Shown here: in pieces, positions 1 to 41,167 of the stretch
How the letters are laid out: every line of letters starts with the position of its first letter
How positions within the stretch are numbered: position 1 is the first letter of the stretch
Assembly: GCA_937924445.1 (NCBI GenBank)
Contig: CALDSX010000058.1
Location: 1-41,167, forward strand
Reading direction: 5' to 3'
DNA from: an uncultured Chthoniobacterales bacterium
Lineage (GTDB): Bacteria; Verrucomicrobiota; Verrucomicrobiia; Chthoniobacterales; CALDSX01
DNA: 41,167 nt
Position numbers and translations under genes: made by a program
Notes under the pieces: generated by a model
Database searches by the model: none
What the model was told of the DNA's origin: nothing
Seen by the model: only the letters and a program-made list of their open reading frames with translations

Positions 1-123
1 CGCGCACAGTTCACGGCTCAGGCGCGAGCGACACCACTCGGGATGTTCGTCCAGCAGCCCCCGGATCAAAGCGATGTCCGCGCCGTTCAACTGGCGGCCT
101 TGCATCACCAAGACGCTTGTCAT
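1..123 (-). CDS. DUF4338 / DruA-like protein, N-terminal 41 residues (cut by window edge)
   Basis: This reading frame starts at ATG 123 and runs off the left edge, giving 41 residues. The visible part contains GRQLNGADIALIRGLL and then HPEWCRSRLSRELC, which matches my memory of the N-terminus of DUF4338 proteins. That family includes DruA of the Druantia anti-phage system and many transposon-borne relatives. No Shine-Dalgarno is evident. The upstream bases 124-280 hold two perfect hairpins and a repeated CAGTTAC, as might occur at the end of a mobile element. The catalytic part is outside the window, so a defence protein cannot be separated from a transposon-associated one; the second is commoner. 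A start at the internal ATG 105-103 is also possible. Confidence 0.6.
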   Translation of the reverse strand, partial: MTSVLVMQGRQLNGADIALIRGLLDEHPEWCRSRLSRELCA

Positions 124-220
124 GGCGAGCAAGATACGGCAGGCACCCCTGGTGAATCCAGCAAAAAACGAACTTTTTTCTGTTGCGTTCGGGGGGTAAT
201 CTATTCTTCAGTTACTGATG

Positions 221-235
221 GTCCCATGGTGGGAC
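221..235. repeat. Short perfect inverted repeat
   Basis: GTCCCA and TGGGAC form a 6-bp stem around TGG. It lies upstream of the DUF4338 start and next to the larger hairpin at 256-278. It could be part of a mobile-element end or an operator. Confidence 0.35.
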
Positions 236-255
236 TACCTGAGCAGTTACAGAAA

Positions 256-278
256 GCGTTTCATCCCACATGAAACGC
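256..278. repeat. Perfect 9-bp inverted repeat with 5-base loop
   Basis: GCGTTTCAT (256-264) pairs perfectly with ATGAAACGC (270-278) around CCCAC. No T-run follows on the plus strand, so an intrinsic terminator is unlikely. Its place, upstream of a transposon-type gene and just before the next gene's candidate promoter, fits a mobile-element end or an operator. Confidence 0.4.
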
Positions 279-288
279 CGGAAAAATC

Positions 289-317
289 TTGACAGAGGAG
301 CCGAGCGAGAATTTTAT
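289..317 (+). promoter_or_regulatory. Candidate sigma-70 type promoter for the folate trio
   Basis: TTGACA at 289-294 is a perfect -35 box. It is 17 bases from TTTTAT at 312-317, which matches the -10 consensus at 4 of 6 positions. If used, transcription would start near 324 and leave a leader of about 144 bases before the GTG start at 468. Confidence 0.4.
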
Positions 318-467
318 TGGCCACTATCGCGGAGCTTACTAAGCGCTCCAAATCCTTTAAGCGTCAGGACTCTTTTAACGCGTGAATGTCTCAGGAAAAA
401 GAAACTTTTTAAAATCCAACGTCTCTCTAAACCTTCTTCCTGGCTTCGCTTTTAGCCTTTCGTTTTT

Positions 468-2048
468 GTGAAAAATAGCGCCATAACGAGCCTTCTACCT
501 GAGATGTTTGGAAGCCTAGAGAAATTCCCGCTTGGTGTCGAGCTTGTCTCGACGCGGGGAGCTATGAGCCACAAACACACCGTCAAGGTGCGGGAATTTG
601 GTGAGGTCCTTACTCATTCGCCTTTGGTTGATTGGGTCTCGATCACCGACAATGCGGGAGGTAACCCCCAGATGGCACCTATGGCCCTGGGGACACCAAT
701 TCTTTATGCCGGCAAGGAGGTGGTTATCCATCTGACATGTAAAGACCTCAATCGTCACGGGCTTGAAAGTCAACTCTGGTTACTTTCGAGCCAAGGCTTT
801 CACAATCTGCTCGCAATGACCGGGGACTATCCGATGCACACCTTTCATGGGCGCGCAAAACCGGTTTTTGATATTGATTCAGTGGCGCTCCTCGCAATGA
901 TTCGCCGGATGAATGAAGGCGTTGAGATTGATGGTCGAAACGCCGGAATTAGTCGTCGCTTGGATGGAACGCACTTTTTTGCTGGAGCAGTAACAAACAG
1001 TTTCAAAGCGCAAGAGAACACCCTCTTGCCGCAGTATTACAAGCTTGAGAAGAAGATTGAAGCTGGTGCCAAATTTATTATCAACCAAATTGGGTTCGAT
1101 TCGCGAAAAGCGCAAGAGCTTCTGGCCTATATGGATTGGCGGGGTTTTGGAAATGTCCCGTTAATCGGTAATGTTTATTTGCTCTCGCCTTTTGTTGCTG
1201 GGCTGTTTCACGATCAAAAAATTCCTGGCGTGGTTCTTTCAGACGCCTTGTATGAGGTCTGTCGAAAACAGAGTAAATCGCCAGACAAAGGAAAATCATT
1301 TTTTCTGGAATTTGCGGCCAAACAGATTGCCATCTACCGCGGGCTAGGCTACAGCGGAGCTTATCTTGGTGGCGTTCACTCATCCTCTGATCTTGAGCGC
1401 ATCCTTAGCATTGAAAAGGCGTTTGCCCCTGACGATTGGCGAGTTTTTGCGCGCGAAATCTCCTTTTCACGTCCTGGGGAATTTTATTTTTTCGAGTCAG
1501 ATGGAGAGAGTGGCCTTTGCAGCCCTGGAAGAGTCAATCCGGAGTTGAGGAAATCTCTGCAAAGTCGCCAGCGCACCAAAAATGTGACGTTTGGATATGC
1601 CTTGTCCAAAGCATTTCATAAACTCATGTTTGAGCGAGGGCATGGGCTCGCCAACATAGGAGCTGCAATCTGTGCCACAAGAGATGAGAGACTGGACGTT
1701 CCTGGTTGGCTGCGCACCATAGAGCGGGTGTCCAAGTCGTTGCTCTATCAATGCCGCGATTGTGGCGATTGTTCGCTGGCAGAAACCGCATTTCTTTGCC
1801 CGGAATCCCAGTGTGCAAAAAATCAAAGAAACGGACCTTGTGGTGGAACTCGTGGCGGCCTTTGCGAGGTTCACGATTACGAATGTATCTGGGCACGAGC
1901 CTACGATCGGATGAAAGCCGATGGTCGTTCAGAAGAACTTCTTTCGCACGCACCTGTTGTTCAAAATCAGGGTCTTCGTGACTCGTCCGCATGGGCAAAT
2001 TTTTGGCTTGGGCGAGACCACACAAACTCGACAAACAAAAAAGAATAA
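468..2048 (+). CDS. Methylenetetrahydrofolate reductase with fused MetV-type C-terminal domain
   Basis: Predicted 526-residue cytoplasmic enzyme reducing 5,10-methylene-THF to 5-methyl-THF, or running the reverse oxidation. Residues about 18-330 form the MetF-like FAD barrel, with GVELVSTRG near residue 23, a TGDYP motif at 118-122 and KPVFDIDSV at 131-139. Residues about 420-480 form a cysteine-rich domain like MTHFR_C/MetV, with Cys 429, 432, 435, 444, 449, 458, 466 and 473, a likely metal or iron-sulfur site. In acetogens MetF and MetV are separate partners; here they are one chain. The GTG at 468 gives the full frame; an ATG at 504 is an alternative. The next gene starts 22 bases downstream, so the two are probably co-transcribed. 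It is distinct from the roughly 300-residue housekeeping MetF, which points to a catabolic or corrinoid-linked role (inference). Confidence 0.85.
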   Translation: MKNSAITSLLPEMFGSLEKFPLGVELVSTRGAMSHKHTVKVREFGEVLTHSPLVDWVSITDNAGGNPQMAPMALGTPILYAGKEVVIHLTCKDLNRHGLESQLWLLSSQGFHNLLAMTGDYPMHTFHGRAKPVFDIDSVALLAMIRRMNEGVEIDGRNAGISRRLDGTHFFAGAVTNSFKAQENTLLPQYYKLEKKIEAGAKFIINQIGFDSRKAQELLAYMDWRGFGNVPLIGNVYLLSPFVAGLFHDQKIPGVVLSDALYEVCRKQSKSPDKGKSFFLEFAAKQIAIYRGLGYSGAYLGGVHSSSDLERILSIEKAFAPDDWRVFAREISFSRPGEFYFFESDGESGLCSPGRVNPELRKSLQSRQRTKNVTFGYALSKAFHKLMFERGHGLANIGAAICATRDERLDVPGWLRTIERVSKSLLYQCRDCGDCSLAETAFLCPESQCAKNQRNGPCGGTRGGLCEVHDYECIWARAYDRMKADGRSEELLSHAPVVQNQGLRDSSAWANFWLGRDHTNSTNKKE

Positions 2049-2070
2049 CCGAAAAAATCCAACCCCACTA

Positions 2071-2994
2071 ATGATCTACGCCGATAAGCCCCTCGTCATC
2101 GGGGAATTAATGAATAATTCCTACGCTCGTGCTCGCACCGCCTGGCAAAATCGTGACCTCGACGGCTACCGTCACCTTGCGAGATTGCAAACAGATCTGG
2201 GCGCCTCGTTTTTAACATTTAATGTGGATGGAACACAAAAACTGAAGGTCACCCTTGATGAGATGATCGAATTTCTGCCTGCCGTTATCCCGGCCATTCA
2301 GGAAGTTACGGATCTCCCGATCAGTTTTGACAATCCCGCACTCGCTTTTCATACTGAGGCAATCCGCCATTTTGATCGGGCTAAAAGCCGAGGAAGACCA
2401 ATTCTCAATTCTCTCTCGGTGACACGTCAAGACGTTGATGGAATGATTGAACTTGCCGCGACCAATGACATGGATGTTATTGTAATGGCCTCTGAATGTT
2501 TTGGGGCCAACGGCACCCACAAGCCTGCCACAACTGTTGAAGATATCGTTGGCACTGCCTTACATTTTTCTCGTTTGTTATGGGAACGCGGGGGAATAGA
2601 TCCCGCACGAATCATAATTGATCCTGGCTTGTGTCCCATCGCCTCAGATACAAATGGGGGTGTGAATTTGTGTCTGGACGCTATCACGGCTTTGCGAGCA
2701 TGCCCTGATCTTGCCGGTGTGCACATTTCCGTTGGTCTTTCTAATTTTTCAATTGGATCACCGAAAGAGTTTCGAGTTCCTTTGGAACAGGCCTTCCTCC
2801 GACTTGCTTTGGATGCGGGCCTCGACTACGCCCTTGCTAATCCGGAGAAAAACACAATTCCTTTGGCGGCTGACGATGATCTGGTTTGTAAATTGAAAGA
2901 AGTTCTTGCACAAGGCCGACACCTCGATGGGGAGGATGCTGAAGACGCCGGCTACCGTCAACTCGATGCGCTGATGGAACTATGGTCCGAATGA
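2071..2994 (+). CDS. Methyltetrahydrofolate methyltransferase-like protein (pterin-binding family)
   Basis: A 307-residue TIM-barrel protein of the pterin-binding family, which includes dihydropteroate synthase, the MetH folate domain and the acetogen methyl-THF:corrinoid methyltransferase AcsE. Recognisable parts are an N-terminal VIGELMNNS (residues 9-17), PISFDNPA and ILNSLS in the middle, the IIIDPGLCPI segment, and GLSNFSIGSP near the C-terminus, which resembles AcsE more than FolP. The frame is open upstream to 1921, but ATG 2071 lies just after the preceding stop and gives the family's normal length. No Shine-Dalgarno is visible. Downstream of a MetF-MetV fusion, it probably moves the methyl group between methyl-THF and a corrinoid protein. 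No corrinoid protein gene lies in the window, so the partner is unknown. Confidence 0.8.
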   Translation: MIYADKPLVIGELMNNSYARARTAWQNRDLDGYRHLARLQTDLGASFLTFNVDGTQKLKVTLDEMIEFLPAVIPAIQEVTDLPISFDNPALAFHTEAIRHFDRAKSRGRPILNSLSVTRQDVDGMIELAATNDMDVIVMASECFGANGTHKPATTVEDIVGTALHFSRLLWERGGIDPARIIIDPGLCPIASDTNGGVNLCLDAITALRACPDLAGVHISVGLSNFSIGSPKEFRVPLEQAFLRLALDAGLDYALANPEKNTIPLAADDDLVCKLKEVLAQGRHLDGEDAEDAGYRQLDALMELWSE

Positions 2995-3030
2995 TTTTCG
3001 CCCCTTTGCGATTAGGAAGCACCTAAGACT

Positions 3031-4323
3031 ATGCACAACGCTGCGTCCTCCACTGGGGCCCTACGCATAACTCTAAAAGAATGTGACAACGGCCAACCTA
3101 TCTGGTTGCGCGTTAGTATGCTCTTTGACGCGCCAAATGCGAGCTTTATCCCTGATACGCATTTGGTATATGACAAAACCGGATTTCTCCATGTTTCAAA
3201 AGAAACTCCGCCTCCGGACTTAGTCAAAGGTGTGCAAATGATTAATGCACGCGAACTGGCCGTGCTGCCGCTGCTGTTTGATGCCCATACCCACATCAGT
3301 ATGTGTGGTGGTGAGCTTCATGCAGACAAGAGATCAGCGGCTTTGTTACGGCAGCCAGCCACAATACTTGCAGAAGCGCAACGAAGAGCTCAATGTGCAT
3401 TGGCAATCGGAGTCGGCGGTATGCGTGATGGTGGCGACAAGGATGGCGTTGGCCTCGCCCTGTCAAAAACATCCCGTATTCCAGTCGAGAAATCTCACAT
3501 GCCCTTGGTTATGAGCCCTGGAGCGGGCATCCACCGCAAAGGGCGTTACGGCGGATTTTTTTGCAGCCCTATAGAGGATCATGCTTCTTTGGATGATGTC
3601 GTTGCAAATCGTTTTTCCAACGGAGCGGATCATTTGAAGATCGTGCCAACCGGAATCATTAATTTTAAGAAGGGGGAGGTAAGCGCTGCACCGCAATTAA
3701 ATGCAAGAGAGATTTCTCTTTTTGTATCCCTTGCCCACAGAGAGGGAAAGATGGTTATGGCACATGCCTCAGGTTCTGAGGGGATCGGCAACTCTGTTGA
3801 GGGCGGTGTTGATACTGTCGAACACGGGTATTTTGTTAAGCCCGAGCAGCTTGAAATGATGGCTGACAAGAAAATCGCATGGGTTCCAACATTTGCACCT
3901 GTTTACCGTCAGGTTGTCCATGCTGACATTATGGGATGGGATGATCTTGTACGCGGACAATTGCAAAGGATACTAGACGATCATGCCAAGAGTCTGCAAT
4001 ATGCCCTTCGTGCAGGAGTTCGGGTGCTTATTGGCAGCGATGCAGGGTCTTATGGTGTTTCGCACGCTTTCGGGCTTGTCGAGGAGATGCGTTTAATTGA
4101 GGAGTCTGGCATGTCGACAACCGATGTGTTAGCGACTGTTTGCTATCATAACATATCCCACCTTGCTCCATCACTCCCGCCGCGTCTTATCAAGCCGGGA
4201 CATCCTGCCACTTTCTTGGTTACATCATCTAGTGTCGCTGCTTCCGTTAAACATTTCAGAGATCCGCTTGTGATTGTCGGTGGTCAGCCTAGGTCAGTTC
4301 CTGAAAGCACCGACTTGCTCTGA
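3031..4323 (+). CDS. Amidohydrolase-superfamily metal-dependent hydrolase
   Basis: A 430-residue protein with the full metal-site layout of the amidohydrolase superfamily: DAHTH with His 86 and His 88, Lys 203 in HLKIVPTG as the likely carboxylated lysine, His 245 (MAHASG), His 265 (VEHGYF) and Asp 337 (GSDAG). It resembles the imidazolonepropionase/prolidase-like branch. No signal peptide, so cytoplasmic. AGGAAG lies about 10 bases before the ATG. It is third in a plus-strand run, 36 bases after the methyltransferase gene, which suggests it acts in the same one-carbon pathway, perhaps releasing or trimming a cyclic amide substrate (inference). The substrate cannot be read from the sequence. 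Confidence 0.85.
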   Translation: MHNAASSTGALRITLKECDNGQPIWLRVSMLFDAPNASFIPDTHLVYDKTGFLHVSKETPPPDLVKGVQMINARELAVLPLLFDAHTHISMCGGELHADKRSAALLRQPATILAEAQRRAQCALAIGVGGMRDGGDKDGVGLALSKTSRIPVEKSHMPLVMSPGAGIHRKGRYGGFFCSPIEDHASLDDVVANRFSNGADHLKIVPTGIINFKKGEVSAAPQLNAREISLFVSLAHREGKMVMAHASGSEGIGNSVEGGVDTVEHGYFVKPEQLEMMADKKIAWVPTFAPVYRQVVHADIMGWDDLVRGQLQRILDDHAKSLQYALRAGVRVLIGSDAGSYGVSHAFGLVEEMRLIEESGMSTTDVLATVCYHNISHLAPSLPPRLIKPGHPATFLVTSSSVAASVKHFRDPLVIVGGQPRSVPESTDLL

Positions 4324-4934
4324 GATATGGGACTTTCTTTGACAAAAACAATGTCGCTTATTTCAGATCCAGAGATTATTTCTTGAAAAGCGCTCTGCGG
4401 AGAGACTATTGCAAGCAAGTCACGTTAGCTCAAAGCACAAAAAGACTCCAAAATTAAACATTGCAGTGGATGTGCCGGATTCCTTTCTCGTCTTTATTGT
4501 CAATCTGACAACTAATCTGTCAAATAAGGGGGGCATGAGAGGGTTTGAAAGCTCTCCAAGCAATCCAACAAGGCCATTAGTCGGAGGGGTAACACTGCTT
4601 CTGTTGCTCAAGCCGACCCCGGCCAGCAGCCATTCTAGCAGGCGGTGGCGAACAAGCGAAGTTTCCGGTTGGTCAGGCTGATTGGGGCCAACAAGGATGA
4701 ACTCCTAAATCACCAATTGATCTCAGTGTATTCTTTCAATGAAATTACCTACTTCTGTTGGCCGACCAAAGACTCTACGCAGTTTGATACTCGGAATTTC
4801 TTAATATTTAGATCGTCGCTCTAACTCTCGAAATTAAATATTTTCTGGTCAGAAGTGCATGACAGGTTTAAAACCGAGAACAGGATTTTCCTGATACGGG
4901 TGGGGCGAACCGCCAACAGAAAACGGTTTTCGTA
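4324..4934. other. Gene-poor region between convergent units
   Basis: These 611 bases separate the amidohydrolase (+) from the small secreted protein (-). A plus-strand frame at 4409-4681 and an overlapping minus-strand frame from about 4705 to 4420 are open, but neither resembles a family I know. The minus frame has a somewhat protein-like composition but no ATG before its middle, so it may be a decayed gene. No terminator-like hairpin with a T-run was found. Confidence 0.4.
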
Positions 4935-5468
4935 TTAAAGACCCTTTTCGAGTATGGTGACGATTGCTTTGACGCGATCCTGATAGTTTGAGGAGTCTGG
5001 CCCACCGGGATTTGAATAAGGGGCAAAGTTAATAGTTAAAACGCCCCCTTCGAAGGTCACGCCATTAATATAGTTGGAAAGTGGAGCCGTTTCAAAGTTG
5101 TATGTGACATGTACCTTCGAAAGTTTTGAGCGAAGAGCTTCACGCCCCATATCATCTTTACCAACTTGTTTCAGCGCGGTAATTAGAGGTTGAAAGATTG
5201 GCTGATCAAAAAAAGTTTCATCACTGTAGACCTCCGCATGATCCTCCAATGCCAATTTTTCCCAATCCACAACAATTTTCACTTCTGGAGTGACTGCTTC
5301 TTTTATTGCGGCCTCGTATTTTGGGAAAGTTTTTTCGATGTATTCTTTAATCGCACGACGGCGAGCGAGGTCGAGGGAGGAGAGGTCGTTTTCTGCCATT
5401 GCCAGATTAGATAGGTTTAATAGTGAGGTTAAAGCGACGAGAGCTGCTGTGAGTTGGTTGGTTTTCAT
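4935..5468 (-). CDS. Small secreted protein of unknown function
   Basis: A 177-residue protein with a clear signal peptide: Lys near the start, a hydrophobic stretch and an AMA cleavage motif around residues 23-25. The mature part is rich in acidic and basic residues at first (RRRAIKEYIEKTFPKY) and ends in a probable beta-rich segment with a PYSNPGGPDSSNY loop. I recognise no family. It is expected in the periplasm or outside the cell. It is downstream of, and on the same strand as, the PEP-CTERM gene, with 170 bases between. That gap holds a perfect palindrome ACAAATTTGT at 5597-5606 that could be an operator. No good Shine-Dalgarno is seen before the ATG. Confidence 0.75.
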   Translation of the reverse strand: MKTNQLTAALVALTSLLNLSNLAMAENDLSSLDLARRRAIKEYIEKTFPKYEAAIKEAVTPEVKIVVDWEKLALEDHAEVYSDETFFDQPIFQPLITALKQVGKDDMGREALRSKLSKVHVTYNFETAPLSNYINGVTFEGGVLTINFAPYSNPGGPDSSNYQDRVKAIVTILEKGL

Positions 5469-5596
5469 TTTTATAAATTAAATAAAAAGAAATAATATCT
5501 CTTAAACTTTTCCGCGACCCGATAGGAGCACAACTCCAGAACAGTTAACATATACAAGATTGTAGATTCGAAGAAAAATTCAAGCTGGTAAATGTA

Positions 5597-5606
5597 ACAA
5601 ATTTGT
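5597..5606. promoter_or_regulatory. Perfect 10-base palindrome upstream of the small secreted protein
   Basis: ACAAATTTGT is self-complementary and sits within TGTAAC-AAATT-TGTAAC-like repeats, between the PEP-CTERM gene and the secreted-protein gene on the minus strand. It may bind a dimeric regulator; the role is unproven. Confidence 0.25.
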
Positions 5607-5638
5607 AACACTTCCTCCAAAGGGGAATAAAAGAATTT

Positions 5639-6622
5639 CTAGAGCCTTAAAGGATTTGCTGATCGCATGCGCCGACAAAAAAGCAGTAGGAAGGGAGCGG
5701 CGAACAGCGCGAGTCCAGAGGGTTCAGGGATAGCTGCAAAGTAGAGAGATCCCGGGCTACTGAGGCCAGAAATGAATGCGGAAGCTTCCATTGCTGTGAT
5801 CCCTATATTCGAGCGCCAGACAGCACCTGAGCTGAAGTTATTCGCATAAAGTCTTCCGTCGGGGCCAATACGGATACCTGTTGCGGTGCCTGAGCCAAAT
5901 GATCCAATAAGAGTCTCGGAAGAAGGATTCAGTCCCGAGTTGTAATCGCCGGGTGTGTTGAGAGTGTAGGAATAGATTCGCGCTTGGCTGCCAATAGTCC
6001 TACTGAGAAAAACCCTGCCATCGGCAGCAAACTCTAACTGCGAGGCGTCGCCGGAGAGAGTTGAGGAGTAAAATGAGGACCAAGTTGCATTTGAAAGGTT
6101 GTAGGCAAAAATATCCCCATCACTACTGTCAACGGCGTAGAGCCTTCCGTCGGGGCCGATTCGAACGCCGTCGAACCGCGCTGCCCCTGTTGGCCCGCTG
6201 ATCGTTGTGACCGAAGCATCAGAAAGGGCAACCTGATAAAGCGTGTTAAAACCATATCGAGCGGCATAGAGATGAGTGTTTGTTCTTGTGAGATCCAAGA
6301 GATCGCTGGCCCCGCTGATGGTCGCAAAGGTCGAAAAACTATTACCGTCCGCAGTACGCCGCGAAATGGTGCCGTTACTGCGATTAACGAAGAGGCGACC
6401 GTCAGCGCCCAACACCATCCCGTCGGCCCCAGCAGAGCCGCCACCAACCGGCGTGTATCCTGGTGGGAGCGTGACCGCAGATCCGGTTGTATAATCGAAA
6501 GCTTTTAAATTACCTGTGCTGTATTCACTAACGAAAAGATAGAGTTGGGAGAAGGCCTGCTGGCTCAACACAAAGGCTAGGAGCACAAATAACAGAAACC
6601 GATAAACGAGTTCTATTTTCAT
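5639..6622 (-). CDS. PEP-CTERM sorted beta-propeller-like exported protein
   Basis: A 327-residue exported protein. Residues 5-25 form a signal peptide (FLLFVLLAFVLSQQAFSQ). The C-terminus carries the PEP-CTERM tripartite signal: IPEP at about 298-301, a hydrophobic helix (LALFAAPFLLLF) and basic RRMR, as used with exosortase sorting. The middle has repeated units containing IGPDGRLYA or LGADGRLFV, about 50-60 residues apart, like the strands of an NHL/SMP-30 beta-propeller. It is therefore likely a surface or extracellular-matrix protein. A near-consensus promoter and a CGGAG Shine-Dalgarno precede ATG 6622. No exosortase gene is in the window. Confidence 0.88.
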   Translation of the reverse strand: MKIELVYRFLLFVLLAFVLSQQAFSQLYLFVSEYSTGNLKAFDYTTGSAVTLPPGYTPVGGGSAGADGMVLGADGRLFVNRSNGTISRRTADGNSFSTFATISGASDLLDLTRTNTHLYAARYGFNTLYQVALSDASVTTISGPTGAARFDGVRIGPDGRLYAVDSSDGDIFAYNLSNATWSSFYSSTLSGDASQLEFAADGRVFLSRTIGSQARIYSYTLNTPGDYNSGLNPSSETLIGSFGSGTATGIRIGPDGRLYANNFSSGAVWRSNIGITAMEASAFISGLSSPGSLYFAAIPEPSGLALFAAPFLLLFCRRMRSANPLRL

Positions 6623-6650
6623 AGAAAAACTCCGTCATGAGTCTTGGCAA

Positions 6651-6679
6651 AGCATAGAAAAAATTTGTAGTGTTGTCAA
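6651..6679 (-). promoter_or_regulatory. Strong sigma-70 type promoter for the PEP-CTERM gene
   Basis: On the minus strand, TTGACA (6679-6674) and TATGCT (6656-6651) are separated by exactly 17 bases. A start near 6644 would give a short leader of about 20 bases with a CGGAG ribosome binding site before ATG 6622. The -35 box overlaps the stop codon of alr, so the gene has its own promoter at the end of the alr operon. Confidence 0.7.
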
Positions 6680-7800
6680 TACAAAACCCTAGCTCGGCAC
6701 GCACCATTACCTGCGCTAGTCATGAGTTCCCAAGGAATTGTCCCGGCTTTCTCAGCGAGTTCAAAAGCTGAAATCGTCTCCTTACCCATATTCCCCATAA
6801 GAACCACCTCGGCACCTTCCTGTGGAGCCTGCTCGGTGGAAAATCTGCTCACATCCACCACAATCTGATCCATTGTCACACGTCCAAGCACCGCACATCG
6901 CTGGCCCGCCACAAGAACTTCGGCGCCGCGATTTGATAAGGATCGAAGATAGCCGTCAGCGTAGCCTGCCGAGATTGTGGCCACTCGCATGGGCCCGGGC
7001 GTCACGTAGGTGCGACCATAGCTTATGCCACAGCCCGGCCCCAGATCGCGCACAAGGGTGATCCGCGATTTCCACGTCATTACCGGCCGTAACATGGTCG
7101 CGAAGTTTGGCAGGGGGGCGGCACCGTAGAGCATGAGACCCGCGCGGACGAAATCGCCCACTCCGCCGCGTTTCAGCAAAATGCCAGCGCTGTTAAGCAG
7201 GTGTCTGCTCGGCGGTTTTTTTTGAAAAAAGTGACTGCGCAAATGGTCAACCAAAGCCTCGAACCGCCTGATCTGTTCAGTGGTGTACACTTCATCCTCA
7301 TCAGCGCAGGGGAGGTGACTTGTTATTGCGGCAACTTGCAACGTTTCGAATTTTATAACTTCCCTGCAAAAAGCGGCCGACTCCTCCTCCCTGACTCCGA
7401 TTCGTCCCATACCGGTGTCCAAAGCAAGATGAACAATCGTGGGATGACTTTGCGAACCCAAAGAAGCATAAGCGCGGGCCTCGTCGAGGTTTGAGATGAC
7501 AGGAATGAAACCTTCCCCAACAACTTCAGCGCGTTCATCTGGCAAGGAAGGACCCAAGAGTAAAACAGGTGTAGTCGGATCTAAACTGCGGATTTCTCGT
7601 GCCTCATCCAGGCACGCCACGGCAAACATAGCCACTTTGCCCGAAAGTCGTCGGACGACAGCCGCCACTCCGTGTCCGTAAGCGTTGGCTTTAACGACAG
7701 CGATAATCCCGACCTCCGGCCCGATAAAATGGCGAACAATCGCTAGGTTGTGGTCCAGCGCCTCGAGGTCAATCTCCAGCCAGCAGCGACGGGTTCTCAT
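6676..7800 (-). CDS. alr: Alanine racemase
   Basis: A 374-residue PLP enzyme that makes D-alanine for peptidoglycan. Residues 33-44 hold AVVKANAYGHG with Lys 37 binding PLP, and Tyr 261 in the SYGRTY motif is the second catalytic base. Fold-type III barrel and C-terminal beta domain are present at normal length. ATG 7800 is chosen because it overlaps the tsaB stop in an ATGA arrangement; an upstream in-frame start at 7833 would only add 11 residues inside tsaB. It is the last gene of the CPBP-thiL-tsaE-tsaB-alr run and is probably translated by coupling to tsaB. Confidence 0.96.
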   Translation of the reverse strand: MRTRRCWLEIDLEALDHNLAIVRHFIGPEVGIIAVVKANAYGHGVAAVVRRLSGKVAMFAVACLDEAREIRSLDPTTPVLLLGPSLPDERAEVVGEGFIPVISNLDEARAYASLGSQSHPTIVHLALDTGMGRIGVREEESAAFCREVIKFETLQVAAITSHLPCADEDEVYTTEQIRRFEALVDHLRSHFFQKKPPSRHLLNSAGILLKRGGVGDFVRAGLMLYGAAPLPNFATMLRPVMTWKSRITLVRDLGPGCGISYGRTYVTPGPMRVATISAGYADGYLRSLSNRGAEVLVAGQRCAVLGRVTMDQIVVDVSRFSTEQAPQEGAEVVLMGNMGKETISAFELAEKAGTIPWELMTSAGNGACRARVLY

Positions 7801-8429
7801 TGGAGCATTTTTCTGCTGGGAGGCTGAGCGCAAGCGCTCTGCAAATAGATTGGCTCAATCGGTGCGGCGTTGGCACATTCGCACACGGTTGCTTGAGCCA
7901 GCTTTGTCAGCGCCAAACGCAACGCTTTGGGTTGGCGTTCGGGCAAATTTTCCACCCCTTGCAAGGTGTTAAGACGCACAACCGAACCGGATGGCTGAGT
8001 GCTCAACCATCTGATAATTTCCGAAATCTCTAACAGCTCAATCGCGGCGGCATCGGTGGCATCCAACGGGAGACGGAAGGCTTTGCCCCGACCCGCATTG
8101 CCAACAAGCCATCGCTCCTCTTCCCCACGTTCGATGCCTAGCCAAGATGGCATTGCCACCACGCGAACACCTAGTGCCAATGAAAGACCCTGCGCCGTGG
8201 AGACAGCCACTCGCAGACCGGTGTAATTTCCCGGACCGATACCGACTAGAATTTCCGTCAACGAAGTGGAGGCAACCGGAATGCGCAACATCTCGGCGAC
8301 CACTCGTGGTAATTCCAAAGTGCGATTCTGCGATACTTCAAAGTCATGGCTCCACAACACCTCTCGTTGTGCGGAGCATACCAATGCGACGCTGCCGGCG
8401 GATGTGGAAGCTTCCAGCGCAAGAATCAT
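7797..8429 (-). CDS. tsaB: tRNA threonylcarbamoyladenosine biosynthesis protein TsaB
   Basis: A 210-residue member of the ASKHA fold that dimerises with TsaD in making the t6A37 modification of ANN-decoding tRNAs. It begins with ILALEASTSAGSVAL, the first phosphate-loop-like strand, and residues 63-82 hold the diagnostic GIGPGNYTGLRVA region. Length is typical of TsaB and too short for TsaD. Its ATG overlaps the tsaE stop (ATGA at 8429-8426) and its stop overlaps the alr start, so the three genes are translationally coupled. TsaD and TsaC are not in this window. Confidence 0.95.
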   Translation of the reverse strand: MILALEASTSAGSVALVCSAQREVLWSHDFEVSQNRTLELPRVVAEMLRIPVASTSLTEILVGIGPGNYTGLRVAVSTAQGLSLALGVRVVAMPSWLGIERGEEERWLVGNAGRGKAFRLPLDATDAAAIELLEISEIIRWLSTQPSGSVVRLNTLQGVENLPERQPKALRLALTKLAQATVCECANAAPIEPIYLQSACAQPPSRKMLQ

Positions 8430-8872
8430 TTTTTAAGTTCCTCCAATTTTCTGAGGGTGATCCTACGAATTCCATCGCCGTCGTGTTCAATTCGGATGAA
8501 GAGAGTTTCAGAGGGGAAAAACCCCATGAATTTTCCGCCCCATTCGACAATTGTGCAAAAACCCTGATCAAACATCTCATCAAGACCAAGCTGCATCAGT
8601 TCGCGTTCATCATCAATACGATAGAGGTCAATATGAAAAATTGGAAGACCGTTTGCGCAGATGTATTCGTGAACAATAGGAAAAGTGGGGCTGGTGACCT
8701 CGTTGGATGAACCGAGAGCTGAGACCAACCCTTTGACAAACTCCGTCTTACCCACACCCAGATCTCCGTCAAGGCAGACAACCGAGCCTCGATTGAGAGC
8801 TGTTGCAAGCTGACGAGCAGCTTGCCGGGTCTGTTCAGCGTTGAGCGAAATGATCGTATCCACAGGGTTCAA
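8426..8872 (-). CDS. tsaE: tRNA threonylcarbamoyladenosine biosynthesis ATPase TsaE
   Basis: A P-loop ATPase that cycles the TsaBD complex in t6A synthesis. A TTG start at 8872 gives 148 residues, the usual size, and has an AAAGGA Shine-Dalgarno 7 bases before it. The longer open frame to 9055 lies inside thiL and is unlikely to be translated. Walker A is GDLGVGKT at 36-43, followed by SPTF at 61-64, HIDLYR at 80-85 and VEW at 109-111, all typical of TsaE. The start overlaps the end of thiL by 38 bases and the stop overlaps the tsaB start. A GTG at 8863 is the other candidate start. Confidence 0.93.
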   Translation of the reverse strand: MNPVDTIISLNAEQTRQAARQLATALNRGSVVCLDGDLGVGKTEFVKGLVSALGSSNEVTSPTFPIVHEYICANGLPIFHIDLYRIDDERELMQLGLDEMFDQGFCTIVEWGGKFMGFFPSETLFIRIEHDGDGIRRITLRKLEELKK

Positions 8873-9728
8873 AAGAGTATCCTTTCTCTTGAGACACGAT
8901 TTCGCCAATGTGCGTAAGAGGGAGGTTGGGAAAAGCTTTACCCCAGCCGGCAAGGCTTGCAAGTTTCTCCGGCGGGAGGGCAAATAAAAGTTCGAAATCT
9001 TCTCCGTCTCCGAGCGCTTTCTGCGTTCCGCAACCTGCCCGACAGGGGAGGGCATGTAAATTTACGCAAAAACCAGTAGCTGAAGCAGCCGCAAGTCGCG
9101 GCAAATCTTTTCCCAGTCCGTCGCTGAGATCCATCATTGCTGAAGGTCTTGCGTGCGCCGCTAGCCAAAGTGCTTCTTTTACCCTTGGTTGGAAGGTGAG
9201 GTGATGCTCAGTCAGAGAGCCCCCAAGCTCACCGGTGACAAAAAGTAAATCTCCAGCCCGTGCCCCGCTGCGTAGCACCGCACCGCCTAACGGAACGACT
9301 CCGATCAAGGCTATTGTCACCGTTACGGGACCTGCGGTGGAGGAGAGCTCCCCACCAGAGATCCCAACGCCGAAATACTCAGCGAGCTGTCTCAGACCGT
9401 TGTAGAGACCTACCACCCAGGAGGGGTCGATCTCCTTGGGAAGCGCAAGTGAAACAAGTGCCTGCCTCGGCTCGCCGGCCATCGCTGCCATATCGCTGAT
9501 CGCCCTAGCTAAGGCCTTGCGCCCGACAAGTTCAGGCGGAGTTTCAGGGGTAAAGTGCACGCCGCTCACAACAGCGTCTATTTTGAACAGCAACTCTTCT
9601 TCAGCAGAAGGTGCTGCCAGCACGGCGGCATCGTCACCAGCGCCGATTACGAGCCCGGATCCTCTGGGCAGAAGAGGCAAAATTATTTCTAAGAGACCTT
9701 CCTCCCCTAAATCTTTGAGTGTAGCCAT
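8835..9728 (-). CDS. thiL: Thiamine-monophosphate kinase
   Basis: A 297-residue kinase of the PurM/HypE/ThiL superfamily that phosphorylates thiamine monophosphate to the active diphosphate. The N-terminal GAGDDAAV (residues 29-36) with two metal-binding aspartates, the KIDAVVSGVHF strand at 49-59, RAISDMAAMAG near 75 and a later MMDLSDGLGKDL are all hallmarks. The gene is 16 bases downstream of the CPBP protease gene and overlaps tsaE. Its place with tsaE, tsaB and alr looks like a packed housekeeping operon, without an obvious functional link to thiamine. Confidence 0.94.
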   Translation of the reverse strand: MATLKDLGEEGLLEIILPLLPRGSGLVIGAGDDAAVLAAPSAEEELLFKIDAVVSGVHFTPETPPELVGRKALARAISDMAAMAGEPRQALVSLALPKEIDPSWVVGLYNGLRQLAEYFGVGISGGELSSTAGPVTVTIALIGVVPLGGAVLRSGARAGDLLFVTGELGGSLTEHHLTFQPRVKEALWLAAHARPSAMMDLSDGLGKDLPRLAAASATGFCVNLHALPCRAGCGTQKALGDGEDFELLFALPPEKLASLAGWGKAFPNLPLTHIGEIVSQEKGYSFEPCGYDHFAQR

Positions 9729-9744
9729 TACTTTAGCTGTCTGA

Positions 9745-10590
9745 TCAGAGAGAGGCGGGACTGGTTGGCAGGCGCATTACCACAAGGCTGATGGCATTGA
9801 AGATGGCATGCATCGTCATCGGAACAAGCAATGATCCTGTCCGTTCATAAGCTAGCGCCATGACAAATCCCAACCCACTCAGCGGTAACAGAGCGCGGGC
9901 GTTCATATGCACCAAACCGAACAAGGCGCTGGTTAATATAAGTGCGAGAAGCACTCCCAAGGTAGATTTAAGTGCCGGATAAAGAAACCCTCGAAATAAG
10001 AACTCTTCGGTCACGGGAGCGACCACCACCGCGAAAATGATGACAGCAAGTTGGCCCTCACGGCTTTCCACATTCCGGGCGAACTCCACTATTGCCTGTG
10101 GTGCTGCTTCCGCGCCATTAAAGGTGATTGAAATGCGGGTAAGAACATCAAGGAGCGGAAAGCTTGCCGCTATGAAAAAGAACGCCCAAGCGAGTTGTCG
10201 CCCAAATGGCATGGCGTCAAATCCTACGATTTGAGCCACCGGCTGCCTTCGCATCAGCAGAACGAAGAGAACCAATCCGCAGAGCCCTGCCTGAAAAATA
10301 CTTCCCCTAAACAAAGTCTCGACTCCCAGCTCTGTAACCGCTTCAGGAGCAGATTTGACACTCGCCAATATTAACGTCGCAAACAACGCAATCAGCCCGG
10401 CAGCCATGCCCATTTCGACCCCGCCGAAGGTCTCGGAACGCACGCGGCCCTGTCGCAGAAAAATAATCCGTCTAGAAATCCTCAGAAAAATAAATACTGA
10501 AGCTGCAGCCAGCAAAACAGAAAGCGTCATTTCCACACCATTTGGTGTGGTGTATCCGAGATGATTAAAAAATTCTGCAAATTCTTCCAT
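9745..10590 (-). CDS. CPBP family intramembrane metalloprotease
   Basis: A 281-residue integral membrane protein with about eight hydrophobic segments. It has the three CPBP (CAAX protease and bacteriocin-processing, also called Abi) motifs: EEFLFR with Glu 195, Glu 196 and Arg 200; FGLVH with His 228; and HAIFN with His 261 and Asn 265. Substrates in bacteria are mostly unknown; some members give bacteriocin self-immunity or process membrane proteins. It heads the thiL-tsaE-tsaB-alr run, divergent from xseA. Confidence 0.92.
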   Translation of the reverse strand: MEEFAEFFNHLGYTTPNGVEMTLSVLLAAASVFIFLRISRRIIFLRQGRVRSETFGGVEMGMAAGLIALFATLILASVKSAPEAVTELGVETLFRGSIFQAGLCGLVLFVLLMRRQPVAQIVGFDAMPFGRQLAWAFFFIAASFPLLDVLTRISITFNGAEAAPQAIVEFARNVESREGQLAVIIFAVVVAPVTEEFLFRGFLYPALKSTLGVLLALILTSALFGLVHMNARALLPLSGLGFVMALAYERTGSLLVPMTMHAIFNAISLVVMRLPTSPASL

Positions 10591-10696
10591 TTCTAATTAT
10601 TACCCTTAATATAAAAATTAGCCTGTATACCCCAGGTTGTCCAAAAGCGAAAACAAACAGCGGGATGATTCACTGTTTGGGTAGGGATCTTTTAAG

Positions 10697-10732
10697 GATT
10701 GCCCGGACTGTCAAGATATCCGTCGGGTAATC
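10697..10732. promoter_or_regulatory. Imperfect inverted repeat in the divergent CPBP/xseA region
   Basis: GATTGCCCG at 10697-10705 can pair with CGGGTAATC at 10724-10732 (one G-U pair), around 18 bases that contain their own CGGA/TCCG pairing. It lies in a 268-base divergent intergenic region and may be an operator or leader structure; no riboswitch class was recognised. Confidence 0.3.
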
Positions 10733-10858
10733 TCCACGGACAAACGATTTTGGCTCTTAAATTTCAAAGAAGGGGGATTATTTTACCCACTCGAACGTTT
10801 CAATAGTCACGACTTGCCTGCTCCACTTGCCATACAACGAGGAGGATCGATATTCTCG

Positions 10859-12604
10859 ATGATGAAATCTAGCCCAAAGAATTCCAATCCAAACTCCCGA
10901 CGGATCGGAAGGAGCGACACAGACTTTCTGGGTTTATTTGAAAACAGCGAATCCCTTGAGGAATCTACGGTCGATTTGCTTGCCCCTGCGGGCGAAACGC
11001 CCATTTCCGTTGCCCTGCCTGGCGGCACGAAGGTTCGCTCATCGAAGGCTTTTGCGACAGGTCTTACCCGCCCGGAGAGAGCTGGAACCGCTGGGTTGAC
11101 CATCCTGACTGTTTCCCAACTCACACAGCAGATTAGAAATTCTGTTGAATCTGATGTCGGAGAAAAGTGGGTAAAAGGTGAAATTTCGAATCTGCAAGAA
11201 GCACAGAGCGGCCATAAATACTTCACATTGAAAGATGAACGGGCCCAGATATCGTGTGTGTTATTTAAAGGAAGACAGGCTGCAAGCGTTCAGATCGCCA
11301 ACGGGAAGAAAGTTGCCCTTTATGGAAGGGTGACGTTGTATGAGGAGCGCGGACAGTTACAAATTCAAGTCGAGAAAATTTCTCTGTCCGGCGAAGGCGA
11401 CCTCCAGGCTAAATTCGAGGAATTGAAGAACCGTCTTAAAGAGGAGGGCATGTTCGACTCGAAACGGAAGCGCCCGTTGCCTTGGGTGCCTCGGGTGATT
11501 GGTGTGGTTACCTCTCTTAAAGGGGCAGCCTTAAGGGATATTCTGCAAGTTCTTGAGCGAAGAGCCCCTCATGTGCAGGTTGTTATCGCCCCGGTTCGCG
11601 TCCAAGGGGACGGAGCGGCAATCGAAATAGCAGGGGCCATTCAGAGATTTTCTCATTGGTCGAAATGCGGATTTCTGCAGACCGATGTTCTGATTGTTGG
11701 ACGAGGCGGAGGAAGCATCGAGGATTTGTGGGCATTCAACGAAGAATCCGTTGCACGCGCCATATTTAGTTGCAGCATTCCGGTCATCAGTGCAGTGGGT
11801 CATGAGACGGATTATACTATTGCAGACTTTGTGGCAGATTTGAGGGCGGCTACGCCGACGGCTGCGGCAGAGCTTGCGGCGCGCGCCAAGGATGAGTTGT
11901 TGGAAAGACTCCATACTCTCTGCAAAGCGTTGGGCCGCGAGACCTCCCGGACTTTGGCGGATGCTGCTGGGAGGCTGGCGACTATTCGAAATGGTGCGAC
12001 TCTGAACGAACCCAAGCACCGCCTCGCAGAGGCCACCCAAACACTTGACCACTATGCCACACTCGTCCGACTTCATACAAACCGGCAAGTCGGCAAATCC
12101 AGTGAACGATTGCATGATCTACACGAGAGTCTCAAACGGTTTCGACCTTCCGAAATTGTGACTCGGTATGGTGAGAGAATTTTAAAGCATGCAGCCTATC
12201 TTTCTCTGCTCATCGAGCGTTCTCTCGAAGACAAGCAGCGTGCTCTTGAAACGAAGGCTGCAGCTCTCAATTTGGCCGGGCCAGATGCGCATGTGCAGCG
12301 GTATTCGAAACAGCTGACAAATCTTGTTGAGAGGGTGACCCGGCAGATGTCTGGCGCTCTGGATAACAGGGCATTTATGATTGCCGCGTTGTCTGAGCGG
12401 GTGCGTCTTCTCGGGCCGATGAACACTTTGGCGCGGGGCTACAGCATCACACGCCCCTATGGTCAGAAGGAGATCCTTCGTCACCCCCATCAGGCCCCCC
12501 CCGGAACGTTCCTTGAAACCCTTTTTGCGGATGGCCGGCTCATTTCAACAGTCATTCCGGACAAACCTCAAAACTCCCTTTCGCCACAGCAATCCAATCC
12601 ATGA
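10859..12604 (+). CDS. xseA: Exodeoxyribonuclease VII large subunit
   Basis: The catalytic and ssDNA-binding subunit of exonuclease VII, 581 residues from ATG 10859. From about residue 83 it reads as a standard XseA: LTVSQLTQQIRNSVE, an OB-fold with GEISNLQEA and HKYFTLKD, then the core with VGRGGGSIEDLWAFNEE and SAVGHETDYTIADFVAD, a long helical region, and a C-terminal RGYSITR motif. The first 80 or so residues are an extra, low-complexity, probably disordered extension, so the protein is over 100 residues longer than the usual 400-450. A TTG at 10814 would lengthen it further. GAGGAGG lies 13 or more bases upstream of the ATG. No xseB is next to it. It overlaps mnmE by ATGA. Confidence 0.95.
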   Translation: MMKSSPKNSNPNSRRIGRSDTDFLGLFENSESLEESTVDLLAPAGETPISVALPGGTKVRSSKAFATGLTRPERAGTAGLTILTVSQLTQQIRNSVESDVGEKWVKGEISNLQEAQSGHKYFTLKDERAQISCVLFKGRQAASVQIANGKKVALYGRVTLYEERGQLQIQVEKISLSGEGDLQAKFEELKNRLKEEGMFDSKRKRPLPWVPRVIGVVTSLKGAALRDILQVLERRAPHVQVVIAPVRVQGDGAAIEIAGAIQRFSHWSKCGFLQTDVLIVGRGGGSIEDLWAFNEESVARAIFSCSIPVISAVGHETDYTIADFVADLRAATPTAAAELAARAKDELLERLHTLCKALGRETSRTLADAAGRLATIRNGATLNEPKHRLAEATQTLDHYATLVRLHTNRQVGKSSERLHDLHESLKRFRPSEIVTRYGERILKHAAYLSLLIERSLEDKQRALETKAAALNLAGPDAHVQRYSKQLTNLVERVTRQMSGALDNRAFMIAALSERVRLLGPMNTLARGYSITRPYGQKEILRHPHQAPPGTFLETLFADGRLISTVIPDKPQNSLSPQQSNP

Positions 12605-14016
12605 GTGCACGAAATCATTTGCCTGCCGCAGAGTTAAATGATCTGATTGCCGCCGTGGCCACCCCACCCGGTCGAGGAGCTGTCGCAATGATTCGGCTCT
12701 CGGGTGACGGGGCAATTTCCGCAGTTAAATCTATTTGGCGGGGGAGATCTCCTGAAAGTATTCCGGACGGACTGCAGACCTTCGGCCGAATTGTGGAAAA
12801 AGGCCCTCCCAGAGGATGTTGCGAGAGAGATGTCTCTGGCTCACAGCAGGATGAGGTAGTGGACGAAGTGATGTTGGTGGTCCGTCGCGCGCCACATTCT
12901 TTTACTGGCGAAGAGACAGCCGAGATCACTTGCCACGGAGGGATACTTGTCACGCGCCGCATACTCGACCTGTTGTGCGCGGTGGGGGCACGTCCCGCAG
13001 GGCCAGGAGAATTTACACGGAGAGCATTCGAAAACGGAAAGCTCGACTTGGCAGAAGCCGAGGCCGTTATTGACCTTATCAATGCAGGCACTGATCTCGC
13101 ACGACGGTCGGCCGCTGCGCAGCTTTCGGGGAGGCTTTCTGCGGAGATTGCACGGCTGCGAGAAGACCTGATCTGGGTGCTCGCCCGAACCGAGGCGGCC
13201 ATTGATTTTCCCGATGAAGGGATTGATCCCGATTTAGGAGCAGAGTTGGAAGAGCGCATTGTTTCCTGTCAGGAACGGATTCGTCTCTTACTGAACTCCG
13301 AGCAGCGGGGACGTGTCCTGAGAGAGGGATTCCGCGTCGCTATTTTGGGTTTGCCCAATGCGGGAAAATCGAGTTTGCTCAATGCGCTCTTAGGGTATGA
13401 CCGTGCGATTGTCAGTCCGGAGCCGGGCACAACTCGAGATTATATTGAAGAAACAATTGATCTCGGGGGAGTGCCGGTGCGATTGACTGACACGGCCGGT
13501 TTGCGCGACGCGGCTTGCGAAGTGGAACGTGAGGGGATGCAACGTTCCAGGCAGCTCGCCTTAGCGGCTGATCTGATTCTTATCTTGCAGGACGGCAGCC
13601 AGCCACCTCCAAAAAGTGCGGTTTTCGATGATGTTCCTCCGCAACGGTGCGTGGAGGTTCTCAACAAATCAGATCTACCACAACACAACGGCTGGGCAGG
13701 ATGCGGAGCGGTTCGCATCTCCTGCCGAACAGGCCAAGGGCTACAGCAGCTTGTCTCGCTGATTGTTCGCCGGGCTTTGGGAGATTTGTCAGTTACAGAT
13801 CCCTTGCTTGCTGTGGGAGCGCGACATGCTCACGCGTTGCGTAAAGCGCTGGAGCGAATTGGGCGAGCGGCAGCAGAACTTCGGGCCGGGCAACCGCCAG
13901 AGATCGTTGCGCTGGATCTTCGTGGATCTCTCGAAGCTGCTGGTGAGGTGGTGGGGGCCACAAATGTCGAGGATGTTTTAAGCAACATTTTTTCCCGGTT
14001 TTGTATAGGAAAATAG
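12601..14016 (+). CDS. mnmE: tRNA uridine-5-carboxymethylaminomethyl modification GTPase MnmE
   Basis: A 471-residue GTPase that, with MnmG, modifies the wobble uridine of certain tRNAs. The N-terminal folate-binding domain (residues about 12-130) includes ATPPGRGAVAMIRLSG and GEFTRRAFENGKLDLAEAEAV. The G domain is inserted in the helical domain, with P-loop GLPNAGKSS at 250-258, DTAG at 297-300 and an NKSD motif. The chain ends in FCIGK with the conserved cysteine of this family. Its ATG at 12601 overlaps the xseA stop, so the two are coupled. MnmG is not in the window. Confidence 0.97.
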   Translation: MSARNHLPAAELNDLIAAVATPPGRGAVAMIRLSGDGAISAVKSIWRGRSPESIPDGLQTFGRIVEKGPPRGCCERDVSGSQQDEVVDEVMLVVRRAPHSFTGEETAEITCHGGILVTRRILDLLCAVGARPAGPGEFTRRAFENGKLDLAEAEAVIDLINAGTDLARRSAAAQLSGRLSAEIARLREDLIWVLARTEAAIDFPDEGIDPDLGAELEERIVSCQERIRLLLNSEQRGRVLREGFRVAILGLPNAGKSSLLNALLGYDRAIVSPEPGTTRDYIEETIDLGGVPVRLTDTAGLRDAACEVEREGMQRSRQLALAADLILILQDGSQPPPKSAVFDDVPPQRCVEVLNKSDLPQHNGWAGCGAVRISCRTGQGLQQLVSLIVRRALGDLSVTDPLLAVGARHAHALRKALERIGRAAAELRAGQPPEIVALDLRGSLEAAGEVVGATNVEDVLSNIFSRFCIGK

Positions 14017-14079
14017 CTTGGCCTTTGAGAGTTGGTACTTTGAAAGACCATCGAGTCTGTATGTGGTATCTTTGAGAGG

Positions 14080-15477
14080 ATGAAAACTTTTGATTTTGTG
14101 GTCGTGGGTGGTGGCAGCGGAGGTTATGCCGCAGCCCGTACGGGAGTGGTGCTTGGCCTTAAGACGGTGGTGATTGAAGGTGGCGATGAACTCGGGGGGT
14201 TGTGCATCCTGCGCGGTTGTATGCCGAGCAAAACACTCATCGAATCGGCGAACCGCTTTCGCACAATTCGTCGCGCGTCTGAATTTGGACTTTACGTGGG
14301 GAGAGGCGCACCTGACCTGCGGGCGATTGTTGCACGCAAACGATTGTTGATTAAAGAGTTCGCTGATTATCGGGCCGGTCAGTTAACCGATGGGCGTTTT
14401 GAACTGATTCGCGGCTGGGCGCGATTCATCAGCCCCCACGACATCGAAGTGGTCCTCAGAGATGGAGGCAATGAGCGTGTCCGAGGTAGAACATTTGTGA
14501 TCGCCACTGGATCAAGGCACTTTAAACCGGCAATTCCTGGATTGGAAAAAACGCCCCACCTTACAAGTGATGAAGCGCTTGAGCTTGAGGAATTACCCGA
14601 ATCGCTCGTCGTTCTCGGTGGTGGAGCTGTGGCTTTGGAGATGGCTCATTATTTTGATGCGCTGGGCTCCCGTGTTGTGTTGATACAACGCAGTGCACAT
14701 GTCCTAAGCGCTTTTGACAGCGACATCGGGTTGGCCATCGAAACCGCCTTCCGGGCCCGAGGTATTCAGGTCGAAACCGGTACCTTGATAGAAAACATTC
14801 AACAATCCGCCGCAACTATTCGAGTCAAATACTCCCAGGCTGGTCAAAGCTCAGAGGTCGAGGCCAAAGCGCTCCTCTCTGCACTCGGACGTAGGCCTGC
14901 AACCGCAGGACTTGGCCTCGATCAGATCGGAGTTAATCTCAACGGCCACCGCGTGATGGTGGATGATAGCCAGAGAACAAGCCTCCCCCACATATTTGCA
15001 GCGGGCGATGTCTGCGGACCAGACGAAGTTGTGCATGTTGCCGTGCAGCAGGGAGAAATCGCGGCCATTCAAGCCGCCCGAACTCTCGGATTATCGGCTC
15101 CAGACAGACGCATGGACTTTCGGCTGCGGCTTTTTGCGGCTTTCTGTGAGCCACAAGCCGCTGTCGTCGGCCTTAGCGAGGAGGAAGCTCTCCGTCGCGG
15201 TTTTTCTGTGCGCAGCGCAACTTATCCCTTCAATGATCACGGCAAGTCTATAGTGGCAGGGGAGAAGCATGGCTTTGTGAAGCTGGTTGCCGAAAAAGAA
15301 ACGGGAAGAATACTCGGTGGTGCAGCTGTAGGCCCCGAGGCAGCGGAGCTTATCCATGAAATTTGTGTGGCACTCTACTTTAATGCTACAGCGGCGGATC
15401 TTGCCAAAATTCCCCATTATCACCCCACACTTTCAGAAATTTGGACCTATCCGGCGGAGGAGATTGCGGAAATTTGA
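14080..15477 (+). CDS. Dihydrolipoamide dehydrogenase-like FAD/NAD(P) disulfide oxidoreductase
   Basis: A 465-residue class I pyridine nucleotide-disulfide oxidoreductase. Near the N-terminus is VVVGGGSGGYAAAR (FAD binding), then the redox pair Cys 42 and Cys 47 in GGLCILRGCMPSK. The NAD(P) site is around VVLGGGAVALEMAHYF, and the C-terminal HPTLSE provides the His-Glu couple. The CILRGC spacing fits lipoamide dehydrogenase and mercuric reductase, but no E1 or E2 dehydrogenase genes and no mer genes lie nearby, so the substrate is open. GAGAGG lies just before the ATG. It follows mnmE by 63 bases and may be in the same transcript. Confidence 0.88.
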   Translation: MKTFDFVVVGGGSGGYAAARTGVVLGLKTVVIEGGDELGGLCILRGCMPSKTLIESANRFRTIRRASEFGLYVGRGAPDLRAIVARKRLLIKEFADYRAGQLTDGRFELIRGWARFISPHDIEVVLRDGGNERVRGRTFVIATGSRHFKPAIPGLEKTPHLTSDEALELEELPESLVVLGGGAVALEMAHYFDALGSRVVLIQRSAHVLSAFDSDIGLAIETAFRARGIQVETGTLIENIQQSAATIRVKYSQAGQSSEVEAKALLSALGRRPATAGLGLDQIGVNLNGHRVMVDDSQRTSLPHIFAAGDVCGPDEVVHVAVQQGEIAAIQAARTLGLSAPDRRMDFRLRLFAAFCEPQAAVVGLSEEEALRRGFSVRSATYPFNDHGKSIVAGEKHGFVKLVAEKETGRILGGAAVGPEAAELIHEICVALYFNATAADLAKIPHYHPTLSEIWTYPAEEIAEI

Positions 15478-15551
15478 CCATTCTCCGCAGGTTTCATCTT
15501 CCTTCGAGCGATAAAAAAATTAACAAATTCTTCACTTTTTTGCACATTTCT

Positions 15552-15580
15552 TTGACAACCCCATTTTTGTCATCATTTTA
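15552..15580 (+). promoter_or_regulatory. Possible promoter before the bactofilin gene
   Basis: A perfect TTGACA at 15552-15557 is followed 17 bases later by a weak ATTTTA at 15575-15580, in an AT-rich gap ending at the GTG start at 15591. Only the -35 box is convincing. Confidence 0.3.
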
Positions 15581-15590
15581 GGTCCTCAAG

Positions 15591-16202
15591 GTGATTAAAC
15601 GATTTGGACCACATCAGACCCCGGGAACACCCGGAGAATATAACGTCCCTAAAGAATCAGAGGATGAAGGGGATGAACTTTCAAATTTAACAGCGGAGCC
15701 AGTGGGCTATTCATCATCCCTCGATAGCTCACGTCAGGCTTACATACCTAAGCAACAAACAGCACCCGACCATGGGGCATCTTACTACAGCACAGAAACC
15801 TCACCCGCACGCGGTCTTTCAATGAAGAAAAATATTCTTGCAAACGATGTCGAAGTCAAAGGAACAATCAGATTTAGCGAAGAACTTTTATTTGATGGAA
15901 AATTGGATGGCGAAGTCATTTCTGAAGGCACTCTTATTTTAGGCGAAAATTCCGAAGTCCAAGGTGAGATCCGCACCAAGGCGGTGAGTCTCTCAGGACG
16001 TGTTCAAGGGAACATCACAGTGGATGAAAAGTGTGAGCTTAAAGGTCGTGCACAGCTTATCGGAGATTTAAAGGCGGCCCGGCTTGTCATTGAGGAGGGA
16101 GCGACATTTGTTGGACGCTCGGAAGTTACACCCAACCGTGTGAACCTGCCCAAGCTCGAGAATAGTCGCGTCGAGGAGGGCAAATCAGCTGTTGCCCGCT
16201 GA
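15591..16202 (+). CDS. Bactofilin
   Basis: A 203-residue bactofilin, a bacterial cytoskeletal protein that polymerises without nucleotide. Residues 1-77 are a polar, proline- and serine-rich tail. From about residue 78 (MKKNILANDVEVKG) to 185 it shows the repeated short beta turns of the right-handed bactofilin helix, such as DGKLDGEV, GTLILGENSEV and GRVQGNITV. A GTG at 15591 gives the full frame; ATG 15822 would give the bare core. Bactofilins act in cell shape, wall enzyme placement or appendage positioning. The next gene encodes a second, unusual bactofilin, so the two may co-assemble. Confidence 0.92.
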   Translation: MIKRFGPHQTPGTPGEYNVPKESEDEGDELSNLTAEPVGYSSSLDSSRQAYIPKQQTAPDHGASYYSTETSPARGLSMKKNILANDVEVKGTIRFSEELLFDGKLDGEVISEGTLILGENSEVQGEIRTKAVSLSGRVQGNITVDEKCELKGRAQLIGDLKAARLVIEEGATFVGRSEVTPNRVNLPKLENSRVEEGKSAVAR

Positions 16203-16297
16203 CAAAACTCTTTTTGCCAACTCTCTGAAGCGGCCCTCAGCGCACCAATCGGGGCATTATCTGCCTAAAGAAAACAACAATCTCAATAAAAATTCAA

Positions 16298-17116
16298 ATG
16301 GCTTTGCGCGGAACAAAACCGATCGTCCGGGTTAATGTGGAGTGTCCACACTGCGGATTTGAGCAACTCGAATCTCTGGCTGCTCAGTCTACCATCTGCC
16401 GCAATTGTAGCAGCCATTTTGAGATTAAACCAAAAGGCGGAGAAAACGCGACCCGATTGAAGGTGAACGTGAATCCGCTTGTCGGAATCGTCAAAAAAAC
16501 CTCACCAGATGTTCAAAGAACAGTGGCCTGCTTTGCATGCGGAGCCACACATAAAGTCAGTTCACTTGCTAAAACCACTCTTTGTCCAAGTTGCGGAGCT
16601 TATATTGACCTTCAAGACTTCGAAATAAACGGATTGTTCAGTCGCAGTATCCGCACGCGAGGTCGTCTGGTCGTTCTCCCACGTGGCGATTTAAATTGTG
16701 CAAAAGCCGTTTGCGGTTCTGCGGTCGTGGAGGGGCGTTTGCGTGGCAGCCTCGTTTGCGAGGGTAAGGCCGTCTTAAAATGTCGTGGCAAACTTTCAGG
16801 CGAAATCGAAGCAAACCATCTCGTGATCGAACGTGGCGCGGAGATAGAATTTCTCCGTCCAATTCGCGCGGGAAGGATTGAGATCATGGGCAAGGCGTCC
16901 GGGAAGTTTTATTGCGGGACAGAGGTTTACATTTACAAAAAGGGAGTTCTCGTGGGTGCCGTTCATGCAAAGGCGTTTGTGATTGACCAGGGTGGTATCT
17001 TTGTTGGGGACATGGAAATTCGTCCCACACACGATTGGAGCGAGGGTTTTCGTTTCAACAAAATAACCTTCGAGGCGACGCCAGGCGTGGAGTTCAAAAC
17101 AGCCTTCAGTTACTGA
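16298..17116 (+). CDS. Double zinc-ribbon protein with bactofilin-like C-terminal domain
   Basis: A 272-residue protein. Residues 16-37 hold CPHC...CRNC (Cys 16, 19, 34, 37) and residues 78-99 hold CFAC...CPSC (Cys 78, 81, 96, 99), two near-identical zinc ribbons. From about residue 118 to 242 is a bactofilin-like beta-helix with GRLVVLPRGDLNC, VEGRLRGSLVCEGKAVL, GKLSGEIEANHLVIE and GVLVGAVHAKAFVI. Such an N-terminal double ribbon is not part of classic bactofilins. It follows the first bactofilin gene by 95 bases on the same strand. A plausible role is a metal-dependent partner or cap of the bactofilin polymer (inference). Confidence 0.8.
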   Translation: MALRGTKPIVRVNVECPHCGFEQLESLAAQSTICRNCSSHFEIKPKGGENATRLKVNVNPLVGIVKKTSPDVQRTVACFACGATHKVSSLAKTTLCPSCGAYIDLQDFEINGLFSRSIRTRGRLVVLPRGDLNCAKAVCGSAVVEGRLRGSLVCEGKAVLKCRGKLSGEIEANHLVIERGAEIEFLRPIRAGRIEIMGKASGKFYCGTEVYIYKKGVLVGAVHAKAFVIDQGGIFVGDMEIRPTHDWSEGFRFNKITFEATPGVEFKTAFSY

Positions 17117-17179
17117 AGATTTTCCTCCATCTACCTGGGAATCTGCAGATCTGTGGTCCCCTTTTTGATGGATCTGTTG

Positions 17180-17197
17180 GTGACCTCATGAGGCCAC
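17180..17197. promoter_or_regulatory. Near-perfect 18-base dyad upstream of kup
   Basis: GTGACCTC and GAGGCCAC flank AT, matching as an inverted repeat at 16 of 18 positions. It lies in the 117-base gap before kup, which also has an ATCTGCAGAT palindrome. Either may be an operator. Confidence 0.3.
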
Positions 17198-17233
17198 ATA
17201 ACGTCCTTTACCCACCGCAGAATCTTCTGAGGT

Positions 17234-19132
17234 ATGGAAATTGACACTGATTTGGAAAAGAAAAACTCACACTCTGCTCAAGGTGTCCTCCTCGCCGCGC
17301 TTGGGGTGGTGTATGGTGATATCGGTACCAGTCCGCTCTATGCATTACGAGAATGTTTCACAGGAACGCATGGGTTGGTTATTAACCGTCCTGCAGTGCT
17401 TGGGGTTCTGTCGCTTGTCTTTTGGTCACTCATTTTAATTGTCACAATCAAATATCTCATCTTCATCCTTCGCGCGGACAATCGAGGCGAGGGGGGAATG
17501 TTTGCGTTGTCAGCATTGGTGTCTGATGTCGCGCGGGGAAACGTCAGGTTACTGAATGCTCTTGCTATTCTCGGGGTTGCCGGGGCATCTCTGGTTTATG
17601 CGGATGCAATGATCACACCAGCAATTTCTGTGTTGAGTGCTGTGGAGGGACTCGAAAAAGCTGCTCCAGGTTTATCTCCTTTTGTGGTGCCGATTGCCGC
17701 GGGTATTGTCATAATGCTCTTTGCTGTGCAGTCCGTAGGCACCGCGGGAGTTGGCAAGATTTTTGGGCCGATCGTTTTGGTTTGGTTTTTGACTTTGGGA
17801 ACTCTCGGGATCATCTCGATCGTGCGGAATCCCGAAGTACTTGCAGCGATAAACCCTCTCCATGCTTTTGCATTTTTAATTGAACAGAAACTCTCCTCTT
17901 TCTTCATCCTTGGCTCCATTTTTTTGGTTGTTACCGGCTCTGAAGCGCTCTACGCGGACATGGGGCATTTTGGGCCACGTCCAATTCGAATGGGTTGGGC
18001 GATGGTTGTTCTGCCGGGTTTGACGTTAAACTATTTTGGGCAAGGTGCAGTCGTTCTGCGCGACCCTGATCGTGCGCCGACGCTTTTTTTTGAGCTCGCG
18101 CCTTCACCGCTTCTTATTCCGCTGATCCTTTTATCCTGCGCTGCAACCATCATCGCATCTCAGGCGATGATCTCCGGAGCATTTTCTCTTACCCGGCAGG
18201 CCGTTCAGCTCGGCTACTTGCCCCGGCTTGAAATTCGTCAGACATCTAAACATTCATTCGGCCAGATTTACGTTCCGATGATTAACTGGCTTCTCCTCGC
18301 AGGTGTTCTGACGCTGCTCTTTTCTTTTGGTTCCTCTAGCGCACTGGCTGGTGCCTATGGTCTTGCGATCTCTGGTGCTATGCTGATCAGTTCCATTTTC
18401 CTCTACCACGCCGCTCGCCGCTGTTGGGGATGGCCACAATTGCTTGCGACCCTAGTTCTTCTTTGTTTCCTTATTCCAGATAGTGCATTTCTTGTAGCGA
18501 ATCTTTTGAAAATACCGAATGGCGGTTGGTTCCCTCTCGTTCTCGCCTCTCTGCTCGGTGTGGTTCTCAGCACGTGGAAAAAAGGTCGCCAGGTGCTGCA
18601 CGAAAAACTCGCAAAAGAGAGTCTGCCGCTTGAGTTATTTATTGAAGAGGTCGGTCGTATTAAACCACATCGCGTGGAGGGAACGGCGGTGTTTTTGACC
18701 GGTAACCCGACTGGAGTGCCAGTAACTTTACTCCATAATTACAAACATAATAAGGTGCTTCACGAGCGGATCATCCTGCTCAATGTCCTTAGTGAGAGCA
18801 TTCCTTACGTGGAGGAGACCTCGCGTTCAACTGTCACAAGCCCGGGCTTAGGTTTCCATACGGTGAGATTGCGCTACGGTTTCAGCGAAAGTCCAAATGT
18901 TCCTGCTGCGCTAGAGAAACTCTCCTCCCTGGGATTTGAAATTAATCCGCTTAAAATTACTTATTTTCTCGGTCGTGAAACATTGGTTATCTCCAGACGC
19001 AAAATCAAGGGTCTCCCGCTTTGGCGCAAACGTCTGTTCCTAACCCTTTCCCGCAATGCCCAAACTGCTACCCGATTTTTTGAAATTCCACCCAATCGGG
19101 TGATTGAGTTGGGCGTTCAAATTGAATTGTGA
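17234..19132 (+). CDS. kup: Potassium uptake transporter Kup
   Basis: A 632-residue KUP/HAK/KT family K+:H+ symporter in the inner membrane. The start of the membrane domain has GVVYGDIGTSPLYALRE, the best family signature, followed by about 12 hydrophobic segments up to residue 450. Further conserved parts are GEGGMFALSAL, ALYADMGHFG and QAMISGAFSLTRQA. The roughly 180-residue C-terminal cytoplasmic part (EGTAVFLTGNPTGVP, LLHNYKHNKVLHE) is also standard. Length is normal. It likely starts at ATG 17234. Two palindromes upstream could serve in regulation. Confidence 0.97.
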   Translation: MEIDTDLEKKNSHSAQGVLLAALGVVYGDIGTSPLYALRECFTGTHGLVINRPAVLGVLSLVFWSLILIVTIKYLIFILRADNRGEGGMFALSALVSDVARGNVRLLNALAILGVAGASLVYADAMITPAISVLSAVEGLEKAAPGLSPFVVPIAAGIVIMLFAVQSVGTAGVGKIFGPIVLVWFLTLGTLGIISIVRNPEVLAAINPLHAFAFLIEQKLSSFFILGSIFLVVTGSEALYADMGHFGPRPIRMGWAMVVLPGLTLNYFGQGAVVLRDPDRAPTLFFELAPSPLLIPLILLSCAATIIASQAMISGAFSLTRQAVQLGYLPRLEIRQTSKHSFGQIYVPMINWLLLAGVLTLLFSFGSSSALAGAYGLAISGAMLISSIFLYHAARRCWGWPQLLATLVLLCFLIPDSAFLVANLLKIPNGGWFPLVLASLLGVVLSTWKKGRQVLHEKLAKESLPLELFIEEVGRIKPHRVEGTAVFLTGNPTGVPVTLLHNYKHNKVLHERIILLNVLSESIPYVEETSRSTVTSPGLGFHTVRLRYGFSESPNVPAALEKLSSLGFEINPLKITYFLGRETLVISRRKIKGLPLWRKRLFLTLSRNAQTATRFFEIPPNRVIELGVQIEL

Positions 19133-19176
19133 AAACTATCAGATCTCGCGCGTCGGTGGTTCATTAATTAAAAGAA

Positions 19177-20145
19177 ATGAATAGGCCTGACACGACGACC
19201 TACTCTCGCCAGATTACCGAAGATCAGGTCGTGACCTTACGAAAGATCCTCGAAAATGGTGGTTGGACTTTCACCAGCCGTCCGTACACCATCTACGCTG
19301 CGTCGAAAGGAAACACTAAAGTCGTTGTTTACGAAAAAGGCCCAAAAATACTGGTTCAGGGAAAGGGCACAGGAGACTTCATTCGCTTCGTGCTGGAACC
19401 TCAAGTCCTCGGTGAAGCCCATCTCGGCTACGAGGAGGTTCATCATCCCGACATGTTTGAGCCTCATGCGGGGGTGGACGAGAGTGGGAAGGGGGATTTT
19501 TTCGGCCCCCTGGTTATAGCCGCCGCCTTTGTGGAGCTCGAATCAGCTCGGGCTCTCATTACTTCAGGGGTAATGGATAGTAAACGTATAACGTCTGACG
19601 CCCGTTTACGGGAGTTGGCGAACATCATTCGCTCAACTCTAGGATCTGCGGTGGTCATCGTTGCAATAGGCCCGGAGAGATATAACGAACTTTACAAAAA
19701 ATTCGGCAATCTAAACTACCTTTTGGCCTGGGGCCACGCGAAAGCTATTGAATTACTTCTAGAAAAAGTGCCTCACTGCCCTCGTGTTGTGTCTGACCAA
19801 TTTGCCGAGCCTAGGTTATTGCGCGAGGCTCTTTTGCAACGTGGACGATCGATACAAACAATCTCCCGCACCAAAGCCGAGTCGGACATTGCTGTCGCTG
19901 CAGCTTCTATTTTGGCACGCGAACGATTTATTAATTGGCTGCGCGACGCGGAGTCGCGGCTTGGCTGCGCACTTCCCAAAGGGGCAGGCCCAGCCGTTGT
20001 GGAAACGGCTCGCCACTTAGTCAGCCAGCAAGGTGGAACCTTTTTGTCTCAAATTGCCAAAGTTCATTTTCGTACTGCACACCACGCAGATCCTGAGCTT
20101 TATCCAAAACCTCCACCTCGTCATGATTGGCATGTTCCTCCCTAA
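19177..20145 (+). CDS. rnhC: Ribonuclease HIII
   Basis: A 322-residue RNase HIII, which cleaves the RNA strand of RNA-DNA hybrids. The N-terminal ~90 residues form the substrate-binding domain peculiar to HIII (ILENGGWTF, KGNTKVVVYEKGPKILVQG). The catalytic domain opens with GVDESGKGDFFGPLV at 99-113, with Asp 101 and Glu 102, and continues with VVSDQFA and ESDIAVAAASILAR. The N-terminal domain and the GKGDFFGP motif separate it from RNase HII. It starts 44 bases after kup, on the same strand. Confidence 0.95.
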   Translation: MNRPDTTTYSRQITEDQVVTLRKILENGGWTFTSRPYTIYAASKGNTKVVVYEKGPKILVQGKGTGDFIRFVLEPQVLGEAHLGYEEVHHPDMFEPHAGVDESGKGDFFGPLVIAAAFVELESARALITSGVMDSKRITSDARLRELANIIRSTLGSAVVIVAIGPERYNELYKKFGNLNYLLAWGHAKAIELLLEKVPHCPRVVSDQFAEPRLLREALLQRGRSIQTISRTKAESDIAVAAASILARERFINWLRDAESRLGCALPKGAGPAVVETARHLVSQQGGTFLSQIAKVHFRTAHHADPELYPKPPPRHDWHVPP

Positions 20146-20179
20146 TAGGGGGGACGGTATTGACGAGCGATCTCTCCTT

Positions 20180-21148
20180 TCAGGACTGTGAGGGTTGTAG
20201 CATGCGGGCCGCGATTTCCTCGTTTGTTATAATGCCTTTTGGAGAGCCTGTTTCGCCGATAACAATCGCCATGGGCGTACGTGCGGCGCGCATCTGGCGA
20301 ACCACCTTAAACGCGCTGTCGTTCTCATGACATAACACTGGTCGTCTCAAGTAATCCCCGAGATTTTTGCCTGCGGGAAGAGAATCGAAGAGCATATCTG
20401 ACACCACCAACAACCCAATTGGTCGTGGATGCTCTGCTTCAAAGTCCATCACAGGAAGACGATCAAGTCTGGTGGATCGCGCGATATTGAACGCTTCTCC
20501 AAGAGAAGCCTTGATTGAAAGCGAGGTCACATGTTCCCAAGAGACCATGACGTCTCTGGCGTGCATGTCGCGAAAGTCTATGACGGCATGAATCATTCTG
20601 CGTTCCTCTGCGGTCAATGCTCCTGCCCGATAGCTTTGGTCTGTGAGAAATTTAATCTCCTCGCGTGATTCCCAACTCCCCCGGGAGCGTTCCGCACGCG
20701 CCGCAAGGAGAGGTGCAAACACTCGCTCAAATAATACCAGAAAAGGTCTCAATACTCTATTCAGCAGGTAGAGCACATCCACAAAGCTTCCAAGAGTGCG
20801 AATTGGGAAACGCCGAAAGACGACTTTGGGGATTAGCCCAAGGAAAAGTGCCCAAAGAGGGGCGCAAATAAACAAGGCGAGAACGGATCCGAGCGGACCA
20901 AAGTGCTTTATGAGAAAACTAAACAGCACTAACAATGCAATGGTGCTTGAAAAATTCGTCACCAAAGCGCAGGTGAGCAGAAGGCGTCCAGGTTGTTCCA
21001 GCAAGGACGCGAGCCGGAGCGCCCTTTTGCGTGGACTATCTTTGCGCGCCTGATGACGAATGCGTACGGGATTCACAGCTAGAATTCCAGATTCCAGTCC
21101 TGTGAAGAAAAAGGTCACCGCCACAGCGGAGAGCAGCAGTACGATCAT
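20180..21148 (-). CDS. CNNM/CorC-like transmembrane protein, short form (DUF21 and CBS domains)
   Basis: A 322-residue protein with an N-terminal DUF21 (CNNM) membrane domain of three or four hydrophobic segments, including FFTGLESGILAVNPVRIRHQ, followed by a CBS pair (residues about 195-315). There is no CorC/HlyC C-terminal domain. It starts with ATG overlapping the stop of the longer paralogue (ATGA at 21148-21145). CNNM proteins are linked to Mg2+ or Co2+ efflux and membrane resistance. The pair may work as a heteromer (inference). Confidence 0.85.
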   Translation of the reverse strand: MIVLLLSAVAVTFFFTGLESGILAVNPVRIRHQARKDSPRKRALRLASLLEQPGRLLLTCALVTNFSSTIALLVLFSFLIKHFGPLGSVLALFICAPLWALFLGLIPKVVFRRFPIRTLGSFVDVLYLLNRVLRPFLVLFERVFAPLLAARAERSRGSWESREEIKFLTDQSYRAGALTAEERRMIHAVIDFRDMHARDVMVSWEHVTSLSIKASLGEAFNIARSTRLDRLPVMDFEAEHPRPIGLLVVSDMLFDSLPAGKNLGDYLRRPVLCHENDSAFKVVRQMRAARTPMAIVIGETGSPKGIITNEEIAARMLQPSQS

Positions 21149-22443
21149 GTCGCCCCCTTCTCCTGTTGAGTGTGCGCTCCATGAGGAAGGCGAATGCAGA
21201 CCTCCCTGATACGCCTTCTGTTTGCTCGACGAATATCAAACTCGATCTCCCCCGCAGTTACAACGCTGTTGGTCTTTGGAACACGCCCACACAAGTGCGT
21301 CAAGTATTGATTGATGGTGCGAACTCCTGGAGGAACAAGAATGGTAACACCCAGACGTTCGGCCAATTCATCAATCCGCGCATGCCCACTCGCGACCACA
21401 AGCCCCCCAGGGCGGACCTCAATCAACAACGGGCTTTCCTCAACAGGCAGAGCTTCAGCCAACAATTCCTCCACCGCATCGCTGAGGGTCACAATACCCT
21501 CCGTCCCGCCAAACTCATCAAGCACCACAGCAAGTCTTCGCGGGTTCTTAAGCAGTCCGTTCAAAAGATGAAGCGCGTTCAAGGACTCCGGAACAAAAGA
21601 GGGCGGAATCATAATTTCGGTATAGTGTCTCTGGGGATCGAGCAGAAACTCTTTCACATCAAGAATTCCCACGATTTCATCAATACTTTCCCCAAACACC
21701 GGAACGAGTCGAAACCGCTTGGGACGAACCATACGAACCAATTCGTCATTTGTCAGATCATCCGGAACCGCAAAAAGATCCACTCGGGGTGTCATTAAAT
21801 CGCGGGCGCGTTTGTCCGCAAGGCGAATGATTTGTTGAATGACCATGCTTTCGGCCTCGTGCAGCGTCCCTTCTTCCTCTTTAAGATCAATGAGCGTTGT
21901 AAGTTCATCTTCTCTGATTCCAGAGGGAGCGGTGTCGAGCCGAACAGGTGCCGTTGCTGAAGCCGGAAGACGTGTCTCGATGCGCTCTATCCATTCGCAT
22001 GCTCCGCCGAAACAACGGTCTAAAAAGCTAAGCAGACGCAGTGCTGGCCGTCCCAACCGGTGACAATTGGCCTGTGCAACTGCCCGCGGGAGGAGATCGC
22101 AGGGCACCATTAAAATGCCAAACAAAATCAGTGCATCAGCCCAAAAACTTTCGCCGGGAAAAATTTCCTCTAAAATCATATAAGCGAGCAAAAGAAGCGG
22201 TAGGTTGGTGAACGTTTCCGCCATACTGAGCACACTGACTGCCCGTCGCGGGTTATTCGCCAAAAGCCGCGCTGTCGCTGCAAGACCGCTGCTACGCCGC
22301 GCTAACTTCTCCAACTCGAAGGGAGTCATCGAGAACAACACAGGCTCCGCGCCGGAAATTAGCGCAGAGAATAGTGCGACGACGAGTGCGGCAAAAAGGT
22401 AAAGGATGAGCGTTTCGATTGGCAAAAGGTTATATTGTTCCAA
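21145..22443 (-). CDS. CNNM/CorC-like transmembrane protein, long form (DUF21, CBS, CorC_HlyC)
   Basis: A 432-residue relative with the full architecture: a DUF21 membrane domain (residues about 8-190, with LFSALISGAEPVLFSM), a CBS pair (about 205-330, with RARDLMTPRVDLFAV and RLAVVLDEFGGTEGIVTL), and the C-terminal CorC_HlyC domain (about 345-420). A TTG at 22443 is the start; no ATG fits. It is divergent from the DUF309 gene with only 51 bases between. Together with the short form it resembles the hemolysin-like pairs common in many bacteria. The true substrate, perhaps Mg2+, is not shown by the sequence. Confidence 0.88.
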   Translation of the reverse strand: MEQYNLLPIETLILYLFAALVVALFSALISGAEPVLFSMTPFELEKLARRSSGLAATARLLANNPRRAVSVLSMAETFTNLPLLLLAYMILEEIFPGESFWADALILFGILMVPCDLLPRAVAQANCHRLGRPALRLLSFLDRCFGGACEWIERIETRLPASATAPVRLDTAPSGIREDELTTLIDLKEEEGTLHEAESMVIQQIIRLADKRARDLMTPRVDLFAVPDDLTNDELVRMVRPKRFRLVPVFGESIDEIVGILDVKEFLLDPQRHYTEIMIPPSFVPESLNALHLLNGLLKNPRRLAVVLDEFGGTEGIVTLSDAVEELLAEALPVEESPLLIEVRPGGLVVASGHARIDELAERLGVTILVPPGVRTINQYLTHLCGRVPKTNSVVTAGEIEFDIRRANRRRIREVCIRLPHGAHTQQEKGAT

Positions 22444-22494
22444 GATGCGGCAGTTTGATTTTCGCCAAGTAATGATTAATGAGATGCAGTTCCA

Positions 22495-22983
22495 ATGTCA
22501 AAACAGAGCAAAATTAGAAATCTTCTCAATACACTTCCTGCGCATATCACAAAGGACGCTGCTCTCACACAATTTGACCACAGGTACATTGCATGGTTTT
22601 TTTACTTCAACAACGGCCACTATTACGAAGCCCACGACGTGCTTGAAGATCTTTGGCTCATGGAAAAAGGCCCGCACAGGCATTTTTATAAAGCTCTTAT
22701 CCAACTCGCGGGCGTTTTCGTCCACTTGCAAAAACAGCAAGCCGAGCCAGAGCACCCGAAACATCGCTCCCGTCTATTCCCCGCTTCCAGGCTTCTGGAG
22801 CGTGCGCTCACATATCTTGAGCCTTATGAGCCCGTATGCCTGGGATTGGACATCGTCGCATTGAGGGAATGGATGAAAAGCATTGAAAACCAACTCGTCC
22901 AAGGTGATTTCAAAGTCAATCCCCTCAGCATTTCGCCTCATCCGAATATACAGTTCACCTCGAATTTGATCTGTCATGTCTGA
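22495..22983 (+). CDS. DUF309 domain protein
   Basis: A 162-residue protein with the DUF309 core at residues about 28-75: IAWFFYFNNGHYYEAHDVLE and then LWLMEKGPHRHFYKALIQLA. This small helical domain is of unknown function. The conserved HYYEAH and E residues are present, and the rest is charged. The gene is divergent from the CNNM pair. ATG 22495 is the natural start. Confidence 0.85.
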   Translation: MSKQSKIRNLLNTLPAHITKDAALTQFDHRYIAWFFYFNNGHYYEAHDVLEDLWLMEKGPHRHFYKALIQLAGVFVHLQKQQAEPEHPKHRSRLFPASRLLERALTYLEPYEPVCLGLDIVALREWMKSIENQLVQGDFKVNPLSISPHPNIQFTSNLICHV

Positions 22984-23942
22984 AATAGGTTATCTATTAG
23001 TTCAAAAAGATTTCCCCGAGCTTTTCGCCACAAGCAAAGTTTTCGGCTTGGCCAAATCACACTCGATCTTCGCCAGCAACTGACCACCCGAATTCTGCAC
23101 CCTTCTTTCAGAGTGCCGGATTCGCGAGTTCCTTTATCTTAGAAACATCGACTTCAGCAAACAGTTCAAGTTCGTAACAGTCGCAACAATAAATAAAAGG
23201 CACAAAAAACGCCCATGTACAGGCTACCTCTCTATTAAATTATGGACGCGCTCTGCGGACTGGATCCCCAGTCTCATTATCCGAAAGAATAGCCTCGCTC
23301 CGATGCTGCTAAGTCGCTGACGGAATTTTTACCCAAAAAATTTGGTGGGGAGAACCGCCGCAATGTAGAAAAAGCCCGCCTGAAAGGCAACCCCGCCCGT
23401 CAGCCCGGAAATCCTGAACACAATGTGGCAACGATAACTCGGCGAAGCGGGGGTGCTTGCGTCAAAAGCCGCAAAGAACGCAGCACACCAAGAGAACGAA
23501 GGACTACTTACGGACCCATATCGGGGGCAAAGGGTATCATAACGACGGTGAAATGAAAAATATTCCAGCCGGTTCTCAAAAAAACGTAGGTCTCTAAGCG
23601 AAAAGCAAGTTCAATGATAAAAACCATTGAATAACGGGAGGTTAAATGCTGAAAGAATTTGCCCGTGGGTGCGCACCAGCGTGGCATCTTTGTCTCAAAG
23701 CCTGGAATAAACGTTTAAATAATTAATCCTAATGACATCACCACACCGCCAGTAAAACGGGACTCCACCTATCTGGTAGGAAAATGTTCTAGGGGAAAAT
23801 TCCTGTTAGGCCAAGAAATTGGATCCAATCATTTTATTCCATCTTGCTTTCTTTTGACCCTGGCGTGCGTATCTTCTACATGTTGTTTTTCCAGATATTA
23901 TTCTCTTTTCATTTAGAAATAAGTTGAATTTAAATCTTCAAC
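22984..23942. other. Long gene-poor region before ccsA
   Basis: This 959-base stretch has no convincing full gene. On the minus strand, a frame from 23239 to its stop at 23108-23110 is open for 43 codons and reads plausibly (VPFIYCCDCYELELFAEVDV, ending KIKELANPAL). Its only likely start is GTG 23203, so it may be a gene remnant. A plus-strand frame from ATG 23242 is broken by a TAG after 16 codons and then runs open for about 90 codons without family resemblance. The rest shows no terminator, tRNA or repeat I could identify. It probably carries the ccsA promoter near its right end. Confidence 0.45.
23108..23203 (-). pseudogene. Possible small gene or gene remnant
   Basis: This is a 31-codon frame from GTG 23203 to the stop at 23108-23110; the same frame is open to 23239 without a start. 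The peptide is hydrophobic and Cys-containing at first and then charged, ending KIKELANPAL, like a true protein C-terminus. I recognise no family. Confidence 0.2.
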
Positions 23943-25694
23943 ATGCGCCCCAACCCATCTCGTCGAAACGTTTTCCAGATTGCTCTCTTCATGTTAGGCG
24001 TCTGTTTCTGCACGCCTTCACACGCAACCCCTGTCATATCACTGAATCTTGTCCAACTTGAAGACTTGCCGGTTCAAAACGAAGGTCGCAACAAACCCTT
24101 TTTCACTTTTGCCCGCGAATCGTTAGTTCAAATCCACGGTTTTGACACGTTTACAGATCCTTCTTCGGGCGAAAGATTCTCTGCGGTTGAGGTTGCCGCT
24201 GCACTTTGGTTCAACCCTGAGGGATGGGAGAACCGTCCGCTCATTCAAGTGGCTCTCAAACCGCTTCGAGAGAAAATGAAACTCGCTCCCAACCGTCGTT
24301 TTTTTTCCTATGACGAGCTTGTGTCCAACTCCGAAGTTATTGCGGCGGTTGATGAAGTGCGCGCCCTGCAACGCCGGGAAGAACGTCCGAAACTAAGCCG
24401 AGCACAGAGAGAGGCATCTAATCTCGCCAACCGGCTTTTTCTTTTTGCTTCGTTACACAACGGCACTCTGTTTACATCAATGCCTCTGCCTCTTGCAAAC
24501 GGGAAGATAGCAAGCTCTTGGTTGGCACCTGCTTCACCTCAGGCAGCTGAGCTGCCCGCATTTAATCATTGGGTTGCGATGCGCGAAGCATTTATCAAAA
24601 AAGATCAACAGAATTTTAATAAAGCACTCAATGATTTCCGAGAAACAATCAAAAGTTCTCTCGGTGGATCTTATCCCAGCCAATCGGTCATCGCTTTAGA
24701 GCACCTTTACGCACAAACACATCCTTTCCGCTGGGCGTGGATCGCCTATGCACTGGCTGCTGTGGCGCTGCTCGTTTTTGCTAAAGGGCAGACCGCACGA
24801 GTAGGTTACGCCGTTGGGTGGATCTTTACTCTTTCTGGATTTGCCCTTCAGGTGTTCGGCTTTTACTGCCGCTCTGCGATCTCTGGTCGTCCTCCAGTTT
24901 CAAACATGTATGAATCACTCATCTGGGTAGGTTTCGGAGTTGTGCTGTTTGGTATTATTTTTGAAGTCATCCATCGTTGCCGCATTTTTCTCCTCGCCGC
25001 AGTCCCGGCGGCAATGATCTCGCTCTACGTCGCTGACTCTGTGCCTCAAATTCTTGATCCTTCGATCCATCCCCTCCAGGCTGTTTTACAGGACAACTTT
25101 TGGCTTACGACGCATGTTCTCACTATCACCCTTAGCTACGCGGCTTTCCTTCTTGCCCTTGCCCTGGGGCATATCATAGTCGGAAAGACACTTTTTGGGA
25201 ATCGTCCTGAGGATGTCCGGCCCATCTACACCTACCTTTACCGCGCTCTCCAGATCGGAGTTCTCCTCCTAGCCACCGGAGTTGTGCTTGGGGCCTTTTG
25301 GGCCAATTATTCTTGGGGACGTTTCTGGGACTGGGATCCCAAAGAAACGTGGTCGCTGATCGCTCTGCTCTCTTATCTCATCATACTGCACGGCCGTATC
25401 GCGGGCTGGTGGAGTGGTTTTGGCATGGCCGTGGGGGCTATTTTTGCTTTTCTCGCCGTTCTTATGGCTTGGTACGGGGTGAATTTCGTTCTCGGTGTTG
25501 GCTTGCACAGCTATGGATTCGGCACCGGTGGTTTCGGTTATGTCCTTACCTTTGTTGCTGCAGAAATACTTTTTGTCCTCGCCGCAATGCTCCGAGCAGG
25601 TCAACTAAAAAAGGCGATAAATCCTGCTAAATTACCTCCCTGCGAAGCCTTAAAAATCAATCAAGCTGAAGTTCTGCAAAAAGTTTCCCAATAA
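23943..25694 (+). CDS. ccsA: Cytochrome c biogenesis protein CcsA (long form)
   Basis: A 583-residue membrane protein of the CcmF/CcsA/ResC haem-handling family. Residues about 450-475 hold the tryptophan-rich haem-binding motif (GRFWDWDPKETWSLI), with about eight membrane helices from residue 270 on and conserved His in the helices. The first 30 residues are a signal-like segment and residues 30-265 are a periplasmic domain (SLNLVQLEDLPVQNEGRNK and later AALWFNPEGWENRPLI). Such an N-terminal domain is known to me from long CcsA proteins of Bacteroidota and relatives. No ResB/Ccs1 partner is nearby. The gene overlaps the convergent DUF3108 gene by 38 bases. Confidence 0.9.
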   Translation: MRPNPSRRNVFQIALFMLGVCFCTPSHATPVISLNLVQLEDLPVQNEGRNKPFFTFARESLVQIHGFDTFTDPSSGERFSAVEVAAALWFNPEGWENRPLIQVALKPLREKMKLAPNRRFFSYDELVSNSEVIAAVDEVRALQRREERPKLSRAQREASNLANRLFLFASLHNGTLFTSMPLPLANGKIASSWLAPASPQAAELPAFNHWVAMREAFIKKDQQNFNKALNDFRETIKSSLGGSYPSQSVIALEHLYAQTHPFRWAWIAYALAAVALLVFAKGQTARVGYAVGWIFTLSGFALQVFGFYCRSAISGRPPVSNMYESLIWVGFGVVLFGIIFEVIHRCRIFLLAAVPAAMISLYVADSVPQILDPSIHPLQAVLQDNFWLTTHVLTITLSYAAFLLALALGHIIVGKTLFGNRPEDVRPIYTYLYRALQIGVLLLATGVVLGAFWANYSWGRFWDWDPKETWSLIALLSYLIILHGRIAGWWSGFGMAVGAIFAFLAVLMAWYGVNFVLGVGLHSYGFGTGGFGYVLTFVAAEILFVLAAMLRAGQLKKAINPAKLPPCEALKINQAEVLQKVSQ

Positions 25695-26496
25695 AAATTT
25701 CTCCCTCCACACGCAAAAGATCCCGCTGGTCATCGTCCGAAAACCACCCGATCGCAGAACGAAACCTTTTATGAGGTTCCAGTCCCCCTTTTTTGTTCAT
25801 TTTTGACAAAGAGAGTGCCACCGGAATGACTCTGCGCTGTAGACCGCAAATCATAAGCGTTTCTCTGGGTTGGACTTCGATCTTCGCGACGTAAATCCTG
25901 TCCCCATGACACACCCGCGCCGTCGCCTTGTCGCCAGGCCTCAGCGGCAAGCTTCGAAATCGCAAAAGCGCTCCTGGCATATCTACGGCATCGTTAATCG
26001 CATAAAACCGCTCCTTTTCTGCTGTGTTCGATGTTGAGGGAAACCCTTTCCGGGTGAGGCAAAGTCCTGCAGGTGTGATGACTGCTTCATTCTCCACGCG
26101 CACTTTTCGGTATTGTTCAACGAGGCGGTGATGTTGCAGATCCAGCCCGTCAATCTTAAGTTCCGATAAAAAATTGAAGTCTACTTTATAAATTCCTCTT
26201 GCCAAACCGACTGTGCCTCCCTCTGCTTCGATACGTAAAAGATCATTAGTTCGAACAATTTGAATTGAAGCACGTGCGGCAGTTAGTCCACTCCATCCTA
26301 AGCGGTATTTTAATTCGCATCGTTTTGGCAGCGGAAATTCCCCGGGCTGAGTTGTGGGCGGGATCTCTGCTCCTGGCTTCTCAATTTTGATCTTTTCAGC
26401 GGCCGACAAGGGGAAGGTCTCCTGGAAGTTTCCCAACAAGAGACTCAAGAAAAAGAGAGTCATCGCACGATTAAGAGATTGACGAACTATCCGCAT
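25657..26496 (-). CDS. DUF3108 domain exported protein
   Basis: A 279-residue exported protein. The start at 26496 gives a basic N-terminus (MRIVRQSLNRAMTLF), a hydrophobic segment and a signal peptide ending near SAAE; upstream starts at 26541 or 26625 would leave this buried. The mature part matches DUF3108: CELKYRLGWSGLTAARASI, a GTVGLARGIYKVDFNFLSEL segment, then a mostly beta fold. Members of the family are periplasmic and little understood. It runs convergently into ccsA and overlaps its 3' end by 38 bases, so the two mRNAs would be antisense there. Confidence 0.75.
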   Translation of the reverse strand: MRIVRQSLNRAMTLFFLSLLLGNFQETFPLSAAEKIKIEKPGAEIPPTTQPGEFPLPKRCELKYRLGWSGLTAARASIQIVRTNDLLRIEAEGGTVGLARGIYKVDFNFLSELKIDGLDLQHHRLVEQYRKVRVENEAVITPAGLCLTRKGFPSTSNTAEKERFYAINDAVDMPGALLRFRSLPLRPGDKATARVCHGDRIYVAKIEVQPRETLMICGLQRRVIPVALSLSKMNKKGGLEPHKRFRSAIGWFSDDDQRDLLRVEGEIFIGKLFAELQLD

Positions 26497-26633
26497 GTGG
26501 TGATATTGTAATTTAATGTTGACTTTAGGTTCTCTTTCCATTTTTCTTATGGTTCTTTTAGGCTGCGTTTGGTGGGCGGCCAACAACGATAGAGACAGCA
26601 TCCCATAATGAGGGTTTTTCCGCACCCCCCAAA

Positions 26634-27593
26634 ATGCTCGACAAGGAGGAAATACGTTGGCTCAAGAATACCTGCAATGAACTCAACAATCTCCTTCAGC
26701 GAATCTACGGCTATGCTTTTCTGAGTGTTGAGCGCACTGCGCCCCTCCCGGAGGTTCAAGAATCGCTTGGCCATATTGTAGATACCGTTGAGAGGGCTTC
26801 GCATGTAACGCAATCGATGCTTGACTATGTCGCTGCGTGTGAGGAATACGCCAACCCACGCCAGCCGCATCCCCCCGCCACTCCCTACTCTCCTCCAACA
26901 AAGAGCGACACTCATGCGGAGCAAGACAACCAGTATTCACAACCCGACGTTTTAACGCCCGACCCCAAAACCACCGAACTTATTCCACCCCCGTCCAGCG
27001 GATTAGCTTCTGCATCTCCAACATACCACCTCACATCGGACACATTCCAATCTCCTTCTACTTCGAAACAGAGCCAAGAACCTCAGCAAAAACAATCCGA
27101 GCGCTTCACGGAACACTTCGCAACGCCTGAAAATAAACCTGATGCCCAAACCAACGAGCCGGATTTTTTGGGTATCCCTATTGCGAACCCTACGGGCACA
27201 AAAGAGCTTATTATGGTTGTGGATGACGAAGTTGAAGTTGGTCGTATTATCTTGGCGATGCTCACTGAAGCAGGCTACCGCGTGATCGTCGCCCAGGACG
27301 GTTTCTCGGCAATTCAAATTTACAAGAAAGTCGGCAAGGCCATTGATCTTGTGCTGCTTGATTTCGCAATGCCACTGATGGACGGCGAAGATGTTTTTGA
27401 CGAACTACGGCTCATCAATCCGAATGTGGCCGTCATTCTCTCTAGTGGTTTTCCCCAGCAAGCGAAGCTCTCTTCTCTCTTGGCGAAAGGATTGCGAGGG
27501 TTTATGCCTAAACCCTACACGCGCGATAAGCTTGTCTCCCAAGTAAGCCAAGCATTAAGCCTTGGCGTGCGGAGCCACTGCATCAGAGCCTGA
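26634..27593 (+). CDS. DHp-like domain without the kinase His, fused to a receiver domain
   Basis: A 319-residue protein in three parts. Residues 8-70 look like the HisKA/DHp helix pair (CNELNNLLQRIYGYAFL), but the usual phospho-acceptor His of the HD(F/L)NNLL motif is Asn 15. No HATPase_c domain follows. Residues 72-190 are a proline-, serine- and glutamine-rich linker. Residues 191-310 form a normal REC domain with acidic pair Asp 197/Asp 198, phospho-acceptor Asp 243 in LLDFAMP, Ser 270/271 and Lys 293 in KPYT. It lies 186 bases upstream of pilT. It may be a decayed hybrid kinase used as a phospho-acceptor or scaffold for pilus control (inference). Confidence 0.75.
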   Translation: MLDKEEIRWLKNTCNELNNLLQRIYGYAFLSVERTAPLPEVQESLGHIVDTVERASHVTQSMLDYVAACEEYANPRQPHPPATPYSPPTKSDTHAEQDNQYSQPDVLTPDPKTTELIPPPSSGLASASPTYHLTSDTFQSPSTSKQSQEPQQKQSERFTEHFATPENKPDAQTNEPDFLGIPIANPTGTKELIMVVDDEVEVGRIILAMLTEAGYRVIVAQDGFSAIQIYKKVGKAIDLVLLDFAMPLMDGEDVFDELRLINPNVAVILSSGFPQQAKLSSLLAKGLRGFMPKPYTRDKLVSQVSQALSLGVRSHCIRA

Positions 27594-27762
27594 ACGATGA
27601 GACGTTGCATATCTGCAAACCGCACTCATACATTTCCAAAGTGGCGCATAAAGCTTGGCACCAGACATGAGGTAGTTATCAAAAGGTCTCTCTTGCCATC
27701 GCCACTGAAAAAATGTCGGCGAAGTTGCTTGCCCGGCACCGAAAATACTTCAAACTTTGGGT

Positions 27763-27768
27763 TATAAT
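27763..27768 (+). promoter_or_regulatory. TATAAT box just before pilT
   Basis: A perfect -10 hexamer TATAAT ends 11 bases before ATG 27780. No clear -35 box is present at 16-18 bases. If it is used, the mRNA would have almost no 5' leader. It may also be coincidence. Confidence 0.3.
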
Positions 27769-27779
27769 CCACATCCTTC

Positions 27780-28862
27780 ATGGCACAAATTGACGCTTTT
27801 TTTAGATTAATGGCTGAACAGAAGGCTTCCGACCTTCATCTCGCAACTGGGAATCAGCCCATGCTCCGAATCAATGGTCAACTGATTCGGGTTGACTACC
27901 CGATTCTCCAGCCGGACGAGCTCAGACGGATGGTCTATGAGATTGCCCCAGAAATCAAAATCAAGGAGTTTGAGGAAACGGGCGATGTGGATTTCGGCTA
28001 CGAAATCCCAAGAGTCGCACGTTATCGCGCCAACTTTTTAAATCAAAAAAACGGCATCTCCGCCGTGTTTCGTCTTATCCCAAGTAAAGTTTACACGGTT
28101 GACGATCTCGGGTTGCCTCCGGTGCTCAAGCGTTTTTCAATGCTGCCCAAAGGCCTTGTCCTTGTGACCGGCCCCACCGGATCTGGTAAATCAACAACGT
28201 TGGCAGCGATGATTGATCACGCTAATCTAATGCGGCACGATCATATTATTACCATTGAAGATCCGATCGAATTTGTCCATCAGAGCCAACAGTGCCTCGT
28301 TAATCAACGGGAAGTCGGAGCCCATACTCGCTCTTTCGCTGCGGCCTTGCGCGGTGCATTGCGTGAAGATCCTGACATCATTCTGGTCGGCGAAATGCGC
28401 GACCTGGAAACCATCGAACTCGCCCTAACTGCTGCCGCCACTGGCCACCTTGTCTTTGGCACTCTGCATACATCTAATGCGGCAAAAACTATAGACCGCG
28501 TCATTGATGTTTTTCCGGCTAACCAACAAAACCAGATCCGTGCCACGCTTTCAGAATCATTAAAGGCAGTCATTGCCCAAGGCCTCTTTCGCCGTGTGGA
28601 CAAACCGGGTCGCGTTGCTGCTCTTGAGATTCTCGTTGTGGATTCTGCTATTGCAAACCTTATCCGCGAGGCCAAGACGCATCAGATTCCCGGTATGATT
28701 CAGGTCGGTAAAAAGAAAGGAAACCAACCGCTTGACGACGCGATCATGTCGCTTCTCGGTGAAGGAAAAATCAGCGCTGAAGAGGCCTATGAAAAAGCCA
28801 CTGACCGTAAAAAATTCAGGCATTTTCTCCAAAAACCCCCCGAGGATGAGCTGGACGACTGA
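27780..28862 (+). CDS. pilT: Type IV pilus retraction ATPase PilT
   Basis: A 360-residue PilT hexameric ATPase powering pilus retraction and twitching. The N-terminal PAS-like part (ASDLHLATGNQPMLRINGQL) leads to the RecA core, with Walker A GPTGSGKS at 131-138, the Asp box (TIEDPIEFVHQ), Walker B (DIILVGEMRDLETI) and the His box (GHLVFGTLHTSNA). The AIRNLIRE-like C-terminal motif of PilT appears as SAIANLIREAKTHQI. A pilT paralogue follows 42 bases downstream. The rest of the pilus assembly genes lie outside the window. Confidence 0.95.
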   Translation: MAQIDAFFRLMAEQKASDLHLATGNQPMLRINGQLIRVDYPILQPDELRRMVYEIAPEIKIKEFEETGDVDFGYEIPRVARYRANFLNQKNGISAVFRLIPSKVYTVDDLGLPPVLKRFSMLPKGLVLVTGPTGSGKSTTLAAMIDHANLMRHDHIITIEDPIEFVHQSQQCLVNQREVGAHTRSFAAALRGALREDPDIILVGEMRDLETIELALTAAATGHLVFGTLHTSNAAKTIDRVIDVFPANQQNQIRATLSESLKAVIAQGLFRRVDKPGRVAALEILVVDSAIANLIREAKTHQIPGMIQVGKKKGNQPLDDAIMSLLGEGKISAEEAYEKATDRKKFRHFLQKPPEDELDD

Positions 28863-28904
28863 AGAAGCCTGACCAAGCCCACTAAAAACGCCTTACTTTT
28901 CTCT

Positions 28905-30068
28905 ATGCGCCAGCTTGAACTCGACGCCATTCTTGGGGCAATGCTGCAGAGCTACGACGGGATCTCCGACCTCAATTTTTCCGTCAATCGCCCCCTCCAG
29001 GTCGAAGCATTCGGCCAAATGAAAGCCATCCAAGTCGAGCCACCGATCGAGAACCTCACCCCTTACCAAACCGAGCAGATCGCCCTCAATATCCTCAACA
29101 ACAATCGTCGCCTCATGCGCGACTTGCTCACTCACGGCTCTTGCGATTGCTCTTACGGTATCGAAGGGGCCCGGTTTCGTGTGAACATTTTCCGGCAGCG
29201 CGACAATTTTGCCATTGTCATGCGCAAGCTCCAGTCTAAAGTCCCCACCATTCAGGCTCTTGATCTCCCACCTATCTTCAGCGAGGTCGCAAATGAAAAA
29301 AACGGGCTTGTTCTCGTCACCGGTGCCACAGGAAGTGGTAAAACGACCACTCTGGCTGCAATTCTAGATCACATCAACGAAACCCAACCTGTTCACGTCA
29401 TCACTCTTGAAGATCCAATCGAGTATATCCACAACCACAAACGCGCCACATTCAATCAGCGCGAGCTTGGCCAGGATTTTGATACTTATGCAAACGGACT
29501 TCGCGCTGCCTTACGTCAGGCACCAAAAGTCATCCTTGTCGGTGAAATGCGCGACCGCGCAACCGTCGAAATTGCCCTTACAGCCGCAGAAACCGGGCAC
29601 CTCGTCCTTTCCACCATTCACACTATCAACGCCGGACAGTCCATCGGTCGTATCCTAGGAATGTTCGACAATGAAGAGGAAGACCAACTCCGCCAACGTC
29701 TCGCCGACACTCTTCGCTATGTCATAAGCCAGCGCCTGGTCGCAGCGAAAAAAGGCGGTCGGCAGTTGATCCTCGAAATCATGGGCAGCAATCTTCGCAC
29801 CCGCGAAACCATCGCCCTCGGCGAAACTGAAGGCCGCTCTTTTTATGAAATAATTAAAGATGGCTCGACCTTCGGCTGGCGCACATTCGACCAATCTCTT
29901 TTAGAGGCTTTCGAAGCGGATAAAATTGAAGAGGAAATCGCCCTTCGCTACGCCACTCGCCGAGGTATTGTGCAGCGGGAAATTGATCTGATCAAAAAAA
30001 ACCGTGGCAATGATATGATTACCGCCTCCTCCGGGTTGCGTCTGGATACCGCGAGCCAATCACTGTAG
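28905..30068 (+). CDS. PilT-family ATPase, second paralogue (PilU-like)
   Basis: A 387-residue second retraction-type ATPase, diverged from pilT next door. Walker A GATGSGKT starts at residue 140, followed by TLEDPIEYIHNH, the KVILVGEMRDRATVEIALTA Walker B region and GHLVLSTIHTINA. The N-terminus differs (LELDAILGAMLQSYDGISDL) and the C-terminal tail is extended. PilU assists PilT under load in other bacteria; similar pairing is likely here, though PilT2-type names are equally possible. It is probably in one operon with pilT and the pseudo-receiver gene 34 bases downstream. Confidence 0.88.
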   Translation: MRQLELDAILGAMLQSYDGISDLNFSVNRPLQVEAFGQMKAIQVEPPIENLTPYQTEQIALNILNNNRRLMRDLLTHGSCDCSYGIEGARFRVNIFRQRDNFAIVMRKLQSKVPTIQALDLPPIFSEVANEKNGLVLVTGATGSGKTTTLAAILDHINETQPVHVITLEDPIEYIHNHKRATFNQRELGQDFDTYANGLRAALRQAPKVILVGEMRDRATVEIALTAAETGHLVLSTIHTINAGQSIGRILGMFDNEEEDQLRQRLADTLRYVISQRLVAAKKGGRQLILEIMGSNLRTRETIALGETEGRSFYEIIKDGSTFGWRTFDQSLLEAFEADKIEEEIALRYATRRGIVQREIDLIKKNRGNDMITASSGLRLDTASQSL

Positions 30069-30102
30069 AACTTCAGCAAACGGACCCGTTTCCCCTAAAA
30101 AC

Positions 30103-30570
30103 ATGGCACTCCAAGAAAGATACGACATGTTCGAACCGGGCGAAATCACCGCCCTCGTTTGTGTGGATCACCCGGACCACCAGCCCGTCATCATTGACCA
30201 CCTCGCTTCGCTCGAATACAAAATCCATGTGGGGCTCTTTGCCGAGGACATTATCCTGAAGCTCCGCTCACACCCCTATGATCTCATCATCATTTCACAA
30301 AACTTCGGTAACGCGCCTTTATCAGAAAACCCCGTCATCGCCGCAGCTATCCACCTGCCCACTTATCAGCGGCGACGGCAGTTTATTTGTTTGATTGGCT
30401 CTGATTTCGTGACGAATGACGAAATGATCTCCTTTATCCTTAGCGTGGATCTTGTAATTAACGATGGCGACATTCACAATATCAAACCTGTCATCCGTCG
30501 TGCTGTCGCGAGGCATAAGGAGTTTTATCAAGCTTTTATGGATGTTCTCAAAAGCTCAAATCTTGGCTGA
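30103..30570 (+). CDS. Receiver-like protein lacking the phospho-acceptor Asp
   Basis: A 155-residue protein with a receiver-like alternating fold (ITALVCVDHPDHQPVIIDHL, YDLIIISQNF, RRQFICLIGS). At the site where REC domains carry the phospho-acceptor Asp it has Ser 65 (LIIIS), and the acidic pair is only partly kept (Asp 22, Asp 25). This looks like a pseudo-receiver. It comes directly after the two PilT-type ATPases, so a role in pilus ATPase control by binding rather than phosphorylation is an inference. ATG 30103 is the start. Confidence 0.65.
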   Translation: MALQERYDMFEPGEITALVCVDHPDHQPVIIDHLASLEYKIHVGLFAEDIILKLRSHPYDLIIISQNFGNAPLSENPVIAAAIHLPTYQRRRQFICLIGSDFVTNDEMISFILSVDLVINDGDIHNIKPVIRRAVARHKEFYQAFMDVLKSSNLG

Positions 30571-30582
30571 GGTTCGAATGCG

Positions 30583-31035
30583 TTGAAGCACTTGCCTTTT
30601 CCTCTCGCACCACTCCTTCGATTGCCTCCCGCCTTAGTGCTTCTTTTGGCGGGCTATTCAAAGCTTCTCGATCCTGCCACTTTTCAGCTTGCGATCTTTG
30701 ACTATAAAATCGTTAGCTTTGGTCTTGCAGGAATTACAGCTGCCTATTTGCCTGCTATCGAACTCGTCGTTGGATTCGCGCTGCTCTTTCGACTGGCACC
30801 TTTGGGATCTGCTATCATGGCTACCGCACTTTATGCTCTTTTTATTTTTGTGCTTTCCTTTGCATTGCTTAAAGGAACTGTCACCGAGTGCGGCTGTTTC
30901 GGCATCCTCTCCCTGTCCCCTGCCTTCTCTTTGGCACTCGACGTCTGTCTCCTTTGCCTTGCCGTCCTCACGACCATTACCGAAATTCGTTTCTTTTCTC
31001 GGACTCCAGCTTATACCCACCCGGAGACGGTATAA
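30583..31035 (+). CDS. MauE/DoxX-like membrane protein
   Basis: A 150-residue membrane protein with four hydrophobic segments (around residues 12-28, 45-70, 75-97 and 110-130) and a CGCFG motif with Cys 103 and Cys 105. This fits the MauE/DoxX-like redox-associated membrane family, which often supports disulfide or thiol handling. A TTG at 30583, 12 bases after the previous gene, is the start. Its 3' end overlaps the convergent M23 peptidase gene by 59 bases. Confidence 0.75.
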   Translation: MKHLPFPLAPLLRLPPALVLLLAGYSKLLDPATFQLAIFDYKIVSFGLAGITAAYLPAIELVVGFALLFRLAPLGSAIMATALYALFIFVLSFALLKGTVTECGCFGILSLSPAFSLALDVCLLCLAVLTTITEIRFFSRTPAYTHPETV

Positions 31036-31705
31036 GATCATCCTGCGCTGCACCTCGGTGTTCGAGAATAAATGCTGTGGGATCAAGCCAGCCGACTGCC
31101 ATTTCGCCGTATCCGGCTCCAATATAAGGATTGGCAAATGCCCTCATTTCAAAATGCAAATGAGCATAATATTGTCCACCGGCATCACCTACTGTGCCAA
31201 TGACTTGGCCACGATGAACCACATCGTAAATTTGGGTTTCAATCCGATTCAAATGCCCGTAGAACGACTGAACCAGGCGATTATCTCTCAACCGGTGCAG
31301 CAAGATAACAATGCCTCCCCATCCCCCTCCCACGTCGTTAGCGTAGATAACCAATCCATCTGCCACTGCTCTCACAGGATCATCAAAGTCGCTGTTGTAT
31401 CCGTAGCAACCATTTAAATCATCTCCAAGATGAGGCAGCGAGCTCACGTCCCTTGCTCCGAAAGGTTGCGCATTATAGGTCAGTCCCCCATGTTCTGAAC
31501 CGAGTGGACTGTCAAAACGCAACGCCACGGGCATGGCCGCCATCCGCCACCCCGAGGGAAGGGCAAATTCGAATGGCACGGCCAATTTCTGCTGAGCAGC
31601 TTTTTCAAGTGAAGATTCGAATCTCGGCAAAAACAACCGAATAACTCCGAGAATGAACAGAACACCAAAAAGAATTACCCCTGTGCGTAGGATCTGATGC
31701 CTCAT
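30977..31705 (-). CDS. M23 family metallopeptidase (LytM-type)
   Basis: A 242-residue protein with an N-terminal membrane anchor or signal (residues about 8-27) and a LytM domain. The zinc ligands are visible: His 92 and Asp 96 in PHLGDDLNG, and His 184 in AHLHFE with catalytic His 182; a further catalytic His 151 is in YGHL. It likely cuts peptidoglycan cross-bridges in the periplasm, or is a regulator of such enzymes. It begins at ATG 31705 and its tail overlaps the MauE-like gene by 59 bases. Confidence 0.9.
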   Translation of the reverse strand: MRHQILRTGVILFGVLFILGVIRLFLPRFESSLEKAAQQKLAVPFEFALPSGWRMAAMPVALRFDSPLGSEHGGLTYNAQPFGARDVSSLPHLGDDLNGCYGYNSDFDDPVRAVADGLVIYANDVGGGWGGIVILLHRLRDNRLVQSFYGHLNRIETQIYDVVHRGQVIGTVGDAGGQYYAHLHFEMRAFANPYIGAGYGEMAVGWLDPTAFILEHRGAAQDDLIPSPGGYKLESEKRNEFR

Positions 31706-31902
31706 AACCCAAGACCATTAAGGGGTAGCTTTCTATTGAGCAATAAGAAACCCACAACGAATTATTGGCTGAATGGGATCATGAAATTTAATTTAGAACC
31801 CTTCTTGTCTGTCACGCCCAACCGTTAACGATTCAAAAAAATTGAAGAGGGGTAATTTTTTCTACCCACATTTTCCGATTCTCTTCGGGAAGAGGCGTTC
31901 AA

Positions 31903-32640
31903 TCAAAACCGATAATTCAGTCCAACTGTCGCATAGTGGAAGCGACTGAACACATAAACATTGTCATTGTCAGCACCACCGTCGAGAATTCTATAGCCTA
32001 GCCTCAGAGCAAGATTCTCTGTAGCATGCCACTGCAACGCTGTGGTGACATCTACTGCATATCCCTGAGGGGCACCGAGTGCATCTCCCTCAAGCAATAG
32101 ACTCAACTCTTGTGCGAAACACCATTGCAACTGAAAATTAATCAAAGGAACTAAACCGGTATTCTTGTCTGTTACCGTTCGGGAATTTTGTTTCAGACTT
32201 ACCTCCGCATCGCGGATTTTAGCCGTAAGTCCAATTCCTAATTGGAACGATTCTTTCTGGATAAAGTTATACCGATACGTGATTCTGTAGGAGTCAAAGC
32301 GAAACTTCCCTTCTGTTGGCGTGTTGGGCAAAAAGGTAAATCCGTTGAAGTTTACTTGCTTATCAAAAGATCCCGAATACTCGACCTCCAACGGAGCATA
32401 AAGAAGAGAGAAATCGTGTTTCGCGCTCGGCCGCCATGTAAGACGACCGCGGAAAAAGGCCGACGGTTCATCCGCCCCAAGGTCATTTACTAAAGAAAAT
32501 CGGGTGCCCCTGTCGCTGGGGATGCGAACATCTGCTTTGTCGGACCAGACAGCTCCGGACTCAAGATCGAAGAATATCTCACTGTGAACAAACGATGTTG
32601 CAGTCAACCAAACAGCAATAACTGAGAAGAACGATTTCAT
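31903..32640 (-). CDS. Outer-membrane beta-barrel protein
   Basis: A 245-residue exported protein with a signal peptide ending near VHSE and alternating polar/hydrophobic strands typical of a small barrel (FRGRLTWRPSAKHDFSLLY, TATVGLNYRF-like end). The last residue is Phe, the usual signal for outer-membrane insertion. It resembles OmpW-like or generic omp beta-barrel families but cannot be placed. A good Shine-Dalgarno (AAGGGAGAG) lies before ATG 32640, and a hairpin at 32662-32688 sits in its leader. Confidence 0.75.
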   Translation of the reverse strand: MKSFFSVIAVWLTATSFVHSEIFFDLESGAVWSDKADVRIPSDRGTRFSLVNDLGADEPSAFFRGRLTWRPSAKHDFSLLYAPLEVEYSGSFDKQVNFNGFTFLPNTPTEGKFRFDSYRITYRYNFIQKESFQLGIGLTAKIRDAEVSLKQNSRTVTDKNTGLVPLINFQLQWCFAQELSLLLEGDALGAPQGYAVDVTTALQWHATENLALRLGYRILDGGADNDNVYVFSRFHYATVGLNYRF

Positions 32641-33006
32641 GATACACTCTCCCTTGAATTCAATTCGACCCTCACTGAAGGGCGAATTTGAGTCAACAGA
32701 AAAAACCAGAAAAATTAGCGATCAAAGAATGGAGTTGCGACGGAACTTTGCCCACTTTTTTCATTTTCCGCATTTTCTGAAATCATACAATTAATCGTCT
32801 CCCAAATAATAATGGCGTATCTTGAGAAGCGCAGTTGTCGTTCACGAACAACATTCTATTCCCACACACGATAATTACCACCTCATTTCGTGCCAAGGGC
32901 CCTTCTCAGAAATAGACGTAACATTATTGTCCCCGGATAAAATTGGGGATCATTTGCCTGCTGTGTTAAATTGCGGCGTTTGTCATTCGGCTTGGATCGG
33001 TAAAGT
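32641..33006. other. Intergenic region upstream of the beta-barrel gene
   Basis: This 366-base region lies between two minus-strand genes and holds the leader of the beta-barrel gene with the inverted repeat at 32662-32688. A perfect palindrome TTGAATTCAA is at 32654-32663. A plus-strand open frame from 32822 runs antisense into the aldolase gene and looks like a shadow. No known RNA was recognised. Confidence 0.45.
32662..32688 (-). promoter_or_regulatory. Bulged hairpin in the leader of the beta-barrel gene
   Basis: AATTCG and CCCT (32662-32672) pair with AGGG and CGAATT (32679-32688) around CACTGA, with one bulged base: about 10 bp in all. It lies about 20 bases upstream of ATG 32640, next to the ribosome binding site, so it could be an operator or an mRNA control element. 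Confidence 0.4.
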
Positions 33007-33993
33007 TCACGGGAGGCGTTGCCGAAGTTTTTCCAACATGGAGTTTAGACTTAAACGCGTCTCCTGGCAGAAAGCAGAAGCTTCCGCAAAGCCACACTCC
33101 GCAAGCAAACATGCCAATTTTGTCCGCATGTCGTTGAAATGCCGCATTTCCAAAGGGCTCATGGGATGAGGCCCCCGTCCCACTTGAAAACCGCGAAGGC
33201 CAACTCCTTCGCGAAAGCCCTCCGGAAAATTCCCCGCCGAAAACATGGTTTTGATGACTTCTAGGAGCTTGAACTGAATGCGTTTTGCCTCCTGAATATT
33301 CCCTTCAAGAAAGGAGTCGTAGAGCTTCATAACAGCCTCGGGCGCGACTCCGCTGGCAGCGACCGTGCCTCCGTCAGCACCCATTAAAAGAGCGGGAAGG
33401 AGAATTTCTTCACAACCTATGAGACATGCAAAATCAGAGCGAATCGACTTTACCTCATTTAAGGTATCCATAAAGCGCGGCATATCCCTGCTACTATCTT
33501 TAATCCCCACAATACGAGGACAATCCGCCGCAAGTCTTTTGACCACATCCAGGCTTATTTCATTGGAGAACTGTGGAATGTTGTATAACAGAATGTCGAT
33601 GGGGGTCTGCTCTGCGATTTCACGAAAGTATTGCTCAATACTGGCTTGGCTTACTTTGAAATAGTACGGGCCGGTCACTGAAACCGCCTGGCAACCGAGT
33701 TCTGCATAACGACGGCATGCCTGCAAGACCATGCTGATGTTGGGCTCAGCCGCACCTGCCAAAATGGGCACCCGGCCTTTGGTCTCATCCGCAATAATTT
33801 CCACAACGCGGAGTCTTTGTTCAAAACTCAGGCGGATAAATTCTCCCGTGCTTCCGTTAGGATAAAGCCCTGAAATACCCTTATCAATCAGCCAATTGAT
33901 ATAGCGACGCAACTCTTTCTCGTTGATGCTGTAATCGCTGCGCATTGGCACAATGTTGGGTGTGTAAATACCAAGAATTTTGTTAATTTTCAT
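33007..33993 (-). CDS. Dihydrodipicolinate synthase family aldolase
   Basis: A 328-residue TIM-barrel Schiff-base lyase of the DapA/NanA family. From ATG 33993 the signatures are GLYPNGSTGEF (residues about 43-53), YNIPQFS with catalytic Tyr 137, and GIKDSS with Schiff-base Lys 165. The NGSTGE motif and the longer C-terminal tail (about 30 extra residues) make housekeeping DapA less likely; sialic-acid, keto-sugar-acid or other pyruvate aldolases are possible. A TTG just before the ATG would add one residue. It stands alone on the minus strand upstream of the barrel gene. Confidence 0.85.
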   Translation of the reverse strand: MKINKILGIYTPNIVPMRSDYSINEKELRRYINWLIDKGISGLYPNGSTGEFIRLSFEQRLRVVEIIADETKGRVPILAGAAEPNISMVLQACRRYAELGCQAVSVTGPYYFKVSQASIEQYFREIAEQTPIDILLYNIPQFSNEISLDVVKRLAADCPRIVGIKDSSRDMPRFMDTLNEVKSIRSDFACLIGCEEILLPALLMGADGGTVAASGVAPEAVMKLYDSFLEGNIQEAKRIQFKLLEVIKTMFSAGNFPEGFREGVGLRGFQVGRGPHPMSPLEMRHFNDMRTKLACLLAECGFAEASAFCQETRLSLNSMLEKLRQRLP

Positions 33994-34739
33994 CAAGTGA
34001 AGGTAAAAAGTCTCGTAGCAGCATCGGACTCCTTAGAGGTGATGCGAGCAATGGCATATGAAGAAATCCAAAGAAAAACGTCGTGACGGCTACAGGAAGT
34101 CAAATCATGACCAGCCTGTCAAGCGCACCTAAGTTATTCAAACAAAAACTTCAATCAAAATTTCCTAACGTTTTGAATAAAGAACCGGGCTTTTAATGGG
34201 ACGTGTTCGCGAAAACATCGCGTTTTCAGAGGGAAATAGTAAAGCGCCGAAAAGATGACGCCCTCTTGATCTCTCTCGATACGCAAAAGTCGCTAATACT
34301 GAGAAGATTCCTTCTCACATGAACAATCACCCATCCCCCCGAGCTCACCGATTATCCTTTTGGCGATGGCAATCATTGCCTTGACCGGGCCTCGAAGAGC
34401 TGTCTGCAGCATGCCATGTCCGATTGGCGTGGCGCAACTCGGGCCTGTAGCTCTATGATTGTCAAACTGATGGTTCTCAAATCCCTCCAAAATCCTATGG
34501 ACGAGGGCTGGATAGAATGACGCTCTAGCAATGGCGTAAAATCAACGCATAAATTCAGTTCATACTTCAGTAGCGGCTAAGCAGCGGCATTATTCATTCC
34601 GCCGAAGCTCCCCAAAAGCGATTGGGCAATTAGAGATGGCGTGGAAGGCTAAACTCAATCGAAGCTGTTATTTAGTTAGTTCGCTGATATCTCAGCGGGT
34701 TGGGTTGTGATTGATTTTGCTCTGAGGTCAAAGGCTCGC
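33994..34739. other. Decayed intergenic region left of the IS3 relic
   Basis: No intact gene here. On the minus strand a frame around 34293-34490 reads plausibly (MLQTALRGPVKAMIAIAKR) but has no ATG at a sensible place and no family I know, so it may be a remnant. A hairpin CGCTGA-TATC-TCAGCG is at 34682-34697. The rest is stop-rich on both strands. The nearby IS3 relic suggests this is a site of past insertion and loss. Confidence 0.4.
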
Positions 34740-35516
34740 TGGGTTTGGTTGCCTTCCTATGGCTTCCACCGCCACTCAAAAGCCTCCACGCAAAAGGTGT
34801 CATCAAGTGTTTTGGAGAACTTCAAAAAATTCCCCGCTCGTGTTTTCCGGTGCATGATCACTACAAAATAAGCTCACCTCCCGCGCCATCGGGCTGTCGG
34901 TCGCCTTGGCACATCATACCTTATTGGTCTGGAGTACCTCTCGATTCCCGAAGCACACACGGGTTGGTCTGCCCCCGACCGATCGGTTGCTGGTTCTCGC
35001 CTTTCGATAAATTGCTTCCAGCCCCATGCACCTCATCACCCTCCGGCGACTTGCTCCCGTCGTTCCTTCCTTTCTTCAAAAGCTAATGTCTCATCCGTCG
35101 GACTACAACCTCTGATAATCGTAAATGCATCTCATCGCTCCGCCATGCCATATCAGAATCTTCGGGGCAAGATCCCTGGGTAGGCAACCTTTTAAGCCGG
35201 TGGCAGTTGAGGCCCACAATCTCCCGCCGCCGCCGCACACTCAGGTGGTAATCTCTCTTCTCCAACATCGCCCCGCTCATGGAGTGATCCCCATCTCCCT
35301 GCATTTTTTAAGCCACTCTACCTCAACAACTAACTGTCTCACGTTGAGCTCAAGTCGCGCTTTTTCTCTCTCGTGCTGCTCTGCACGCTCGGCATAGCCC
35401 TCGCCGCCCTTGAAAACTCCGAACGCCGACTTCGGCATCTGACCCTCCCACTGAGTTATTCTTACTCGGGCAAGTTGATGATTTGGAAATCCAAGGATTT
35501 GGCTCGACGGGAGCCT
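34740..35516 (-). pseudogene. IS3-family transposase relic (orfA C-terminus plus broken orfB)
   Basis: This was found by translating the minus strand across frames. From 35516 to 35277 an open frame gives an orfA C-terminal end: RVRITQW, a VFKGGEGYAERAEQ stretch, then QLVVEVEWLKK, as in IS3 orfA proteins. An ATGA overlap at 35280 starts orfB: LSVRRRREIVGLNCHRL, DEMHLRL and RRMRH, followed by a TAG. After a frameshift comes SRRRVMRCMGLEAIYRKARTS (near 34980-35060), a hallmark of IS3 orfB. A third frame near 34760-34900 gives VVIM and then FSKTLDDTFCVEAFE, matching the LSNTLD..FCVEALE part of the DDE domain. At least two frameshifts and three stops kill it. The N-terminal helix-turn-helix and the C-terminal catalytic Glu region are missing. 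Confidence 0.85.
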
Positions 35517-35942
35517 CTAGAACCAGTATGGACCTATGAGCAGATCGAGTGGCTTCTGGAGAAGAGACCCTACGTAGTGAAGCCGCCCGAAGTGAATCGT
35601 ACTCATGTGTTTTGGCATACATGGCTTACTTCTTGGAACAACACTTTTTACATTACATTCTCAATCTTTGGAGATCCTGATTATCTCGATCACAACCCTC
35701 GCATGCGCGGTGTCGGGGCATTGCGCAGCATGACTGGAGAAATTGAAGGTCCATACGAATCCCTGGATAAAGTCGGTGGACAGGTCGGTTATGACCCTGA
35801 GCCTTGGGTGTTTCACTTCTTCTCACTGGATGGCAAACTTTTTTGCCATGACTTCGTGAACTTTAAATCGTGTGTCGCTGAGGCTGACCTTAGAAAACTC
35901 GGTTGGCGTTGGGATTGGCGGAGAGTGGATGGCAGGCAATAG
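35478..35942 (+). CDS. Hypothetical protein, probably 5'-truncated by the IS3 relic
   Basis: A 154-residue frame from ATG 35478, giving MIWKSKDLARREPLEPVWTY and later WLTSWNNTFYITFSIFGDP and PEPWVFHFFSLDGK. I recognise no family. The same frame is open upstream to GTG 35373 and beyond, but that part lies on the complement of the IS3 orfA relic, so it is probably not native. The true 5' end may have been lost to the insertion. It ends at TAG 35940-35942 and the next frame continues in the same phase after a second TAG. Confidence 0.5.
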   Translation: MIWKSKDLARREPLEPVWTYEQIEWLLEKRPYVVKPPEVNRTHVFWHTWLTSWNNTFYITFSIFGDPDYLDHNPRMRGVGALRSMTGEIEGPYESLDKVGGQVGYDPEPWVFHFFSLDGKLFCHDFVNFKSCVAEADLRKLGWRWDWRRVDGRQ

Positions 35943-35948
35943 ATGTAG

Positions 35949-36356
35949 ATGCAGCGTGGCGATCTCGATACGCTGGAAGATATCGCCGGGCGTTCGATGT
36001 ATGTTTTCCATAGCAGTGGCCGGGTAGGGGAGAACCGAATGGACGACATCTTCACTTACGATGTCAACTTGCTGGAGGCACAATCGCCTTGGGGGCGCTC
36101 TGTTGCATTCCTCACGCTGCCGCGAGGCATCGCTTTCAAGACCGTAACGGCTACTGGTGGTCAAGTATGTTCTGTGCCGACCAGAGTGGCCCCATGGTGG
36201 GTGCGGTTTGGGCTTATTCCACTGCGGGTGACTCATGGCGCGGATGGTTATATTCGTGTGGACGTTGAAGATCACCCTGACGAGTATCAGAAACTCATCA
36301 TCGGCGGCGGCGAGATCGCCGAAGTCAAGACGGTTTTGGACACTTTGCAACCGTAG
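35949..36356 (+). CDS. Hypothetical protein in phase with the preceding frame
   Basis: A 135-residue frame from ATG 35949 (MQRGDLDTLEDIAGRSMYVF) that ends in GGGEIAEVKTVLDTLQP. I recognise no family and see no signal peptide. It is in the same reading frame as the upstream fragment, separated only by TAG-ATG-TAG. It could be a separate small gene or the rest of one gene broken by two stops. Codon use looks protein-like. Confidence 0.5.
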   Translation: MQRGDLDTLEDIAGRSMYVFHSSGRVGENRMDDIFTYDVNLLEAQSPWGRSVAFLTLPRGIAFKTVTATGGQVCSVPTRVAPWWVRFGLIPLRVTHGADGYIRVDVEDHPDEYQKLIIGGGEIAEVKTVLDTLQP

Positions 36357-36853
36357 CCCAGTGCGTCACGCCGAAGCGAAACAAAGAAAGACCGAAAGAT
36401 TCACAAGTTCATGACCAAGAAGGTAACGCATAGAGGTCCGACGAGTGATCCTTGCCGCTAGGACTAAAGTCCATGTTATAGGCTGTAAGGAACCGGAGGA
36501 GAGATAGATTGCATTTGATTGTGCGTCGACAATGGCTCCTTCGGTATTTCCAGTTGATCCGCTAGGCTTTTTCTTGGCTTCTTGTGGCTACGTGCTCAGC
36601 CGATCGTTAAAAACGGGTGTTTCCTGAGTAAAATATGTTTTGCGGCCAATTTTTAAGTGTTTCTAGTTCTTGAATGAATACCACCCGTTGTGAAAAAGAA
36701 GTATGTTTGCAAAAAAGACCCGCGTTGTCTTACTACAACTAGCAGTTGTCAGTTTAATTTTTAAAGTTCAAGCTTAGGTGGAGCTTGGGTGTGCCGGAGT
36801 TTTAGCCAGTTAAAGTTTATGTTTGGGGAAAAGGTTTTTTAGGCTTCGGAGTG
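36357..36853. other. Intergenic region with short hairpins
   Basis: These 497 bases hold no gene I can support. Small inverted repeats include GGAC-TAAA-GTCC at 36462-36473, ACAACT-AGC-AGTTGT near 36734-36748 and CAAGCT/AGCTTG near 36769. Any could be a decayed repeat element. No terminator with a T-run is clear. Confidence 0.4.
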
Positions 36854-37126
36854 TTACCAGCCACGACCGTAACCGCTGCGGTAATACATTGAGTTCACTT
36901 TGCCTCGGCGATCCCCGACGAGTCCTCCAACAGCTCCTCCTATGGCTGCACCACCCCAGGAGTTTCCTCCTTTGACATTGTTACCGATAATCGCACCTGT
37001 GGCTGCCCCAACGGCAACACCCCCTGCACGTCCCCGCCTGACAAAAGGATCCGGATGTACGCACGAGGAAAATGCGAACATTGAGGCTAATAAAAAAACT
37101 AACGCGATTGGAAACTTAAATTTCAT
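36854..37126 (-). CDS. Glycine-zipper lipoprotein
   Basis: A 90-residue protein with a signal peptide and a lipobox-like FSSC (Cys 22), then a glycine-zipper stretch (GVAVGAATGAIIGNN and WGGAAIGGAVGGLVGD) as in SlyB/YMGG-type outer-membrane proteins. Such proteins pack in or under the outer membrane. It is 27 bases downstream of the EF-hand lipoprotein gene on the same strand, so the two likely form an operon. Confidence 0.85.
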   Translation of the reverse strand: MKFKFPIALVFLLASMFAFSSCVHPDPFVRRGRAGGVAVGAATGAIIGNNVKGGNSWGGAAIGGAVGGLVGDRRGKVNSMYYRSGYGRGW

Positions 37127-37153
37127 GATCCGAGGGTTTTTAAGAAGAGGTTT

Positions 37154-37606
37154 TCAGTTATTTTTTGTTTGTAGTGATGCAGCTTTGGCTTCCATTTCTT
37201 TCAAATAAGCGGCTGCCTCATCACGGGAGATGCCGCCATCTTTATTTGAATCAATATCTCGAAATAAACTTTCGCCAATCTGTTTGTCTTTAAAATGTTT
37301 TTCTGCCTCAGCGAAACTTACTGAGCTGTTTCGGTCGGCATCCAATTCGAGGAATAAATTTTTCTTCGCGTTGGGATTGATAATAGTCCATTCTTCAAAT
37401 GTCACTTGTCCATCGCTGTTTGCATCAGCTTGTGCAAAAATCGCTCGCAGCGTGTAATTACTGAATTCAACATTACTGAGCAAACCGTTGCCGTCTTTGT
37501 CTGCATCACGAAAGCGATCCTCCCTTTGGCAGGAAACCAAACCAAGACCCACAATAACTAGGGCCACGAAGACAGAACACGACGGGGTAATGTTGCACTT
37601 TTTCAC
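37154..37606 (-). CDS. EF-hand lipoprotein with four calcium-binding loops
   Basis: A 150-residue exported protein with a lipobox LVSC (Cys 26) and four EF-hand loops: 36-47 (DKDGNGLLSNVE), 61-72 (DANSDGQVTFEE), 89-100 (DADRNSSVSFAE, with Ser for the usual Gly) and 119-130 (DSNKDGGISRDE). All keep the acidic first and last positions, so calcium binding is expected in the periplasm or on the outer membrane. The start is GTG 37606. It is paired with the glycine-zipper lipoprotein. Confidence 0.88.
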   Translation of the reverse strand: MKKCNITPSCSVFVALVIVGLGLVSCQREDRFRDADKDGNGLLSNVEFSNYTLRAIFAQADANSDGQVTFEEWTIINPNAKKNLFLELDADRNSSVSFAEAEKHFKDKQIGESLFRDIDSNKDGGISRDEAAAYLKEMEAKAASLQTKNN

Positions 37607-37824
37607 GAAACACCATCTCTTCTCAGGTTCTTAAAGTCAAGGATCGAAATGCGTTTAAATAGGTTTTCCCTGAATTTTAAGAATACTCTTTTGCCCGTTG
37701 CCAGTGCTTAAACGGTTCGACGTTTAAAAACAGCTCAGGAACCAAGTTTGATTAGGTGAAATGGAGGAACTGTTGCAGTTGACAAAAGTTCTCAGCTACC
37801 CCGCCGAGCAATTAGGGCGACTCT

Positions 37825-38775
37825 TCAGAACTGGTAGACGAGTTTGAACAGTAGAAAATCTCCCTCGAGACGTTTGCGGGTTTCCAACTCGGGGAGCCAG
37901 CGGGCCTCAAGAACAAGCGTGTTTTCACCAATCGGAAGTATGTATCCCAGAGCGGGACCAATACCGGCGGTTTTGCCTTTGAAGCTGCCCAGCTTCGCAC
38001 CGGCACCGCTGTCTCCTTCGAACTGTTCATAGTAGAACGCATTGAATCCAAGACTCAAAAAACCGGATCCAACAGGCAGAAGCTGTTGAACGCTGGCATC
38101 GACGTGAAAAGAAGAGCCACTTTGATAATCCGTCTTCTCGTTTTTCGTATTGAGCATCACGCCTGTAAAGACGGAGGCATTGAATCCGCTCTTTTGATTA
38201 TTGTATGAAAATTGGAGGGTCGGGTCGAAGGTCCAATAATTTTTTCCTACGTTGGCAAAGGACCCCTTCTTAAAGTCTCCAGTGGGGGCATAAATCGGGA
38301 GAAAGGTGCTGATTTGCCATGAATCAAACTTCCAAGCCATCATAGCCGGAATGAGCGTAATGTCGCCGATGCCATCAGTCTTCTCTTTGCGGGGTATTGA
38401 ATAGCCGAGTGCCTGGATTTTAGCAGTCACGCTCATCCACTGATAAGGTAAAAAAGCACCAACAGTGTAGTGGGAACCCAGAATAGGGCTCTCGAAGGTA
38501 TAGAGGCCGCCCAAAATGAAAGCGTCGGATGTGACATCGAGGTTTGACGTGACAAGCCCGGCATTGGGGAAGCGTTTGGATGCCGCCGCGTCACCTGAGT
38601 AATGGAGATACAATGGCTCAATTACCCATCCACCTTTCGTCGGGGGAAGATCAATCAGCGTGGCGGCATTTCCAGGCACATAACGACCTGCTCCGCCTTC
38701 ATCTGCGTAAACCAGTGAACTGAGAGCGAGAGAGAAGACGGCGGATTTGAAAAGGTGGCTCATAAATTTAAACAT
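37825..38775 (-). CDS. SphA/MetA-type outer-membrane beta-barrel protein
   Basis: A 316-residue exported protein with a signal peptide (cleaved near VYAD) and a barrel ending in Phe. Features such as GRYVPGNAATLIDLPPTKGGW, DGIGDITLIPAMMAW and FSYNNQKSGFNASVF fit the family annotated as MetA-pathway phenol degradation proteins or SphA-like transporters, which are mostly channels of unknown substrate. Both ATG 38775 and ATG 38763 are possible starts. No degradation enzymes are nearby. Confidence 0.8.
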   Translation of the reverse strand: MFKFMSHLFKSAVFSLALSSLVYADEGGAGRYVPGNAATLIDLPPTKGGWVIEPLYLHYSGDAAASKRFPNAGLVTSNLDVTSDAFILGGLYTFESPILGSHYTVGAFLPYQWMSVTAKIQALGYSIPRKEKTDGIGDITLIPAMMAWKFDSWQISTFLPIYAPTGDFKKGSFANVGKNYWTFDPTLQFSYNNQKSGFNASVFTGVMLNTKNEKTDYQSGSSFHVDASVQQLLPVGSGFLSLGFNAFYYEQFEGDSGAGAKLGSFKGKTAGIGPALGYILPIGENTLVLEARWLPELETRKRLEGDFLLFKLVYQF

Positions 38776-39373
38776 AGTAGTTAAACTCTGTAATCATTCA
38801 AAAGATCGTTCAAGCCCAACTTTATAAAAATATAAAAGATTTGAAACCCATCTAAAACAAAGCAGATAGTGAGTCTTTTTCGCGCAACTCAAATCTCAGC
38901 GAACCGGCCATAACCTTGAGATCACAGTCTGTAGCTTCTCAAGTATCGGTCTCAAAGCAGGGGCCCGCATTCGAGTGGAAGAGACAGGGAACTCTATCGA
39001 GAGAAAAGCTGTGCAGGCGTGCCTGGCGGTTGGGAGAGAATCAGAGTAAACAGCGTTTTTTTATCCTAAAGCTGATTTGGATGCGGCATTATGGGCTCTT
39101 GTACCAGCGTCAAACGCTACGTTGGCTGTATCCGTTTATCAGCACAAGTTGAGATTACGAATCAGCTAATTTTTGACCTGTCCACCATCATTTATTCGAA
39201 TTTTTTGATTGCCAAACGGCAGGGAATCGTGCATTCAACTCTTTGCAGCTCCCGAAGACGTGATCTAAGCGCCAAGCAGATTTAGGTCAATCCGACTTTT
39301 GAAGCTGGCTGAGACGTGAAGATATCGCGGCTCATAGCCCCGTTTTTCAAATAGACTCCTAAACACTAGCACT
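38776..39373. other. Intergenic region before mgtE
   Basis: These 598 bases lie between the divergent barrel gene and mgtE. Open frames (for example from 38916) lack protein character. I looked for an M-box type Mg2+ riboswitch before mgtE and did not see its conserved parts. Promoters for both genes should be here but no box is clear. Confidence 0.4.
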
Positions 39374-40729
39374 ATGGATACAGAGACCGAGCACGACAAA
39401 ATTCAGCAATTTATTCAAGAAAAAAAATGGGCTGAGCTTCGTTCCTATTTACAACCAGTTGCGGCTGAAGAACTGGTGAGAGTATTTGAGCAACTGTCCG
39501 CGGGTGATCGGGTTTTGCTGTTTCGGTGCCTGACAAGGGAACAGTCTGCCGACCTCTTTTCGATGATGGACGAGGAGAATCAACTCGCCTTGCTCAATCA
39601 ATTCAGCGATCAGGAAACGCGCGATGTGCTGGCGGAAATGAGCGTGGACGATCGGACGTTTCTCTTTGAAGAGATGCCTGCTCCGGTCACGCAAAAGTTA
39701 CTGAATCTTTTACCGCCTGAGGATCGCAAAGAATCTCTTCAGCTTCTAGGATATCCAGAGGGCAGTGTGGGGCGATTGATGAGTCCCGAGTTCGCGGAAG
39801 TTCAAAAGAATTTATCGGTTGCAGAGGCCATGCAGGAAATCAAACGCCAGGCCGCTGAGAGTGAAACGCTTAATATGATTTACGTAGTGGATGACAAGGG
39901 CAAACTGCTCGACGCGATTCGTCTGCGCCGTTTTATTTCCGCGCCCGATGGGGCCGCGGTTGCCTCGCTCATGGATGGTCGGTTCACCGCACTCAAGGCC
40001 TTCGATCCCGAAGAAGAGGCGGTAAAGCTTATGAGAGTTACCGGATATTTTGCTTTGCCAGTCACTGACTCTGAGGGAGTTCTGCTTGGCGTGGTGACTG
40101 CGGATGATGTCCTGGATGTCGCTGTCGAAGGAGCCACGGAGGACATCCATAAAGGTGGTGCCATCAAACCATTGGATGCGAATTATCTCAAAGCGCCCCT
40201 TGCCATGCTTTACTCACGTCGCATCTCCTGGCTGATTATTCTTGTCTTTATGAATATTTTTTCCGGTGCAGGGATTGCGCACTTCGAATCGCTCATCGAG
40301 TCGGTGGTTGCGCTTGTATTTTTCCTGCCGCTGCTCATTGACAGTGGCGGAAATGCTGGTTCTCAGGCAGCAACACTCGTCATCCGTAGTATGGCGCTTG
40401 GTGAAATTCGGATAGCCGATTATTTGCGTGTGGCGTGGCGTGAAGTCAGAGTATCTCTTTTGTTGGGACTGACGATGTCTTTGGCTGTTTTCTTTTTGGG
40501 TTGGTGGCGTTCCGGGCTTGAAATCGCTGTGGTGGTCTCCCTTGCCATGACCTGTATTGTGTTATTGGGAAGTCTGGTTGGCATGTCGCTGCCATTTATC
40601 CTACGAATTCTTAAACAGGATCCCGCGGCAGCCAGTGCCCCGCTTGTGACCTCAATTTCCGACATCTTGGGGGTCTTAATCTACCTTGGAATCGCTTCTG
40701 CGATGTTGAGTCATCTAATGGAAAAATAG
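39374..40729 (+). CDS. mgtE: Magnesium transporter MgtE
   Basis: A 451-residue MgtE Mg2+ channel/transporter. The N-terminal superhelical domain (residues about 10-130, with LLNLLPPEDRKESLQLLGYP), two CBS domains (about 135-255, ending GVVTADDVLDV), the connecting helix and a five-helix membrane domain (from about 280) are all there. The pore region includes FFLPLLIDSGGNAGSQAATL, the family signature. It starts at ATG 39374, with the CRISPR array 180 bases after its stop. Confidence 0.96.
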   Translation: MDTETEHDKIQQFIQEKKWAELRSYLQPVAAEELVRVFEQLSAGDRVLLFRCLTREQSADLFSMMDEENQLALLNQFSDQETRDVLAEMSVDDRTFLFEEMPAPVTQKLLNLLPPEDRKESLQLLGYPEGSVGRLMSPEFAEVQKNLSVAEAMQEIKRQAAESETLNMIYVVDDKGKLLDAIRLRRFISAPDGAAVASLMDGRFTALKAFDPEEEAVKLMRVTGYFALPVTDSEGVLLGVVTADDVLDVAVEGATEDIHKGGAIKPLDANYLKAPLAMLYSRRISWLIILVFMNIFSGAGIAHFESLIESVVALVFFLPLLIDSGGNAGSQAATLVIRSMALGEIRIADYLRVAWREVRVSLLLGLTMSLAVFFLGWWRSGLEIAVVVSLAMTCIVLLGSLVGMSLPFILRILKQDPAAASAPLVTSISDILGVLIYLGIASAMLSHLMEK

Positions 40730-40853
40730 GCTTAGTCGTGCTGATAAAATCATTTTATAATACGAGAGAAAGGCTTATATAACATTTTAGAACTTAACGA
40801 ATTTGGCTTCCCTGGGCGATGAGGTAACAAATGTTCGGGTCGCGTTCGATTGA

Positions 40854-40874
40854 GTCTCAACCGGTGGAAGCGAC
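40854..40874. repeat. Probable decayed terminal CRISPR repeat
   Basis: This 21-base stretch (GTCTCAACCGG...GCGAC) resembles both ends of the CRISPR repeat with the central hairpin lost. On the minus strand it starts GTCGC and ends CGGTTGAGAC, against GTCGC and CGGATTGAAAC in the repeat. It lies 34 bases from the first intact repeat, the length of the array's spacers. Confidence 0.5.
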
Positions 40875-40908
40875 TGCCAAAGTTCTGTAAGGATTTTAGT
40901 GATCTTTT

Positions 40909-41167
40909 GTTTCAATCCGCGCCCCGCGATTACTCGCGGGGCGACCTGTTATCCATTTTGAAAATTCTCCTTCAGGATGGTTTCAATCCGCGCCCCGCGA
41001 TTACTCGCGGGGCGACGTTTTATTCTCCTGTCCGCTATCATCATACTCGAGTTTCAATCCGCGCCCCGCGATTACTCGCGGGGCGACTCGTCCGCTGTGG
41101 TCATACCCGGAGGAAATAAAAAGTTTCAATCCGCGCCCCGCGATTACTCGCGGGGCGACCTGTTATC
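40909..41167 (-). CRISPR. CRISPR array, four identical 37-base repeats, truncated by window edge
   Basis: Repeats are at 40909-40945, 40980-41016, 41051-41087 and 41123-41159; all four are identical. Spacers are 34, 34 and 35 bases, and a fourth is cut after 8. On the plus strand each repeat begins GTTTCAATCC and ends GGGGCGAC. The repeat contains a perfect 10-bp stem (CGCCCCGCGA with TCGCGGGGCG) around TTAC. Read on the minus strand it ends in ATTGAAAC, a common crRNA handle, and the loop becomes GUAA. This supports minus-strand transcription with the leader beyond the right edge. Repeats of this style are often found with type I-C, and sometimes type III, systems; no cas genes are in the window. 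Confidence 0.97.

What the first reader, a model, noticed from the sequence alone, without database searches (positions are those of the whole stretch)
468..4323. A one-carbon trio: MetF-MetV fusion, methyl-THF methyltransferase and an amidohydrolase
The first two enzymes are the folate side of methyl-transfer systems used by acetogens and demethylating bacteria. Here they are followed at 22 and 36 bases by an amidohydrolase with a complete metal site. No corrinoid protein or primary methyltransferase is nearby. The set may serve breakdown of a methylated, cyclic-amide compound through methyl-THF, or recycling of a folate-like compound. I do not know this combination as a described pathway.
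Basis: partly seen in the sequence, partly recalled or inferred. Interest (0 to 1): 0.65.

Follow-up and report, generated by a model that had tools for sequence, protein, structure and literature searches.

The report
Folate half of a B12 demethylase
The three genes are the folate end of a vitamin-B12-dependent enzyme system that appears to strip methyl groups from an unidentified compound; about thirty other bacterial genomes carry the same unstudied amidohydrolase next to the same methyltransferase, so it is a real but unexplained part of the pathway.

Summary
The trio is real: a MetF-MetV fusion (468-2048), a methyl-THF:corrinoid methyltransferase (MeTr, 2071-2994) and a binuclear-metal amidohydrolase (AH, 3031-4323), gaps 22 and 36 bases. 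"No corrinoid gene nearby" is an artefact: the window starts at base 1 of a contig that breaks at a repeat found at least 40 times in the genome. The same genome carries, on contig C18, a corrinoid protein, two URO-D-type methyltransferases, CobW, DUF1638 and the reductive activator RACo. In the closest relative (L128) that set follows the AH directly. Across 36 AH loci, MeTr lies directly upstream in 30 of 35 that can be judged, often with 4-base overlaps; 23 have a URO-D gene and 20 a corrinoid gene. The proteins co-vary (r 0.77-0.84; permutation maximum 0.50). This is a corrinoid demethylase system of known general design with one added part absent from the described systems I read. The AH folds like N-acyl-amino-acid hydrolases and is not imidazolonepropionase. 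It follows MeTr whatever the URO-D class, so it more likely acts on something common, such as folate, than on one methylated substrate; its reaction is unproven. Sugar genes flank several loci.

The parts
468..2048 (+). metFV: methylene-THF reductase fused to a C-terminal MetV (DUF5981) Cys-rich domain, 526 aa, GTG start
   Evidence: PF02219 and PF12225; 51-68% identity to relatives; 8 MetV-domain Cys invariant in 27
2071..2994 (+). MeTr: methyl-THF:corrinoid methyltransferase (MTII), 307 aa
   Evidence: PF00809; PDB relatives 4o0q, 2yci, 3k13; catalytic D87, N113, D184, N225 conserved
3031..4323 (+). AH: amidohydrolase, HxH-K-H-H-D metal site, family motif GAxIHxxGRYGxF, 430 aa
   Evidence: PF01979; model pLDDT 91, nearest folds 3mtw, 2qs8, ochratoxinase; ligands 34/34
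160..255 (+). Dispersed repeat (at least 40 copies, mostly near contig ends) at the left edge, probably the end of an insertion sequence; it explains the contig break

Best explanation
The trio is the folate half of a four-component corrinoid demethylase. A URO-D-type methyltransferase (MTI) moves a methyl group from an unknown substrate to a corrinoid protein kept active by RACo; these parts are on contig C18 in this genome. MeTr (MTII) passes the methyl to THF. MetFV oxidises methyl-THF to methylene-THF; FolD and PurU, present in the genome, take it to formate (no formate-THF ligase was found). The AH is a dedicated cytosolic hydrolase of the carboxypeptidase/prolidase/ochratoxinase branch of the superfamily. 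Its most likely target is an N-acyl-amino-acid type amide common to all versions of the system, with folate or p-aminobenzoyl-glutamate as first candidate. Shown: gene content, order, conservation, metal site, fold class. Inferred: direction of flux, methyl substrate, AH substrate. The confidence given is for the demethylase system; for the folate-side role of the AH alone it is about 0.4.
For: Domains of the trio. Own genome: corrinoid protein, two URO-D proteins, CobW, DUF1638, RACo on C18. L128, the closest relative (66/69/48% identity), has MetFV-MeTr-AH-Corr-URODtrx-CobW-DUF1638-RACo in one run. Ten loci have 4-base overlaps at both the MetFV-MeTr and the MeTr-AH junction. MeTr directly upstream of AH in 30 of 35 judgeable loci, URO-D within 10 kb in 23 of 36. 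Co-variation r 0.77-0.84, none of 5000 permutations above 0.51. AH stays with MeTr across three URO-D classes, in loci without URO-D, and without MetFV (L131, L121). FolD 20/20, PurU 34/40 genomes over cut-off. URO-D MTIs with corrinoid protein, MTII and activator are an established design (PMC13222342); an aerobic analogue with MetF2, RamA and DUF1638 is shown in PMC12478193.
Against: C18 and C58 are not shown to be neighbours: both abut the same end of the repeat and no target-site duplication matches. No substrate is known. The AH was not found in the described corrinoid systems I read, nor in sister MetFV loci with a LigM-like GCV_T protein or formate-THF ligase. It diverges faster than its partners (48% against 66-69% to L128), which fits a substrate-side enzyme too. 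Genomes already have PurU and FolD, so the AH is not needed as a formyl- or methenyl-THF hydrolase.
Confidence: 0.75

Rival explanations
1. Substrate-side AH: it cleaves an amide, ester or lactone in the methylated compound (or in the demethylated product), and the rest of the system removes the methyl group.
For: Fold class cleaves N-acyl-amino acids and aroyl amides; AH diverges faster than MetFV and MeTr; conserved with URO-D in 23 of 36 loci.
Against: The AH follows MeTr rather than the URO-D class, and 33 polar positions are over 93% conserved across all classes, so one common substrate is more likely. Flanks hold sugar genes, not amide or peptide genes, with few exceptions.
Confidence: 0.33
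2. Split methionine synthase: MetFV reduces methylene-THF, MeTr methylates the corrinoid protein, and a homocysteine module makes methionine, perhaps alongside demethylation as in Ruegeria.
For: Six loci carry a PF02574-type homocysteine-methyltransferase gene, five of them with the NCG...GxCC cysteines and one cut off by the contig end; the own-genome B12-binding hits include no frame long enough for full MetH; dual function shown in PMC12478193.
Against: Closest relative L128 and contig C18 have no such module nearby but two or more URO-D methyltransferases. The genome keeps a separate canonical MetF. MetE and PF02574 were not searched in the genome.
Confidence: 0.15
3. Chance neighbours: an ordinary prolidase-like amidohydrolase lying beside two C1 genes.
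For: The AH superfamily is large; the window alone shows only proximity.
Against: Recurrent order with overlapping genes in Verrucomicrobiota and in MAGs labelled Acidobacteriaceae, Phycisphaeraceae and Hydrogenedentota; co-variation.
Confidence: 0.02

Closest known systems
URO-D-type corrinoid methyltransferase systems (MtvB/OdmB/VdmB O-demethylases, MtoB, CdmBCA; PMC13222342)
   Same: MTI of the URO-D superfamily, separate corrinoid protein, MTII of the MeTr family, RACo-type activator
   Different: URO-D sequences are remote (best PDB hit of the C18 URODtrx protein is the methylcobalamin:CoM methyltransferase 4ay7); MetFV fusion and AH are in the operon; no formate-THF ligase found in the own genome, so it is not an acetogen-type outlet
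Ruegeria MtgBCD/MtgE glycine betaine demethylase and split methionine synthase (PMC12478193)
   Same: Separate pterin-binding MeTr, corrinoid protein, dedicated second MetF, RamA and DUF1638; in some relatives a homocysteine module
   Different: MTI there is pfam06253 (MttB type), here URO-D; no MetV domain and no AH mentioned in the passages read
MetV-containing (type II) methylene-THF reductases (PMC8760232)
   Same: MetF plus Cys-rich MetV
   Different: Two domains of one chain here; separate subunits in the acetogens described in that paper
Amidohydrolases of the Cc2672 / Xaa-Pro dipeptidase / ochratoxinase branch (3mtw, 2qs8, 8ihq, 4c5y)
   Same: Fold and complete metal site
   Different: About 20% identity; the GGHADP loop of these enzymes is replaced by a GRYGxF loop conserved in the family

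Membership tests
URO-D-type corrinoid demethylase system | MTII of the MeTr family | tested here: met
   window 2071-2994
URO-D-type corrinoid demethylase system | Corrinoid protein with PF02607 + PF02310 | tested here: met
   C18 4848-5501, other contig
URO-D-type corrinoid demethylase system | MTI of the URO-D superfamily | tested here: met
   C18 5392-6795 and 6822-8189
URO-D-type corrinoid demethylase system | RACo-type reductive activator | tested here: met
   C18 9879-11462
URO-D-type corrinoid demethylase system | All parts form one linked locus | tested here: inconclusive
   Met in L128, L039, L041, L043 and others; in this genome on two contigs not shown to be adjacent
URO-D-type corrinoid demethylase system | Demethylation of a known methyl donor | not testable with these tools
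   needs biochemistry
Imidazolonepropionase (HutI) | Family-level sequence and fold match | tested here: not met
   No NCBIfam hit to that family; first at Foldseek rank 46. PDB chains labelled imidazolonepropionase such as 8yag are ochratoxin-type amide hydrolases
PurU-like 10-formyl-THF hydrolase replaced by AH | PurU missing where AH is present | tested here: not met
   PurU over cut-off in 34 of 40 genomes, own included
Xaa-Pro dipeptidase / Cc2672-type carboxypeptidase | Curated family cut-off | tested here: not met
   NF051886: 83.6 bits against a cut-off of 500
MetVF-type methylene-THF reductase | MetF domain plus Cys-rich MetV domain | tested here: met
   PF02219 + PF12225 over cut-off; 8 Cys invariant
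MetVF-type methylene-THF reductase | Ferredoxin-dependent activity | not testable with these tools
   needs purified enzyme

The most novel reading that the evidence does not exclude
A B12-dependent demethylase for O-methylated sugars or uronic acids (such as O-methyl-rhamnose or 4-O-methyl-glucuronate) in Verrucomicrobiota and neighbouring phyla, with an amidohydrolase as a fifth standing component that services the folate carrier. Sugar genes next to it: a mannonate-dehydratase-like gene at L139 with homologues at L039 and L041, a GH106-like gene next to C18, rhamnose isomerase at L128, rhamnulokinase at L149 with homologues at L140 and L154, 6-phosphogluconate dehydrogenase at L142.
Probability: 0.2. 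Interest if true: 0.78.

Novelty: new variant of a known kind. Interest (0 to 1): 0.55.

Why it matters
Corrinoid demethylases are known mainly from acetogens, methanogens and marine alphaproteobacteria. This places a full URO-D type system in polysaccharide-degrading Verrucomicrobiota, where I found no description of one in the papers searched. Most URO-D methyltransferases have no known substrate, and the flanking sugar genes give a testable direction: how bacteria remove methyl ethers from plant and algal sugars. The conserved amidohydrolase is a component that the described systems I read do not have; if it serves the folate carrier, folate upkeep would be an overlooked cost of this kind of catabolism.

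Tried and rejected
AH as imidazolonepropionase: rejected. AH as stand-in for PurU or the FolD cyclohydrolase: weakened, both are present in AH genomes. C18 and C58 as the two sides of one insertion-sequence copy: tested through target-site duplications, no match, and both flanks abut the same end, so adjacency is not claimed. Genome-contig scan with MeTr as a single sequence: nothing; the AH alignment worked. Plasmid searches gave only remote MetV or MetH-like hits. The 28-32% AH relatives in Desulfobacterota and Bacillota do not sit with C1 genes and were left out of the family. Literature: no paper found that joins MetF/MetV, MeTr and an amidohydrolase, nor corrinoid demethylation of sugars; the library holds open-licence papers only. 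The second structure job and two fold searches were not used.

Full report
Observation. The first protein holds PF02219 and PF12225 (MetF + MetV), the second PF00809, the third PF01979. NCBIfam puts the second nearest to methyl-THF:corrinoid/iron-sulfur protein methyltransferases, below the curated cut-off; the third matches Xaa-Pro dipeptidase far below cut-off and not imidazolonepropionase. The residues expected for function are conserved: eight Cys in the MetV domain, D87/N113/D184/N225 in MeTr (matched to the Moorella MeTr site from memory), and H86, H88, K203, H245, H265, D337 in the AH.

Why no corrinoid gene was seen. The window is contig C58 from base 1. A 96-base repeat at 160-255 has at least 40 copies in the 127-contig assembly, most of them close to contig ends. 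Searching the genome found on contig C18 (11.8 kb) a corrinoid protein, two URO-D proteins (one with a C-terminal thioredoxin-like domain), CobW, DUF1638 and RACo, all co-directional, next to a GH106-like gene on the other strand. C18 and C58 both abut the same end of the repeat and show no shared target-site duplication, so they are not shown to be neighbours.

Relatives. MetFV orthologues (E below 1e-40) occur in 31 of 388 genomes of the phylum, but only the own genome has a MetV domain among 57 order-level relatives, so the trio is a rare possession in its order. The phylum is Verrucomicrobiota: G078 contig C32 and record DIYN01000031.1 (Verrucomicrobia UBA6053) have the same length of 158,075 bases, and their trio genes show identical match scores. 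A scan of named genomes with the AH alignment gave 43 loci: about 33 close ones, nearly all Verrucomicrobiota, with MAGs labelled Acidobacteriaceae, Phycisphaeraceae, Planctomycetota and Hydrogenedentota, and about ten remote ones that do not sit with C1 genes. Over 36 loci (including genome-sample loci and the window), MeTr is directly upstream of AH in 30 of 35 where it can be judged (one of them, L156, has a divergent MeTr); exceptions are L141, L146, L148, L153 and L170. URO-D genes lie within 10 kb in 23, corrinoid proteins in 20, RACo in 19 (my counts from those tables). Ten loci have 4-base overlaps at both junctions from MetFV to AH, which suggests translational coupling. In L128 the order is MetFV-MeTr-AH-Corr-URODtrx-CobW-DUF1638-RACo: the window trio and the C18 set in one run. 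Distance matrices of the three proteins correlate at 0.77-0.84, best of 5000 permutations 0.50; shared descent contributes to this figure, so it supports joint inheritance, not function by itself.

URO-D classes. The URO-D proteins fall into at least three groups at 38% identity: A (L039, L041, L139, L155, L169), B (C18, L128, L150 and others) and C (11 loci). The AH accompanies all three, and loci with no URO-D in reach, and loci where MetFV is missing but MeTr and AH stay (L131, L121). In the genome sample all seven genomes with a strong AH match have it beside MeTr or one gene away. Thirty-three polar AH positions are over 93% conserved in 34 sequences. This is the main reason to place AH on the common (folate or corrinoid) side.

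AH structure. The model is confident (pLDDT 91, pTM 0.92). Nearest solved folds are the Lys/Arg carboxypeptidase Cc2672 (3mtw), Xaa-Pro dipeptidase (2qs8) and ochratoxin hydrolases; imidazolonepropionase first appears at rank 46. In the aligned enzymes a GGHADP loop stands where this family has GRYGxF, so the substrate is probably different. Ochratoxin A is an aroyl-phenylalanine; p-aminobenzoyl-glutamate is an aroyl-glutamate. That is the reasoning, from general knowledge, for putting folate-type amides first among candidates; it is inference.

C1 outlet. FolD was found in 20 of 20 genomes tested and PurU over cut-off in 34 of 40, including the own genome; formate-THF ligase was not found in the own genome and in only 6 of 20. 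The simplest route is methyl-THF to methylene-THF (MetFV), to 10-formyl-THF (FolD), to formate (PurU). Three class C loci (L140, L149, L154) carry an FdhF/YdeP-family oxidoreductase downstream (one member tested). Because PurU and FolD are there already, the AH is unlikely to be a plain formyl- or methenyl-THF hydrolase.

Substrate clues. Sugar genes flank several loci: a mannonate-dehydratase-like gene at L139 with homologues in the same cluster at L039 and L041, a GH106-like gene beside C18, rhamnose isomerase at L128, rhamnulokinase at L149 with homologues at L140 and L154, 6-phosphogluconate dehydrogenase and a DHDPS-family protein at L142. These bacteria are rich in such genes and I did not measure the background, so this is a lead only.

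Relation to known systems. The design MTI (URO-D), corrinoid protein, MTII, activator is established (PMC13222342). A system with MeTr, corrinoid protein, a dedicated second MetF, RamA and DUF1638 is shown in Ruegeria for glycine betaine and methionine (PMC12478193); six AH loci also carry a homocysteine module, so a dual role is possible there. I found no paper that describes the AH as part of any such system. Verdict: a new variant of a known kind, with one unexplained conserved component.

Noticed in passing
window 160-255; at least 40 copies in the genome (C44, C97, C18 and others): A 96-base repeat, 82-100% identical between copies, sits mostly within 0.4 kb of contig ends, probably the end of an abundant insertion sequence that breaks the assembly.
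   Followed up: partly
L036 10562-12783, with homologous gene clusters at L037 and L038: Sister MetFV genes are followed by a GCV_T-domain protein that looks like LigM/DesA (from memory) and by PurU: a corrinoid-free, THF-dependent demethylation set in the same family of bacteria.
   Followed up: partly
L044, L045, L046: MetFV-MeTr followed by formate-THF ligase instead of AH; at L044 and L045 also GH2-type and URO-D-type genes.
   Followed up: no
L055, L058, L059: MetFV beside homologues of acetyl-CoA synthase genes (identified by Pfam at L059) in other members of the phylum, suggesting a Wood-Ljungdahl pathway there.
   Followed up: no
L155 4904-6160, L139 11810-13075, L039 4896-6128: A 410-420 aa operon protein with no Pfam hit; motifs (VLPHxSPGYPxWD, CxxCxxxxCxYRR) recall the methionine synthase activation domain. 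Split in two ORFs in class C loci.
   Followed up: partly
L140 15463-17781; homologues at L149 and L154: An FdhF/YdeP-family oxidoreductase downstream of the demethylase operon, a possible formate outlet.
   Followed up: no
window 40909-41167: Tandem-like direct repeats at the right end of the window.
   Followed up: no
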